Assembly: GCF_007752135.1 (NCBI RefSeq)
Contig: NZ_CP036298.1
Span: 6,200,859 to 6,264,858, forward strand
Direction of reading: 5' to 3'
DNA from: Aureliella helgolandensis
GTDB lineage: Bacteria > Planctomycetota > Planctomycetia > Pirellulales > Pirellulaceae
Length of the DNA stretch: 64,000 bases
Part shown: positions 1-64,000 of the stretch, piece after piece
Numbering within the stretch: position 1 is the first letter of the stretch
Layout: each line of letters begins with the position of its first letter
Made by a program: the position numbers and the translations under genes
Notes under the pieces: generated by a model
What the model was told of the DNA's origin: nothing
The model's input: the letters and a program-made list of their open reading frames with translations, nothing else
Database searches by the model: none

Positions 1-1
1 T

Positions 2-2224
2 CTGCTCTTGAGAGCGATCGCGCACACCGACGTAGATATTGCGATGCCGCCGAAACAGGATCGCCTGAGTGATACGATTGTAGGTGACTTTAGAAAGTGG
101 ATCGAACTCGGCGCAGTAGTTCCCGAGCGGGAGGTGAACGACGTACAGGGGCGCGAAAAGACACAGGCTCACTGGGCGCTACAACCGATTTGCAAAGCAA
201 AAATCCCCGATCTGCGAGGTTCAACTTGGGCCAAGAAGCCAGTAGACGCTTTTATCCTAGCCGGCCTGGAGGCGCAGGGGCTGGAGCCTTCGGCCGACGC
301 ACCTGTCAACGTGTTGCTCAGACGTTTGCACTTTGATGTTGTAGGTCTACCACCTTCCCCGGCTGACATTCTTCGCTTCACCGCGCTCGTCGCAGCGGAG
401 GGGATGGATCTTGCAGTGGCGCAAGAGGTCGATCGCTTGCTGGAGACGCAAGAGTTTGGCGAGCGTTGGGGTCGCCATTGGTTGGACGTTGCTCGGTTTG
501 CCGAGTCCAGTGGAAAAGCAGCGAATATTTCCTTCCCTTACGCCTGGCGTTTCCGGGACTATGTCTTCGATTGCTTTAACGACGACCTTCCATTCGATCG
601 TTTTATACTTGAACAAATCGCTGGCGATCTTTTGCCCTATGAAAGCGACCAACAGCGTGCCCGCTTACTGATTGCCACAGGATTTCTTGCGATCGGGGTG
701 AAAAATTTAGACGAGATGAGTGCTCCTCAGTTTCGAGCGGATGTCATTGACGAGCAGATTGACACGGTAACTCGGGCGTTCACGGGATCTTCGGTCGCTT
801 GTGCGCGATGCCACGATCACAAGTTTGAATCGTACACGATGGAGGACTACTACGCGCTGGCCGGTATTTTCTCCAGCACCAAGACCTTGTTCGGGACGTG
901 GGTGGCTCCGTCAAACAGAGTCGGAGGAGATCCTCTCCCGCTGCCGATCGGCCGCGAACCAATCGTTTTGCACAAGTCGATTTCGGCCGAGCGAGTTGCA
1001 TCCCTGAAAGCAGAGAAAGAATCGCTATTGCGGGAAAGGGAAGATTTCCAAGCGATGAACATGGGGGCGATGATGATGAGCGAGGGGAAAGAAAAAGTCC
1101 CCAAGAAGGAATTCACACTCCGCGACGCTCTGCGAATTTTCTGGCGAGTTGGGGCAATCGACGGACAGTTGGAAAAGGTTGATGCCAACGGAAACGCAAT
1201 CCCACTCGCAATGGGAGTGCTCGATGACGAGACAATTACCGACGCGACGCTGCTGTTGCAAGGCGACATCAAACAACCCAATATTGACGTTCCACGAGGT
1301 GTTCCCTTTTTTGATGCGATGGATGAAGCACACCAACGTTTGCAATTCCCCGCCGATCAGAGCGGACGACTGGAGTTGGCGCAATGGTTGACCCACGCAA
1401 CACACCCATTGACCGCACGCGTCTACGTCAACCGTGTATGGAAGCACCTGATGGGCGAAGGCATTGTACGGACCGTAGATGACTTCGGAACGACCGGCGA
1501 AGCCCCGAGTCATCCGGACTTGCTCGACTACTTGGCAACGCGGTTCGTTGAAGACGGGTGGTCCACCAAGCGATTGGTTCGACACCTCCTATTGTCGCGA
1601 ACCTATCGGCAGTCTTCGGAACACCGTGAAGCCGCGTTCCTTGCCGATCCCGACAATCGACTTTTGTGGCGTCAATCGAAGCGGAGGCTCGAAGCGGAGG
1701 CGATGCGCGATGCGATGCTGGCAGTTTCCGGGGAGATCGATCTTCAACGACCGATCGGCTCTTTGGTTGGAAGAGTTATCGGTGATCGACCGATCTCACT
1801 GATTGGTCTCGACAAACGTCTTCCGCCAGATCTCGACGGTACCGTTCACCGTTCGGTCTACTTGCCTGTCATTCGCGATCGCATGCCAGATATCCTCGAT
1901 CTGTTCGATGTCGCTAATCCCGACTTCGTTTCGGGCGCACGCGAGGCAACGTCCACTCCCCTGCAGTCGCTTTACTTGATGAACAGCCCATTTGTTCGCG
2001 ACCGCGCCGCAGCGATGAAAAAGAGATTGCAGGCCGAAGCCGATACGACTGAAGAGCGGCTACGATTGGCATTCGAGTATTGCTACGCGCGCCCGCCCTT
2101 TGCCGATGAATCCCAAAGACTTTCCGAGTTTCTGAACAGTACAGCACGGGAAGAGGCTGAATTGGCATGGGTGGATGTTTGCCATTCGCTGTTGGTAACT
2201 GCGGAGTTCCGTAACCTTGATTGA
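2..2224 (+). CDS. PSD1-type cytochrome protein (DUF1549/DUF1553), 5' end outside window
   Basis: Partial gene: the reading frame is open from base 2, and its first visible residues (IAHTDVDIAMPPK) are the end of a PSCyt1 (c-type cytochrome) domain, so the signal peptide and first CxxCH lie upstream. Next come a DUF1549 region (about residues 75-290 of the visible part) containing the family hallmark CARCHDHK near residue 267, and a C-terminal DUF1553 region (about 480-700) with the TGEAPSHPDLLDYLA block. In planctomycetes such proteins are exported and paired with a DUF1501 gene; a role in oxidative breakdown of polysaccharide or other organic matter has been suggested, but the biochemistry is unproven. 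The DUF1501 gene follows 80 bp downstream on the same strand, forming a two-gene cassette. Confidence 0.93.
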   Translation: MLLRAIAHTDVDIAMPPKQDRLSDTIVGDFRKWIELGAVVPEREVNDVQGREKTQAHWALQPICKAKIPDLRGSTWAKKPVDAFILAGLEAQGLEPSADAPVNVLLRRLHFDVVGLPPSPADILRFTALVAAEGMDLAVAQEVDRLLETQEFGERWGRHWLDVARFAESSGKAANISFPYAWRFRDYVFDCFNDDLPFDRFILEQIAGDLLPYESDQQRARLLIATGFLAIGVKNLDEMSAPQFRADVIDEQIDTVTRAFTGSSVACARCHDHKFESYTMEDYYALAGIFSSTKTLFGTWVAPSNRVGGDPLPLPIGREPIVLHKSISAERVASLKAEKESLLREREDFQAMNMGAMMMSEGKEKVPKKEFTLRDALRIFWRVGAIDGQLEKVDANGNAIPLAMGVLDDETITDATLLLQGDIKQPNIDVPRGVPFFDAMDEAHQRLQFPADQSGRLELAQWLTHATHPLTARVYVNRVWKHLMGEGIVRTVDDFGTTGEAPSHPDLLDYLATRFVEDGWSTKRLVRHLLLSRTYRQSSEHREAAFLADPDNRLLWRQSKRRLEAEAMRDAMLAVSGEIDLQRPIGSLVGRVIGDRPISLIGLDKRLPPDLDGTVHRSVYLPVIRDRMPDILDLFDVANPDFVSGAREATSTPLQSLYLMNSPFVRDRAAAMKKRLQAEADTTEERLRLAFEYCYARPPFADESQRLSEFLNSTAREEAELAWVDVCHSLLVTAEFRNLD

Positions 2225-2304
2225 AGTATAGACCAATGGGCAGGGGGACACGTTCCCAGCTCCACCTTCACCTCCATCAGACAGCTTTCTGCCACGGAAA
2301 TAGC

Positions 2305-3726
2305 ATGATGACATCCTTCTCACGACGAACGGCTCTCCAATCGCTTGCTTCTGGGTTTGGGTACCTCGCCTTTTCAGGACTTGCTCACGAATCGAGTGCA
2401 CGCGAGCAGGAGGGTGCTTTCGACCTTTCGCCTAAGACGCCGCATTTCCCCGCGCGGGCCAAGCGAGTGATTTTCCTCTGCATGGAGGGGGGGCCTTCGC
2501 ATGTCGATCTGTTCGATTACAAGCCGGCTCTTGCCACGCGAAACGGCGAGAGTCTGCATAGCAAGCAAGATGGCGGGTTGCGACTCCTGGGTTCACCGTT
2601 TCGTTTTCAACAACAGGGCGAATCTGGAAATTGGTTTTCCGAGTTGACGCCCCATTTGGCAAAACACGCCGACGACCTGTGTTTCATTCACAGCATGCAC
2701 ACCGATCTTCCGAACCATTCGCAGGCATTCCTGCAACTCCACACCGGCAGTTTTCAGTTTACTCGACCTTCGTTGGGCGCATGGACTCTGTATGGGCTCG
2801 GCACACTGAATAACAATCTCCCTGGATTCGTCACCATAAATCCTCCCTCAGGAAATGGCGGAGCGAAGAACTACGGCAGCGCGTTCATGCCCTCGATCTG
2901 CCAAGGTACCAAGATCGGAACCAATCAGATTCCCGACTTCTATGCCAAGTTCATGGGTATCGACAAAGAACCGGGGCCCCCCCTGAAATGGGTCGGCAAC
3001 TCGTTTCAGACTCGGCAACGCCAACGTCAACAACTCGATTTGATCCGTGATCTAAATACCAGCAAGCTACGCCGCGACTCACAGCATCAAGAGATTGAAG
3101 GCGCGATCAATTCCTTTGAGCTCGCGTTTCGGATGCAAGGGGAACTCCCTGAGCTTTTGGATCTGAGCGATGAAACGTCGGACATGTTGCAGCAATACGG
3201 CATTGGAAACGGCCAGCCAACCGATCGCTTTGGACGCCAATGCCTGCTGGCCCGACGCCTCGCCGAAGCGGGCGTTCGATTCATTGAAATCACCGCTCCC
3301 ACGAGTTGGGATCACCACTTCAACCTACGTCAGGTGTTAGGCGAGAGTTGTCTAGCGACGGACCAACCTATCGCAGCATTGCTGCAAGACTTGAAAGGCC
3401 GTGGCATGCTGCAAGACACCCTCGTTGTGTGGGCGGGGGAATTCGGCCGTACACCGTACGCACAAAGCGGCAGCGGACGTGATCACAACAATTTGGGTTA
3501 CACGATCTGGATGGCGGGCGGAGGAGTCAAGGGTGGATTCAAGTATGGTGCGACCGACGAGATTGGTCATAAAGCCGTCGAGAACAAGTGCCACCTACAT
3601 GACTTGCACGCTACGCTACTGCATCTTCTCGGCTTCGACCATCGAAAGCTGACCTACTCCCATGCGGGGCGTTCTTTCCGATTGACCAATGTCTTTGGGA
3701 ACGTTGTCGAGGAGATCCTGTCCTAA
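2305..3726 (+). CDS. DUF1501 protein, Tat-exported
   Basis: A 473-residue DUF1501 protein, a family within the alkaline phosphatase/sulfatase-like fold. The ATG at 2305 was chosen because it opens a Tat-like leader (FSRRTALQSLASGFGYLAF); a TTG at 2221 would add 28 implausible residues. Family blocks seen: FLCMEGGPSHVDLFDYKP near the N-terminus, GRQCLLARRLAEAGVRFIE in the middle, and the C-terminal GEFGRTP, SGRDHNNLGY, WMAGGGVKGG, HDLHATLLHLLGFDH series. The Asp/His residues in these blocks are candidate metal ligands. It is the second gene of the cassette opened by the upstream PSD1 gene. The substrate is unknown for the whole family. Confidence 0.92.
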   Translation: MMTSFSRRTALQSLASGFGYLAFSGLAHESSAREQEGAFDLSPKTPHFPARAKRVIFLCMEGGPSHVDLFDYKPALATRNGESLHSKQDGGLRLLGSPFRFQQQGESGNWFSELTPHLAKHADDLCFIHSMHTDLPNHSQAFLQLHTGSFQFTRPSLGAWTLYGLGTLNNNLPGFVTINPPSGNGGAKNYGSAFMPSICQGTKIGTNQIPDFYAKFMGIDKEPGPPLKWVGNSFQTRQRQRQQLDLIRDLNTSKLRRDSQHQEIEGAINSFELAFRMQGELPELLDLSDETSDMLQQYGIGNGQPTDRFGRQCLLARRLAEAGVRFIEITAPTSWDHHFNLRQVLGESCLATDQPIAALLQDLKGRGMLQDTLVVWAGEFGRTPYAQSGSGRDHNNLGYTIWMAGGGVKGGFKYGATDEIGHKAVENKCHLHDLHATLLHLLGFDHRKLTYSHAGRSFRLTNVFGNVVEEILS

Positions 3727-4298
3727 TCCATCAACAATAAGCCCCCATCCACCAGAACGCTCTAGGCCGGTCTGGCTTGCAAGAGAAAAAATCGCGTGGT
3801 GAGCGCGGGAGCTCCCAGGCCCTGCACGTGGAAAGTTCAGCTTCCACACACAGGTATTGAAAGCGAACGCATCCCAAGCGAAACGGCAGCGAAGCTCAAG
3901 GTGCTGGTGAACGTCAAAATGGATTGCAGCAACCCACGACAGAGTTTGCTCGCCCCTCACGGCCGCTTGAGCGTGTCCAGGAAGCGTTTCGTGCGGGTTG
4001 CTGGCTAGCGCGAAATTCAAGACCGTATTCATTGATGCGCTATCTAAACGGTCTTCGCTAATGCAAATCCGCGCGCTGAACCGAACGAAGACTTTGAGCT
4101 TGTCCCTGCTGCACTAATGCTCGCGCACGCTCGGACCGGTGGTGCTGTGTTGGGCGACTCTATCACCTAGCCGCCAAGGTTTGCCGGCCCTGCTTGGGCA
4201 TTCGCCCGGCGAGTGGAGAGGCGGGCGAGTGGAGAGGAGGCGAGTGGAGAGGAGGCGAGTGGAGAGGCGGGCAGGGGAGCGGGAGCACGCGAATTGCG
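3727..4298. other. Intergenic region between convergent DUF1501 genes
   Basis: No convincing gene. The stretch separates two tail-to-tail DUF1501 genes. Short open frames on both strands lack family blocks and a clear ribosome binding site. The only structure noted is the G-rich tandem repeat near 4208-4285. Confidence 0.6.
4208..4285 (+). repeat. G-rich 15/16-bp tandem repeat
   Basis: Four copies of GGCGAGTGGAGAGG start at 4208, 4224, 4239 and 4254 (spacing 16, 15, 15 bp). A decayed fifth copy begins at 4270 (GGCAGGGGAGCGGG). The strand is strongly purine-biased. It sits 14 bp beyond the 3' end of the minus-strand DUF1501 gene. No function is evident; replication slippage could produce it. 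Confidence 0.85.
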
Positions 4299-5690
4299 TT
4301 ACGCGATGACATCGTGGACGACCTGCCCCGAGAGGTCTGTCAAGCGGTAATCACGGCCCGCATACCGATACGTCAGGCGTTCGTGGTCAAAGCCCAACAA
4401 GTGCAGCATGGTAGCGTGCAGGTCATGGACCGACACCGGATTCTCGACGGCTTTGAAACCAAACTCATCGGTTGCGCCGTAGATCGTGCCGCCTTTGACG
4501 CCTCCTCCCGCCATCCACAGCGAAAATCCCCAGTGGTTATGATCGCGGCCTTGGCTGGCTCCCGATCCATTCTGCCCCATTTCAACCGAAGGTGTGCGTC
4601 CAAACTCGCCACTGCATAAGATCAATGTCTTGCTGAGCAGGCCACGTTGTTTCAAATCTTTGATCAAGCCCGCAATCCCTTGATCGCACTGATTGGCGAC
4701 ATGGCGGTGGGCGTCTTTGATGTTGTCATGGCTATCCCATGGCTGGCCAGCACCGTGCCAGACTTGCACATAACGCACGCCGCGTTCGACCAACCGCCGA
4801 GCGAGTAACAGTTGACGATTCTGGGTTCCTTCGCCATACAGTTTCAAGATGTGTTCCGACTCCTGACTGGTATCGAAAGCGTCGGTGGCTTCCATTTGCA
4901 TCCGGTAGGCCAAGTCAAACGACTGAATCCTTGCTTCGAGATCTGCTTCTTCGGGACGTTGTGCCAAGTGCTTGGCATTTAAAGCCTGCAGGATTTGCAG
5001 TTGCGCTAATTGCTCCGATTTCGAAAGTCGCTCGTTACGAATGTGACGAATCAACTGGGTTGGATCGGAGTGGGCGGTGTCCACCAGCGTGCCTTGGTAG
5101 CTACCAGGCAGGAAGGCGGAACGCCAGTTGCCAGCACCGGCCACCGGTAGCCCTCCAGGACACAGTGCGACAAAGCCGGGAAGGTTTTGATTCTCGGTTC
5201 CCATGCCCCAGGTTAACCAGGATCCGAAACTGGGCCGCACCAACCTGGAATGGCCGGTATTCATCAACATCAGCATCATTTCATGGCTGGGCAATTCGGC
5301 GTACATCGAACGAATCACCGCCAAGTCGTCTGCGCATTCAGCCACCCTGGGGAACAAGTCACTGATCGGCATCCCGCATTCACCGTGCTGCTTGAATTTA
5401 AACGGCGAGGGCAGAGCTACCCCCGTCTTGCGTTCGGTCTGCAGGTTGTCGAACGGCAACATCTGACCGGCGCGACGGGTCAATTCCGGCTTGGGGTCGA
5501 AGGTATCCACCTGCGACATACCGCCGTTCAGAAAGATGTGAATCACATGCTCGGCGCGGGCGGGAAAGTGTGTTGGAGGACCGGCGGTTGCCGATTGAGC
5601 GGTCAACATATCGGTTAGCGCCAGTGAACCGACGCCCAAACCACAGCGGCGAAGGAACTGCCGACGAGGGGTAGAAAGGGAAGTATCCAT
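4299..5690 (-). CDS. DUF1501 protein, Tat-exported
   Basis: A 463-residue DUF1501 protein. The N-terminus TPRRQFLRRCGLGVGSLALT is a Tat-type leader with a twin arginine, and the ATG at 5690 is the only sensible start. Conserved blocks are FLNGGMSQVDTFDPKPEL, RQLLLARRLVERGVRYVQV, GEFGRTPSVE, QGRDHNHWGFSLWMAGGG, GATDEFGFKAVENPV and HDLHATMLHLLGFDHERL. It lies 64 bp downstream of the PSD1 gene on the same strand and is presumably cotranscribed with it. It is a divergent paralogue of the protein at 2305-3726. Enzymatic role unknown; exported hydrolase-like fold inferred from family membership. Confidence 0.92.
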   Translation of the reverse strand: MDTSLSTPRRQFLRRCGLGVGSLALTDMLTAQSATAGPPTHFPARAEHVIHIFLNGGMSQVDTFDPKPELTRRAGQMLPFDNLQTERKTGVALPSPFKFKQHGECGMPISDLFPRVAECADDLAVIRSMYAELPSHEMMLMLMNTGHSRLVRPSFGSWLTWGMGTENQNLPGFVALCPGGLPVAGAGNWRSAFLPGSYQGTLVDTAHSDPTQLIRHIRNERLSKSEQLAQLQILQALNAKHLAQRPEEADLEARIQSFDLAYRMQMEATDAFDTSQESEHILKLYGEGTQNRQLLLARRLVERGVRYVQVWHGAGQPWDSHDNIKDAHRHVANQCDQGIAGLIKDLKQRGLLSKTLILCSGEFGRTPSVEMGQNGSGASQGRDHNHWGFSLWMAGGGVKGGTIYGATDEFGFKAVENPVSVHDLHATMLHLLGFDHERLTYRYAGRDYRLTDLSGQVVHDVIA

Positions 5691-5754
5691 GATGATTATG
5701 CTCGTTTAAGGATCGAGGCGTTGCGGATGAGCCATTGCACTATTGGTAGGCCTG

Positions 5755-8622
5755 TCAATCCAAGAAAATAAACTCATTGGACGCAAGCATGGCATGTGCC
5801 AGTTGTGCCCAGCGATCGGTTGCAGTAGCAGTTTCGGCAGACGCTTCGATCGCAGCACCAGTGGGCTGCGGACGCGCGACAAAGGCGAGTGCCAGGTCAC
5901 ATTCTTCTTGATCGGGCTGCCGCAAATAGATCCGTCGGTAAAGCCATTCCACTCGATCTGCATCCGCGGCCGCCGCCTCAACAGCCAGCTTGGCCACCTC
6001 AGCAGCCCGATCCTGAATGAAGGAGGAATTCAGAGCGTACAGCGTTTGCTGCGGTACCGTAGTATCGGGACGTTTGACAGTACAGGATGTCGGGTCCGCG
6101 CCGTCAAACGTACTGGACAAACCGGAAATGATGTCGCGATTGATAAATGCGTACACGCTACGGCGCGGAACCACCGGCTCGGTTTCCAGATCGAACGGTC
6201 GACCGCCGATGGTCGTCGTGTCCAGCTCGCCCGAAACGGCCAGCATGGCGTCGCGCATCGATTCCATTTCCAAACGCCTACGCGGCATCCGCCACAGCAA
6301 GCGGTTCTCCGGATCGCGCCCGCGAGCGGCGGGATCCTCGACAGAAGCTTGTTGGTACACGCTCGACAGCATGATGCGACGGTGCATTTTCTTAATCGAC
6401 CAACCGTCGTCGGCAAACACGCTGGCCAAGTAATCCAGCAACTGTGGATGCGTGGGTGGCGTACCGCGCGTCCCGAGGTCATCGGGCGTGCGCACCAGCC
6501 CCAAGCCGAAGTGGTGCCGCCAAATCCAGTTCACGATTACGCGACGCGTCAGCGGATTTTCGGGGGCGATGGTGGCCTCAGCCAAGCCGCGGCGACGCTG
6601 TCCAGCAGCAAATGGCGTTGCGTCGTACGGAGCCACAGCCGTCAAAAATCTCGCTTCAACTCGTTCGCCAGGGCTGAGCGGGTTTCCGCGAAGGAACACG
6701 CGATACTCGGGAGGCGTCTCGGCTTCGGCCAGCACCATTCCACGAGGCGGGGAGCCGGGTGAATTCAAGTGCAATGCGTGAATGGTGCCGCGTTTGCTCG
6801 ACATATTATCCGACACAGTGCGGTTCAGGAGCTTAGCGGCCAACTCATCAGGTACAGCAGTCGGGGTACCAGTTTCATACAAGTGCCGGCGCAGCTGTTG
6901 GTGAATTGCACTGTTAATCTCGGAGTGCCGCGGATCTTCGTCAGTGACAATCTCCGCTGCTGGCACAGCTTCTAACGATGCTGCGTGCAACGCTTGTAAC
7001 CACCCCAGGTGTACATCGCTAAAGAGTTTGCCGTAGGCCTCGGCCAATTCAATTAGCGATGCTGGCTTGGCTTCGTCCAATGCGCTGAGAACTCTCGGGT
7101 TCCACTTCGGTGCCTCCACGCCCAGATGGTGTGTGGCACTGAAGTTCGCCGGATCACCATTCTCTTCTTTCAGAGTAAGCACCAACTGCTCACAAGCCGC
7201 CTGGAACTGGTCGGGAGGGGTATTCTGCAGCCGAGCCCAAGCGAAAAATACGGGATCCTGCTCACCAATGCCACTCAGATAAGTTCGCCAACGATTCAGC
7301 ACGATCGGACGCACGTCGTCGGTGCGGTACGACAAAAACGCCGCAGACACATCCTGCTCAGGAACCCCCTTGGCCAAATCCGTCAAGTACAAGCCAACTT
7401 GGCTACGCAAACGATTTCGCATCACTTCCATCTGATCGCGAGCCATGTCTCGATAGATCGTTTGCCGTTGCTCCAGTTGGCGTTGGTAATCGCGCAATTG
7501 GTCGCTCAACGGTGGTTCGCCCAACACCGGTAATTCTTCTGGCGAATTGCTGCTCGCCAGCGTCGCATAGAGGGCGTAGTAGTCGGTGGTCGGGATTTCG
7601 TCGAACTTGTGATCATGGCAGCGAGCACAGGCGACCGTCACTCCCATCAATCCGCGCGTAACCACGTCGATCTGATCGTCGATCAAATCATGGACACTGC
7701 GAAACTGCATGCCCACCGTCAAAAAACCCAGCGCTGCCAGGGCCGGATCATTGGGCGGCAGGTCTAGTTGGTCGGCAGCCAGCTGTTGCAAGACAAATTC
7801 GTGGTAGGGCAAGTCTTCGTTGAAAGCGCCAATCACATAGTCGCGGTAAGTGTAGGAAAACGGAAACCGCGTGAAGCCGATGGCCGAACCGCCATGCGTG
7901 TCGGCATAGCGAGCGATGTCCAACCAGTGTCTTCCCCAGCGTTCGCCATAGCGAGGCGATTCGAGCAACCGGTCGACAACCTTGGCGAACGCCTCCTCGT
8001 CGGGTGCAGCGTCGCCTACGAACGCATCGACCTCGTCAGGCGTGGGAGGCAGCCCGAGCAAATCGAAATTCGCACGCCGAATCAGCTGCCGGCGATCCAA
8101 TCGTGGCGCAAGGGTCAGTCCGTTTTTATCGAGAGCTGCGACAATAAATCGATCAATATTGGTAGACGCGGCGCCGGCCGGATTGGGCACCTCGGGGCGG
8201 CGAATCGGCTGATACGACCAATGCCCCTCGAACTCCGCCCCCTCCACGATCCAACGACGTAGGATGTCGATTTCCTCCGCCGTAGGCCGCTTTTGCATGT
8301 CTGCAGGCGGCATCTGCATGTCCGGATCCTCGGTCGTCATCCGGAGAATCATTTCGCTGGCGTCGGGATCGCCCGGCAGGATCGCGGATGCCGTACTCTC
8401 GTCAGCGATGTCCAGCCGCAAATCGGCTTGGCGATGCGGTGCGTCCGGGCCGTGGCACTGCACACAGTACTCTGCCAGGATAGGTCGCACATCGGCGCTA
8501 AAGCTGATATCGCCCGCGGTGGCGTGCGATCCAGCAAGGGCAGCCGCCAAGCAGAGTGGAACCGCAATCCGAATTCTCGTGCGTCTATTACGAACTCGGC
8601 CAGTTAACATCGATCGCCTCAT
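5755..8622 (-). CDS. PSD1-type cytochrome protein (PSCyt1-DUF1549-DUF1553)
   Basis: A 955-residue exported protein when started at the ATG at 8622. That start gives a basic n-region, a hydrophobic core (IAVPLCLAAALAG) and likely cleavage near residue 37; GGAAG lies just upstream. An ATG at 8610 with GAGG upstream is almost as good, while the longer frame to 8766 adds 48 non-signal residues. PSCyt1 follows with YCVQCHG (Cys53, Cys56, His57; covalent haem expected). DUF1549 holds FGERWGRHWLD-type sequence (here YGERWGRHWLDIARYADTHG) and CARCHDHKFDEIPTTDYYAL. DUF1553 holds TRGTPPTHPQLLDYLA and MPRRRLEMESMRDAML. It is the first gene of a two-gene cassette with the DUF1501 gene 64 bp downstream. 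Substrate not predictable. Confidence 0.92.
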   Translation of the reverse strand: MRRSMLTGRVRNRRTRIRIAVPLCLAAALAGSHATAGDISFSADVRPILAEYCVQCHGPDAPHRQADLRLDIADESTASAILPGDPDASEMILRMTTEDPDMQMPPADMQKRPTAEEIDILRRWIVEGAEFEGHWSYQPIRRPEVPNPAGAASTNIDRFIVAALDKNGLTLAPRLDRRQLIRRANFDLLGLPPTPDEVDAFVGDAAPDEEAFAKVVDRLLESPRYGERWGRHWLDIARYADTHGGSAIGFTRFPFSYTYRDYVIGAFNEDLPYHEFVLQQLAADQLDLPPNDPALAALGFLTVGMQFRSVHDLIDDQIDVVTRGLMGVTVACARCHDHKFDEIPTTDYYALYATLASSNSPEELPVLGEPPLSDQLRDYQRQLEQRQTIYRDMARDQMEVMRNRLRSQVGLYLTDLAKGVPEQDVSAAFLSYRTDDVRPIVLNRWRTYLSGIGEQDPVFFAWARLQNTPPDQFQAACEQLVLTLKEENGDPANFSATHHLGVEAPKWNPRVLSALDEAKPASLIELAEAYGKLFSDVHLGWLQALHAASLEAVPAAEIVTDEDPRHSEINSAIHQQLRRHLYETGTPTAVPDELAAKLLNRTVSDNMSSKRGTIHALHLNSPGSPPRGMVLAEAETPPEYRVFLRGNPLSPGERVEARFLTAVAPYDATPFAAGQRRRGLAEATIAPENPLTRRVIVNWIWRHHFGLGLVRTPDDLGTRGTPPTHPQLLDYLASVFADDGWSIKKMHRRIMLSSVYQQASVEDPAARGRDPENRLLWRMPRRRLEMESMRDAMLAVSGELDTTTIGGRPFDLETEPVVPRRSVYAFINRDIISGLSSTFDGADPTSCTVKRPDTTVPQQTLYALNSSFIQDRAAEVAKLAVEAAAADADRVEWLYRRIYLRQPDQEECDLALAFVARPQPTGAAIEASAETATATDRWAQLAHAMLASNEFIFLD

Positions 8623-9073
8623 CTTCTTCCAATGCGATAAACGGCGGGGGGCGGCCCTCGCGGGGTTTATCCAAGCGAGGGAGTACGGTAGGGGAGCATT
8701 TGCTGGAGGGACACCAAACGGCCAATTCCCTTTGCTGGAGAAGGGGCAATCGATTCCGCTGGCCACATCAAGGCGATGGATTCGGCAGGCTCGCTGTGGG
8801 AGGTGGGAACTCTATTCTAACATTGATTGAATCCAGCTGCGCACGATATTTTCAAGGCTGCATTTTACGAGCTACGCTTAAAAGCAGCCGACCAACGCTG
8901 CTCGCCAATCCGCACCAAGTGCATTGTCGCTGTCCGTAATGTCGCTGTCCGTAATGCCGCAATGCATTAGCGCTTCAATACCATGTCTCAGACGCGAGAG
9001 GACCCGTAGCACGCTTGCTAGACATCACACCTGCTAGAAACCAAGCTTGCTAGACACCGCATTTGCTGGCGAT
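8623..9073. other. Intergenic region
   Basis: No gene recognised. It lies between the PSD1 start and the collapsed remnant. It holds a perfect 15-bp tandem duplication (GTCGCTGTCCGTAAT at 8926-8940 and 8941-8955) and a degenerate 16-bp periodic repeat at 9013-9072. Confidence 0.6.
9013..9072 (+). repeat. Degenerate 16-bp periodic repeat
   Basis: Units start at 9013, 9029, 9045 and 9061. Units 1 and 3 are GCTTGCTAGACATCAC and GCTTGCTAGACACCGC; units 2 and 4 share only the core TGCTAGA or TGCTGG. The run abuts the 3' end (9074) of the DUF1501 remnant. Function unknown. Confidence 0.6.
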
Positions 9074-9563
9074 CTAAGCCAGCAACCCCTCGATAACCTT
9101 TCCGCCCTGGTTATCGAGCAGGGACATCGCTCGATTGTTCGAATCGAAGTTTAGGCGTTCGGCATCTAGCCCGAACAGATGGAGCAATGTTGCATGATAA
9201 TCGAAATGATTGACCCCATTTCCGACCGCTTTATGGCCTAATTCATCGGTGGCTCCGTAAACATGCCCCTGCTTAAACCCACCGCCCGCGCCCCACATAC
9301 TAAATCCGTAGGTGTTGTGGTCGCGGCCAACGCGCGTCGGTCCCGAGTCGTCCTCGATCACCGCCAGCCTCTTCCCCTTCTCCATGGCATTCACGGCAAG
9401 GAGCTTTAAGGATTGGCCGCACGTCTTCTTCGTACGTAATGCTGGCAGGGACCGCAGGCTGGTTGGACTCAGCGCGTACCGAAAGAGGCAAACCGATCAA
9501 AAAGACTACGGTTAAAATGGAGTGGGAGCGCATCAACGAACTCCTGTTGCACGTCGTGATCAC
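9074..9563 (-). pseudogene. Collapsed PSD1/DUF1501 cassette remnant
   Basis: Two overlapping frames on the minus strand preserve the two ends of a cassette. The 5' part (from 9563) encodes a signal peptide and the start of a PSCyt1 domain (TYEEDVRPILKAPCRECHGEGE). That frame then loses homology and stops at 9300. A second frame, overlapping it and ending at 9074, encodes the DUF1501 C-terminus (VGRDHNTYGFSMWGAGGG, YGATDELGHKAV, HFDYHATLLHLFGLDAERL, KVIEGLLA). The order PSD1 then DUF1501 is that of intact cassettes, so one large deletion with the junction around 9330-9390 explains it. Nothing complete can be made from either part. Confidence 0.85.
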
Positions 9564-9901
9564 AGGCGGGGTGGTGAGCGGATCTACCGCTGGCGGGGCC
9601 CTCAGTGTAACAGAAGTTCAAAGGGGGGTGTCGGTTGCGTGTGGCTCAAGAAACAACTGCGAGGGTGTCCCGAAGGTGCTGACCAGCATGGGGGAGTTGC
9701 ACTTTCCAGGGCACGGTCATGCCTGAGCTACGAGGCGTTCTCAAGACTCCCCACACCGCCAAACCAGGGACGTTGCGGGGTGTCCCTGTGCCAGTTCCTT
9801 GCTGTGCTCAAGTCCCAGCGTTGTGCCCGACATTCAGCATCTGGTCCACAAATTAGAACGATTGAAATTCAGAGATGCGGAAAGAGGGCTACAAGTCAGC
9901 G
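9564..9901. other. Intergenic region
   Basis: No gene recognised between the cassette remnant and the Gfo/Idh/MocA gene. Short overlapping frames show no family resemblance. Confidence 0.6.
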
Positions 9902-11347
9902 TTAACTGGTAAGGGCTGGCAATTCAAAGCCGGGTCTGTAATGCCCGCCGAGAAGTTGATTCGCCTCGGGGCTATCCACAAAGGTTTCCGTCGATGAGTC
10001 AAACTGAAGCGTGGGACCAAGGCGATAGGAAGCTTGGGATAGCTTCAAGCCGGCGGCGTCAACCAGATGCTGTTTCATATCATCAAAGGATTCCGCAGCA
10101 AGCTGGTTGTCAGAAAGTTGCTGGGGAAAGTGGCTGAAAGAAGCCTCCCGGCCCAGGCGATAAGAGATATTGCCGAGATGAGCGACCGCAGCCGTACGAT
10201 GCCCATCGAGCACATCCGAGGCTAGGTCTGCGCTTTTGCGGCTACGGACACAATCGATAAAGTTCTGAAAATGATCGCGCGCGTAATCTTGCGGAAGCCC
10301 GCTCACCGGCGCTCCCTCGATCACTTCTCCCTCTTTCTTACCATGAACATAGAATTTACCTTCCTTGATTACGCCTTCGTCTGTATGAAACTCGATGCTC
10401 ATTTTCAGCGGTTTGTCGAAGTGCAGACCTCGTTGTTGACACACCAGCTTGGCATCGCCGAAATCATACAGTGTTAGCTGTGTATTGGGGGTCTCTGCTT
10501 GGTCTTCGTATCCGTAGCGACCTCCCAGACTGACCACGGATTTTGGATTGGCACTTGCGGACATCGCCCAGCGCACCATTTCGAATTCATGGGCACCAAG
10601 ATTGGCAATTTCCCCATCGCCATAGTCCCACATCCAATGCCACCGGTAGTGGACGAGATTGGTTCGATACGGATTCAGCGGAGCAGGTCCGGTCCACAGA
10701 TCGTAGTCCAAGGCGCGCGGCGGTGGTACCGGCTCCTTAAAGCCAATACTTTTCCGAGGGCGGAAGATCTGGATATTGGCCGTCTTCAGTTTGCCGTACT
10801 TGCCGTCTCGAATATCAGTGGTGTAAGCCTTCCATTGCGGATCGGAGCGCCACTGCGTGCCGTGTTGAACGATTCGGCGATGCTTGTGGGCCGCGTCGAC
10901 CATTCGACGGCCTTCAATAATATTGTGACTGCAGGGCTTCTCGACATAGACATCCTTCCCTGCCTGACATGCCCAAATGGTCATCAGAGCGTGCCAGTGA
11001 TTGGGCGTCGCGATCGAAACCGCATCCACCGAAGGGTCATCGAGCACTTCGCGGATATCTTGCACACACTTTGGCTTTTTCCCCGTGAGTCGTTCCACTG
11101 CGGCACTTCGCGACGCGAACAGCCGGCTGTCTGGATCGACCAGATGCGTAATTTCCACACCCTTCATCGCGCCGAAGACGCCCATGTGGACTTGTCCACG
11201 ACCATTGATTCCGGCAATGGCAACACGAACGCGATCGTTCGCTCCCACGACTTCGGCAGACGATTTGGTACCGGAAATTGTTGCCGAGGCAGCAATACCA
11301 CTTGCAGCTACGCGCGTGATAAATTTACGACGATTTGGTCGATTCAT
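9902..11347 (-). CDS. Gfo/Idh/MocA family oxidoreductase, Tat-exported
   Basis: A 481-residue NAD(P)-dependent oxidoreductase family member. The ATG at 11347 opens a Tat leader (NRRKFITRVAASGIAASATI); the frame can be extended to 11377 but gains nothing. The Rossmann motif GINGRG is at about residues 46-51, and the family EKP motif is at 136-138 (VYVEKPCSHN), followed by the GFO_IDH_MocA C-terminal domain (YRWHWMWDYGDGEIANLGAHE). Members act on sugars or inositols; exported versions are abundant in planctomycetes. It lies 354 bp downstream of the DapA-like gene on the same strand, with four REP-like units between. Exact substrate unknown. Confidence 0.93.
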   Translation of the reverse strand: MNRPNRRKFITRVAASGIAASATISGTKSSAEVVGANDRVRVAIAGINGRGQVHMGVFGAMKGVEITHLVDPDSRLFASRSAAVERLTGKKPKCVQDIREVLDDPSVDAVSIATPNHWHALMTIWACQAGKDVYVEKPCSHNIIEGRRMVDAAHKHRRIVQHGTQWRSDPQWKAYTTDIRDGKYGKLKTANIQIFRPRKSIGFKEPVPPPRALDYDLWTGPAPLNPYRTNLVHYRWHWMWDYGDGEIANLGAHEFEMVRWAMSASANPKSVVSLGGRYGYEDQAETPNTQLTLYDFGDAKLVCQQRGLHFDKPLKMSIEFHTDEGVIKEGKFYVHGKKEGEVIEGAPVSGLPQDYARDHFQNFIDCVRSRKSADLASDVLDGHRTAAVAHLGNISYRLGREASFSHFPQQLSDNQLAAESFDDMKQHLVDAAGLKLSQASYRLGPTLQFDSSTETFVDSPEANQLLGGHYRPGFELPALTS

Positions 11348-11402
11348 GGTTGAGCACTTGAAGGGTTCGTTGTTCACAGGATTCGGTCGGATATCGCCAG
11401 TT

Positions 11403-11690
11403 CTTCGTAGCTACGCTCGCCAGAGCGTGCGAAACGCAACTCACCCACCGTCTGGCGACGGTAGCTACAAGCGGACTTCGTAGCTACGCTCGCCAGAGCG
11501 TGGGAAACGCAACGCACCCACCGTCTGGCGACGGTAGCTACCAGCGGTCTCCGTAGCTACGCTCGCCAGAGCGTGGGAAACACAACTCGCCCACCGTCTG
11601 GCGACGGTAGCTACCAGCGGTCTTCGTAGCTACGCCCGCCAGAGCGTGGGAGACGCAACTCGCCCACCGCCTGGCGACGGTAGCTGTCAA
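11403..11690. repeat. Array of four 73-bp REP-like (BIME-type) units
   Basis: Four near-identical units start at 11403, 11476, 11549 and 11622. Each holds two imperfect palindromes in inverted orientation: GTAGCTACGCTCGCCAGAGC followed by GTGGG (form A), then CCCACCGTCTGGCGACGG followed by TAGCTAC (complement of form B, GTAGCTACCGTCGCCAGACG then GTGGG). Outer arms and GCCA loop are shared, whereas the inner arms differ in a compensated way (GCTC/GAGC versus CGTC/GACG). The same elements surround the RAYT gene at 20.8-21.8 kb. The array fills most of the gap between the DapA-like and Gfo/Idh genes. Structured-RNA and mobile-repeat roles are both possible. Confidence 0.95.
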
Positions 11691-11701
11691 CGTTAGGCTG
11701 A

Positions 11702-12799
11702 CTAGGACAAATCAGGCCTCACCTCTTTCAGGTAAGGCTGCAGTTCCTCGAAGCGAGCGTCAGCCTCTGCCAACTGTTCGTTACTGAGCTTCAGTTCGGA
11801 AAGAATTGGTGCGGTAGGAATTGATTTTCCGGGGCCATAATCGCGAGATATCAAATTCTTGAAAACGCCTCGCTTCTTCCAAATGTACAGGTTCGCACCA
11901 CGCAAGCTACCTGGCTTTACCTTGACCATTTGCACGAACTTTTCGAACACATCTTGCAGTGTCTTCGGATCGTCACCGCGCTGCTGCAATTCCCAGATGC
12001 GCGTAAGTACGTCGGCGTACGCGGCGCGTTCGGTGATCACACCTTCCGATCCCAGCTGAGCCTCTTGGAGCCAATGGAATCCACCGCGTGCACTGAACAC
12101 TCGTCGCACCGGAGGCATGGCGGCAAGAGAAGTGCGCATGCGTCCCAAAACATCGCCCGCCTCTTCCTTGATATAGCCAAAGTGTGGAAACTCCGTTGCC
12201 AATTCAATCATCAGTTCCGGTGAAGGAAGAGGCCCTTTGTAGGACACTCCACCAGTTGTTTGGAGAATGACCGGCCTGTGAGCCACCGCAGCGAGCGCTC
12301 TCCAGTATTGCCGTAAATCGTCCTCAGACACTCCAGAATCGGGCGGTCGCGAGATGATGGCTTCCGGCCCCAACTCCTCAGCGTGCTCGGCGAACGCAAG
12401 CATCTCCCCCACATCCTTCCCTTGAACTCCAAGGCACAGTGAGGTGGGTAGGCTGCGAGTTGTTTGGGCCAACACCTCCATACCTTTCATTTTCTCATCC
12501 ATCGTCAACAGATCGACGCTGTCTCCCGATTGTGGCCAGATCATTCCAGGGCAACCACCCCAAGCAACAAACTTGGCCTGTTGTGCCAACACTTCATAGT
12601 CGACTTCCCCCGACTCCGTAAACGGAGTTGATAGGATCGGAAACGGTCCACGGACCTTGGGATCAGCCGGTACAGTGGCAGGGTTCTCCTTGGCGCCCAG
12701 CAGCTTCCTCGGCAAAATCGCCCCGGCAACCACGCCGGAAAAGCCGGCCAATGTACTCCTGATTGCGGTTCGTCGAGATAGTTGTTGTTTGGATATCAT
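11702..12799 (-). CDS. DapA/N-acetylneuraminate lyase superfamily protein, Tat-exported
   Basis: A 365-residue (beta/alpha)8-barrel protein of the dihydrodipicolinate synthase/NAL superfamily. The N-terminus SRRTAIRSTLAGFSGVVAGA is a Tat-like leader; GAGG six bases before the ATG supports the start at 12799. The likely Schiff-base lysine is Lys211 in HFGYIKEEAGD. The usual YNxP tyrosine motif is not apparent: the aligned segment reads VILQTTGGVSYKG, so catalysis may differ from true DapA. A periplasmic location argues against lysine biosynthesis; aldol cleavage of a sugar acid is a more natural guess. It is followed by the Gfo/Idh/MocA gene on the same strand. Confidence 0.88.
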   Translation of the reverse strand: MISKQQLSRRTAIRSTLAGFSGVVAGAILPRKLLGAKENPATVPADPKVRGPFPILSTPFTESGEVDYEVLAQQAKFVAWGGCPGMIWPQSGDSVDLLTMDEKMKGMEVLAQTTRSLPTSLCLGVQGKDVGEMLAFAEHAEELGPEAIISRPPDSGVSEDDLRQYWRALAAVAHRPVILQTTGGVSYKGPLPSPELMIELATEFPHFGYIKEEAGDVLGRMRTSLAAMPPVRRVFSARGGFHWLQEAQLGSEGVITERAAYADVLTRIWELQQRGDDPKTLQDVFEKFVQMVKVKPGSLRGANLYIWKKRGVFKNLISRDYGPGKSIPTAPILSELKLSNEQLAEADARFEELQPYLKEVRPDLS

Positions 12800-13455
12800 G
12801 ATGCGCCTCGGAATTCAGATTAAACGTTGCAGGTCTACGGTAGCGTGAAGCTTCTGCAGAAGCCAGAGAATGTGAATCGAAATCATTTAAAGGAAAAAAT
12901 GCGAGCTGCGACGCTGGTGCCATGTCAACATAGCGATCGGCATCGGAGAAGCGAGCATTTCTGGAAGTTGTACCACGACCATTGGTGTTCGGCAGAGTTG
13001 AGCTTTGCTCTCGCTTTGCCTGCAGCCCAAAAGATTCAGCAGCATCATGAACATGCTCCCTCGCGCCCCATTCGTTATCAGATCGACGTCTAGGCTAACA
13101 GGCAGGTTAAGAATGTTGGTGTAAAATCGTTGGTTTCGCTGCCAATGGACTCGTTTCTGAGCGTACGCCGCGGAGTAAGGATGCACGGCCAATCCAATTG
13201 ACTTAAAATGTTTTTTACAACTCCCACCTTGTGCTCGCGTTGCGGTCCGGAAGAACGCCAGACAGCCTGAGAACGGCGAAAACATCCGTAATGGCGAGCA
13301 ATCGTGCCCCAGGTCGATAGTCCGGCCGCGGCTTACCATCCATGCTAGATTGCCGCAGAATCCATCCAAATTGAGAGCATTTTGTATTAGGGAAATTCAA
13401 CTGCAGTGTCTGCGGTGAGTGATCGAGTTGGAGGCTACTGTTACTGGAGTTTTTT
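12800..13455. other. Intergenic region
   Basis: No gene recognised. A 160-residue minus-strand frame (12887-13369) has no recognisable domain and composition unlike neighbouring proteins. The stretch separates the divergent DapA-like gene and the next plus-strand operon, so promoters in both directions are expected, but none was identified with confidence. Confidence 0.5.
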
Positions 13456-13872
13456 GTGAGCGCGAGTGTGAATCAGTCTAAAGTTCAATCCTTGGTGCAG
13501 GTGCTCTCCGAGCATGTTGGCCGAAGATGCCGGTACAATAATGCACATTGGGGCAGCCCGCTCAACACTCGCGATATACTTCACGCAACCTCGTTCGAGC
13601 CAACGCGCGTGCCCAAGGCTCGGACACATCGCGAATATCGAAAGGCCAGCAGCGCGGAGCAAGATTGGCCATCGTTACGGTTCCGAGCTGAGGCCGTGAA
13701 CGGCACTTTCTCGGACTTGCGTTCTACGGACATTGCGGAGGTTGGCGTCTATTTTTCCAGAATCGATTCTTGCAAAGCGCAAGCGAAGACAAAACCGTTG
13801 CCACCGATGCCCTTAACGCTAGACGACCTTCGTGCAAGCCTAATCTGCAAGATTGAGGAGACGCAACAATGA
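13456..13872 (+). CDS. Hypothetical protein, doubtful
   Basis: A 138-residue frame with a GTG start. Two things favour it: GGAG six bases before the GTG, and an ATGA overlap with the start of the following LamG-PSD1 gene, which suggests translational coupling. Against it, no domain is recognised, the sequence is rich in Arg and Thr with little hydrophobic core, and GTG is a weaker start. The C-terminal part (PLPPMPLTLDDLRASLICKI) looks the most protein-like. No function is proposed. Confidence 0.3.
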   Translation: MSASVNQSKVQSLVQVLSEHVGRRCRYNNAHWGSPLNTRDILHATSFEPTRVPKARTHREYRKASSAEQDWPSLRFRAEAVNGTFSDLRSTDIAEVGVYFSRIDSCKAQAKTKPLPPMPLTLDDLRASLICKIEETQQ

Positions 13873-16800
13873 GACTCTGTGGGAAAGTATGTAGCGACGA
13901 CGACACACGGGGTCTCGCACCACTTCCGGTCCGCCCGCTGGTTGCCGCGACTCTCGCCCTATTGATCTTAGCTACAGCCGCTGAGGCTCTAGCAGCGGAA
14001 CCGTTGCTGGAGTGGCGTTTCGATGGCGAATCGCAGACGGGTACGTGGCTGGGAAAATCTGGCACACCTGTCGATGGTCCACGACCTCCGCGGTACCCCG
14101 GATTCGGAAACAGCAATACGGGCACATCTTTCACCGGACACGAAGGCGCGATTCTGATCAAGGATCATGAGCGTGGCGGTGCTACCGATGTTCGATTCGG
14201 CAGTGGCGACACGTTCGCCTTTGAAACTTGGGTGAAATTCAGAACCCTCCGCCCTGGCCAAACGGCCTATGTGCTGGGCAAGGGACGCCACCCAAACCAC
14301 GGAGACGATTTTCCGGACAACAATCAAAATTATTCCATCCGGTTTCATGGAACGGGCGGTGGTGCCCAATTCGGACTGCTCTTTACGAGCGAGCATCCGG
14401 AGACGAAGAAGCGTGCATGGCATCGCTGGTGGAGTACGGCGGTCGTACCGGCCACCGGCTGGCACCATGTGGCGCTCGAGTTCACGTTTGGGAAGAGCGA
14501 CAGCCTGCAAGCCTGGATCGATGGCAGCCCGGTCACAGGCACTTGGGATGAGAGCGGCGCCACAGATCTGCCTCCTGTGCAGGACGCCGACGACCTCGTG
14601 ATCGGCACTGGCTTTAGCCGCGGTGAAAGCTCATCGTTTCAAGGCTCGTTGGACAACTTGGCGATTTATCGCAGGGGCTTTGAGCCCACTGAGATCGCCC
14701 AGCGCTACCGCTTTGTCCCGCCGCCGCCGGCCGTGACACGCGAGATGATTCCTTCCGGCAAAGTCTTAGTGCAGATTAGCGAGGAGGGCGTTCCCCAAGC
14801 CAACGCCTGGCCACCGGAGCCACAGGTCACCGAGAAGTATCACGAAGATGTGTTTGGCTTCTTTGAACTTCCCCACAAGTACGTCGCCACGGGAGTCCGG
14901 GGAGATCGAGCCAATCCCTTGCACTTGCGGGCTTCGGCGTTAGTCACATTACCCGCCGGCAAACACCGCATATTAGTGCGTGGCCGTGGGATGTGTCAGC
15001 TTTTCATAGACGCAAAGAAATTGCTCGAAACCCCGCCGCGACCGCACGACCCCGGCGGGTATGAGCCGCTTTCCAGTCAGGACGATTATCTCGATCTCGG
15101 CCCAGACTTTCGCTTTGCACCGCCCGGAAATCGCGATGCATGGTGTGAATTCGAAACCTCCGGTGGCGAGCATTTCGTTATTTTGGAAACAATGGTGGGA
15201 GGCATCATTGGACGGAGCACGTTCCGGCCCGAACTCGGCGAGACCGTCGTGGCAGTTTCCCTGGAAGGGAGCCAAACTTGGTCGCTACTATCGGCCGGAG
15301 CGCGTGACGTGCGTTACACGGACGAAGGCTGGCGGGCGTATGAAGCAGAGCGTCGCGAGGTGCTCGCCAGCATAAATGCGGCTGCCCGTGCGGAGCGTCG
15401 AGCTGCCCATCACCAGTACTGGGACCGCCGGCGTACCGCTGCTTCCGAGTGGCTGGCTGACATCGACAGGGTTCCCGTACCGGAGTCGCCCAACGGTTAT
15501 CCTGCTCATAATGAAATCGACCATTTTATTAATGCGAGGATCGCGGAAGTTAAGAGGGACGCGATCCAAGACGACCAGGGTGGCGTGGACTACTTCAAAG
15601 AGATCCGTCCTCTTCTGGAGACGCGTTGCTACGACTGCCACCAAGGCGTCAAGGCTCAGGGAGACCTGCGTCTTGACGATCCCATGTCCACGTTGGCAGG
15701 CGGCGCTTACGAGGGGTCTGCCATCGTCCCTGGCAACATTGAAGAGAGCGCGTTGATGGACCGGATCACTTCGACGGACGAAGATAGCGTGATGCCACCA
15801 ACCGGCGATCCGTTGACGGACGAAGAAGTAGCTCTGCTGAAGCGTTGGATTGAAGGAGGTGCCACCTGGCCGCAGTTTGATGTCGACCATTTCGAGCAGA
15901 ATCCGCTCGCCGACGACCTCAGCTTTCTCCGGCGCGTGACGCTAGACACCGTCGGAGTGCCGCCCACTGAGTCTGAAATTGCCGTGTTCCGTACCGCCCC
16001 ACCGGAAACGCGGCGCGCCGAGGTGATCGATCGGTTGCTGCAAGATCCCCGTTGGGCAGATAACTGGATGGGTTACTGGCTTGACGTACTCGCCGAGAAC
16101 CCGAACATGATCAACCCAACGCTGAACAACACCGGTCCATTCCGATGGTGGTTGTACGAGTCGCTGCTTGATAACAAGCCCGCCGACCTTTTCGCAACCG
16201 AGCTAATTCGCATGGAGGGTAGCGAGCGATATGGCGGCCCAGCCGGCTTTGGCACAGCGACGCAGAACGACCTGCCAATGGCCGCCAAGGGGATTATTGT
16301 CAGCTCTGCATTTCTGGGAGTCGAAATGAAATGCGCCCGTTGTCATGACGCCCCTTCGCACATATCGCTGCAAGAGGATTTGCTACAGCTCGCGGCATCG
16401 TTAAAACAGCAACCGATCAAGCTGCCCGCTTCCAGCAGCGTTCCCATGGGGCCGTTGAGTCAGGCGGGTCGCAAGCCTCTGATTCAGGTAACCCTGGAAC
16501 CGGGAACCGAGGTGGAGCCGGCCTGGCCGTTCGCCCGCTACTGCGAGGAATCGGTCGCAGATACACTGGCAGAACATCCACAAGACTCGCGAGATCGACT
16601 GGCTGCACTCATCACCGCTCCGCAGAACGAGCGTTTTGCCCAGGTAATGGTGAATCGCATTTGGCAGCGGTTGATGGGACGTGGCCTGGTCGTCACGGTG
16701 TCCGACTGGGAAAAGAACAGTCCCTCGCATCCAGAACTGCTACGTTGGCTAGGGCACCAGTTTGTAGCATGCGGCTATGACCTGAAAGCCATCAGCCGAA

Positions 16801-17612
16801 TGATTTTGAATTCGCATGCGTATCAACGTGCGACCGACCCAACGCTCCCCCGAACCAGTCCACTGTTCGTCTCGCCAGCCCCTCGGCGTTTGACGGCTGA
16901 ACAGATCGTCGATTCCGTTTTCCATGCAACCGGCACTCCGTTCGACCTGGAAGAGGTCAGCCTGGACATCGACAGCGTACGTGCTGTGGACACCACGATC
17001 AGCCTTGGAAAGGCACGACGCTGCTGGATGCTCGCCTCAAGCTCCAACGAGCGCGATCGGCCCAGTTTGTCGCTGCCACGAATCACTGCGGTAACGAGCG
17101 TGTTGAAGACATTCGGCTGGCGTGGTGCGCGGCAGGATCCGCAGAGTCTTCGTGACACCGAGCCCAATATCTTGCAGCCGGCGATTTTCGCCAACGGTGT
17201 CATGAGTATTTGGCTGACGCGGCTCAGCGACCGACACGGAATCACGCAACTCGCTCTGGAGGATCAACCCGTAGACGAACTCGTCGACCGCGTTTTCCTC
17301 CGACTGCTCACTCGGAGCCCATCCCCCCATGAGAAAGAACGCTACGTTCGCTTCCTGTCCGAGGGCTACGACACACGCGTGATTCCCGAATCGCAACGCG
17401 TCCGCCCCACACCTGGCAAACGCGAGCCGGAGCGCTACGTGAGCTGGTCAAACCACGTCGATGGCCCGGCCAATACCCTGGCTGTGCAAAAGGAAGCCGA
17501 CGCCCGTCGCGGCGATCCTCCGACGAATGCCTTGAACAATGACTGGCGTCTCCGCATGGAAGACGTCCTGTGGGCCGTCCTCAATGCCCCCGAATGGATT
17601 TACACGCCCTAA
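13869..17612 (+). CDS. LamG-PSCyt1-DUF1549-DUF1553 protein
   Basis: A 1247-residue exported protein. GAGGAG precedes the ATG at 13869, and the signal peptide core is LVAATLALLILATAAEALA. A LamG/concanavalin-type domain follows (about residues 35-280; LEWRFDG, FETWVKF, WHHVALEF, GSLDNLAIYRRG), then a linker domain and a PSCyt1 domain with CYDCH at residues 587-591. DUF1549 carries CARCHDAPSH at about 822, and DUF1553 begins near 930 (SPSHPELLRWLG). The LamG domain suggests glycan binding tethered to redox chemistry. The DUF1501 gene follows 147 bp downstream. A paralogous cassette lies inverted at 21811-26859. Confidence 0.92.
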   Translation: MRLCGKVCSDDDTRGLAPLPVRPLVAATLALLILATAAEALAAEPLLEWRFDGESQTGTWLGKSGTPVDGPRPPRYPGFGNSNTGTSFTGHEGAILIKDHERGGATDVRFGSGDTFAFETWVKFRTLRPGQTAYVLGKGRHPNHGDDFPDNNQNYSIRFHGTGGGAQFGLLFTSEHPETKKRAWHRWWSTAVVPATGWHHVALEFTFGKSDSLQAWIDGSPVTGTWDESGATDLPPVQDADDLVIGTGFSRGESSSFQGSLDNLAIYRRGFEPTEIAQRYRFVPPPPAVTREMIPSGKVLVQISEEGVPQANAWPPEPQVTEKYHEDVFGFFELPHKYVATGVRGDRANPLHLRASALVTLPAGKHRILVRGRGMCQLFIDAKKLLETPPRPHDPGGYEPLSSQDDYLDLGPDFRFAPPGNRDAWCEFETSGGEHFVILETMVGGIIGRSTFRPELGETVVAVSLEGSQTWSLLSAGARDVRYTDEGWRAYEAERREVLASINAAARAERRAAHHQYWDRRRTAASEWLADIDRVPVPESPNGYPAHNEIDHFINARIAEVKRDAIQDDQGGVDYFKEIRPLLETRCYDCHQGVKAQGDLRLDDPMSTLAGGAYEGSAIVPGNIEESALMDRITSTDEDSVMPPTGDPLTDEEVALLKRWIEGGATWPQFDVDHFEQNPLADDLSFLRRVTLDTVGVPPTESEIAVFRTAPPETRRAEVIDRLLQDPRWADNWMGYWLDVLAENPNMINPTLNNTGPFRWWLYESLLDNKPADLFATELIRMEGSERYGGPAGFGTATQNDLPMAAKGIIVSSAFLGVEMKCARCHDAPSHISLQEDLLQLAASLKQQPIKLPASSSVPMGPLSQAGRKPLIQVTLEPGTEVEPAWPFARYCEESVADTLAEHPQDSRDRLAALITAPQNERFAQVMVNRIWQRLMGRGLVVTVSDWEKNSPSHPELLRWLGHQFVACGYDLKAISRMILNSHAYQRATDPTLPRTSPLFVSPAPRRLTAEQIVDSVFHATGTPFDLEEVSLDIDSVRAVDTTISLGKARRCWMLASSSNERDRPSLSLPRITAVTSVLKTFGWRGARQDPQSLRDTEPNILQPAIFANGVMSIWLTRLSDRHGITQLALEDQPVDELVDRVFLRLLTRSPSPHEKERYVRFLSEGYDTRVIPESQRVRPTPGKREPERYVSWSNHVDGPANTLAVQKEADARRGDPPTNALNNDWRLRMEDVLWAVLNAPEWIYTP

Positions 17613-17759
17613 CTCCTTTCCGTTCGGGCAGCGCCGTAGCAGAAGCGAAGCCATTCGCTGCGGAAAAAAGCTTTCGGTAAGTCACAGACGGTGGCCCCCT
17701 TCAACAGCCCAGGCCAGCGCCGGTGGCTTACACAATTATTCACCCCGTGGATCACGCTT

Positions 17760-19040
17760 ATGAACCGCCGACACTTCCTAACCCACACCGGAGGACTCGC
17801 TGGGGCCGCACTTGCCGGTCGCTCGGCACTCGCATTACCGACTACGACCGCCGCCCCGAAAGGCAAAGCCGAAAACGTGGTGTTCATCTGGTTGGGCGGG
17901 GGGATGTCCCAAATCGACACCTTCGATCCCAAACATCGTGGCAACTCGCAAGCATCGCCGAAGCTCGCCGGTTCGGAGTACGCTGCGATCGACACCGCCG
18001 TGGCAGGAGTGCAATTCTGCGAACACCTGAGCCGCACTGCAAAGCTCGCCGATCGCCTGACCGCCCTACGGACGGTGAATCACCACCTCGTGGACGAACA
18101 TGCTTTTGGCACCAACTTCGTTCACACCGGCCGTCTCATCAGCGGTAGCATCACGTACCCTTCGATCGGTTCTATCATCGGGCACGTGCGTGGTGCGGTG
18201 AATCAGGATGCCCCACCCTACATGCTGATCGGCTATCCCAACGTCAGCCGTGGCTCCGGTTTTCTGGGTGCCAAGGCAGGTTACGTTTACCTCGTCGATA
18301 CCGATAGCGGCCCTGCTGGGTTTTCCCGACCGGAAGACGTAACACCACTTCGAGTCGACCGGCGGCGTCAACTGCTTCAGCCACTGGTCGAGCGTGTCCC
18401 CGACGACTCGAGCATCTCTCAATACCGCACTGCGCAAGCCGAAGCACTGCGGTTGGCAGGACCGGAATTCATGCGTCACTTCCGCCTGCAGGATGAGCCC
18501 GACGCGTTGCGCAATGCTTACGGTGGCGAGTTCGGACAACGCTGCCTACTGGCCCGCCGCCTCGTGCAGGCGGGAGTGCGATTCGTGGAAGTCTCTCACA
18601 ACTTGAACTTCATCAACGGTACCGGCTGGGACACGCATTTTGAAGGTCAGCAGAACCAGCATATTCTCATCAATGAACTCGACATTGCGTTGTCAGCACT
18701 GCTCACCGACCTGGAGCAGCAGGGCATCCTCGATAAAACGCTCGTAGCGATTGGCACCGAGTTTGGGCGCCCCGCCGAATACGACGCTCGTGGCGGACGC
18801 GGACACCAGGGTAGTTGCTTCAGTCTGGTCCTCGCCGGCGGCGGCCTAAAGCATCAAGGTGCCTACGGCGTGACTGACGAAATCAGTAAGACCGTCATCG
18901 AAAACCCCGTTTCCGTGCCTGACTTTCACGCGACCATCCACGCGGCTCTTGGAATTAGTCCGGCTCACGAACTGTTTGACGGCTCACGACCGATTCCGAT
19001 CACCGACCAGGGAAAGCCCATCGCTGCATTGTTTGGGTAA
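17760..19040 (+). CDS. DUF1501 protein, Tat-exported
   Basis: A 426-residue DUF1501 protein. The ATG at 17760 opens [19 protein letters not shown], a Tat-like leader; an upstream in-frame ATG at 17691 would add 23 residues of no signal character. Blocks: [90 protein letters not shown]. It belongs to the GRGHQG subgroup rather than the GRDHN subgroup found at 2.3-5.7 kb. It closely resembles the protein at 21811-23097, and each follows a LamG-PSD1 gene. Confidence 0.92.
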
Positions 19041-19664
19041 TCGCCCCACTGGCTCTGTCAACATCGCTGGCTGGATGTAGCCCATCCGCCGCCCTGAGCC
19101 AAACGGTGAAGTCTCTTGCTGGCCCCAAAGCGAGCGATGGTCACCTGGCACCACCCCGCCAAAGTCCCGAGCTTTGGTGCGGCGATTCCTCAAAGACCAT
19201 TTCCCGGTCACAGTCTGGCTGGGTGCGATCACCACCAGCTATTGCATGCCTGGGGCAAGTAATGCTGCGACTGAGATTGCTAGCCGCCCGAAAGCGGCGT
19301 GGTGCACTGGTAATCTTGCGGTGTTCATGAGGCTCTTCATACTAGTGAAGGCGGGTTGGATTGGGATTCAAGCCCACTCCGCTGACGGTGGCCATGCAAT
19401 AATCCGAACATTAGGTGGTCCGTGCGTAATTTGCAAGAAACTATTTTGGACAAGCCTTACTCGATTGCTGTGGCCTCAAAAGCAAATGGTTACAATGACT
19501 TGGGAGCTGCCCCCTAGTATTCACGACCTGCCCCCATCGCCGTCCAATGGAGAAGAAAAGTCACTACTCAACGCAGCAACGGCACCGGAGCACCAGCTGA
19601 TCAACTGTTACTGAAGGAGCGAGCTCTTGCGTCAGCAGCAGAGGGAATCACGATAGCTGATGCC
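19041..19664. other. Intergenic region, possibly holding the LOV gene's true start
   Basis: No separate gene recognised. The last part (from 19518) is open in the LOV-phosphatase frame and translates to sequence resembling the usual N-terminal flank of LOV domains (ASAAEGITIADAMAPDRP), but has no in-frame ATG, GTG or TTG. An out-of-frame ATG at 19547 reads MEKKSHYS and ends at 19600. Confidence 0.6.
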
Positions 19665-20747
19665 ATGGCGCCGGACCGCCCGCTGATTTACGTCAATGAA
19701 GGTTTTACTCGGCTTACAGGTTTTAGCATTGAGGAGACGCTGGGATCTAATTGTCGCTTTCTCCAAGGACCAGAGACCGATCCGGCCGCAGTGCGAGAGC
19801 TCCGGGAGGCGATTGCGGAAGAGCGCAAATGCGAAGTTGAGCTCTTGAACTACCGAAAAGATGGCTCAACGTTTTGGAACCGTCTCTCGATCACGCCTGT
19901 GCGTAACGAAGTTGGGCAAACGACGCATTTTGTTGGGATTCAATCGGACGTCACACGAAGACGAGTTGCCGAACTTCGCCTCCGTGACCTTAACGAGAGT
20001 CTTCGCTCCGCAAACGATAAGATGCAACGTGACCTGCGCGCTGCGGCTAAAATTCAGCATGCACTGCTGCCGACACAAACGGAGTTCCTGTCGGGCACCT
20101 CTATTCGTTGGGCCTATTTACCCTGCGACGAATTGGCGGGGGATATCCTTGATATTTTCCCGATCGATGCAAACCGCGTCGCATTCTATGTTCTCGATGT
20201 GAGCGGGCATGGTGTTCAGGCGGCCCTGCTTTCGACCACACTTAGCCGCTGGCTATCGAGGTCTTCACTGGAACTAAAAACCCAGCCAGTAGAGATGCTC
20301 GAACACTTGAACGTGAACTTCCAACTCGATGGAGACTCTCAGCAGTTTTTCACCTGCTGTTACGGCCTGCTGGATCTCCGAGCATTGACGCTGAGCTTCG
20401 CGTCGGCCGGACATCCCTCACCAATCTTGTTGCGTGGAAGCAACATCCGCGAATTTCAGTTGCCTGGATTCCCAGTGGGAGTCGTCGCAAATCCTGAATA
20501 TGAACTAGAGATCATTGAACTCCGCCAAGGTGATCGGATCTTTGTCTACAGCGATGGCGCGATCGAGCAAGCGGGACAGACCGGCCAGCAATTTGGAATC
20601 GCCCGGCTCATGCAAGAGCTGAGCGCCAATCGCAGTGCTTCGTTGCAATCCAGCATCGATCTGACACTACGCGCGGTTCTCAACTCAACCTCTGACGGCA
20701 ATTCCGACGACGACATTTCGATGTTGGGAATAGAAATCGATGCGTAA
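19665..20747 (+). CDS. LOV blue-light receptor fused to SpoIIE/PP2C-type phosphatase
   Basis: A 360-residue two-domain signalling protein from the ATG at 19665. The PAS domain is of LOV type: GSNCRFLQGPETD contains the photoactive cysteine (Cys30), followed by NYRKDGSTFWN and HFVGIQSDVT, which bind flavin in LOV proteins. A short coiled-coil linker (about residues 100-135) leads to a SpoIIE-like phosphatase domain with the metal-binding aspartates in ELAGDILD, DVSGHG, VYSDGAIEQ and DDDISML. In this family light would switch dephosphorylation of an anti-sigma antagonist (RsbU-like); no partner gene is adjacent. The domain seems clipped by the ATG: LOV-like sequence extends upstream, so the start or reading frame needs review. 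Confidence 0.9.
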   Translation: MAPDRPLIYVNEGFTRLTGFSIEETLGSNCRFLQGPETDPAAVRELREAIAEERKCEVELLNYRKDGSTFWNRLSITPVRNEVGQTTHFVGIQSDVTRRRVAELRLRDLNESLRSANDKMQRDLRAAAKIQHALLPTQTEFLSGTSIRWAYLPCDELAGDILDIFPIDANRVAFYVLDVSGHGVQAALLSTTLSRWLSRSSLELKTQPVEMLEHLNVNFQLDGDSQQFFTCCYGLLDLRALTLSFASAGHPSPILLRGSNIREFQLPGFPVGVVANPEYELEIIELRQGDRIFVYSDGAIEQAGQTGQQFGIARLMQELSANRSASLQSSIDLTLRAVLNSTSDGNSDDDISMLGIEIDA

Positions 20748-20764
20748 AGATAGAAAGCTGATCG

Positions 20765-20827
20765 CGTAGCTACCGTCGCCAGACGGTGGCCCCAGCACCT
20801 CCCACGCTCTGGCGAGCGTAGCTACCG
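20765..20827. repeat. Single REP-like unit 3' of the RAYT gene
   Basis: One paired unit: GTAGCTACCGTCGCCAGACG and GTGG (form B), a short spacer, then CCCACGCTCTGGCGAGCG and TAGCTAC (complement of form A). It lies 17 bp after the LOV-phosphatase stop and 25 bp beyond the RAYT stop, between convergent genes. It matches the units at 21530-21801. Confidence 0.93.
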
Positions 20828-20852
20828 ACTGCGCAATGGATGGACTTTTCTC

Positions 20853-21449
20853 TCACCCACCAGACAAGTCTTCCCCATAAGCCCGAAACGTTCCGTGGCG
20901 ACACGTGAACGAAAAAGCCTTCCAAAATCTCGGCCAATAGTCGTCTTGCCACAACCTCAATTCAGGGTAACCAGGCACGAGACACCCCGTGTACTTGTAG
21001 CTTGCAAAGCCGTCTTGAGGAACGAGTTTGGCGCGTTCGGGATTTCGCGCAACGTAGTCCACTAAATCCTCGAACGCGGACTCCTGACGTTCATCATCTC
21101 TCAATACTCGATCATGCGGCTGATGTTGAAATTTGAAGCCTATTCTCCCGAGCGTTTCGTTGACATGCTTGCGGAAGTACTTGGAGGCCTTCAGTTGATC
21201 GGTACGATCGTTCATCCCGATCCATATCATGTGCATGTGATCTGGCATCAGGCAATAGATCGGGCACGTAAAGCAGAATCGAAACGCTGCGTGTGTCAAG
21301 AGTTCACGAAACTTGTAGAGAAAAATGGGTTTTAACCAACCGGTTCGGCGACCTTGGAGCGTCATGGTCCAATGAACATACGCGACTCCACGGTAGTATT
21401 CCGGAGCGAGCCTTGGAAGATGAGCGTCCGAGGGTTTCGGCATCGCCAT
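20853..21449 (-). CDS. REP-associated tyrosine transposase (RAYT, Y1_Tnp/IS200-like)
   Basis: A 198-residue Y1-type transposase. The HUH motif is His71-x-His73 in CLMPDHMHMIWIG, and the catalytic tyrosine is most likely Tyr132 in DYVARNPERAKLV, the usual RAYT context. C-terminal LVPGYPELRLWQDDYW completes the family pattern. RAYTs nick single-stranded REP palindromes and are thought to have spread REP sequences; they are normally single-copy and domesticated. This gene is bounded by one REP-like unit 25 bp beyond its stop and by an array starting 28 bp upstream of its start codon. All key residues are present, so it is probably active. True IS200/IS605 membership is less likely because of length and the repeat context. 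Confidence 0.93.
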   Translation of the reverse strand: MAMPKPSDAHLPRLAPEYYRGVAYVHWTMTLQGRRTGWLKPIFLYKFRELLTHAAFRFCFTCPIYCLMPDHMHMIWIGMNDRTDQLKASKYFRKHVNETLGRIGFKFQHQPHDRVLRDDERQESAFEDLVDYVARNPERAKLVPQDGFASYKYTGCLVPGYPELRLWQDDYWPRFWKAFSFTCRHGTFRAYGEDLSGG

Positions 21450-21477
21450 GTCCTCAGTGCAAGCGGAGAACGAAAGC

Positions 21478-21804
21478 CCACGCTCTGGCGAGCGTCGAAG
21501 GTCAATTCATCGTAGCTTCCCACCGCCTGCGTAGCTACCGTCGCCAGACGGTGGGATCCAGCACTGCTCACGCTCTGGCGAGCGTAGCTACCGATTGCGT
21601 AGCTACCGTCGCCAGACGGTGGGGGATCCAGCACTGCCCACGCTCTGGCGAGCGTAGCTACCGATTGCGTAGCTACCGTCGCCAGACGGTGGGGGACCCA
21701 GCACTGCTCACGCTCTGGCGAGCGTAGCTACCGACTGCGTAGCTACCGTCGCCAGACGGTGGGGGACCCAGCACTGCCCACGCTCTGGCGAGCGTAGCTA
21801 CGAC
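21478..21804. repeat. REP-like array 5' of the RAYT gene
   Basis: Four regular units start at 21530, 21598, 21668 and 21738 (68-70 bp each), preceded by a decayed copy from about 21478. Each has form B (GTAGCTACCGTCGCCAGACG then GTGG) followed by the complement of form A (CACGCTCTGGCGAGCG then TAGCTAC), the two halves separated by GGGGACCCAGCACTG-like spacers. The array ends 7 bp before the DUF1501 stop codon at 21811-21813, so it would form the 3' untranslated region of that transcript. It could be mistaken for CRISPR, but spacers are near-identical. Confidence 0.95.
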
Positions 21805-21810
21805 GGATCA

Positions 21811-23097
21811 CTAGGCAAACAACTGGGCGATGGGGGTTCCTTGGTCGGTAACGGGGACGGGGCGATCTCCCGCGTATAGGTATTTGCTGTAATCGACCCC
21901 CACACAACCGCAAATGGTGGCAAAGAAATCAGGCACGCTGACCGGATCGGCGACGATCTTCTTAGACATTTCGTCGGTTTCTCCCCAAGCTCCGCGGTGA
22001 GCCAAACCACCGCCGGCCAACACACAGCTGAACGTCGAGCCCTGATGGCCCCGTCCACCACCGCTGTCAAATTCTGGCGGGCGGCCGAATTCGCTGGTAA
22101 TCACGATCAAGGTTCTATCCAGCAAATTCTTCGCCTGAAGGTCTACGATCAAGGTGGATACGGCGGTATCCATTTCTTCGATCAACTTATGCTGATTGAC
22201 GATACCACTGTTGTGCACGTCCCACCCTGATCCGTTCAAGAAGTTCAGGTTGTGACTGACTTCAATAAACCGCACGCCGCGCTCGATTAGACGCCGGCTG
22301 AGTAGGCAGCGTTGTCCAAATTCACCGCCATAGCGATTGCGAAGAGCATCCGATTCGCCGTCGAGGTTGAAGACGCGATTAAACTCGGGACCACTCAGCT
22401 TCATGCTCTGTTCAATTGCGGCTTCATAGTCCAGCAATTCCGTCACGGCAGTAGAACCGGCACTCTTCCGCAAGGAGGCGAGGAACTGCTCGCGTCGCCC
22501 TTGGCGTTGCGGCGTGATGAAGTCGGGGCGCGACAATCCGGCGGGGCCGCGACCGGTTTCGGTCAGATACAGATATCCGTATTTGGCTCCCAAAAATCCT
22601 GGACCGCGGGTCACATTCGGATAACCGATCAAGACGTAGGGTGGCGCGTCATCGCTGGCCGGTCCCCGCTGGTTTACGATCAACGATCCCAGCGAGGGAT
22701 AGGTCACCGTGCCGCTGATCGCGCGGCCCGTATGCATGCGATTCGTGGCCGCCGCGTGTTCGTCGATCACGTTGTGATTCACCGTTCGGACGGCGGTCAC
22801 GCGGTCCATGACCTTGGCCATCGACGCTAGGTGCTGGCAGACCTGCACCCCGTCAACAGCGGTGTCAATCGAGTCGTAATACGCCCCTGGTTTTCTAGCT
22901 TTGGGATCACCTTTGGCTTTGGGATCAAACGTATCGATCTGCCCCATTCCACCGCCGAGCCAGATTGAAATCACGTGCTCGGCTTTGCCTTGCAGCAACG
23001 TTTGCGGCGCACTTGCTTGAGCGATCGGCGCGATGCTCAGCGCGCCGGCTGCCGCCATACTGTTAGCCAAAAACTGTCGTCGGTTAGGATCTTGCAT
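21811..23097 (-). CDS. DUF1501 protein, Tat-exported
   Basis: A 428-residue DUF1501 protein of the GRGHQG subgroup. The leader is [20 protein letters not shown]. Blocks: [91 protein letters not shown]. It is the second gene of the minus-strand cassette, 99 bp after the LamG-PSD1 gene, and the clear paralogue of the protein at 17760-19040. A REP-like array begins directly beyond its stop. Confidence 0.92.
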
Positions 23098-23196
23098 GGC
23101 TCGACTCAGATTCGTGAGGTAGGGGAAACGGTGTGACTAGGAACGGACAACTCGGCGGCGGCACCACACCGCCGCGAACATGAACTAAAACAGAAA

Positions 23197-26100
23197 TCAT
23201 GGAACCCAAACAAACTCGCGATGGTTCACTAAGCTCCACACAACATCTTCGTAGACTTCACGCCACTCGGGCCGCAGTCGTGGATCGACAGCTGGACCAC
23301 GGAGTACTCGGCGCTGCCATTCCTCCTGGATATCGTTGGCTTCGGGGACCAAGTGGTTGGACCAGGTGGCTTGCGGCAATGGTGGTAGTGGGGCAGGACG
23401 TTGCACTTGGCTTGCGGGGACTCTTCTGGATGCGAACCCGTCCGCCAACGCCGGCAACAATTCCGCACGCTCCTGTTCACTCGGCTTACGCACCAGGAAC
23501 CGCAAGAACAGTGTCTCTAACAGCTGCTCGGCCGAGGGGGCCTCGAGCGCCAATTCAGCCAATTGGCTCTGATCAGCCACGCGGGTCAGCGACATCGACA
23601 GCGTGCCGTTCGCCAAGATGCCAGGCTGCAACAGATTTGGATCGGTCTCACGCTCTGCAATGGGTTGCTGTCGAGTGCCAGTCCAACCAAAAGCTTCCAA
23701 CACGTCGGTGATAGGTTGCGCCCGTGGCAATGACAAGCTGGGACGATCCCGTTCGTTGTTGAGCCCAGCAAACATCCAGGCTCGATGCGGGGCTCCCAAG
23801 GTTTGCCGCGCGGCAATCGCTTCGGCTCCGTCGTGTACGAAGGTCAACTCGCCAGTATCCATGCGACGTCCCGCAGCGGTGAAAAGCGAATCGACGATTT
23901 GTTCAGCCGCCAATCGACGCGGATCTGGTGCGTTGAAGAAACGCTGTTCGGGGGCAGCCTGTTGATTGCGCCCAACCGCTTGGCGTTGATAGGTTTGCGA
24001 AGTCATGATCTGGAGGAGCACATGCCGCAGGTCGTAATCGTGCGATACCAGTTGGTCGGCCAACCATTGCAACAGTTCCGGGTGACTTGGCGTCTTGCCC
24101 TCCCAGTCGTTCACCGGCTGAACCAAGCCAGCCCCCAACAGGCGGTTCCACAAATGGTTCACTACCACCTGAGCAAAGCGATGGTTGTCGGGCGAAGTGA
24201 TCAAGGCAGCCAAACGCTCGCGCGAGTCCTGCGGGGTACGCATCAAGACGTCGATATGGGGACCGTCTTCGATACCAGTGAACGATGCGAACGGCCACTT
24301 AGGCTGGACTTGCACATCCGGCTTCAACGTGACCCGAATCAAGGACTCACGCCCGATGCCCTCGAAGAATGCTTCCGGCACGCGACTAGTCTTGGGCGGG
24401 GTTAGCGATTTTCGGTTCAGCATCGCTGCCACCGAATACAAGTCCTCTTGGGTCGTGCTGTGGAAGGGCGAATCGTGACAACGGGCACATTGCAATTCGA
24501 TGCCCAGCAAGGCCGAGGCCACGATGTGGCCCTTGGCCGCCATCGGCGAATCGTTCTCCCCGGCCATTGCAAATCCAGCGCTACCCCCCTCGTGAGGACT
24601 ACCGCGCATCAGCAGCAGTTCCGTCACCATGCGGTCAAGCGGTTTGCCGTCACGTAGCGATTCATACAAGAACCATCGGAACGGTCCGGTCGAGTTGAGA
24701 GATTGATTCAGCAGAGTCGGGTTTTCGGCGAACAAGTCCATCCAAAAACTGACCCAGTGATCCGCATAGCGTTCGTCCTGCAGGAGTCGTTCGACCAAAT
24801 GACTACGTTTACCGGGAGTATCACTAGCCAGAAAATCGCGGGCCACTTCGGCACTAGGGCTGACGCCCACGATGTCCAGATAAGCACGGCGGAGGAATGC
24901 GGCGTCGTCCACCAATGGCGCTTCAGCCACCGCGGCGGGATCGATGGGCGGACTTGGCCAAACGGCGCCGTCTTCCACCCATTTTTCCAGCGTGGCGATC
25001 TGCTGATCGGTCAAACCGTCATCGGTAGGCGGCATGTCACGGTCACGAATCCGCACGATCATTTCGCTGGCAGCGGGATCACCTGGCACAACAGCCGGCA
25101 ATTCCGACTCGCCCATTGCTAAAGCGTGCTCGCGGGAATTCAGCCGTAGGCCTCCCTGTTCCTTTTCCCCATGACAGCGAAAACACTGCTCACTTAAGAT
25201 CGGCAAAACCTCGTGGTGGAATTGCGCTGTGGTTGCTTCGTCGGTCTTGGCCGCGCGCCCGATCGCCTGGGAGATTTTGTCGGCAACGAAGCGGTCGATG
25301 GGATGCGCGTCGGGGGCGCCGGGAGCTTCTGCTGGCGTGACGGCTTCCCGAGCGAGTGCGTGGCGTTTCAGCCAAAAGGCATCTTGCGAGGCGGCCGCTT
25401 GGCGGCGCGTCTCATCTTCGAACGCTACCAAATTGGATTCGAATTCTGTTAGGACCGGCTCGATCGAAGCGTCGGACAACATCAACGGCGACGACGCGTC
25501 TGGCTGTAGCACGAATAATGAACCAGCGCTATGAGGCTGAAACGCTACGCATACTTCGCCAGATTCCGTTCGGTCACCGTTGCCCCCCACCAATACTTCC
25601 AAGACAATGCGTGACGTCCGCGGGGCATCCTCTTCAGAGGCCGCGATTTCAAACGAGGTGAAAACTTCCTGTTGCGGGAACGGCAGCAGGCGAGCTCCAG
25701 GCACCAGGGGATCAGGAATCGGCACCAAGGGCTCGAGATTGCCGCCGCGGCTGCGCACTGTCTTGGTGTGCGCCACCAATTCGCCATCGACCCATAATCG
25801 GCTCAGCGAACGGACGCGGACGAGCAAGCGATGGTCCCCGGCAGGCAGTTCAATATCGCCAGCGATCCGCAACAGCAGCGGGGATTTCCAGCTGGAACGG
25901 ATGCCCCAGTCGTCATAGCTTCTAGGGATTCGCGACATGAGGAACGCATCGCCCAGCCAACGCGTCGACTCCGCGGGCCATGACTCCGCATCATATAACC
26001 AACGGTCACCGGCCGGCATACTTTCGGACAGTTGGAACAGCACACGACCGGCAGGAATTTGCCCCACGTCGGGCATCTTCGCCGGGGCCAGCCGAACAAC

Positions 26101-26859
26101 TCTTTCCTCCCCCAATCTTTTAAACCGAGCCGCCAAGGTCTCGTCTCCTAGTACATTGCGGTGGATGGCAACGGCATCCAACATGCCAGCAAAACGGTCG
26201 CCGATGCGAACTTGGTCGTCGTCGACAACCGGAGGCTCGGCGGTCGGACCGCCCATGTCCCAGCGGCCGTCGGTCGGCTCGCCGTTGACCCAGCCGCGAA
26301 TCGAATCCGGTTCGCCAAAGCGGTAGGTGATCGCCACGTGGTGCCAACCGGTGTTCACAGGAAAGCCCTGTACGGAGGTCCAGCGGTGCCAGTGCTTGTC
26401 GCCGCTAGAAGGCTTGGTGGCGAACAGAAAATTCACCTTGGCTTCGCCCTGTCCTCCCACGATTCGCAAAGCCCAGTTTTGGTTATCGCGAGCAAAACCG
26501 GGCGAATTGGTCCGCCCCTTGCCGATGATGTAACGCGGCTCCCCATCTCGGATGTCTGTTGGATTAACCCAAGCTTCCAGGGTAAGGGGGTCTCCGTTTT
26601 CGAAGTCAAATTTGCTGTCCGCGCCCGGATCCGGAATCGACAGGTAAGCTCCGGCATCGACGCGCACCGCCGTATTCTCAGGCGACATGTCAGGAAATTC
26701 AGGCGGGCGTGGCCCAGCCTGATCGCGTGCCACGTTGCCGTGCACGGTCAAGGGCATAGTTTCCTCGCTGCCGAAATCCCAACGAACAGCCGGCTCGGAG
26801 GCGAGCGAGGTCGTGAACGAAACGAGTAGGAGCAAGACGGCAAGACTTGTAGGATGCAT
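23197..26859 (-). CDS. LamG-PSCyt1-DUF1549-DUF1553 protein
   Basis: A 1220-residue exported protein with signal peptide PTSLAVLLLLVSFTTSLAS. Domain order: LamG (about residues 20-245; LTLEAWVNP, WHHVAITYRFG, GMLDAVAIHRN), a carbohydrate-binding-like linker, PSCyt1 with CFRCHG from Cys559 to His563, DUF1549 with CARCHDSPFH at about 791, and DUF1553 (TPSHPELLQWLADQL). Length, order and many segments (TGPFRWFLYESL, ERDRPSLSLPRAQ, EPNLLQPGI-type) match the protein at 13869-17612, so the two are paralogues in inverted orientation. It is cotranscribed with the DUF1501 gene downstream. Role: probably a cell-surface redox/carbohydrate protein, by family inference only. Confidence 0.92.
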   Translation of the reverse strand: MHPTSLAVLLLLVSFTTSLASEPAVRWDFGSEETMPLTVHGNVARDQAGPRPPEFPDMSPENTAVRVDAGAYLSIPDPGADSKFDFENGDPLTLEAWVNPTDIRDGEPRYIIGKGRTNSPGFARDNQNWALRIVGGQGEAKVNFLFATKPSSGDKHWHRWTSVQGFPVNTGWHHVAITYRFGEPDSIRGWVNGEPTDGRWDMGGPTAEPPVVDDDQVRIGDRFAGMLDAVAIHRNVLGDETLAARFKRLGEERVVRLAPAKMPDVGQIPAGRVLFQLSESMPAGDRWLYDAESWPAESTRWLGDAFLMSRIPRSYDDWGIRSSWKSPLLLRIAGDIELPAGDHRLLVRVRSLSRLWVDGELVAHTKTVRSRGGNLEPLVPIPDPLVPGARLLPFPQQEVFTSFEIAASEEDAPRTSRIVLEVLVGGNGDRTESGEVCVAFQPHSAGSLFVLQPDASSPLMLSDASIEPVLTEFESNLVAFEDETRRQAAASQDAFWLKRHALAREAVTPAEAPGAPDAHPIDRFVADKISQAIGRAAKTDEATTAQFHHEVLPILSEQCFRCHGEKEQGGLRLNSREHALAMGESELPAVVPGDPAASEMIVRIRDRDMPPTDDGLTDQQIATLEKWVEDGAVWPSPPIDPAAVAEAPLVDDAAFLRRAYLDIVGVSPSAEVARDFLASDTPGKRSHLVERLLQDERYADHWVSFWMDLFAENPTLLNQSLNSTGPFRWFLYESLRDGKPLDRMVTELLLMRGSPHEGGSAGFAMAGENDSPMAAKGHIVASALLGIELQCARCHDSPFHSTTQEDLYSVAAMLNRKSLTPPKTSRVPEAFFEGIGRESLIRVTLKPDVQVQPKWPFASFTGIEDGPHIDVLMRTPQDSRERLAALITSPDNHRFAQVVVNHLWNRLLGAGLVQPVNDWEGKTPSHPELLQWLADQLVSHDYDLRHVLLQIMTSQTYQRQAVGRNQQAAPEQRFFNAPDPRRLAAEQIVDSLFTAAGRRMDTGELTFVHDGAEAIAARQTLGAPHRAWMFAGLNNERDRPSLSLPRAQPITDVLEAFGWTGTRQQPIAERETDPNLLQPGILANGTLSMSLTRVADQSQLAELALEAPSAEQLLETLFLRFLVRKPSEQERAELLPALADGFASRRVPASQVQRPAPLPPLPQATWSNHLVPEANDIQEEWQRRVLRGPAVDPRLRPEWREVYEDVVWSLVNHREFVWVP

Positions 26860-27671
26860 TTCAAAACTCGAGATCGTGCAGCAGCCGGTAAGACAGCAGC
26901 GGAGGGGACAGTATGCTACGAACGAATCGGACCGGCCTCGGCTAGACGCAGGTCCAGGAGCTCGGTGGGGTGAATGTCAGGCTTGAGAGGTGGAAAGCCC
27001 AAGGTGGGGGGGTGCTGCGAAGCGGATACACCCAACAGCGACATCAATTCTACACGATCTAGGCAAGATCATCACGCATTACCGGACACTTATGGACCAA
27101 TTTCAGACGCGGGTATTGGCACCAGGGCCTACGCTTCGGTTCATCACGATCTGGCATTTTCGATAGTTGAAACATCCGGTCAAGCAGGAATCACTGGTCG
27201 CGGAATAGAGGCGGACGCGAGGGGGCTTCAGCATATTCAACCGCTAACCACGATATTTCGCCCGCAGGGTTGCCCCAAACAGTGCCCCCCGCCAAGCCCA
27301 GTGCCCCCGCAAGCATTAACAATGCCCAAGACACACCTTCCCCATTCGCATCGTCAGGAAACTTGCCACTCTCCTACAGTGGTTTGCCGAATTAAAGAGG
27401 AAAGGCACCGTCACTCAGACTCTCTTCCGTGGAGAAAATAGATGTTGAGCGAGGATCGAGGATCCGTGCCCATTGTTGACCAAGGAACTTCGCGAACAGC
27501 CCACCGCTTGGCGGCCACCGTTTGCAAGTAGGGGAAGAGGGGCGAAGAGGGAAGAGGCTCTTTACCGGCGATGCGAGTGAGCGGTTGCAGAGCCTCAAGG
27601 TGTGAGTACTGGAACCGATCCCCCCGACGCTACGGCATAGAACAGGCCGCATCTCACTCGACGAGAACGGC
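26860..27671. other. Intergenic region
   Basis: No gene recognised in about 800 bases. The longest frame (26974-27441, plus) is rich in Pro, His and Arg and has no domain resemblance. The stretch includes the presumptive promoter region of the minus-strand LamG-PSD1 cassette, but no element was identified. Confidence 0.5.
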
Positions 27672-27908
27672 TCAGTGATTACGGCTCAGTAGGTAAGTTG
27701 CCGCGGTTCGCTGGGCTGACGTCACGGCACCCGTGGTCAGCAAGACGTGCGCGGCCACCAAGTATTCGAAAGACTGTTGCAAGCTTCCCTCAAGACGAGA
27801 ATTGCCTTCCAGGAGCCAAGCCTCGTGGATTGCAAGCGATTGTCTAACAAGTTGATCCCAACCAAGTCCGACTGTCGGGCTATCCAACGATTTCACAGGA
27901 TTTGTCAT
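27672..27908 (-). CDS. Small hypothetical protein, doubtful
   Basis: A 78-residue frame starting at an ATG at 27908, with a helix-like, protein-like composition (DQLVRQSLAIHEAWLLEG, FEYLVAAHVLLTTGA). No family was recognised. Its start codon shares the four bases CATG with the start of the divergent DUF6435-like gene, leaving no room for separate ribosome-binding regions outside each other's coding sequence; at most one may be expressed at a time. No strong ribosome binding site is visible. Confidence 0.35.
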   Translation of the reverse strand: MTNPVKSLDSPTVGLGWDQLVRQSLAIHEAWLLEGNSRLEGSLQQSFEYLVAAHVLLTTGAVTSAQRTAATYLLSRNH

Positions 27909-28074
27909 GTTCAAACGCTTCTTCGATCAAAAAGCGAAGCTCGAAAGAAAATATCAACAGCTCTTAAAGGAGTCGTACGAGCTGTCGCATTCCGACCGAA
28001 AATTGAGCGATCTCAAGACCGCTCAAGCCCATGAGGTCAGGGAGCAACTGGAAGCGATTGAGACGAAACGCTAG
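27907..28074 (+). CDS. DUF6435-like small protein
   Basis: A 55-residue highly charged peptide: an N-terminal MFKRFFDQKAKLERKY segment, then KESYELSHSDRKLSDL and a C-terminal helix AHEVREQLEAIE. The pattern (MF-basic-aromatic start, KLEKKY-like stretch, helix ending in a QI/QLEAIE motif) matches the Lacal_2735/DUF6435 family of tiny marine bacterial proteins of unknown role. AGGA is seen eight bases before the ATG. Too short to score on length alone, but the family resemblance and ribosome binding site support it. Confidence 0.75.
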   Translation: MFKRFFDQKAKLERKYQQLLKESYELSHSDRKLSDLKTAQAHEVREQLEAIETKR

Positions 28075-29235
28075 CGTTCATCTTCGCGATACTTAAATTT
28101 TTATAGCAGCCTATGGTCCGGCCACAAGCTGTGCTTGCGAGCTTGGGCCAGCGCGATGAGACGCTTCTGAAAGCTGCCCTCGGCTACCCCCTGCTCAATG
28201 CAGTAACCATGTTAGGCCGATTTCTTCATGCAACTGAGAACTCGCCTCTCCCCTTTGGCTCTAAATCATCCAGCTCCCGAATCGGTAGGCTTGGTGTGTC
28301 GGACTCCCGCAGCAACGTTCGAATCTCATATGGCAAGATTAAAAACTTTCGTTTTCTGACTTGACGGCCGCTGGCCGCCTTCTATGGTGCTTTTGCTTGA
28401 GTGCTTCGGGCCATCAACGTTCAGTGCGAACAGCTGCGGTAGAATCCTGCCTACGGATAAACTGCTACATTGAGCTAATTAGCTAGTTTCAGCGTCGGAT
28501 AGAGTGCACCACGTTCGGAGCTGCGTAGAGTTGACTGCTTAGTTCGGCGAGCGAAGTGACATCACCGCAAGCAACTTCCGTCGGCCACCGACTGGCGTCT
28601 AGCGTCGGTCACAGCGTCGACAGCTTGACCAATACCTCTGAAACCCGATACCTCTGATAAATGGTGTGGTGCATTCTAGATTGCAATGTGGCGTATGATC
28701 AAAGCGGTAGACACGTTGGAGTGTCGTAAGGCTTCGGCATTGCAGAGCGCGATGCACCGGTAAGGTTCAACGTCTCAGACTTAAGAGAGGCGGTGTATGC
28801 GGATGGTACGGTTGTTTGACGATGGCCATCCTGAACGGCAGATTGAGAGGAGCGAGGTACAAGTCGTTGATGTTCGAAAATGCGTAAGCGCGGTCGCTGC
28901 TCTCCGTAGTAGCAATCAAGGTTTTCCTGAATCAGTTTGTTCATCACCCAACACTCGGAACGTCCAATTGCGCTGTGCAGATTGCAAAAAAAACAACGGT
29001 CCTTCAACGCAACGCAAAGTGCCAGCGTTGTTGATAGTTTGATGCAAAACAATCGGCTTAGAGCGCAGGATGGAGCTTGTAGTCTACCAGCGTCCGTGCA
29101 GGGTTGGCCCTTGCGTGAACACGACCACTTCGAACATTGTAATGCCCGACAGCAGCCAACACGCTTCGTGAATTCCGATCCAGCCAATAGAAATTTGTCG
29201 GCTCCCTCATCACCTTCGAATCCCAGAGACAGCCG
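28075..29235. other. Long intergenic region
   Basis: No gene recognised in about 1.16 kb, the longest gene-poor stretch here. Frames at 28113-28364 and 28699-29187 show no domains. The part 28700-28870 is rich in small imperfect stem motifs but matches no RNA family I can name. It precedes the SDR/photolyase operon and should hold its promoter. Confidence 0.5.
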
Positions 29236-30687
29236 ATGGAAAATAGTGGAAAGAAAAAAATTCTCCTGACCGGCGCGACAGGGTACATCGGTGGTCGCTT
29301 ACTACCAGTGCTAGAAAAATTGGGCTACTCGGTCCGCTGCTTGACGCGCCGCAAGAATTCGCTGGATGCCTCACCGGATAAGCGACGGGAGATTGTTGAA
29401 GGCAATGTGTTGGATTCGAGTACCCTTCCCCCGGCTATGTCCGACATTGACACGGCGTTCTACTTCGTGCATTCGATGGGCTCCACCGCCGATTTTGAGG
29501 CCGAAGATCGGCGGGCAGCGGAGAATTTTTCCGCTGCTGCGAAACAGGCTGGTGTCAGGCGAATTATCTATCTCGGCGGACTGGGGAATCGCGATAGTAA
29601 TTTATCCAAACATCTGCGGAGCCGCCAGGAAACGGGGGACATTCTCAGAGCATCGGGGATCCAAGTCATTGAACTGCGGGCATCGATTGTGATTGGCTCA
29701 GGCAGCCTATCGTTTGAAATGGTACGAGCGCTGACCGAACGACTACCATTCATGGTTTGTCCTAAGTGGGTCAGGGTAGCAGCTCAACCGATTGCTATTG
29801 AAGACATGCTGTCCTTTCTCATCGAGTCGATCGACCTACCGGGGGGCGAATCCCAAGTTTTCGAAATTGGCGGGCCAGACCAAGTCACCTATGGACAGAT
29901 CATGCAGGAGTATGCAAGGCAGCGTGGACTACGGCGGGTGATGATTCCTGTACCATTCTTAACACCGTATCTTTCCAGTTTGTGGCTCGGGCTAGTCACT
30001 CCACTGTATGCTCGTGTCGGTCGCAAGATGATCGACAGTATGAAGAATGCGACGGTGGTCTCCAACAACTTGGCCGATACCACTTTCAAGGTCAAGCCAA
30101 GATCCGTTTCGGAGGCGATAGCCAGAGCGTTAGTCAATGAAGAGCGAGAATTCGCCGAAACGCGCTGGTCGGATGCGTTTTCATCAGGGGGTGAGTCCAA
30201 AGCCTGGGGAGGCGTGAGATTTGGCTCACGGCTGATCGATTCACGAACCGCTACGGTCGCGGCGGCACCGCAAGTTGCATTTGCTCCGATCCAACGCATC
30301 GGTGGAAAGAACGGCTGGTATTACGGCAACTGGATGTGGCGTGTGCGGGGTTTTCTCGACCTGCTGGTAGGCGGAGTGGGATTGCGTCGCGGTCGTCCGC
30401 ATCCGACCTCGATCCGCGTGGGGGACACCCTAGATTTTTGGAGAGTGGAAGCCTTTGAGCCTAATCGCTTCCTGCGTCTGCGAGCGGAGATGAAGCTCCC
30501 CGGGCGAGCCTGGCTGGAATTCGAAGTGAATGGCGATGAACAGCAGAGTACTATCCGTCAAACAGCCAGCTTTGATCCCGTCGGCTTAGCAGGTATCGTG
30601 TACTGGTACGCACTTTCCCCAGCGCATCATTTCGTGTTTGGCGGCATGCTACGCAATTTGGTCAAGGCCGCACGAGAAGATGCGTGA
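29236..30687 (+). CDS. SDR-family NAD(P)-binding protein with C-terminal DUF2867
   Basis: A 483-residue protein with an atypical/extended SDR domain: TGATGYIGG (residues 12-20) is the nucleotide-binding loop, followed by FYFVHSMGS and RIIYLGGLG. The C-terminal third (about 330-480; GWYYGNWMWRVRGFLDLLVGG, HHFVFGGMLRNLVKAA) is a DUF2867 domain. In many bacteria such genes sit beside photolyase genes in light- or carotenoid-related clusters, as here: the downstream photolyase gene starts within its last codons. The reaction is unknown; a quinone or polyketide-like substrate is sometimes assumed. The start is the ATG at 29236. Confidence 0.9.
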   Translation: MENSGKKKILLTGATGYIGGRLLPVLEKLGYSVRCLTRRKNSLDASPDKRREIVEGNVLDSSTLPPAMSDIDTAFYFVHSMGSTADFEAEDRRAAENFSAAAKQAGVRRIIYLGGLGNRDSNLSKHLRSRQETGDILRASGIQVIELRASIVIGSGSLSFEMVRALTERLPFMVCPKWVRVAAQPIAIEDMLSFLIESIDLPGGESQVFEIGGPDQVTYGQIMQEYARQRGLRRVMIPVPFLTPYLSSLWLGLVTPLYARVGRKMIDSMKNATVVSNNLADTTFKVKPRSVSEAIARALVNEEREFAETRWSDAFSSGGESKAWGGVRFGSRLIDSRTATVAAAPQVAFAPIQRIGGKNGWYYGNWMWRVRGFLDLLVGGVGLRRGRPHPTSIRVGDTLDFWRVEAFEPNRFLRLRAEMKLPGRAWLEFEVNGDEQQSTIRQTASFDPVGLAGIVYWYALSPAHHFVFGGMLRNLVKAAREDA

Positions 30688-33100
30688 ATACGCCGGCGAG
30701 CTAGCTTCGTTCTTGGATGACCTGCCAACTCACTTATCAGATCGAACGTGGATTCGCTCCAGCGGAGTTCCACGCCGCCCGCCAAAACGCGTTCTGTACT
30801 GGACGCACCATGCTCTGAGAAGCGATGAAAACCCGGCTCTGGATGTCGCACTCCATGTGGCTCATCACTTGCAATTGCCGTTGCTCGTCTATCAGGGACT
30901 TTCAGAGCGCTATCGCTATGCTTCGGACCGGCATCATACTTTTATTCTGGAGGCAGCCAGGGACTTGCAAGAGAGCTACGCGAAGCTTGGGATCTCATTC
31001 GCATTCCACCTTGAGCGACGCGGCGCAAGATTTCCAAGGCTCGCTCAACTTGCACTGTCGTCAGCGGTTGTCGTCACTGAAGATTTTCCGTTGGAAGCAA
31101 CTCAGCAATGGACCGAGCGACTCGTGGCAGCAGATTCCACGGTTGTACTCGTGGATACGGCTTGTGTCGTTCCGACGCGACTCGTGGGAAAGGCCCACGA
31201 CCGGGCCTTCACCTTTCGTGACGCGACGAGAGAGCTCTACCGCAGTCGAATCTCACAGGTTTGGCCAGCTTCAAACATCAGCGTCCCACGTGATTCTCAA
31301 ATCCCCTTTGAATCCTTGCAGCTAGCCAATCTTAGTTTGGCAAAGCTTGTCTCGGAATGCGAAATTGATCACTCCATTGGGCCAGTGCCCGATACGCGAG
31401 GAGGTTTCTCTGCAGGGTACGCGCGTTGGCAAGCGTTTCGAAACGAGGGCCTACGAAGGTACACGATGCGTCGAAATCAAATCGAAGTCGATGGCGTGAG
31501 TCGCATGTCCGCCTACTTGCATTACGGAATGGTGTCGCCACTGCGTCTAGCCCGAGAAGCATCGCTCGACGGAGCAAAAAAATTCTTGGATGAGCTGCTA
31601 ATTTGGAGAGAGCTAGCCTATGCGTTCTGCTACTATCGCGACGATCTAGAGTCAGTCCATTCTCTCCCCCAATGGGCGAATGCATCCTTGACGGAACATG
31701 CAGGCGACCACCGGACGGTGCTGTCCTTAGAATCCCTAGCTCGGGCCCGTTCGGGCGAGCGATTGTGGGATGCAGCCCAACGCAGCTTGCTCAAGCATGG
31801 AGAGCTCCATAACAACATTCGCATGACCTGGGGAAAGGCAATTTTGGGTTGGTCGCAAAATCATCATCAAGCATTGGAACGGTTGATTGATCTCAATCAT
31901 CGCTATGCGCTCGATGGCCGAGATCCTGCATCTTACGGTGGAATTCTATGGTGCCTGGGGCAATTCGATCGTCCCTTTAAGCCTGAGCAACCAGTGTTTG
32001 GAATGGTTCGTGGGCGCCCCATCGGCGTTCATGAAAATAGAGTGGACTTAAACATTTATGAAACGAAAGTGGATAGAGGTATCATGACACCCAAGCCGCG
32101 CATCGCCATGGTCGGAGCAGGTCTGGGAGGACTGATGTGCAGCCGAATCCTGCAAGATCATGGATTGGATATTCAGATTTTTGAAAAATCCGGCCGAGCG
32201 GGCGGCAGAGCATCCACCAGAGTATCTCGCGATGGCTGGCAATTTGATCATGGTGCACAATACTTTGCGATTCGTGATCCGAATTTAAAACGCTACCTGG
32301 ACTCCTGGATATTCGACAAGCATGTTGCTGAGTGGAGAAGCCAAATCGTTTCCATTGACGAACCTTGCGAATTCAAAGAACTGCCCCAGATTCAACGCTT
32401 TGTCGGTACCCCGATGATGGAATCGTTGGCGTTTCACTTAGCGACAGATCTGGATATTCATGCGAAAACCGAGGTTGCGAGAGTCGTCCGAAGGGAGTCC
32501 GGATACCAACTGTGCACGAAGGTGGGCCATGACTTGGGCATTTTTGATACCGTCCTCTGGAATTGCCCACCGGGCCAAACGGCAGAGCAAATTCCTACGG
32601 AATGCGGCTGGCAACGGAGACTCCCCCAAGTCGACATGCAACCCTGCTGGGCCGTCATGATTGCGTTGGAGCGTCGCTGGACGCTCCCCTTCGATGCTGC
32701 GTTTGTCAATCTTGGAAATCTGAGTTGGATTGCACGTGATTCCAGCAAACCGGCTCGCCCATCACGCCAAGACACTTGGATGTTGCATTCGACATCAGAT
32801 TGGGCGATGGAAAATCAGGAGACACCTCGAGAGCAAGTCGTTCACAATTTGATCGCAGAAGCCGAGCGAGTCACAGGCTTCCGCATGCCCGCGCAATGCT
32901 ATGCTAAAGCCCATCGCTGGCTGCATTCGCGGCCTGCCGATTCTTTGCCGGAGTCCTCACTTTGGGACAGTGCCAACAGGCTAGGCGCATGTGGTGATTG
33001 GTGCGGCGGCCCACGCGTCGAAGGTGCCCTAAAGAGCGGAATGGCGCTGGCCGGTCGTATCCTGGGAACTTTGCACGAGAATGCGTCCCTTGCGTCCTGA
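30680..33100 (+). CDS. Class II DNA photolyase fused to renalase-like FAD oxidoreductase
   Basis: An 806-residue fusion. Residues 1-468 are a full class II CPD photolyase: RVLYWTHHALRSDENPAL, VVTEDFPLEATQQW, VVPTRLVGKAHDRAFTFR, SRMSAYLHYGMVSP, FLDELLIWRELAYAFCYY, LHNNIRMTWGKAILGWS and YALDGRDPASYGG. Residues 469-806 are a separate FAD-binding oxidoreductase of the renalase-like type (GAGLGG at 479-484, FEKSGRAGGRAS, FDHGAQYF, GDWCGGPRVEGALKSG). The ATG at 30680 overlaps the SDR stop by eight bases; the frame also extends to 30638 inside the SDR gene. An ATG at 32084, preceded by AGAGG, falls exactly at the domain border, so the second half may also be made alone. Two FAD sites in one chain are predicted. 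Confidence 0.92.
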   Translation: MREYAGELASFLDDLPTHLSDRTWIRSSGVPRRPPKRVLYWTHHALRSDENPALDVALHVAHHLQLPLLVYQGLSERYRYASDRHHTFILEAARDLQESYAKLGISFAFHLERRGARFPRLAQLALSSAVVVTEDFPLEATQQWTERLVAADSTVVLVDTACVVPTRLVGKAHDRAFTFRDATRELYRSRISQVWPASNISVPRDSQIPFESLQLANLSLAKLVSECEIDHSIGPVPDTRGGFSAGYARWQAFRNEGLRRYTMRRNQIEVDGVSRMSAYLHYGMVSPLRLAREASLDGAKKFLDELLIWRELAYAFCYYRDDLESVHSLPQWANASLTEHAGDHRTVLSLESLARARSGERLWDAAQRSLLKHGELHNNIRMTWGKAILGWSQNHHQALERLIDLNHRYALDGRDPASYGGILWCLGQFDRPFKPEQPVFGMVRGRPIGVHENRVDLNIYETKVDRGIMTPKPRIAMVGAGLGGLMCSRILQDHGLDIQIFEKSGRAGGRASTRVSRDGWQFDHGAQYFAIRDPNLKRYLDSWIFDKHVAEWRSQIVSIDEPCEFKELPQIQRFVGTPMMESLAFHLATDLDIHAKTEVARVVRRESGYQLCTKVGHDLGIFDTVLWNCPPGQTAEQIPTECGWQRRLPQVDMQPCWAVMIALERRWTLPFDAAFVNLGNLSWIARDSSKPARPSRQDTWMLHSTSDWAMENQETPREQVVHNLIAEAERVTGFRMPAQCYAKAHRWLHSRPADSLPESSLWDSANRLGACGDWCGGPRVEGALKSGMALAGRILGTLHENASLAS

Positions 33101-33418
33101 GCATGAGCGAATCGCTTGCTGCGGTACGACGTTTCAAGCATTTCTATCCAGTGGAAACGTTTTTATCCAGTTAAAACGTTGTGCAATAACAGGTCAATCT
33201 CCTTCGGCTTAAACGGCAAAGAATGGTTCCTCTTCAATCACCGTTGCGTTGGCAGGATGGGCTCGCCAGAGCATAGACACCGACGTACGGTGATGTGCGT
33301 TCCGCCTTGAATAGACTCTGCTGACTAGGAGTTACCTCGCTACCCCTCAATCCCAACAGGCTGAGGGCAACCACCCTCCGAGAAGTGCATCCCCGCGATC
33401 CTGCAAGCCATGGCAGGC
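33101..33418. other. Intergenic region with a solitary REP-like core
   Basis: No gene recognised. It holds an imperfect 17-bp direct repeat (TATCCAGTGGAAACGTT at 33145 and TATCCAGTTAAAACGTT at 33164) and the hairpin core GCTCGCCAGAGC at 33261-33272. Confidence 0.55.
33261..33272. repeat. Solitary decayed REP-like core
   Basis: GCTCGCCAGAGC is the exact loop-and-inner-arm core of form A in the arrays at 11.4 and 21.6 kb, but the flanking GTAGCTAC and GTGGG arms are lost. It may be a decayed insertion or chance; twelve bases alone are weak evidence. Confidence 0.35.
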
Positions 33419-33808
33419 TCAACCAGCGACAGGTTCGTTGAAGTAGTAGCAAAGACCATCAGGTGCAACGACAAAGAACACATTGAATTTCTCGCCATCG
33501 CGCTGATCGACACGTATATTGGCGACCTCGACTCCATACGATTCCAGCTCGGCTTTGATCCCATCAATGTTGCAGACCCTGATGGCTGCCCCCTCTTGTG
33601 CCGGATCACCACCATTGACCGCGAAACCAATCTGAACGCCGTCGCGTTCCAGGATGACCGCAGGATACGGAACGTCGTGACGTTCGACTTCGATCATACC
33701 GAAGTGTTTTGAATACCAGTCGGCTGCCACCTCGATATCGATCACGGGAAGCGCAAGAACATTGTCCTTGTAAGGTGACGCAGATTGAAACGAAGGCTGC
33801 ATGATCAT
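33419..33808 (-). CDS. VOC-family (glyoxalase-like) protein
   Basis: A 129-residue protein of the vicinal oxygen chelate fold. Blocks: VLALPVIDIEVAADWYSKHF, VILERDGVQIGFAVNGGD, AAIRVCNIDGIKAELES and FFVVAPDGLCYYFNEPV. The usual N-terminal His ligand position is Leu-Pro (ALPVID), and only the final Glu (YYFNE) is in place, so the metal site seems incomplete and a binding or bleomycin-resistance-like role is possible. Start at the ATG at 33808; an ATG at 33802 and a GTG at 33832 are alternatives. Not obviously in an operon. Confidence 0.85.
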   Translation of the reverse strand: MIMQPSFQSASPYKDNVLALPVIDIEVAADWYSKHFGMIEVERHDVPYPAVILERDGVQIGFAVNGGDPAQEGAAIRVCNIDGIKAELESYGVEVANIRVDQRDGEKFNVFFVVAPDGLCYYFNEPVAG

Positions 33809-34109
33809 GTTCGACTTTTCAATTAGAGACACCTGAAACTCTCCGCGAGGAGCATCGCCAACGCCACGCCGCAGCGACTAAATTTCGACCAGGAAGAATC
33901 ACACCGCTGCGAAACCTGTAGCTTAAACACGAGGCGTTATCGTAGGGAACCTGCCCAACCAGCCCTTTATCTGCCGCTGCGGGCGTGTGGTTCGGCTTAC
34001 GGAATTAAGCGGGCGAGAGCGTGGTGGATACTCCCATACACCCAATGCTCGCAGGACCTAAGGGGCGGGTCACTCACGTGCTCGCCTGGCGACCACTTCT
34101 GCATCGGCC
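33809..34109. other. Intergenic region
   Basis: Nothing recognised between the VOC gene and the globin gene, which are on the same strand. Confidence 0.5.
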
Positions 34110-34517
34110 TCAATATTTGCGGATCATGTATTTTACCGCATGACCAAGAATTCGCTGCCACGCTCCCTCGACGTCTGCACTCCACTGCTCATCATGTTCA
34201 CGTGCGGTATCAATCATTGTTGCGAGCCAGATATCATAGAACCGAGGCTCGATATTTAAGTGGTCCCGATCATGCGTCATCGCGCGTTGGTTGATCTCGC
34301 GCATCGACTCAGGCTCCCCAACTGTGGCACCCGCACAAAGCTCCAGTGAGCGACGCAGCATTGCGTTTTGCTTTTCAAAATCCGTGAAGCGAAACTTGTT
34401 CTTGATTTCATCGGAAGCGCCGAAGAAGCGTTTATAAAAATCTGGAATGAATGTCTCTGTGGCCACGCAGCGGCCAACGCTCGCCAAAAACAGCTCCTTC
34501 GGTGTCGGTTCTTCCAT
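34110..34517 (-). CDS. Single-domain bacterial globin
   Basis: A 135-residue haem globin. TDFEKQNAMLRRSLEL corresponds to the CD-E region, His86 in THDRDHLNI is the likely proximal (F8) haem ligand, and FYDIWLATMIDTAREHDEQW with VEGAWQRILGHAVKYM matches the G and H helices. The ATG at 34517 has AGG six bases upstream; the frame extends to 34637 but the added residues are unstructured. No reductase domain, so it is not a flavohaemoglobin. Oxygen sensing, storage or NO detoxification are all possible. Its position between the photolyase and carbohydrate regions gives no direct hint. Confidence 0.85.
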   Translation of the reverse strand: MEEPTPKELFLASVGRCVATETFIPDFYKRFFGASDEIKNKFRFTDFEKQNAMLRRSLELCAGATVGEPESMREINQRAMTHDRDHLNIEPRFYDIWLATMIDTAREHDEQWSADVEGAWQRILGHAVKYMIRKY

Positions 34518-35383
34518 ACTTGACCTGTCTGGTGTTAGAAGCATCTGATCACTGAACGCTTGCGGCAACCGTCTCCGCTGTTGGGGGGCAAGTTGGCTGG
34601 CTGAGCCTTCAGACCGTCGGGACAACGGTTCCCCCAAAATCGTCGTCGGACACCGTTAAATTGATTCTTGTTCAGCTCTTGCTGATCTTATCAGATTCTG
34701 GGAACGAAGTGATCGGTTGCAGCTGCTCGTTGTGTACAATTTGCAGCGATGCTCCTACTCACGTTGTCGCAAGAGTTAGCAGCGATCCTAACCGGGCAAT
34801 GTCGTTTGAGGCAGCCCATCGCAGTACACGCTCCCGGTAAGATGATAGAATCAGGAGCCAACAGAAACGAACGGGTGGCTTAGCTCGTCCCCTCCAGTGC
34901 CTCTGGTCGCCAGCCCCGTTTCCATTCGGCGCTGCTTGCGGTTGTATTCCCAGCACACAGACAGTTGCTCTCCAAGAGTGAATGGGGCATCCCCATCGGA
35001 CATCTCCCATGTTCGTTGAGCGTCAGAAGCAAGGACGCTAGGCAAAAGCGCACTTGGCAAGTATTGGCGGATCGCACTGCTGCCCCTGGTGGAAACTCAA
35101 CGTGGAAACTCAACGCGTATCCACCTAGCCTTTCGGTGCGTCAACCTGCTATATCCAGAAGTCCAACGATCGTCGGTGATGGAAGGCACAAGCTCAAAAC
35201 TAACTCTACGCAATAGTGTTTGCACGGCAGACAACGGGAGCTTTCTTCGACCTTCAGGAATCAACGGCCAAGAGCCAACGTGAACGAATGTATGGCTCAC
35301 CAGTCCTCATGCGTTCCACCATGAGCTCCGGCCCGTGTTCCAAGCGTCCCAATCCTCATTTCAACGAACCGAGAAAGATCCCT
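34518..35383. other. Intergenic region between divergent globin and GH13 genes
   Basis: No gene recognised in about 870 bases. There is a 13-bp tandem duplication, GTGGAAACTCAAC, at 35089-35101 and 35102-35114. Promoters for both flanking genes should lie here, but none was clear. Confidence 0.5.
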
Positions 35384-36997
35384 ATGAATTGCCACCTCCA
35401 GAGGCAGGCAGCCTGGTGGAAGACAGGGGTGATCTATCAGATTTATCCCCGTTCGTTCCAAGATAGTGATATGGATGGGGTAGGGGACCTAGCTGGAATT
35501 GAGTCGCGACTGGACTATCTTGCCGGTCTTGGAATTGATGCGATCTGGCTCTCGCCAATCTACCCATCCCCGATGGCTGATTTCGGATACGACATTGCCG
35601 ATTATTGCGATATCGCCCCTATGTTCGGCACTCTCAACGATTTTGACCGGTTGCTAGCGGCAGTTCACGCGCGGGGGCTGAAACTCCTGCTTGATTTCGT
35701 TCCCAATCATTCGTCCGACCAACATCCTTGGTTCATCGAAAGTCGGGCTTCGCGCGACAATTCGAAACGAGATTGGTACATTTGGCGCGATCCAGCCCCA
35801 GGCGGAGGGCCGCCCAACAACTGGATCAGCGACTTCGGTGGCTCGGCCTGGGAATGGGACGCTCTCACCGGCCAGTACTACCTTCACGCTTTCCTCAAAG
35901 AGCAACCCGACCTCAACTGGCGGCATCCCGAACTGCGCAACGCGATGATGGCTGCGTTGCGATTCTGGTTCGACCGCGGTGTCGACGGTTTCCGCATCGA
36001 CGTCCTTTGGCACATCATTAAAGACGTTTCCCTACGCGACAATCCGAGAAACGAAGAATGGACGCCCGATCGTACGCAGCGAGATCAATTGCTCCAGTTG
36101 CACTCAACCGATCAACCTGAAGCGCACGAAATTGCCGCCCAATTCCGTGCACTAGCCGATAGCTATGGCGATCGTGTCCTGATTGGCGAGATATGCTTAC
36201 CCAACGACCGCCTCGCTCGATGGTATGGCACGGTCGAACATCCGCAAGTGCATTTGCCGGTCAACTTCAATCTCATCGAAAGCGCTTGGACCGCCGGCTC
36301 TCTCAAACAATTGATTGCAGACTACGAAGCTTCTCTGCCTACATTCGGCTGGCCCAATTGGGTGCTGGGAAGCCATGACGCGCCACGCATCGCCGCTCGA
36401 GTCGGCGAGCCACAAGCCAGAGTTGCCGCCATGCTATTATTGACTCTTCGCGGTACACCAACGCTGTACCAGGGCGATGAGATCGGCATCGGTGAAGTGT
36501 CCATTCCTCGTGATCGAGTTCGAGATCCCCAGGATCTGCTTCAACCCGGCCTGGGGATTGGACGTGATCGTTCGCGCACACCGATGCCATGGGATGACTC
36601 GGCCAATGCGGGATTTAGCCTTGCTGATCCGTGGCTTCCGCTCAACGATGATTGGCGCGAACGGAATGTTGCGGCACAGGCACGAGACCCCAACTCACTC
36701 CTATCTCTCTACCGCTCTCTACTATCGCTGCGGCGCACACACGCAGCCTTGACAATAGGTCGCTGCGTGCTCATGGATGCAGCGGAAGACGTGCTCGCCT
36801 TCGAACGCCAATACGGCGACGAGCGTATGCTGATTGCCTTGAACCTCGGCGACCAACTTCGTCCCCTACCGAAGGAGGCTTGCAAATTCGATGCGCTCGT
36901 TTCGACGCTGTGCCCTTCGGCAATTGGTCTTCGGCCATTTGAGGGCGTGCTAGCGCCGCACGAAGGTCTGATCCTACGACTGAAAGGGCAACACTGA
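35384..36997 (+). CDS. GH13-family alpha-glucosidase-like enzyme
   Basis: A 537-residue GH13 enzyme with no signal peptide, so cytoplasmic. IYQIYPRSFQDSDMDGVGDL, GIDAIWLSPIYPSP and LDFVPNHSSDQHPWF are conserved regions of oligo-1,6-glucosidase/alpha-glucosidase-like members. Catalytic residues: nucleophile Asp206 (GFRIDVLW), acid/base Glu269 (IGEICLP) and stabiliser Asp332 (GSHDAPRI, where NHD is more usual). A C-terminal beta domain follows. The ATG at 35384 is chosen with GAGAAAG upstream; a TTG-like extension to 35216 adds no domain. The GT4 gene starts two bases after the stop. Alpha-glucosidase, trehalose-related or glucosyl-transfer activity cannot be separated by eye. Confidence 0.92.
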   Translation: MNCHLQRQAAWWKTGVIYQIYPRSFQDSDMDGVGDLAGIESRLDYLAGLGIDAIWLSPIYPSPMADFGYDIADYCDIAPMFGTLNDFDRLLAAVHARGLKLLLDFVPNHSSDQHPWFIESRASRDNSKRDWYIWRDPAPGGGPPNNWISDFGGSAWEWDALTGQYYLHAFLKEQPDLNWRHPELRNAMMAALRFWFDRGVDGFRIDVLWHIIKDVSLRDNPRNEEWTPDRTQRDQLLQLHSTDQPEAHEIAAQFRALADSYGDRVLIGEICLPNDRLARWYGTVEHPQVHLPVNFNLIESAWTAGSLKQLIADYEASLPTFGWPNWVLGSHDAPRIAARVGEPQARVAAMLLLTLRGTPTLYQGDEIGIGEVSIPRDRVRDPQDLLQPGLGIGRDRSRTPMPWDDSANAGFSLADPWLPLNDDWRERNVAAQARDPNSLLSLYRSLLSLRRTHAALTIGRCVLMDAAEDVLAFERQYGDERMLIALNLGDQLRPLPKEACKFDALVSTLCPSAIGLRPFEGVLAPHEGLILRLKGQH

Positions 36998-36998
36998 G

Positions 36999-38009
36999 AT
37001 GCATATTGCAATGCTAGCTCCGATCGCTTGGCGCACACCGCCGAGATCCTACGGTCCTTGGGAACTTGTCACCAGTATGCTCACTGAAGCGTTAGTCAAG
37101 CGTGGGATCGACGTGACTCTCTTCGCGACGCTCGATAGCGAGACAACGGGAACACTTGCTGGCGTGGTTCCGGCACCGTATGGGGACGATCCCTCCATCG
37201 ACGCCAAGGTCTGGGAATTTCGCCATTTGGCTCACCTCTTTGAACAGGCCGATCGATTTGATCTGATTCACAATCAGGCCGATTTTCCCGCCCACGCCTT
37301 CGCCAGACTGATCAAGACGCCTATCGTCACCACGATACATGGATTTTCTTCTGACCGCATCCTGCCGATGTATCAGGAATACCAGAATGACGTCCACTAT
37401 GTCGCTATCAGCGATGCCGATCGTCATCCCAAGCTGACCTATGCAGCGACTATTCATCACGGTATTCCGATCGATGATTTCCCGTTCCTTTCAACACGTG
37501 GAAAGGATCTCTTATTCTTCGGGCGAATTCATCCGGACAAGGGCGCCAAAGAGGCGATCACAGTCGCGCGCCGCAGTCGACGGCACCTGCACATGTACGG
37601 CATTGTGCAAGATAGTGCATATTACGAAGCCGAAGTCGTACCAGCAGCTGATGGTGTGAACGTAACGTACCACGGTGCCGTTGGTGGAACTCAGCGGCTA
37701 GACGCTCTTGGCAACGCACGCGCGCTTTTGCATCTCATCAATTTCAACGAACCATTCGGTCTTTCAGTGATTGAGGCGATGGCTTGTGGCACTCCTGTCA
37801 TCGCCTCAGATCGCGGATCGATGCCTGAGTTAATTGAGCATGGCGTCACAGGTTTTTTGGTCAATAGCCTTGAAGAAGCAAGTGAGGCAATCGAGCGCAT
37901 CGACGAGATCGACCGCCGCAGGGCTCGCCGCGCTGTCGCGGAAAAATTCACGATCGATCGGATGGCCGATGCCTACCTGAACCTATATCGTCGCATCCTT
38001 GGCCAATAA
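36999..38009 (+). CDS. GT4-family glycosyltransferase
   Basis: A 336-residue GT-B fold glycosyltransferase. The N-terminus MHIAMLAPIAWRTPP and the C-terminal EPFGLSVIEAMACGTPVIAS give the GT4 EX7E motif. LLFFGRIHPDKG and SMPELIEHGVTGFLV are also typical. It starts two bases after the GH13 stop, so the two are surely cotranscribed. The pair may make or remodel a small glucoside or storage glucan; the acceptor is unknown. It ends 25 bp from the convergent end of the ATPase operon. Confidence 0.92.
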   Translation: MHIAMLAPIAWRTPPRSYGPWELVTSMLTEALVKRGIDVTLFATLDSETTGTLAGVVPAPYGDDPSIDAKVWEFRHLAHLFEQADRFDLIHNQADFPAHAFARLIKTPIVTTIHGFSSDRILPMYQEYQNDVHYVAISDADRHPKLTYAATIHHGIPIDDFPFLSTRGKDLLFFGRIHPDKGAKEAITVARRSRRHLHMYGIVQDSAYYEAEVVPAADGVNVTYHGAVGGTQRLDALGNARALLHLINFNEPFGLSVIEAMACGTPVIASDRGSMPELIEHGVTGFLVNSLEEASEAIERIDEIDRRRARRAVAEKFTIDRMADAYLNLYRRILGQ

Positions 38010-38034
38010 CGGTAGGTCGCCCCAACGACTGATC

Positions 38035-38922
38035 TCACTTGCTGGCGCGGAATGCCTCAAAGCCAGATACAACGTCGAAGAGTTCTTCGTCAATGCTGCT
38101 TTGTCGCTGGCGATGGTAGGAAGAGTTGAGTGTTACCAGCAGTTCTTCAATGTTCTTATCAGCGCGTTGCATGGCAGACAAGCGACTGGCATTCTCGCTG
38201 GCCAAAGACTCTGCACAGGCGCGGAACATCGATACGAAAAGATATTCACCGGTTAGCTTTCGCAGTGTTTGCATACTGTCGCCTAAAACTTGTGGCAGGT
38301 TCTTTGTCGGCCATGGTGTTTGGCTGCATTGGCGACGCCATGCGTTGTCCAGTGGCAGCAGACGTCGACGGACCGGTTCGTAGAGGGAACCGGTCGTGGG
38401 GCGATTGTAAAACAGGTAGAGTTCGGTCCCCGGATGTTGTTTCGCCTGCGTCTCATATTCAATAAGCAGCTGGCCTACGAGCGGTGCGATTGCTTGCACT
38501 GTGCTCGGCACGTTGAATTGACCGACCAATTGCGAATTGGTATCGGCCAAGCGTGCTCGGACTCGCTCACCAACGGCCCAAATCATATGCTTGCCGGGCA
38601 CACTTGCGAGCGTTCGCATTGCCTCGTCTGCTACGATTGTGTTGAATTGCCCGACGAGGCCCTGATCGGAACCGAAGACGATCGCGGCCGTCATGTTCGT
38701 GGCAACTTCCGGAATGTACTTGGCCCGGCTTGGGCTTTGGGATTCTCGAATACAGACGCCCAAGGTGAGTTCGACTGTGCGGCTGTAATCGGCGAGCGCA
38801 CGTACGGAGTTTTCAAATTGGACAATATTGGAAGCGGCCATTGCCTTCATGGTCCGCACCACCGATTGCAAATCCGTGGCCCCTCCTATCTTTCGCTCCA
38901 AAATTGCAGTTGTTTGAGTCAA
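38035..38922 (-). CDS. atpG: N-ATPase gamma subunit
   Basis: A 295-residue F-type gamma subunit, the rotor shaft linking the catalytic hexamer to the c-ring. The N-terminal helix is recognisable ([20 protein letters not shown]), as is the C-terminal helix ([39 protein letters not shown]). It is more divergent than housekeeping gamma subunits, typical of N-ATPases. It overlaps the alpha stop by four bases and is the last gene of the nine-gene operon. Confidence 0.93.
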
Positions 38923-40487
38923 GTAGTCGCTCCCGAGCTTGGCGGAAACTTCTTGTCGAGTGGCTGAAACGGTTGAAGTGCACGTCGAGCGGCATCCAGG
39001 ATTGCGTCGCGATCTGCACCGCTGAGCGCATCTGCCGTCTGGAGCCGATCTTGTATGTCAGCCGAAAGACTGCTTCCAGCCGCTCGTACTGCCGCTTCAG
39101 CAGTTGCCATCTGCTCCATTGGAACCTGGTCAAAGAGGCCATCTGTAAGCGCCAACAGTACCATCACCTGCGCTGGCACGGTGGCTGGCGAGTTTTCAGC
39201 TTGCTTGAGGCATGCGCGGATGCGTCGGCCATGCTCGATTAGGTGGCGAGTAGATTCATCGACGCGAGCACCAAACTTGGAGAAGGTCTCCAGCTCCTCG
39301 AATTGCGCATACGCCAACTTGAGGTCACCAGCGACGGCACGGTAGGCAGCCCTTTGCGCCTTGCCACCAACCCGTGAGACAGATTTCCCCACGTCGACTG
39401 CCGGCAGAATCCCCAATTCGAACAGAGACGGTGACAGGTAGATCTGCCCATCAGTAATGGAGATCAAATTGGTCGGGATGTACGCAGAAATATTCTGCGC
39501 CTCCGTCTCAATGATGGGAAGCGCCGTTAGTGAACCGCCACCAAGTTCTTCACGTAGGTGGGTTGAGCGTTCCAAGAGTCGCGCGTGAAGGTAAAAAATA
39601 TCGCCGGGAAATGCCTCTCGGCCAGGGGGTCGACGCAGCAGCAATGACAATTCGCGATAGGCCCGGGCATGGTGCGTCAGATCGTCATAGACAATCAGCA
39701 CATCACGACCTTGCTCCATGAAGTGCTCCGCGATGGTCGTGGCCGCGTACGGAGCGACATAGGAAACCCCTGGCGGATCATTCCCCTCGGCAACGACGAC
39801 CACCGTATAGACCATGGAGCCATGGTCCTTAAGGGCCGCCAGAACCTTTGCAACCGTCGATGCGCGTTGCCCAATTGCGCAATAGACGCATACGACGTCT
39901 TGATTGCGTTGGTTAAGGATTGCGTCGATCGCAATCGCCGTTTTTCCGGTTTGGCGATCTCCTAGAATTAGTTCGCGCTGCCCGCGACCGATGGGTATCA
40001 AAGCGTCAACAACTTTGAGTCCAGTTTGAAGCGGCACGGTGACGGGAGCACGGTCCATGATCGAAGCCGCTGGACGCTCTACCGGCTTGCGTTCTTTGAA
40101 TAGGACGGGAGCTCTTCCGTCGAGCGGGCGGCCAAGCGGGTCGATCACCCGGCCTAACAAACCGTCCCCAACCGCCACATCCATGACTCGGCCCGTACGC
40201 CGGACTTCTGATCCCGCAGTTAGCGTCGTGTAGTCACCGAGCAATACGACACCAATTTCGTCAGCATCCACGTTGAACGCGATGCCCAGCGTACCATTAG
40301 AAAATGTCAAGATTTCGTCGTATCCCACCCCCGGCAATCCAGTCACTTGAGCGATACCCGTCGAGACACTCAAGAGAGTTCCGACCTCGTGCGGCTGCAA
40401 CTGTGGCGAATAAGCCTTACGCCCACGATCAAGCCGTTCGAAAGCTTGCTCAAAGGTAACTTGCATGAAGTCGTCGGGATCATTCAT
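38919..40487 (-). CDS. atpA: N-ATPase alpha subunit
   Basis: A 522-residue F-type alpha subunit, the non-catalytic nucleotide-binding partner of beta. Walker A is GDRQTGKT at residues 176-183. Other blocks are [54 protein letters not shown] and [20 protein letters not shown]. It overlaps the b subunit gene upstream and the gamma gene downstream by four bases each, implying tight coupling. The name follows the N-ATPase gene order atpDCQRBEFAG, which is complete here. Confidence 0.96.
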
Positions 40488-41278
40488 TGGGCAGTACTCG
40501 CTTCCGCATTGGCAACGAACGCGTCGTCGTCAAGCAGTTCAGTCACGTTTTTTTGAAGGGAAGCAAGATAGTCGCCAATGCTCCAAGCGATCCTTTGTCC
40601 ACCGATCGTCACCTCAATACCGCTCGCGACATCAGGCTTGGTGTCAAAGTAGACTGGCATCTCGGTGGAAAACACTTCTTCGAGCGTTCGCTGGATGGCA
40701 TCGCGTTGCTCTGCCGAAAGCTCCAGTCCGCTCCGAACCAACGCCGGGTCCTCAACGGTAACTCGGCATGCACGGACCGTCTGCTTCACGTTCTCGTCGA
40801 CTGCTCTTAGGCGAGTGAGGAACACGTCGCACATCCGTTCTTCCAAGTCGGCGCCGGCTAAGTCTGTCAGCGCATGCCGCGCAATGGCGAACACTTCAGC
40901 TTGAGTCCGCCGGTTGATCTCTGCTTGCAAACTAACCAGTTCACGCTGCAACGACTCCTGGCGTTTTGTGCGTAAGGCGTTGGCATCGTCCCGCGCCTCG
41001 TCAAGCATCTGCTGTCGTTTCGCCTTAGCCTCATCGACAGCCGCGGCTAACAACTCGTTCCGATGTTGGTCAAACTCTTCGTTCTTCCTGGTGAACTCGT
41101 CCCGCTCTTGCTTAGCTTCACGCTTCTTCGCGTCCGCATCGGCAAGTTGGTTCGCAATTCGCTCTTCACGCTTGTCAATAGCATCCAAAATCGGCTTGTA
41201 GAGAAAGCGTTTCAGCAACCAGACCAAGATCAGAAAATTGACAGTCTGAGCACCGACGGTGAACCAATCGATGAGCAT
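40484..41278 (-). CDS. atpF: N-ATPase b subunit with delta-like C-terminus
   Basis: A 264-residue stator subunit, much longer than a typical b subunit (about 155-160). Residues 1-30 form the membrane anchor ([19 protein letters not shown]), and 35-145 a long charged coiled coil. The last 80 residues resemble the C-terminal half of the delta (OSCP) subunit: [20 protein letters not shown] and [20 protein letters not shown]. The operon has no separate delta gene, which is normal for N-ATPases, so this tail probably takes delta's place in joining the stator to alpha. It lies three bases downstream of the 3-bp-separated c gene end. Confidence 0.93.
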
Positions 41279-41281
41279 CGT

Positions 41282-41563
41282 CTAATTCCCCGTCGCTTGC
41301 GAGATGGCATGATTCCAGAACGGATTGGCGAAGAGCAGAATCATCGACACCACGAAACAATAGATTGCTGTGGACTCAATCATCGCCAACCCCACGAACA
41401 GAGTCCGCGTGATCGTCGGCGAGGCATCAGGCTGCTGTGCAATCGACGTAAGTGCAGTAGCGACTGCCTTGCCTTCGGCAAGCGCTGGTGCCATCGTGCC
41501 AACACCTGTTGTGATTCCGGCAATGACAATCGATGCCACTGCAATCCAAGTCATGCTATCCAT
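41282..41563 (-). CDS. atpE: N-ATPase c subunit
   Basis: A 93-residue c-ring subunit with two membrane helices joined by the polar loop IAQQPDA. The ion-binding carboxylate is Glu63 in GLAMIESTAIY; the Ser64, Thr65 and Tyr68 that follow match the sodium-type signature. Helix 1 carries a second carboxylate, Glu30, in APALAEGKAV, as in other N-ATPases, in place of the usual Gln of Na+ c-rings. Ion choice cannot be settled from this: N-ATPases were proposed to be Na+ pumps, while one studied ring was reported proton-specific. Confidence 0.95.
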   Translation of the reverse strand: MDSMTWIAVASIVIAGITTGVGTMAPALAEGKAVATALTSIAQQPDASPTITRTLFVGLAMIESTAIYCFVVSMILLFANPFWNHAISQATGN

Positions 41564-41586
41564 GGTGTTCCCTTTGCTAATATTGA

Positions 41587-42291
41587 TTATGCGTTGAGTG
41601 TAGCCGATTCAGTTTTAACTTTTGGCTGGCGAACGCGTGTCGCCGCTGCAATATAGACCGCTGCCAGAATGCTAAATATGTACGCCTGAACCATCCCGGT
41701 CAGAAGTCCCATCAAGGTCATCACGATCGGGAACAGGAAAGGCGTAATTGAAAGTAAGATGCCAACAATCATGGCACCACTCATCATGTTTCCGAACAGG
41801 CGAATGGCGAGCGCGAGCGTTCGCGAGACCTCGCTGATGAGATTAAACGGCAGCATGATGAAGGTCGGCTCGATATAGGACTTCAAATAGCCGCCAACTC
41901 CCTGGTCATCGATTCCGAAGATCGGAACGGCAACAAAGACGCAGAGCGCCAGTGCGCAGGTAGTGGAAAGTGAGCCCGTCGGAGGCTCATAGCCCGGAAA
42001 GATGGTAAACAAGCTCGCTGTGGCTACAAACAGGAACAAAGTTCCAATAAAGGCGATGTATTTCTCAGGCTTTCGAAGTCCGATACTGTGGATTTGCGAG
42101 ATGATTCCCGTAACAATGATTTCCAGTAGGTTTTGCCAGCGAGTGCGTTGGTTCCCCGTTGAAAGCGTCCGTGTAATCAGCATCGATCCAACGGTCAGCA
42201 CGAGCATGATTACCCATGTGAATACAATCGTTCCATTGAGTTTGGCGAACCCCATTTGCCAAAAGATTGATTCATCGGGGCTGAGATGCAT
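41587..42291 (-). CDS. atpB: N-ATPase a subunit
   Basis: A 234-residue polytopic membrane protein. The essential arginine is Arg164 in LAIRLFGNMMSG, facing the c-ring. FNLISEVSRTLAL and GMVQAYIFSILAAVYI are the other family blocks, and the N-terminal FWQMGFAKLNGT is typical of the N-ATPase version. About five or six membrane helices are visible. It overlaps the AtpR gene's 3' end by twenty bases and precedes the c gene by 23 bp. Confidence 0.95.
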   Translation of the reverse strand: MHLSPDESIFWQMGFAKLNGTIVFTWVIMLVLTVGSMLITRTLSTGNQRTRWQNLLEIIVTGIISQIHSIGLRKPEKYIAFIGTLFLFVATASLFTIFPGYEPPTGSLSTTCALALCVFVAVPIFGIDDQGVGGYLKSYIEPTFIMLPFNLISEVSRTLALAIRLFGNMMSGAMIVGILLSITPFLFPIVMTLMGLLTGMVQAYIFSILAAVYIAAATRVRQPKVKTESATLNA

Positions 42292-42595
42292 ACTCGGTCT
42301 CCTTCGTAGTATGGGATCGCGAGGACTCAGCGCTGCGCATTAGTTGGGTCACGACCACTCTGGCGATCAAAAAACCTGCGAGGCACAAGAGCACTCGTTG
42401 CCACTTTCCATCGGCAACCCAGTAAAAACCAAGCAGTGTCACAGCCATTCGCGACACATGGCTGACTAGAAACCAAGTCGCCGGGTGGCCGGAGGTCAGC
42501 CCGCTGCGAACGGTCCACCACAGTCCTCCAAAGAAAATCGCTCCCAATGCCAAGCCAGCGACGACGGGCACTCCAGCGTTGACCAAGTCATTCAT
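42272..42595 (-). CDS. atpR: N-ATPase AtpR subunit
   Basis: A 107-residue membrane protein with about three helices (VPVVAGLALGAIFFGGLWWT, VSHVSRMAVTLLGFYWVA, RVLLCLAGFLIARVVV). The FFGGLWWTVRSG motif and the place between atpQ and atpB identify it as AtpR, a protein found only in N-ATPase operons. It has been proposed to guide assembly of the large c-ring together with AtpQ; not proven. The helix arginines (Arg of SRMA, ARVVV) are typical. Confidence 0.92.
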   Translation of the reverse strand: MNDLVNAGVPVVAGLALGAIFFGGLWWTVRSGLTSGHPATWFLVSHVSRMAVTLLGFYWVADGKWQRVLLCLAGFLIARVVVTQLMRSAESSRSHTTKETEYASQPR

Positions 42596-42936
42596 TTTCG
42601 TCTTCCTTCTCTTCGTGCATCGCTTTGTCTTCTTTGGAAACCCACATCCAGGCGTTGAAACAGCCTATCAGCAAGCCAGCCACTAACAACATCAACGTCC
42701 ATGATTGCCCACGCGGAAAGTGCCGGTCAAGCCAAATACCAACAGCCGCTCCCGCAAGCGTCGGCACCACGACCGACCAGCCAATAAGGCCCATCATGCC
42801 CAGTCCGAACCAGACGCCCGAATCACGATGCCGCATCGCCCTAATTTTTCGTTTTGCTTTTGCTTCCACTTGGCGCGCAAACTTAGACGAGGGACTCGAT
42901 GGCTCAGCGTCTTGAGGTGGATCGGATTGGGGGTGA

Positions 42937-42944
<8 letters not shown>
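42588..42944 (-). CDS. atpQ: N-ATPase AtpQ (gene-1, AtpI/AtpZ-like) subunit
   Basis: A 118-residue protein: polar N-terminus, basic stretch (EAKAKRKIRAMRHRD), two membrane helices (VWFGLGMMGLIGWSVVVPTL and WTLMLLVAGLLIGCFNAWMW) and an acidic tail. This is the AtpZ/AtpI-like layout of AtpQ. The ATG at 42944 overlaps the epsilon stop by eight bases; a GTG further up (42971) is less likely. Probably an assembly factor for the c-ring. Confidence 0.9.
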
Positions 42945-45282
<2,338 letters not shown>

Positions 45283-45852
45283 CTAGACGGTCTGCCCAAC
45301 GTGCGTCCCTTCGGCGAATTCCTCGATTGCCTTGGTGCAAAAGTCGGGCAGATCATCCGGGTTGCGGCTGGTGACTAGCCCCTGATCGCAAACACAAGCT
45401 TCATCAACCCAGTTCGCACCGGCGTTTTTTAGATCCGTTTTCAGGCTCGGCCAGGAGGTAACCCGGCGATCGTGCACCACGTCTGCTTCGATCAGCATCC
45501 AGGGGCCATGACAGATAGCCGCCACAGGTTTTGCGAGCTTGAAAAAGTCTCGGACAAACTGGACGCAGTCTGCGTTGGTTCTAAGCGAATCGGGATTGGC
45601 GACTCCCCCAGGTAGAACCAGACCGTCGTAATCTTCTACACTGACTTGATCGATCGTTTTGTCCACTTCGAATTGTTCGGCCGCTTTATCATGATTCATT
45701 CCCTGAATTTTTCCCGACTTGGGAGAAACTAAATGCACCGTTGCACCTGCCGCTTTGATTTCCTCCCAAGGCCGAGTGAGTTCGACTTGTTCAAAACCGT
45801 CGGTTGCAAGAAAGGCAATACGTTTGTTTTTCAGTCGTTGCTGTGACATCAT
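45283..45852 (-). CDS. DJ-1/PfpI family protein (class I amidotransferase-like)
   Basis: A 189-residue protein of the PfpI/YhbO group. The nucleophile elbow AAICHGPWML places Cys114 next to His115, and Glu21 in ATDGFEQVEL is the conserved acidic residue near the active cysteine. Family members act as glyoxalase III-like or protein-repair enzymes, or stress-linked peptidases; which applies is unclear. The stop codon lies in a 16-bp tandem repeat. Same strand as, but 455 bp upstream of, the ATPase operon, so probably independent. Confidence 0.92.
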   Translation of the reverse strand: MMSQQRLKNKRIAFLATDGFEQVELTRPWEEIKAAGATVHLVSPKSGKIQGMNHDKAAEQFEVDKTIDQVSVEDYDGLVLPGGVANPDSLRTNADCVQFVRDFFKLAKPVAAICHGPWMLIEADVVHDRRVTSWPSLKTDLKNAGANWVDEACVCDQGLVTSRNPDDLPDFCTKAIEEFAEGTHVGQTV

Positions 45853-46322
45853 TTTGCTCCAGGGATGCTAATGTTTGCGAAACGCGTGAGATTGCCGTCG
45901 TAGTCCCCATCTTCCAGCACGCTACGATATGCGAGTCTGTTTAGGCACGGGCATTCTCAGGGAGCAGGACAGCAAATATCGAGCCACTCAAAAAAACGAT
46001 CCCAATCGATGGTCAAAAAAATCGTCCCCTACGCTGCTGAGGCCCCCACGTAGTAGTCTGTGTCTTCGCAGAATTTCCCTTCCCGGCCATCTCATCTTCG
46101 CAGAGTAACGCGAAGGGGACGTTGAGCACTGTACGGTTACCCGATGATTGCTGCTGTGACCCGACGATTGCTGCTGTGAATAGCGAGCTTGCCCCAGGAA
46201 TCTCCGAGCGCAAGTGCTCTGCCGTACTGTTGCGCTAATTTACTAGATAAAATTGCACCACTTCTGTTGGCGGTCGCAATCGCCCGCTGATGAGTTGCTG
46301 GGCTCAACTCACAAGTCTCGGG
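45853..46322. other. Intergenic region
   Basis: No gene recognised. A 20-bp tandem duplication (CCCGATGATTGCTGCTGTGA at 46140, with one mismatch in the copy at 46160) is the only structure noted. Confidence 0.5.
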
Positions 46323-47921
46323 CTAGGTCGGTAGCGTGCCCTGGACGAGATGATCGTCCGCCTGCGTTGGTGGCTCAAGCGATTCGAGTGATAAGTTCTT
46401 GACATGCAAGTCGGCGGTCTCGACATAAAATCCCACCAGGCCTCGGGAAAAGGTTGCATCGACGAGCGACAACACCACGCGGCCATTCACGCTCAATTCA
46501 TGATAACTGCCGAATGCCAGCAGACCGATTTCAATGTCTCTCGGCCGCTCGGCGTACCAGTACCCAGCCTGAAGCGATTGGAACTGCATCATCTCTTCCC
46601 CCGAATGCAGCGGGCCGGTCCCCCAAGCACGCATTTGGGCAATGCCTTTCATGAGGTCCAACGAGATGTAGTAGCCGTCATGGGATTCCGGATCAATGCG
46701 GACAACCAAGCCACATTTACCAACACCCTGCATGTCCATGAGTGCCGAAAGACTGAAGCAATCGAGTTGCGGTTGAAACACGTAGGCCTGAAACCCCGCT
46801 TCGCTGGTCAACCGCATTGAGTCGCCTGTTGTATGGAGCCCCCCTTGGTCAGATTGCGTTTTAAGAGGACTCAAGCGGCTACAATCAATTCTCTGCTTGA
46901 CACGCTTCGCAAGCCCCTCGAAGGTCGTCGCCCGCAACTGCCCGTCAGGGCAACTCCGAAGCCGCTTGGGAGGTGGCATGATGTTGTTCGAAGTACGATC
47001 CCCCACCAGGTCTGTGAAGAAATTCCAGAGTAGTACGCCATTTTCGTCCTGGCAGACACGTCCCGCATAGTTGCCTTTTGGCAGTAGGACGTTGTCATAG
47101 TAGTTTCGCCAAGGCCGACCAATCTCATTGGTATGCCAGTATCTAATCTTCGCATCTTCCCTCAAGCTACCGATCAGATAGTACTCGCCATCGATGCGAA
47201 ACAGGTTGGGGACTTCAATATCGTCATAAATCTGCGGCGCCAGTAGCGGAGGCTGAGCGGCGAATTCGTGGGGCTTTACTTCTTTCATGGCCGCCACACA
47301 ACCTCGCCGAACCAGTGGCCCAGAGTTCACACGGGCTGCAGCCAACAGCCAACCTTCATCACCGTCTCGAAAGTAGAAGGGATCTCGAAAGCTGACCCAA
47401 TTCCGCTCGGCATCGACCGACGACTCGTAGTATTCGGGATCGGGTTCCAACGGAAAACAGCTTGAGGGGTTCAGGACAGATTGAATGCTGTCGGATATCC
47501 CACGGGGAAGCTTCTGTCGGGCTTCTTTGACCAATTCCGGGTCGGTCGCTCCTCGCCGGTCTTCCCAATTGACCGGCGTTTTTCTCCAAGTAAAAAGATC
47601 GTCACTGATGGCCATCCCAATCCGCTGCTTGAGGCCCTGATCACGCCGCGACAGCCCGGTATAGAACATTCGCCAACTGCCTACACGGTGTGGATCCTGC
47701 GACACATGTACGGTCCACAGCATCAAATCATCCCAGCTGCCAGGATGGCCAATGAACAGCGCGTTGTCGACGCGCCGCCAGTTCAAGGCATTCTCACTGA
47801 TGGCATGGGCCACGAAGTCGTGGTTGGGCAAAACCAGGTGAAAGAGATGGTACAAGCCCTCGTGAAAGATAACGTCAACGTCACCTATCGATTTGCGACT
47901 CCAAGCGGATTCCGAAAACAT
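46323..47921 (-). CDS. GH32-like (five-bladed propeller) glycoside hydrolase
   Basis: A 532-residue protein without a signal peptide. The N-terminal 310 residues form a beta-propeller like GH32/GH43/GH68: nucleophile candidates Asp14/Asp16 (GDVDVIFHEGLYHLF), the RDP triad at 179-181 (SFRDPFYF) and acid/base candidate Glu236 (DIEVPNLFRIDGEYYL). The C-terminal 180 residues look like a GH32C-type or LamG-like sandwich (GLVVRIDPESHDGYYISLDL). GAGGGG just before the ATG at 47921 supports the start. Fructoside or sucrose-like substrates are the family norm; a different furanoside is possible. Cytoplasmic location is inferred. Confidence 0.85.
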   Translation of the reverse strand: MFSESAWSRKSIGDVDVIFHEGLYHLFHLVLPNHDFVAHAISENALNWRRVDNALFIGHPGSWDDLMLWTVHVSQDPHRVGSWRMFYTGLSRRDQGLKQRIGMAISDDLFTWRKTPVNWEDRRGATDPELVKEARQKLPRGISDSIQSVLNPSSCFPLEPDPEYYESSVDAERNWVSFRDPFYFRDGDEGWLLAAARVNSGPLVRRGCVAAMKEVKPHEFAAQPPLLAPQIYDDIEVPNLFRIDGEYYLIGSLREDAKIRYWHTNEIGRPWRNYYDNVLLPKGNYAGRVCQDENGVLLWNFFTDLVGDRTSNNIMPPPKRLRSCPDGQLRATTFEGLAKRVKQRIDCSRLSPLKTQSDQGGLHTTGDSMRLTSEAGFQAYVFQPQLDCFSLSALMDMQGVGKCGLVVRIDPESHDGYYISLDLMKGIAQMRAWGTGPLHSGEEMMQFQSLQAGYWYAERPRDIEIGLLAFGSYHELSVNGRVVLSLVDATFSRGLVGFYVETADLHVKNLSLESLEPPTQADDHLVQGTLPT

Positions 47922-48286
47922 AACCCCTCACTTCGTTACAAAAAGTTGCCAACGGATCTTCACTGAGCAAGTTTGCTGCCTTGGCAGGAATTGGAGGTTG
48001 GTCAAACCATTCTAGCAAGCAGCCTGTAGCGTCCGCCACCAACCTGCAACTTCAGCGTGTCGTGTGGTTGGCCAGCGACCATTAGCATCGCCTGCTGTGC
48101 ACAGCCACGCCCTGCGGTAGGCCACACTTCTCCATAATTACGACGTAAATAGAATCGCTTAGGAATTCAATTTTCTGGATCGACGCTCCCATTTGCGGCT
48201 TAGACGACTGTGTTGATAGCGGCTGGACCGTTAGGATTCATCCAAGGCATGTATTGCACGATTTCCCTTAGCTCGAAAGCACTTCC
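47922..48286. other. Intergenic region between divergent genes
   Basis: Nothing recognised between the divergent GH32-like and VOC genes; promoters for both are expected. Confidence 0.5.
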
Positions 48287-48793
48287 ATGACCTACCCAAG
48301 ATCCTTTTCGCACATCGGCATTTCGGTAACCGACCTAGAGCAAGCCGTAGACTTCTACACAAAAACCTTAGGATGGTACGTCATCATGCCTCCCACCGAC
48401 GTTGTGTCGGACGACTCGGCCATTGGAGTGATGTGCAATGATGTGTTCGGCGAAGGCTGGGGAAAATTTCGAATTGCGCATTTGGCAACGGGTGACCGAA
48501 TTGGTGTCGAACTTTTTGAGTTCGAGAATGCGCAGAAGCCAGACAACAATTTCGAATACTGGAAAACAGGTGTGTTTCACTTCTGCGTTCAAGATCCTGA
48601 CGTGGAAGGACTCGCCAAGAAGATCGTGGCCAACGGAGGCAAGCAACGAATGCCCGTACGAGAGTATTATCCCGGCGAAAAACCGTACCGAATGGTTTAC
48701 TGCGAGGACCCTTTTGGAAATTTAATCGAGATCTATTCTCACAGCTATGAACTCACGTATTCCGCAGGCGCCTACCAAGGCAATTCCCAATGA
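48287..48793 (+). CDS. VOC-family metalloenzyme (glyoxalase-like)
   Basis: A 168-residue vicinal oxygen chelate protein with all four metal ligands apparently present: His in FSHIGISVTDLEQAV, Glu in RIGVELFEFEN, His in TGVFHFCVQDPDVEGL and Glu in DPFGNLIEIYSHSYE. This favours a true metal-dependent lyase, isomerase or dioxygenase, unlike the other VOC protein here (33.4 kb). Followed 142 bp downstream by the P-type ATPase on the same strand. Substrate unknown. Confidence 0.9.
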   Translation: MTYPRSFSHIGISVTDLEQAVDFYTKTLGWYVIMPPTDVVSDDSAIGVMCNDVFGEGWGKFRIAHLATGDRIGVELFEFENAQKPDNNFEYWKTGVFHFCVQDPDVEGLAKKIVANGGKQRMPVREYYPGEKPYRMVYCEDPFGNLIEIYSHSYELTYSAGAYQGNSQ

Positions 48794-48935
48794 AAACGGG
48801 ACACCAAGAAGCAATCGACAGCCGCTCGAACTCTACTGCTGGCCCTGGCTCTGCAATTCGGCTTCATCGGGGGCAAAACATGGCCCAAGACTCGCATAAA
48901 ACACTGTTCCAGATCACGAAAGATGCAGCCAATTG

Positions 48936-50858
48936 ATGAACGCAACCGAAAAGCCACACGAGGCTGGGCCCCCCCAGACCTCATCTCCCAAACCACGTGC
49001 GAATCAGCATCTTAATTGGTGGAACCGAAAGTCACTCGTGATTGCGGCCTTGGCCATTTTTGCGATCTGCCTGCATCTCTTGATGCGATTTGGCATCCAT
49101 ACCACCACGGGAATCGGCAATATTCCGCTGTTGGCCATATTGGTTATCGGCGGTATCCCATTGCTATTCGACCTGCTGAAGAAATTGTTTCAGCGAGAGT
49201 TTGGTTCGGACCTGCTGGGGGGAATTTCGATCATTACCTCGGTGCTATTGGGCGAGTACCTGGCAGGTTCGATCATCGTTTTGATGCTCTCCGGCGGCGA
49301 AGCACTGGAGTCGTACGCGCTGCGCAGTGCGTCTTCAGTGTTGGCGGCCCTTGCCAAGCGGATGCCGTCAGTCGCTCACAGAAAACGGGACTCCACCATC
49401 GAGGATGTGGAATTGCAAGACGTTTCCGTTAACGACACGTTGGTTATCTTTCCGCACGATGTTTGCCCCGTGGATGGAGTGGTCGTCGAAGGGCGTGGCG
49501 TCATGGATGAATCGTACTTGACCGGTGAGCCTTTTCAGATCACTAAGACATCGGGTTCAAAGGTCATCTCGGGTGCCATCAATGGCGAAACGGCTTTGAC
49601 CATTCGCGCGACGCACATTGCTGCCGATTCGCGTTACGCCAAGATCATGGAAGTGATGCGTGAATCCGAATCGAAGCGCCCGCAACTTCAGCGGTTGGGA
49701 GATCGACTGGGTGCCATCTACACGCCAGTTGCGCTAGCAATCGCCTTTCTCGCCTGGGGCGTTAGTGGCGAAGCCACTCGCTTTCTATCGGTGTTGGTGA
49801 TCGCGACCCCCTGTCCGCTACTGATCGGGATTCCCGTCGCCATCATTGGCTCCATTTCGCTGTGTGCTCGACGCGCGATTATCGTCAAGAGTCCTATCGT
49901 ACTGGAACAGATCACCACCTGCCGTACTGCAATTTTTGATAAAACCGGGACGCTGACCTATGGTGAACCAACGCTTACGGAACAGGTCATGGCCCCCGGT
50001 TTTGAGCAGCGTGACGTGTTAACCTTGGTCGCAAGCCTGGAACGCTATTCGAAACATCCCCTGGCGAGCGCTATTCTGGCGGCGGGCAGGAAGGCGGGAG
50101 TTCACCTACCTGAAGCGACAGAGGTAAGCGAGCAACCTGGTAAAGGATTGACGGGAACGGTTTCCGAGCGTCGGCTCCTCATTACGAGTCGCAATAAGGC
50201 GGCTCAGCAAAACGTAGCGGGCGCCGATCAAATCCCTCCTGTTGCTGGAGGCTTGGAGTGTGTGGTGGCCATCGACAACCAATACGCTGCTACCCTGCGA
50301 TTTCGCGATGCGCCGCGTACCGATAGCCGTTCTTTCGTGAAGCATCTTGGCCCGCGCCACCAATTCAATCGCCTGATGATTCTGTCAGGCGACCGTGAAT
50401 CGGAGGTTCGCTACCTAGCCAACCAAGTTGGTATCACAGAAATTTTTGCCGAGCAAAGTCCTGAACAGAAATTGGCAATCGTGCTGCAGGAAACGGCGCG
50501 CGCAAAGACGCTGTACGTGGGTGATGGCATCAACGATACCCCCGCCATGATAGCTGCGACGGTGGGCATCGCGATTGGGCAGAACAGTGACGTGACCGCC
50601 GAAGCCGCCGGCGTCGTGATTATGGACAATTCACTCACGAAGGTTGATGAGTTCATGCACATCAGCCGTCGCATGCGCTCAATCGCACTACAGAGTGCGG
50701 TCGGCGGCATGGCTTTAAGTGTGATCGGTATGGGGTTTGCGTCTTTCGGCTACCTGACACCGGTCGTGGGTGCAGTCCTGCAGGAATTTATCGACGTCGC
50801 CGCAGTACTGAACGCGCTACGCGCCGCTTTTCCTCCCAAAGTAATCCACGATCTATAG
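48936..50858 (+). CDS. P1B-type heavy-metal transporting ATPase, TPC motif, no HMA domain
   Basis: A 640-residue P-type ATPase. The phosphorylated aspartate is Asp335 in FDKTGTLTYG; VVVEGRGVMDESYLTGEPFQ-like actuator sequence (DESYLTGEP) and GDGINDTPAMIAATVGIAIG complete the core. The P1B HP motif is YSKHPLASAIL. The transport motif in membrane helix 6 is ATPCPLLIGIP (Cys293), i.e. TPC rather than CPC. There is no N-terminal metal-binding HMA domain. TPC-type pumps have been tied to nickel/iron or are uncharacterised, so the metal is left open. A TTG start at 48933 is an alternative to the ATG. Confidence 0.93.
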   Translation: MNATEKPHEAGPPQTSSPKPRANQHLNWWNRKSLVIAALAIFAICLHLLMRFGIHTTTGIGNIPLLAILVIGGIPLLFDLLKKLFQREFGSDLLGGISIITSVLLGEYLAGSIIVLMLSGGEALESYALRSASSVLAALAKRMPSVAHRKRDSTIEDVELQDVSVNDTLVIFPHDVCPVDGVVVEGRGVMDESYLTGEPFQITKTSGSKVISGAINGETALTIRATHIAADSRYAKIMEVMRESESKRPQLQRLGDRLGAIYTPVALAIAFLAWGVSGEATRFLSVLVIATPCPLLIGIPVAIIGSISLCARRAIIVKSPIVLEQITTCRTAIFDKTGTLTYGEPTLTEQVMAPGFEQRDVLTLVASLERYSKHPLASAILAAGRKAGVHLPEATEVSEQPGKGLTGTVSERRLLITSRNKAAQQNVAGADQIPPVAGGLECVVAIDNQYAATLRFRDAPRTDSRSFVKHLGPRHQFNRLMILSGDRESEVRYLANQVGITEIFAEQSPEQKLAIVLQETARAKTLYVGDGINDTPAMIAATVGIAIGQNSDVTAEAAGVVIMDNSLTKVDEFMHISRRMRSIALQSAVGGMALSVIGMGFASFGYLTPVVGAVLQEFIDVAAVLNALRAAFPPKVIHDL

Positions 50859-51115
50859 CAACCAGGTATCGAGCGCTGCGGCGTACCATCTCTTTCTAGG
50901 ATAGTGGCGCTTTGCAGGGCAGTGGCAAAGTTGCCCGCAGCACTTTGGGCGGTGAGAAAGAAAATTAGAAAGGGTTCGCGGCCAACTGCTGGCGTTGCAC
51001 TTTGCCTTAGCTGCAAACGGGGCTGCTGCAGGGACAGGGCAGGAGGGGCAGGGCTGGCATGCAGAACGAAGCGACAACGCATTTCGCTAGAGCTTAGACG
51101 CGACCGTTGTTTTCC

Positions 51116-53788
51116 CTACCTCAACAGCACATACATTGCATCCGACGGTAGTTTGAGAGTCAGACCGTCCGGTGTGCGTCGCATCGTCAAGTCTTTCACG
51201 GCAAGTCCGTTCGCATCCAGTTGGGTTGCCTTCGACAGCGTTCGGTTCGCTAACTGAATTTCGATATCGCTATCCTCGATGTTCCACGGGCTACCGCCAC
51301 GATCGGTGATTCGTTCGGAATCGTCCTTGTCTGGAGTTGTCTGCCAGCCGTAGGGACGTGCGATCGTGCCGATCTGAACCAAAACTTGCGTAGAATTGCT
51401 GAGTTCTTGATCGTCAACGGCTACGGCCAACACGGTGGCGTATTGATTTCGACCGTCCACCGTGAGTGCGTCCAGGACAACTCGTCCGGCTGCTGCCAGA
51501 TTTCCGGTGACGCCATTCGCCTTGGGCGCGTTCAGCGTGCACAGCCCATCACCGTAGTTCCACGTTAACTCGCCGGTTATACTGCGAACGCTTCGTGCCG
51601 TTGAGTCGATGAACGTCGTCAAATCAGCTAGTTCCGTCTTGCCTTCTGAGAACTCAACTTCGACCCCTCCGACGAGATACGTCAATGGAGTGACTCGCCC
51701 CTGTGCCGCAGCTTCCGCACTATTGGCTGGAGTGCGTGAGTCGCGATTGGGATCAAAGCCAGCCTCTTCCGGTAGCAGCGGTGACGTGCGCGACCAAACC
51801 TCGTCCAGACTTCGATGTTCCACCAGTACCGGCTTTCCCTGCTGGACATAGCCTTGTCGGAACATTAACGCGGCCGCCGGAAACATACCCAATTGCGCAG
51901 GCGACGAGATCTGCCACTTCCCCATGGGCGGGCCGAACCCAATATCGTCGGTTGAGAACCAGTAGAAGATATCGAAGCCGGTTAGAGCGCCGTAGGCCGC
52001 AACCAGAAAGGGGCCCTCGCTTTGGTAGCGCAGCGGCGGTACCCAGGCACTTTCAGAAATGATCATCGGGTGGCCTTGAACCTGTCGTAGCGCCAACGGA
52101 AAATCCCAGGGCCGCTTGAGTGCAGATTCGCCACGAAACGTATCGCCTTCACTGATCAAGTAACCAGCCTTGTGACTCTCCGTGGGATTTGCATGTTGGC
52201 CACCATTGTAGTATCGATTGACCCCGATCACATCATTGGCAGAGTAGGCATACCGCTCTGCGTCGAGCAGTTTGGCAGAATCTGCGGTGCGCCAATTGCC
52301 AGCGTTGATGAGACCATCGTAGCCCAAATCTTCCTTTAGAAAACGCGAGATTTCTAAGTTGAAGTCGTACATGAGTTGCGTGTAGAAGTGCAATTGGTCG
52401 TCGAATCGCGCAGCCATCGCGCCGCTCTGCGACTGAGTGAGATTCCAGATTTTCTGCGGCATTACGGTGCGATTGCTAAAATCATCACCTTGCACCCCAG
52501 TCGCACCGCCCCAAGCCTGTGTGGCCTTGTCCAGCGAGCCGTACTTCTTCACCAGCCAGTCGCCGAATTGTCGGGCGAGTTCTTTGCGCTGTTCACCTTG
52601 GATCGAGGATTCAGTCCAGAACAGAAGGCTGTCTTCGTTCTGAATTTGAAACAGGGCGACCGTAGGATCTTCCGCAAGTGGAATTCCGGTGTGGGGATTG
52701 GGGCGCGTCATCAATGCCCTGAGCCACCCCTTGTAAGCGTCTTGAAGTTGCTTATCAAAGAAGATCAATCCGGTCAGGTTTTCGCCATCTGAGCTCTTCA
52801 ATCCCCACGCTGGCTGTGGTTTGACGCTTACCGCCCAATACGGCGAGAGGGTGACATAGATACCGTGCTTCTTCATGGCCCCCACCAACCGCCAGGCTGC
52901 GTCGATATCTTCCTGATTGACGTCGGTCAATGGCGCCCCAGGCCCCGGTGCAAGATGTCCATGGTGACGCACCATATTGACGCCGCGTTTCGCCAGCCAG
53001 CGAGCATGTTCATCCACAACAGCCACATCGTCACGAAACTGAACTCCTGTGTTGACAGCCCAAAATCGCAGTGGCTTGCCAGAGCCGTCTACAAAGTCAG
53101 CTCCGTTTGGCGATCGACGCACGCGTCCGTTTTTACCAGCAGGTTTCTCATTGAGATACGACAGATCCAACAACGCCTCGGTGGAAAACAGATCACGATC
53201 GGGTTCAAACGCCCACTTGCCCGGATCGGCCAGGCCCAGCTTCTGGCCCGGCTTGCGATTCCCCTGAGGCAGGAACGGTGTGCGGCTAAGAACGAAGCAA
53301 TCCAATCCACCGTGATGGTTGTTTTTACTTTCGAATCGAACTTCCAACACATTTTCACCAGCTTGCAGCGGAAGCATGCCAGCTTTAACCCAAGCGACAA
53401 AGCGCAAGTCGGGCCTCCCATCGCTGGCAATATTGATGTTCTGTTCGTTTTCCGCAAGAGAAATCGACTGCCAATCTCCGCCATTGATTCGTACTCGTAA
53501 TTCAGCGGTGACGGGATTGGCTCGCAACCAAAATTCGTGCTCACCGGCAACAGACGCCTCAAAATGGTAGGTGGCGACCGGCATTTCGCCCCCCTTAAAA
53601 TGCGACAGCCACGCTCCTCCGGAAAGTTCCGTCTTTCGCACTGAGTTATACCAGCCATTGTCCTGCATGGTGTCCGACACGGCGTTCTCGCCTTCGACCC
53701 AAATCAACTCCTGAGCCTGACACTCAGCCACACAGATGGTGCTTAAAACAACCGCCGTCAAAAATGAGAAGGCAACACAGGGACGCAT
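51116..53788 (-). CDS. Secreted clan A-like glycoside hydrolase with N-terminal CBM-like domain
   Basis: An 890-residue exported protein; signal peptide VAFSFLTAVVLSTICVAECQA. Residues 28-180 look like a carbohydrate-binding beta-sandwich (WVEGENAVSD, YHFEASVAGEHEFWLRAN, DCFVLSRTPFLP). The following barrel (about 235-690) has acid/base candidate Glu385 in FQIQNEDSLLFW and nucleophile candidate Glu579 in MIISESAWVPP, the spacing and context of GH-A clan enzymes (GH5/GH42/GH50-like). A small beta domain ends the protein. Exact GH family cannot be named by eye. It is alone on its strand, with polysaccharide as the likely substrate. Confidence 0.85.
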   Translation of the reverse strand: MRPCVAFSFLTAVVLSTICVAECQAQELIWVEGENAVSDTMQDNGWYNSVRKTELSGGAWLSHFKGGEMPVATYHFEASVAGEHEFWLRANPVTAELRVRINGGDWQSISLAENEQNINIASDGRPDLRFVAWVKAGMLPLQAGENVLEVRFESKNNHHGGLDCFVLSRTPFLPQGNRKPGQKLGLADPGKWAFEPDRDLFSTEALLDLSYLNEKPAGKNGRVRRSPNGADFVDGSGKPLRFWAVNTGVQFRDDVAVVDEHARWLAKRGVNMVRHHGHLAPGPGAPLTDVNQEDIDAAWRLVGAMKKHGIYVTLSPYWAVSVKPQPAWGLKSSDGENLTGLIFFDKQLQDAYKGWLRALMTRPNPHTGIPLAEDPTVALFQIQNEDSLLFWTESSIQGEQRKELARQFGDWLVKKYGSLDKATQAWGGATGVQGDDFSNRTVMPQKIWNLTQSQSGAMAARFDDQLHFYTQLMYDFNLEISRFLKEDLGYDGLINAGNWRTADSAKLLDAERYAYSANDVIGVNRYYNGGQHANPTESHKAGYLISEGDTFRGESALKRPWDFPLALRQVQGHPMIISESAWVPPLRYQSEGPFLVAAYGALTGFDIFYWFSTDDIGFGPPMGKWQISSPAQLGMFPAAALMFRQGYVQQGKPVLVEHRSLDEVWSRTSPLLPEEAGFDPNRDSRTPANSAEAAAQGRVTPLTYLVGGVEVEFSEGKTELADLTTFIDSTARSVRSITGELTWNYGDGLCTLNAPKANGVTGNLAAAGRVVLDALTVDGRNQYATVLAVAVDDQELSNSTQVLVQIGTIARPYGWQTTPDKDDSERITDRGGSPWNIEDSDIEIQLANRTLSKATQLDANGLAVKDLTMRRTPDGLTLKLPSDAMYVLLR

Positions 53789-54500
53789 GCTTATAGATCC
53801 AACGAAATGGGAGTCGATATTGATCTCAAAATTCTACGAGCCGCTACAGCCTAGCCAAAATTCACTGAACTGACGGAAACTTGCAAGCGGATGATTTGCA
53901 CTGCCCCAGAGGCGTTCCACCCAGAGGCGGCCACACCGTCATTCCACCGCTTGTTGGAATAGTGCCCCACTACGTGAGCCAGGAAGCGCAGTCGCCGCTT
54001 CAGGGTACTCGGCGTAGCAGCCTATGCGGTAAAACCGAAAACACTCTTCAATCAACAAGCCGTCCAGCTTGACGCCCAAACCATTGCTAAACTTATCCGT
54101 CACAGCGCAATCTCGTGTGAGCGCAGCCACCAGCACAAGGTAATCTATTTTGCATGCCTGATGCAACTTTCCCTCATGGGTCCGTTGCCACGCCGCGAAC
54201 CGAATTACTGCTATCCGGCGAGTGGCATCCATTTCTTTACCGTGGCTGGCCCGGAGTAGAAGTGGGATTGTTGGTTCCTAAACCTCATCTGTGCAGATTG
54301 GCACGACGGTGTGCGTTGGCGACACTTGCCGACTGAATGCAGCCTCTCCACTCTGGAGTTGGTCGGCAAATTGCCTTCGCGAGCAGCCGAACGGGTTCCC
54401 GTGTGCCATTGCGCTGTTGGCATCATAGTTGCAACATGGCATCAGCGAGCGTTCCGCCGAACGTTGGTGATTCGATCCACTCACGCCAAAGGTAGTTGTC
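53789..54500. other. Intergenic region between divergent genes
   Basis: No gene confirmed in about 700 bases. A minus-strand frame (53939-54232) has one fairly protein-like stretch (LVLVAALTRDCAVTDKFSNG) but no family match I can name. Promoters for the secreted hydrolase and for the glucan/phosphoketolase operon should lie here. Confidence 0.5.
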
Positions 54501-54860
54501 ATGTCTGTTGAACTCACCGAACTTCAAGCGGGAAACTTGTTGGAGATCCGCGTCTCTGGTAAGTTGGACCGCGCTGCCTACGACCTTTTCACGCCGGCTG
54601 TCGAGCGGCAGATTGAAACCTATGGCAAAGTGCGAATTCTATTCGAGATGCACGATTTCCATGGTTGGGATGCAGCCGCACTCTGGGAAGATATCAAGTT
54701 CGACGTCAAGCACTTCAACGACATCGAACGTCTCGCAATCGTGGGCGACAAGAAGTGGGAACATGGCATGGCTGTATTCTGCAAACCTTTCACGACAGCT
54801 TCCGTTCGCTACTTCGACACGAGTGACATCGACCAAGCTCGCCAGTGGTTAGGGGAATAG
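54501..54860 (+). CDS. SpoIIAA-like (STAS-related) protein
   Basis: A 119-residue protein of the SpoIIAA-like family (PF11964 type): LLEIRVSGKLDRAAYDLFTP, KVRILFEMHDFHGWDAAALW, KHFNDIERLAIVGDKKWEHG and SVRYFDTSDIDQARQWL. These are stand-alone STAS-fold proteins distinct from true anti-sigma antagonists and lacking the DSxG phosphoserine site. It precedes the glucan phosphorylase gene by two bases, so it is the first gene of the operon. Role unknown; membrane or stress association has been suggested for relatives. Confidence 0.9.
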   Translation: MSVELTELQAGNLLEIRVSGKLDRAAYDLFTPAVERQIETYGKVRILFEMHDFHGWDAAALWEDIKFDVKHFNDIERLAIVGDKKWEHGMAVFCKPFTTASVRYFDTSDIDQARQWLGE

Positions 54861-54862
54861 AG

Positions 54863-57412
54863 ATGTCAGCTAACCCACGGAATGTGCATCCGGTTTATGA
54901 CCTCCTGCCGGTCGAAATCGACGGATTCGAAACGCTGGCTGAATTGGCGTTGGACCTTCGTTCGGCATGGAATCACGCAACCGATGAGATCTGGCGGCGG
55001 CTCGATGCGGAGCTGTGGGAGATCACGCACAACCCGTGGGTTGTCTTGCAAACCGTTTCGCGGCAGAGAATCGAGCATGTACTGAGCGACGCTGATTTTC
55101 GTAAGACGGTCGACGAATTGTGGAACGAGCGGAAACAAACTGCTGAGCAGCCGGCTTGGTTTCAACAAACGCATACTGATTCTCCGTTGAAATGCGCCGC
55201 CTACTTCAGCATGGAGTACATGCTGAGCGAAGCGCTGCCGATTTACTCGGGAGGCCTTGGAAACGTCGCTGGCGATCAGCTTAAGGCAGCCAGTGATTTG
55301 GGAGTGCCAGTGGTGGCGGTAGGGCTCCTGTTTCAGCAAGGTTACTTTCGCCAGTCCATCGACGATGCGGGGCAGCAATACGCCCTCTATCCGTATAACG
55401 ATCCCGGGCAGTTGCCCATACGGCCCCTGCGTGATGCCAACGGCGAATGGTTGCGGTTGAAAATTGAATTGCCGGGCTACTCTGTATGGCTGCGCGCCTG
55501 GCAAGTGAAAGTCGGTCGCGCAAATTTGTACTTGCTCGACAGCAACGATGCCGCTAACTTTCCAGCACAACGAGGCTTTACGAGCGAACTTTACGGTGGT
55601 GGCCCAGAGCTTCGACTGAAGCAAGAGTTAATTTTGGGTATCGGCGGGTGGCGATTGCTCACAGAGCTGGGGATCACTCCCGAGGTCTGCCACTTGAACG
55701 AAGGCCATGCCGCCTTTGCCGTACTGGAACGTGCTCGTGGCTTTATGGAAACATCGGGCCAACCGTTCGACGTCGCGTTGGCGGTGACGCGAGCCGGCAA
55801 TCTATTCACGACGCATACTGCGGTCCCTGCCGGATTTGATCGCTTTTCACCAGACTTGATCCAGCAGCACCTTGGGCGTTACGCGCGAGAAAAACTTGGG
55901 ATTTCCGTTGAAGACCTGTTAGCACTAGGTCGGCAAGACCCCAAGGATCCATCCGAGCTATTCAACATGGCCCACCTGGCAATCCGAGGAAGTGGCAGAG
56001 TCAACGGCGTCAGCCGTTTACACGGTGAAGTGAGCCGCCGCATGTTCACGCCTTTGTTTCCCAGCTGGCCGGAAGAGGAAGTGCCCGTGGGCCACGTGAC
56101 CAACGGCGTCCACATGCCAAGCTGGGACTCAGCGGCTGCGGATCGCGTCTGGACCCGATCGTGTGGAAAAGACCGCTGGCTCGGTATGAGCCAAACGCTG
56201 GAGTGTGATATTGGCCGCGTTACGGATGAATCGCTGTGGCAATTCCGTATCGATTCCGCGCACTCTCTGATCGAATACGCCCGCCAGCGCTTGGCCCGTC
56301 AACTCGCAGCCTCGGGCTCCTCGCCGGAAGATGTCGAAGCGGCCAAGCATCTGTTCGATCCCAACACTTTGACACTCGGCTTTGCTCGACGTTTCGCGAC
56401 GTACAAGCGGCCGAACCTCTTGCTGCGGGATCCAGCTCGGTTGCTGCGTTTGCTAACGAATCCAGAGCGCCCGGTGCAACTGATCCTCGCTGGCAAAGCC
56501 CATCCGGCAGATCAAGCAGGACAGGACCTAATACGCCAGTGGATCGAATTCATCCGGCATCCGATCGCGCGACAGCACGTGATCTTTTTAAGCGACTACG
56601 ACATGCTGCTTTCCGAACACCTCGTCCAGGGCTGTGACGTGTGGGTCAACACGCCACGGCGTCCCTGGGAGGCCAGTGGAACCAGCGGTATGAAAGTGCT
56701 AGTCAACGGCGGAATCAATCTTTCCGAGTTAGATGGTTGGTGGGCCGAAGCCTACACACCAGAAGTCGGTTGGGCAATCGGCGATGGCCACGAGCACGGC
56801 GACGATCCAACCTGGGATGCCGTCGAAGCAGAACAGCTCTACCAAGTGCTGGAAGAGGAGGTCGTCCCCGAGTTCTATCGACGGAACGAGCAAGGCATTC
56901 CGACACAGTGGCTGGCCCGTATGCGGGCCAGCATGTCACAGTTGGCGCCGCAGTTCTCCGCCGTTCGCACCGTTCGTGAATACACCCAGCAACACTACCT
57001 ACCTGCCGCGGCCGCATTCAGCGATCGCACAAAACTAGGCGGTACGGTGGGGACGAACATCGTTCACTGGGAACGCTCGGTACGCGAGAAATGGGAGTCG
57101 TTAAAGTTCGGTGAACTGCGGGTGGAGCCGATCGGAAATGAACTCCGTTTTGAAGTCGACGTGTACTTGGATGGCCTCGACGCCAGTTTCATACAAGTAG
57201 AGTTGTATGCCAACGCGCAGGAAGCGTTCCCAGTCGTTTGCCAAGCAATGAATCGTTTAGATTCGTCGAGAAATCCGGAATCCAACTGGGCGACCTATCA
57301 GGCGAGCGTGCTGGCCACACGGCCGACGACCGACTTCACACCACGCATCATCCCTCACCACAAAGGTGTCAGCGTGCCATTGGAATTGGATCTGATTCGG
57401 TGGCAGCGATGA
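54863..57412 (+). CDS. glgP: Alpha-glucan phosphorylase
   Basis: An 849-residue GT35 enzyme that releases glucose-1-phosphate from storage glucan. The N-terminal DUF3417-type region (FETLAELALDLRSAWNHATD) marks the bacterial alpha-glucan phosphorylase subtype. Then follow AAYFSMEYMLSEALPIYSGG, HLNEGHAAFAVLERARGF, GHVTNGVHMPSW and the pyridoxal-phosphate lysine Lys611 in EASGTSGMKVLVNGG. AGGGGA lies upstream of the ATG at 54863; a GTG at 54845 is less likely. The acetate kinase gene overlaps its stop by four bases (ATGA). Confidence 0.95.
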   Translation: MSANPRNVHPVYDLLPVEIDGFETLAELALDLRSAWNHATDEIWRRLDAELWEITHNPWVVLQTVSRQRIEHVLSDADFRKTVDELWNERKQTAEQPAWFQQTHTDSPLKCAAYFSMEYMLSEALPIYSGGLGNVAGDQLKAASDLGVPVVAVGLLFQQGYFRQSIDDAGQQYALYPYNDPGQLPIRPLRDANGEWLRLKIELPGYSVWLRAWQVKVGRANLYLLDSNDAANFPAQRGFTSELYGGGPELRLKQELILGIGGWRLLTELGITPEVCHLNEGHAAFAVLERARGFMETSGQPFDVALAVTRAGNLFTTHTAVPAGFDRFSPDLIQQHLGRYAREKLGISVEDLLALGRQDPKDPSELFNMAHLAIRGSGRVNGVSRLHGEVSRRMFTPLFPSWPEEEVPVGHVTNGVHMPSWDSAAADRVWTRSCGKDRWLGMSQTLECDIGRVTDESLWQFRIDSAHSLIEYARQRLARQLAASGSSPEDVEAAKHLFDPNTLTLGFARRFATYKRPNLLLRDPARLLRLLTNPERPVQLILAGKAHPADQAGQDLIRQWIEFIRHPIARQHVIFLSDYDMLLSEHLVQGCDVWVNTPRRPWEASGTSGMKVLVNGGINLSELDGWWAEAYTPEVGWAIGDGHEHGDDPTWDAVEAEQLYQVLEEEVVPEFYRRNEQGIPTQWLARMRASMSQLAPQFSAVRTVREYTQQHYLPAAAAFSDRTKLGGTVGTNIVHWERSVREKWESLKFGELRVEPIGNELRFEVDVYLDGLDASFIQVELYANAQEAFPVVCQAMNRLDSSRNPESNWATYQASVLATRPTTDFTPRIIPHHKGVSVPLELDLIRWQR

Positions 57413-58605
57413 ACGACCATCACATTTTAACCATCAATGGCGGGTCGTCGAGTATCAAGTTTGCGGTGTTTCATCTCAAACCTTCCTTGCACCGTGGACT
57501 GACTGGAAAGCTCGACCGTATCGGCTGCGACGGAACGCGTCTGACGTTCAGCGAAACCGAACGCGCTGCTCCCCAAACAGTGGAGGTAGCAGCGGCAGAC
57601 CACTTGGCCGCAGCCGAATTCCTGCTGGATTGGCTTGAATCTCAAAACATCCTCTCGAATGTCGCTGCGATCGGACATCGCATCGTTCACGGCATGCAAC
57701 GCACGCAGCCTGAGATTGTGACACCTGAGATGTTAGACGAATTGCATCGCATCTGTCCCTACGCAGCTGAACATCTGCCCGGCGAACTTTCGATCATCGC
57801 AGCGTTTCGCAAACACATCCCGAGTGTACCGCAAGTGGTTTGTTTTGACACTGCGTTTCATCGCACGATGCCGCGCGTGGCGACGTTGCTTCCGATTCCT
57901 CGCCGATATGAGGCCCAAGGCCTACAGCGGTACGGTTTTCATGGTTTATCCTATGCCTACCTAATCCAGGAACTCCGTCGGCTTGGCGACCCAGCAGCGG
58001 TCAGCGGTCGCGTCATTCTGGCCCACCTGGGCAACGGCGCAAGCATGGCAGCCGTTCGCAACGGCCAGTGCATCGACACCAGTATGGCGTTCACGCCGTC
58101 AGCCGGCCTGCCGATGGGGACGCGAACCGGTGATCTGGATCCAGGGCTATTTCATTACCTAACACAAGTCGAGGGGATGACGCCCGACCAATTTCATCGA
58201 ATGGTGAACCACGAATCAGGCTTGCTGGGTGTCTCCGAAACCAGTTCTGACATGCGTGACCTACTGGCAATCGAATCCAGCGACTTCCGCGCCGCCGAGG
58301 CAATCCAACTGTTTTGCTACCAGGCCAAGAAATGGATCGGTGCCTTTGTAGCCGCTCTCGGAGGGCTCGACACCCTCGTGTTTGCCGGCGGCGTGGGGGA
58401 AAACTCTCCTGGAATCCGGGCATCCATCTGCCGTGAACTGCAATGTTTAGGTATCGAATTGGACGAGGAACGCAATGCAGAAAACGCGAGTTCCATTTCC
58501 TCAAAAGTTTCCCGCGTCAACGTGAAAGTTATTTCAACTGACGAGGAGATCATGATCGCCCATTCGGTAGAGGAGATCGTCAGGAGGTTAGATCTGTCGC
58601 TGTAA
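57409..58605 (+). CDS. ackA: Acetate kinase
   Basis: A 398-residue ASKHA-fold kinase, making ATP and acetate from acetyl phosphate. Motifs: INGGSSSIKFAVF (phosphate 1), VVCFDTAFHRTMP, RYGFHGLSYAYL, ILAHLGNGASMAAV (phosphate 2), DTSMAFTPSAGLPMGTRTGD, and DTLVFAGGVGENSPGIRA (adenosine). The start ATG at 57409 is set by the ATGA overlap with glgP. It is placed directly before phosphoketolase, whose product acetyl phosphate is its substrate, so the direction toward ATP is favoured. Confidence 0.96.
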   Translation: MNDHHILTINGGSSSIKFAVFHLKPSLHRGLTGKLDRIGCDGTRLTFSETERAAPQTVEVAAADHLAAAEFLLDWLESQNILSNVAAIGHRIVHGMQRTQPEIVTPEMLDELHRICPYAAEHLPGELSIIAAFRKHIPSVPQVVCFDTAFHRTMPRVATLLPIPRRYEAQGLQRYGFHGLSYAYLIQELRRLGDPAAVSGRVILAHLGNGASMAAVRNGQCIDTSMAFTPSAGLPMGTRTGDLDPGLFHYLTQVEGMTPDQFHRMVNHESGLLGVSETSSDMRDLLAIESSDFRAAEAIQLFCYQAKKWIGAFVAALGGLDTLVFAGGVGENSPGIRASICRELQCLGIELDEERNAENASSISSKVSRVNVKVISTDEEIMIAHSVEEIVRRLDLSL

Positions 58606-58656
58606 ATTCTCCCGACTTTCTACCCAAGCCAACCTCCCCAACCAAGGAACCTAGCT

Positions 58657-61035
58657 ATGAATATTACTAACAAACAACGAACGCTCACCCCTGAACTGCT
58701 GCATAACATCGATGCCTATTGGCGAGCCGCCAATTATCTATCCGTGGGGCAGATCTATCTGCATGACAACCCGCTGCTCAAACGCCCCCTGGAGTTGTCC
58801 GACGTCAAGCATATGCTGCTTGGGCACTGGGGAACGACACCAGGCCAGAATTTCATTTACGCCCACTTGAATCGTGTCATAAAACAATTTGACCTCGATA
58901 TGATCTATGTTTCTGGCCCAGGTCATGGAGGTCCATCGGTGGTCGCGAACACCTACCTGGAAGGTAGTTACAGCGAAATCTATCCTGAAATCAGTCAGGA
59001 TGAAGCTGGCCTGAGGAAATTGTGTATTCAGTTCTCTTTTCCGGGCGGCATCCCCAGTCACGCGTCGCCAGAGTGTCCGGGGTCTATTCATGAAGGGGGC
59101 GAGCTGGGCTATTCGCTGAGCCATTCGTTCGGCGCGGTGTTCGACAATCCCGATCTGATCGTCGCCTGTGTCGTCGGCGACGGCGAAGCGGAAACGGGCC
59201 CGTTGGCTACCGCCTGGCATTCCAACAAGTTTCTCAATCCCGCCACCGACGGTGCGGTGCTACCGATCTTGCATCTCAACGGTTTTAAAATCGCCAATCC
59301 AACCGTGCTGGCCCGCATCGAGCCTGAAGAACTTGAACAACTGTTTCGCGGCTACGGTTGGACCCCGTATTTTGTCGAAGGCGACGACCCCGAGTTGATG
59401 CATGAAGCGATGGCGGCGGCGTTAGACCTTTGCATCAAACAGATCAAGTCTGCCCAACGCGACGCGCGAGAGAATGGAAACTTGACGCGGCCACGTTGGC
59501 CAATGATCGTTCTCCGGTCCCCCAAGGGCTGGACGGGCCCCAAAGTAGTCGACGGCGTACCCATCGAAGGTACTTTCCATTCGCACCAAGTGCCCTTATC
59601 CGATCCCAAGACTCACCCGGGACACTTGAAGTTGCTTGAAGATTGGCTGCGAAGTTATCGCCCCGAGGAACTGTTTGAAGAATCCGGTCAGCTCAAACCG
59701 GAACTTGCCGAACTTGCGCCTCAAGGCGAACGAAGGATGGGCGCCAATCCTCATGCCAACGGTGGCAAATTGCTCCGTGATCTAAAGATGCCCGATTACC
59801 GAGATTACGCAGTGAACGTTCCACAGCCCGGCATCCGCGGTATCGGCGATACGCATGAACTCGGGCGATTCATCCGCGATGTGGTTCAGCTCAATACCGA
59901 GCAGAAAAACTTTCGCGTCTTTGGCCCGGACGAAACGGCCTCCAACGGTCTGGAAGCGGTTTTCGACGTCACATCGCGGCAATGGGATGCCCGCATGGAA
60001 GAGAATGACGAGCACCTGGCTCCCGCCGGTCGCGTGGTCGAAATGCTCAGCGAACACCAATGCGAGGGATGGCTGGAAGGCTATCTGTTGACCGGTCGGC
60101 ACGGGCTGTTCAATTGCTACGAAGCATTCATTCACATCGTCGACTCGATGTTCAATCAGCATGCAAAGTGGTTGAAGGTGACCAACGGCCTACCGTGGCG
60201 GCATAAGATCGCTTCACTCAATTACTTGCTGGCCTCACACGTGTGGCGACAGGACCACAACGGATTCACCCATCAAGACCCTGGCTTCATCGACCTTGTG
60301 GTCAACAAGAAAGCGTCAGTCGTGCGGGTCTACCTTCCGCCGGATGCAAATTGCCTACTGTCGGTCATGGACCACTGCTTGCGAAGTCGGCAGTACGTCA
60401 ACGTCGTGATCGCTGGTAAACATCCGGCACCACAGTGGTTGACGATGGAAGCAGCCGAAAAGCATTGTGCCGAAGGAATCGGGATATGGGATTGGGCCAG
60501 CAATGAGGACGGTGGCGATCCCGACGTCGTAATGGCTTGTTCTGGAGACGTACCGACGCTGGAAACGTTGGCCGCCGTTTCGATTCTGCGAGAGCACTTA
60601 CCGACCCTAAAAATTCGCGTCGTCAATGTGGTGGACTTGATGAAACTGCAACCCGATTCCGAACATCCCCACGGGCTCAGTGATCCAGCCTTTGACGCCT
60701 TGTTCACTAGCGACAAACCGGTAATTTTCGCGTTTCACGCTTACCCATCGTTGATCCATCAACTGACCTATCGCCGTAACAATCACCGCAACTTGCATGT
60801 TCGTGGTTACAAGGAAGAGGGCACCATTACCACACCGTTTGACATGACCGTGCTCAACGAGTTGGACCGCTTTCATTTAGCCATGGATACGATCGATCGG
60901 TTACCGCAGACGGGTGAGAAGGGACAAGCCTTGAAGCGAAAACTAGCTGACAAGCTTGTCGAGCACTCGCAATACATCCGTAAAGAGGGACGGGATATGC
61001 CGGAGATTCGCGATTGGAAATGGAGTACTCCATAG
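58657..61035 (+). CDS. xfp: Phosphoketolase (xylulose-5-phosphate/fructose-6-phosphate)
   Basis: A 792-residue thiamine-diphosphate enzyme of normal family length, splitting sugar phosphates to acetyl phosphate and an aldose phosphate. Signatures: [20 protein letters not shown] and [20 protein letters not shown] (ThDP/Mg site), [31 protein letters not shown] and [18 protein letters not shown]. Fifty bases separate it from ackA. The SHB17-like phosphatase starts directly after its stop. Whether it prefers X5P, F6P or also S7P cannot be read from the sequence. Confidence 0.96.
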
Positions 61036-61608
61036 ATGGCACTACGGCTTTACCTGATGCGACACGGTGAGACTGAATGGTCGTTATCGGGGCAACACAC
61101 CGGGCGCGTTGATATTCCTCTGACCGTTCATGGCGAGCACGAAGCCCGCCAACTGGGGCAGCGGCTTCGCGCGATAAATTTCGAGCAGGTGTGGGTCAGT
61201 CCGCTGCAGCGCGCTCGCCAGACCTGTGAACTGGCCGGTTGCGGCGAACACGCCCAGAGCGAAGCGGATTTGACCGAGTGGGACAACGGAGACTACGAAG
61301 GGCACACGCACGCCGACGTATCTCGCGAGCATCCAGATTGGAATCTGTTCCGCGACGGTTGTCCCAATGGAGAATCGCCCGACCAGATATCGGCTCGCGC
61401 CGATCGGCTGATTGAACGCTTGAAACAACTCGATGGCAACATTGCGTTGTTCTCGCACAGCCATTTTGGACGGGTGCTGGGCGTTCGCTGGATTGGCTTG
61501 CCTGTCCAAACTGGCCAGCACTTCATCCTGCATACCGCCTCACTCAGTGTGCTGTGCTTCCAGCACGAACGGGTTGACGAACCTGCGATTGAGGCGTGGA
61601 ACAGCTAG
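61036..61608 (+). CDS. Histidine phosphatase family protein, SHB17-like
   Basis: A 190-residue phosphoglycerate-mutase-fold phosphatase. The phospho-accepting histidine is His10 in LMRHGETEWSLSGQHTG; the second active His is in LFSHSHFGRVLG. Several stretches mirror yeast sedoheptulose-1,7-bisphosphatase Shb17: EW-x-SGQ-x-TG near the start, EWDNGDYEG, WNLFRDGCPNGES and the C-terminal LSVLCFQHERVDEPAIE. The ATG follows the phosphoketolase stop without a gap, so the two are surely coupled. SBPase activity would tie into phosphoketolase metabolism. Other sugar-phosphate phosphatase activities are possible. Confidence 0.88.
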   Translation: MALRLYLMRHGETEWSLSGQHTGRVDIPLTVHGEHEARQLGQRLRAINFEQVWVSPLQRARQTCELAGCGEHAQSEADLTEWDNGDYEGHTHADVSREHPDWNLFRDGCPNGESPDQISARADRLIERLKQLDGNIALFSHSHFGRVLGVRWIGLPVQTGQHFILHTASLSVLCFQHERVDEPAIEAWNS

Positions 61609-61991
61609 TCGTCGCGCCAGGAAGAAAATCCAACGTCGAATGGTAGCGAAGTTTTTCGAAGCGGGAGCCCGCAAGAAGGAAGCCCAATTCGGACGACTTC
61701 GCGACGCGTACTCTAGCCCCGATTGTGTCCACACATCTTGCAGACCATTCGAGGCTTTGCTGGAATTGGCAAGCAGGTGTTCGCGTCCTGCATCGCCGTG
61801 TACGGTATCCTATTGGCTCCAACCGGCTATCAGGTCCGCAGCAAACCGGATGTACGCTCTGGGCCGCGACCGCTGGAAGTTGAACAGGTACTGAAAATTC
61901 GAGAGAATCCAACCGAGAACAAAAGGGGCGTGATAAGTTCTCTATGAGCATCGCTGTTTCCATCGAATTCAAAGACTGAGCCTAAAGTACC
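61609..61991. other. Intergenic region
   Basis: No gene confirmed. A 74-residue GTG-start frame (61723-61947) contains one hydrophobic stretch (VFASCIAVYGILLAP) but no family match and no clear ribosome binding site. It marks the border between the phosphoketolase operon and the transporter genes. Confidence 0.5.
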
Positions 61992-63128
61992 ATGACAAAG
62001 CGATTTCCACTTCTACTGTTGGCCATCAGTGCCCTTCTACTTCTGGTCTTCTACAGTCAATGGACCCCAGAGGCGGCGCGAGTCTCGGGGTTCATCGAAG
62101 CCGACGAAATCCGGCTTGGTTCTCGTGTGGGCGGACGCGTCGCAAATGTTCAAGTCACAGAGGGGCAACCCGTTCAGGCTGGCGAAGTGCTGGTTGAGTT
62201 AGAACCGTTTGACCTGCTGGAGCGAGAAGCGCAACTGGAGTTTTCGCTGGCGGCTGCAGAGGCCGACTACAAGCGCTTTTCCAATGGATTCCGCGACGAG
62301 GAAAAGGCTCAAGCAAAATCCAGGTTCGAACAACTGCAGGCAAGGCTTGACCTGCTGGCTGCGGGAGCGCGACAGGCGGAAATTGAGGCTGCACGTGGGC
62401 GTTTATCAATGGCTCAAGTCGAAAGGAAGCTTGCCGAGCAAACGTTTAAGAGAGTCGAGCAGCTTGTCCTAGAGAATGCGGTGTCCCAACAAGAGGTTGA
62501 GGCCGCTAGCGAGGCCCTGGAGGCCGCAGCGGCCAATGTTGTCGTTCGACAGCAGGAGTTGAATCTACTCGAAGCGGGTACGCGTAAAGAAGAGCTGCGC
62601 GAAGCTGCAGCGCGCCTAGAGGAGGCGTATCAGGCTTGGCAATTGATGGAGCATGGTTACCGCGCCGAGGAGATAGAGCAGGCCCAAGCCGCTCGAGATG
62701 CAGCACAAGCCGCATTGGAAGCAATTCGTCAACAAAAGGAAGAGCTCAACATCAAGAGTCCTATTGATGGATCAATTGAATCGCTTGATCTGCAGCCAGG
62801 GGACATGGTGGCCGCGGGAGCGCCGGTGTTATCAATGTTGGACAAAGACAATCTCTGGGTGCGGGCCTATGTGCCCCAAAACCGCATTGGCATCAAAGTA
62901 GGGCAGACCGTTCGCGTTACCGTCGACACCTACCCTGACGAGCCGTTTACAGGCACGGTCTCGTTTGTTGCTCGCCAAGCTGAATTCACGCCTAACAATG
63001 TTCAGACGCTGGAGGAGCGATCCAAACAAGTTTTTCGCTTCAAAGTGGCCATTGAAAATCGACGAGACCTGCTCCGCCCGGGAATGATGGCCGATGTCTG
63101 GCTGGAGCAAGCAGGGGGAGGAGAATGA
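61992..63128 (+). CDS. HlyD-type membrane fusion protein (efflux adaptor)
   Basis: A 378-residue periplasmic adaptor. An N-terminal anchor (FPLLLLAISALLLLVFYSQW) is followed by a lipoyl-like half (GFIEADEIRLGSRVGGRVAN), a long coiled-coil hairpin rich in Glu and Ala (about residues 75-245), and the second lipoyl/beta-barrel half (NIKSPIDGSIESLDLQPGDM, VRVTVDTYPDEPFTGTVSFV). YbhG/YhiI-like layout. The ABC ATPase starts within its stop codon (ATGA), so it is an ABC-type efflux adaptor; the permease should lie beyond the window. Confidence 0.93.
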   Translation: MTKRFPLLLLAISALLLLVFYSQWTPEAARVSGFIEADEIRLGSRVGGRVANVQVTEGQPVQAGEVLVELEPFDLLEREAQLEFSLAAAEADYKRFSNGFRDEEKAQAKSRFEQLQARLDLLAAGARQAEIEAARGRLSMAQVERKLAEQTFKRVEQLVLENAVSQQEVEAASEALEAAAANVVVRQQELNLLEAGTRKEELREAAARLEEAYQAWQLMEHGYRAEEIEQAQAARDAAQAALEAIRQQKEELNIKSPIDGSIESLDLQPGDMVAAGAPVLSMLDKDNLWVRAYVPQNRIGIKVGQTVRVTVDTYPDEPFTGTVSFVARQAEFTPNNVQTLEERSKQVFRFKVAIENRRDLLRPGMMADVWLEQAGGGE

Positions 63129-64000
63129 ACACTCCCATCATTGACGTGCGTTCCCTGTCTCGGTCGTTCGGTACGCTTGTGGCCGTGCAGGATGTTTCAT
63201 TCCAGGTACATCGAGGCTCAATCTTCGGACTATTGGGGCCCAACGGAAGCGGAAAATCGACGATCATACGCATGTTGCTGGGGATTCTTCCGCCCAGTAA
63301 GGGTGACGCCAGTGTGCTCGGACTGAATGTGCGCAGCGACGCAGAACAGATCAAACCGCGTGTCGGTTACATGTCCCAGCAATTCAGCCTCTATGGCGAT
63401 CTCTCGGTACAAGAAAATCTTGATTTCTATGGTCGGATCTACGGGCTTGATCGGGAGCGTTTGGCTGAGCGACGCGAAGACGTACTCAGCCTGACCGGCC
63501 TGAAAGACCGACTACCGCAGTTGGCAGATACGCTTTCAGGTGGTTGGAAACAACGACTGGCTTTAGCTTGCTCGTTGATCCATGAACCGGAGGTTCTATT
63601 CCTGGATGAACCGACCGCCGGAATTGATCCCGTTGCACGGCGACACCTCTGGGATTTGCTGTTCGAATTGTCGGGTCGGGGAGTCACCCTGTTCGTCACC
63701 ACGCACTACATGGACGAAGCAGAACGATGTACTGAGGTCGGCTACATCTATCAGTCTCACTTGCTTGTACTGGGTAAGCCTCACCAACTGAAACAGCTCC
63801 CCGAAGTTAATCCTGCAGGCACGCAACGGTACGAAATTCGTCTGCCAAGTCCGGCACGACATCTCGCCGCCTTGCGCCGTCTACCCGAGGTCCATGACGC
63901 GACGCTTTTCGGCGAAACGATTCACCTGCTAATGGACCAATCGCATTCACCCCGGCAGATTCTTAGCCAATTGGAGTTACCACCGTCGGCGGAGACGCGC
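63125..64000 (+). CDS. ABC transporter ATP-binding protein, 3' end outside window
   Basis: Open to the last base (292 codons visible). Walker A is GPNGSGKST, the Q-loop region is VGYMSQQFSLYGDLSVQENL, the signature is LSGGWKQRLALACSLIHEPE, and Walker B is VLFLDEPTAGIDP followed by the H-loop in FVTTHYMDEAERC. The first 220 residues are a full nucleotide-binding domain of the drug or lipid exporter (YbhF-like) class, and a short domain follows. In YbhF-like proteins a second ATPase domain can follow, which the window cannot show. ATGA overlap with the adaptor gene implies an operon. Confidence 0.94.
   Translation, partial: MNTPIIDVRSLSRSFGTLVAVQDVSFQVHRGSIFGLLGPNGSGKSTIIRMLLGILPPSKGDASVLGLNVRSDAEQIKPRVGYMSQQFSLYGDLSVQENLDFYGRIYGLDRERLAERREDVLSLTGLKDRLPQLADTLSGGWKQRLALACSLIHEPEVLFLDEPTAGIDPVARRHLWDLLFELSGRGVTLFVTTHYMDEAERCTEVGYIYQSHLLVLGKPHQLKQLPEVNPAGTQRYEIRLPSPARHLAALRRLPEVHDATLFGETIHLLMDQSHSPRQILSQLELPPSAETR

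Follow-up and report, generated by a model that had tools for sequence, protein, structure and literature searches.

A RAYT transposase gene and its GTAG-tagged REP doublets as a probable REPtron in the planctomycete Aureliella helgolandensis

A single-copy RAYT gene in the genome of Aureliella helgolandensis and its cognate REPs probably form a REPtron, in which a Y1 HUH nuclease would mobilise REP doublets. The hairpins beside the gene, the covariation of their stems and a REP type that tracks the RAYT tree together point to a RAYT/REPIN system, both in the window (the whole stretch of 64,000 nucleotides that was analysed) and in homologous loci of other genomes. The comparative record of this REPtron is unusually clear, and its mobility is inferred.

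The RAYT gene occupies positions 20853-21449 on the minus strand and encodes a protein of 198 aa, in which the His71-Met72-His73 motif and Tyr132 of a Y1 HUH transposase are present. Searches with this sequence against Pfam and the PDB returned nothing at 1e-3, and the NCBIfam model NF047646 (REP_Tyr_transpos) matched it with an E-value of 3.4e-9 and 36.7 bits, under the family cut-off of 80. This low score is a limit of the model and not a defining trait of RAYTs. All 54 aligned RAYT members (alignment A1, comprising the window RAYT and 53 of the 54 intact homologues, with the intact L120 left out) match NF047646 at E-values up to 1e-3 (best 4.6e-12), and 19/54 match the Pfam family Y1_Tnp at 0.01. 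A profile of the 54 proteins weakly detects 4er8 (E 0.034), the E. coli RAYT (TnpA-REP) bound to a REP hairpin. The AlphaFold2 model derived from the 54-protein alignment (mean pLDDT 92.3) likewise has 4er8 as its top Foldseek match (E 8.6e-8) and as its best match in VIA-align (Z 14.2 over 147 residues, rmsd 2.9; next row 9.7), making this the nearest structure to the window RAYT. The residues H71, H73, Q108 and Y132 show at least 90% conservation, up to full invariance, across the 54 aligned proteins, and the tyrosine motif of the window RAYT reads YVARNP, with NP. The Y1 fold, HUH motif and single catalytic tyrosine by which a RAYT is recognised are thus all found in the window protein, and both the ORF residues and the fold match to 4er8 bear out the earlier note, which had proposed a Y1-type RAYT on the basis of His71, His73 and Tyr132. 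A single close RAYT gene is present in the genome, as that note had also anticipated, the next matches being partial ones at 32 and 35% identity.

As in other REPtrons, inverted GTAG-tagged hairpins stand on either side of the gene. Two forms, or hands, of the repeat can be distinguished, hand A (GTAG-CTACCGTC-GCCA-GACGGTGG) and hand B (GTAG-CTACGCTC-GCCA-GAGCGTGG), each of which folds singly into an 8-bp hairpin with a GCCA loop, preceded by an unpaired GTAG foot. One doublet lies downstream of the gene, with hand A at 20766-20789 (plus strand) and hand B at 20802-20825 (minus strand), the foot of the latter being situated 27 nt beyond the RAYT stop. Upstream, a hand B half unit without a foot (21476-21495, minus strand; 27 nt ahead of the start codon) is followed by four complete doublets at 21531-21591 (A plus, B minus), 21599-21661, 21669-21731 and 21739-21801, with start-to-start spacings of 68, 70 and 70. 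This array takes up the region from 27 to 350 nt ahead of the RAYT start, and 10 bp separate its beginning from the stop of a DUF1501 gene on the same strand. A second array of the same family, with four doublets (B plus, A minus) at a 73-bp period, is located at 11407-11687 between a GFO/IDH/MocA gene and a DHDPS-family gene, and brings the doublets in the window to nine. Each of two 20-mers from the repeat had nine window matches at up to 3 mismatches, against dinucleotide-shuffle means of 0.01 and 0.00, and an Rfam scan of 11300-22000 matched no family. The DUF1501 and PSCyt1/PSCyt2/PSD1 genes among the window neighbours fit a planctomycete, as do the named relatives. The four to five units previously noted near the start codon correspond to the half unit and the four doublets, and the one unit past the stop to the downstream doublet, the nearest hand of which is 27 and not 25 nt from the stop. 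The earlier description of these units as tail-to-tail must be amended, as doublets with GTAG feet on the outside are head-to-head in the terms used in the text of Di Nocera 2013 (PMC3733652).

The two hands differ at four bases, which amount to two compensatory pair swaps inside each hairpin. When the doublet at 21739-21801 is folded as one strand, a long hairpin is favoured by energy (-19.3 kcal/mol, z -3.61; DNA fold z -3.49 for the doublet at 21669-21731), with mismatches at the positions swapped between A and B. Since the swaps keep each single hairpin and spoil the long joint one, the single hand, rather than the joint fold, appears to be the recognised and conserved unit.

Across the genome, which consists of one contig of 8,439,957 bases, 91 copies of the joint A/B pattern are found at up to one mismatch, while the single forms at up to two mismatches give 43 A and 49 B matches, with none for the reversed-pattern controls. 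Both the many genomic copies and the single or low-copy RAYT gene of a REPtron are thus present, though the copies fall into only about 13 sites (grouped by eye), mostly tandem arrays, and about 12 of the sites stand away from any close RAYT. Of the tens to hundreds of intergenic copies initially expected, tens were found and hundreds were not, and the dearth of further copies that would have spoken against the proposal did not occur. In the 11 places read, most REPs lie outside long ORFs with family support and two doublets are found inside genes; the single REP matches at 6657307 and 6693654 are included in the count but lie outside these places. Within the places read, neighbours with their feet outside paired unlike hands in 46 cases and like hands in none (one unclear), and those with their feet inside paired unlike hands in 37 and like hands in none, although the tandem copies in this count (12 entries, including one degenerate pair, with 846/847 and 1966/1967 taken as separate entries) are not independent. 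The description of the units as two related palindromes in inverted orientation holds. The period of the arrays varies by site (about 44, 48, 70, 73, 112, 112 and 122) and long array units contain flanking DNA specific to their site. Given this site-specific unit length, spacer and flanking DNA, the arrays probably grew in place. Foot-sharing A/B hairpins, with one common GTAGCTAC, occur at three genome sites (1972 kb, 3000 kb and 5311 kb), as well as in the loci L185, L261 and L266/L272. The eight bases of this sequence are self-complementary, which allows adjacent hairpins to share one foot.

Some of the individual sites involve coding sequence. A REP doublet (L028 1501-1551; G000:C1:1966713-1966763) is read in frame as part of a protein kinase domain (at residues about 178-194, the domain covering 87-355). 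A foot-sharing A/B pair (L004 1501-1532; G000:C1:1972481-1972512) is situated in an ORF with a sulfatase and a YHYH domain, in the stretch that separates the two, and a DUF676 esterase gene (L147; G000:C1:846201-847478) is flanked on both sides by oppositely oriented REP doublets.

Matches to the window RAYT at 1e-5 occur in 59/199 genomes of the family, and the strong rows are clearly separated from the weak ones. Sixty-four of the 67 strong rows other than its own were taken as loci, with the G139 row, one G189 fragment and the second row in the G106 locus set apart. Of the homologues in these loci, 54/64 are intact and full length and 10/64 are broken or cut; an in-frame stop is present in 5/64. 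The catalytic-tyrosine codon of the L066 homologue reads TAG. A scan of the named genome contigs with the single protein detected no relative, and with the alignment as query 80 loci were kept among at least 239 matches listed. Of these, 26/80 were dropped as their ORF was identical to one already in the set, and the resulting set of 119 loci (64 family loci, 54 of the 80 named loci and the window) ranges from planctomycetes to Verrucomicrobia.

GTAG hairpins were found upstream in 48/61 and downstream in 45/59 of the first 64 loci, in comparison with 10/113 control stretches and 92/2400 shuffles that preserve base composition only and not dinucleotides. For the named 80 loci, the corresponding values are 55/75 and 51/72 (control 10/133). 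With a threshold of 6, tandem G.A allowed and both flanks readable, 96/102 loci have at least one GTAG hairpin and 80/102 have them on both sides, the rise of the control to 22/124 being the cost of the looser pairing rule. At the stricter threshold of 7, neither flank has a hairpin in 24/102 loci (comparison figure for the control, 8/124). Homologues lacking flanking repeats, which were to have weighed against the system, thus number at most 6/102 by scan, and in all six GTAG-tagged repeats are visible by eye. The pattern GTAG-N8-GYNA-N8, when 7 or more of the 8 pairs are required, occurs 300 times in 68,413 flank bases and 32 times in 254,262 more distant bases, and the loops are almost always G-Y-N-A, or G-Y-N-A plus an extra A. 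Furthermore, the TAG stop of the RAYT gene doubles as the foot of the next REP in 19/99 loci. The order of the hands relative to the gene varies among seven close loci (the window, L064, L067, L071, L185, L068 and L233), with B first in five and A first in two. The sole window neighbour recurring in the homologous loci is DUF1501, with weak matches in 5/118.

The stems of these hairpins covary. Among 94 distinct sequences, taken as the nearest motif per locus and picked regardless of pairing, 79.7% of cells are paired, as opposed to 50.5% (sd 1.5, largest 56.1) when the 3' arms are redealt 1000 times. The REP type also follows the RAYT phylogeny. On a tree of 113 rows (6 of the 119 loci left out as too partial), the REP label changes 23 times, against a mean of 58.6 and a least value of 53 in 300 shuffles, and the 13-row clade of the window RAYT (SH-aLRT 100) includes only CTA and CCA REP types. 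Owing to the great length of the E. coli outgroup branch, the root of this tree carries no meaning. No REP label could be assigned to 26/113 rows under a rule restricted to Watson-Crick and wobble pairs, an absence that is largely an artefact, since GTAG-tagged repeats are visible in the 13 rows read by eye, and tandem G.A mismatches occur in many of these repeats. Such apparent mismatches are seen in the REP stems of L114, L116, L125, L131, L228, L251 and others, in both planctomycete and verrucomicrobial RAYT clades. Copy number is likewise associated with the gene: at least 17 REP copies are found in 9/10 genomes that have a close RAYT (at least 60% identical), compared to 12/189 others (Fisher p 2.5e-9).

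In the proposed REPtron, the RAYT would recognise single REP hairpins in single-stranded DNA by their GTAG foot, short self-complementary stem of free sequence and G-Y-N-A loop. It is predicted to cut near the hairpin through Tyr132, and REP doublets may thereby be mobilised as non-autonomous elements; the cutting of the DNA, its position and the movement of doublets in living cells are all inferred. Rare dispersal would come first, followed by local amplification of one doublet and its neighbouring DNA per site, as is suggested by the differences in unit length and spacer from site to site. Empty REP sites, which would have documented movement, were sought via flanking genes in the genus genomes and none were found. 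At 1e-40, the PAS-SpoIIE neighbour has homologues in only two other genus genomes, and in G082 (L149) the neighbours are different, while a search of the other 14 genus genomes with the DHDPS gene next to the second array matched nothing at 1e-50.

The few sites, the lack of an empty site among those sought, the RAYT score far below the NCBI family cut-off and the REP populations without a RAYT count against the REPtron. Of the genomes without a close RAYT, 12/189 hold 18-711 copies, which argues against a strict RAYT-REP pairing. For example, G028 (one contig, 100% complete; loci L271, L277, L283 and L289) contains 711 well-formed copies, the RAYT profile matches it at best with an E-value of 0.0034, and no REP of the window type occurs within about 1.5 kb of its 15 RAYT-like matches. 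There are 111 copies of the window-type REP in G023 and 66 in G038, and the RAYT profile gives no match at E 1 in either. In G189, conversely, close RAYT fragments occur together with 0 pattern copies, and degenerate REP relatives flank the fragments. According to PMC8049555, E. coli strains without the RAYT gene still have REPINs, though fewer. One tentative possibility is that PVC bacteria have their own RAYT group with one rule (GTAG foot, G-Y-N-A loop and a free but pairing stem), and that such REP populations may persist, and even peak (as in G028), without a cognate RAYT, either because a different RAYT mobilises them in trans or because the host makes use of them.

These same populations would also be expected if the repeats were passive, changing only by slippage or recombination or being retained because they serve the host as RNA hairpin, terminator or nucleoid site, with the RAYT a domesticated or relic nuclease. 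The confinement of the copies to about 13 sites, their prevalent arrangement in tandem arrays whose spacers differ from array to array, and the in-frame stops in some homologues would fit this explanation as well. It is nevertheless unlikely, considering that REP type follows RAYT clade, that copy number is associated with a close RAYT, and that most homologues are unbroken over their full length and keep the catalytic residues. The position of the upstream array, immediately before the start codon and close behind the DUF1501 gene, could further suggest that it is mainly a cis-regulator of the RAYT, forming hairpins in a transcribed leader, and no mobile substrate. This is very improbable, as the repeats also occur at the sites without a nearby close RAYT and flank homologous genes on both sides in most loci. 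An ordinary IS200/IS605 insertion sequence with REP-like subterminal hairpins, which copies its own gene, would have the Y1 HUH fold in common (IS608 chains score Z 9.7 and below against the RAYT model), but can be given hardly any credence when 91 repeats accompany one close gene copy, the nearest structure is TnpA-REP and no IS transposase, and the tyrosine motif is YVARNP and not the Y[IV]ENQ given for published IS200 transposases in Table 1 of PMC6006769.

With a REPtron as the preferred explanation, the PVC set of 119 loci constitutes a natural experiment on the joint change of a Y1 transposase and its hairpin, in which the stem varies freely and foot and loop stay fixed. Genomes rich in REPs but with no detectable partner gene make the question of how REPs are maintained testable through related genomes. 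The E. coli BIMEs, formed by Y and Z REPs, share unlike hands in inverted pairs and arrays with the window system, while the self-complementary eight-base sequence that lets neighbouring hairpins share a foot distinguishes the latter. RAYTs and their co-evolution with REPs were defined by Nunvar 2010 (PMC2817692), where a gammaproteobacterial origin was proposed, and in PMC8266576 cleavage in E. coli is shown to take place at CT, close to the REP, and GTAG to act as a guide in Marinomonas. The gammaproteobacterial REPtrons resemble the present one in the Y1 HUH protein, GTAG foot, inverted REPs on both sides, co-diversification and doublets or arrays, whereas the four-base G-Y-N-A loop, the lack of a strong NCBIfam match, the few sites with long tandem arrays and the two fixed unlike hands set it apart. 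The TnpAY1 class 3 transposases of planctomycetes, as presented in PMC6006769, share the Y1 HUH domain and the planctomycete host, but their Y---Q type motif and CnGA foot are replaced here by YVARNP and GTAG, and assignment to this class was rejected. The closest precedent is in Di Nocera 2013 (PMC3733652), the text of which reports GTAG repeats and RAYTs of the same superfamily and phylum in Rhodopirellula baltica, and in other PVC bacteria, with several REP families, many tyrosine transposase genes and clusters that include flanking DNA in R. baltica; the earlier suggestion that a planctomycete version would in itself be a distinct REP class is not supported. The R. baltica RAYT L203 is a homologue of the window RAYT and is flanked by GTAG hairpins, while the R. 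baltica genome (G164) has 0 copies of the window REP family and its REPs begin with GTAGTGG. No paper on the window REP family was found in a literature search whose coverage largely excludes subscription journals. The REPtron described here is therefore of a known kind, GTAG repeats and RAYTs having been known in R. baltica since 2013, and the REP family, the G-Y-N-A loop and the foot-sharing arrays appear to be new on comparison with the text of Di Nocera 2013.
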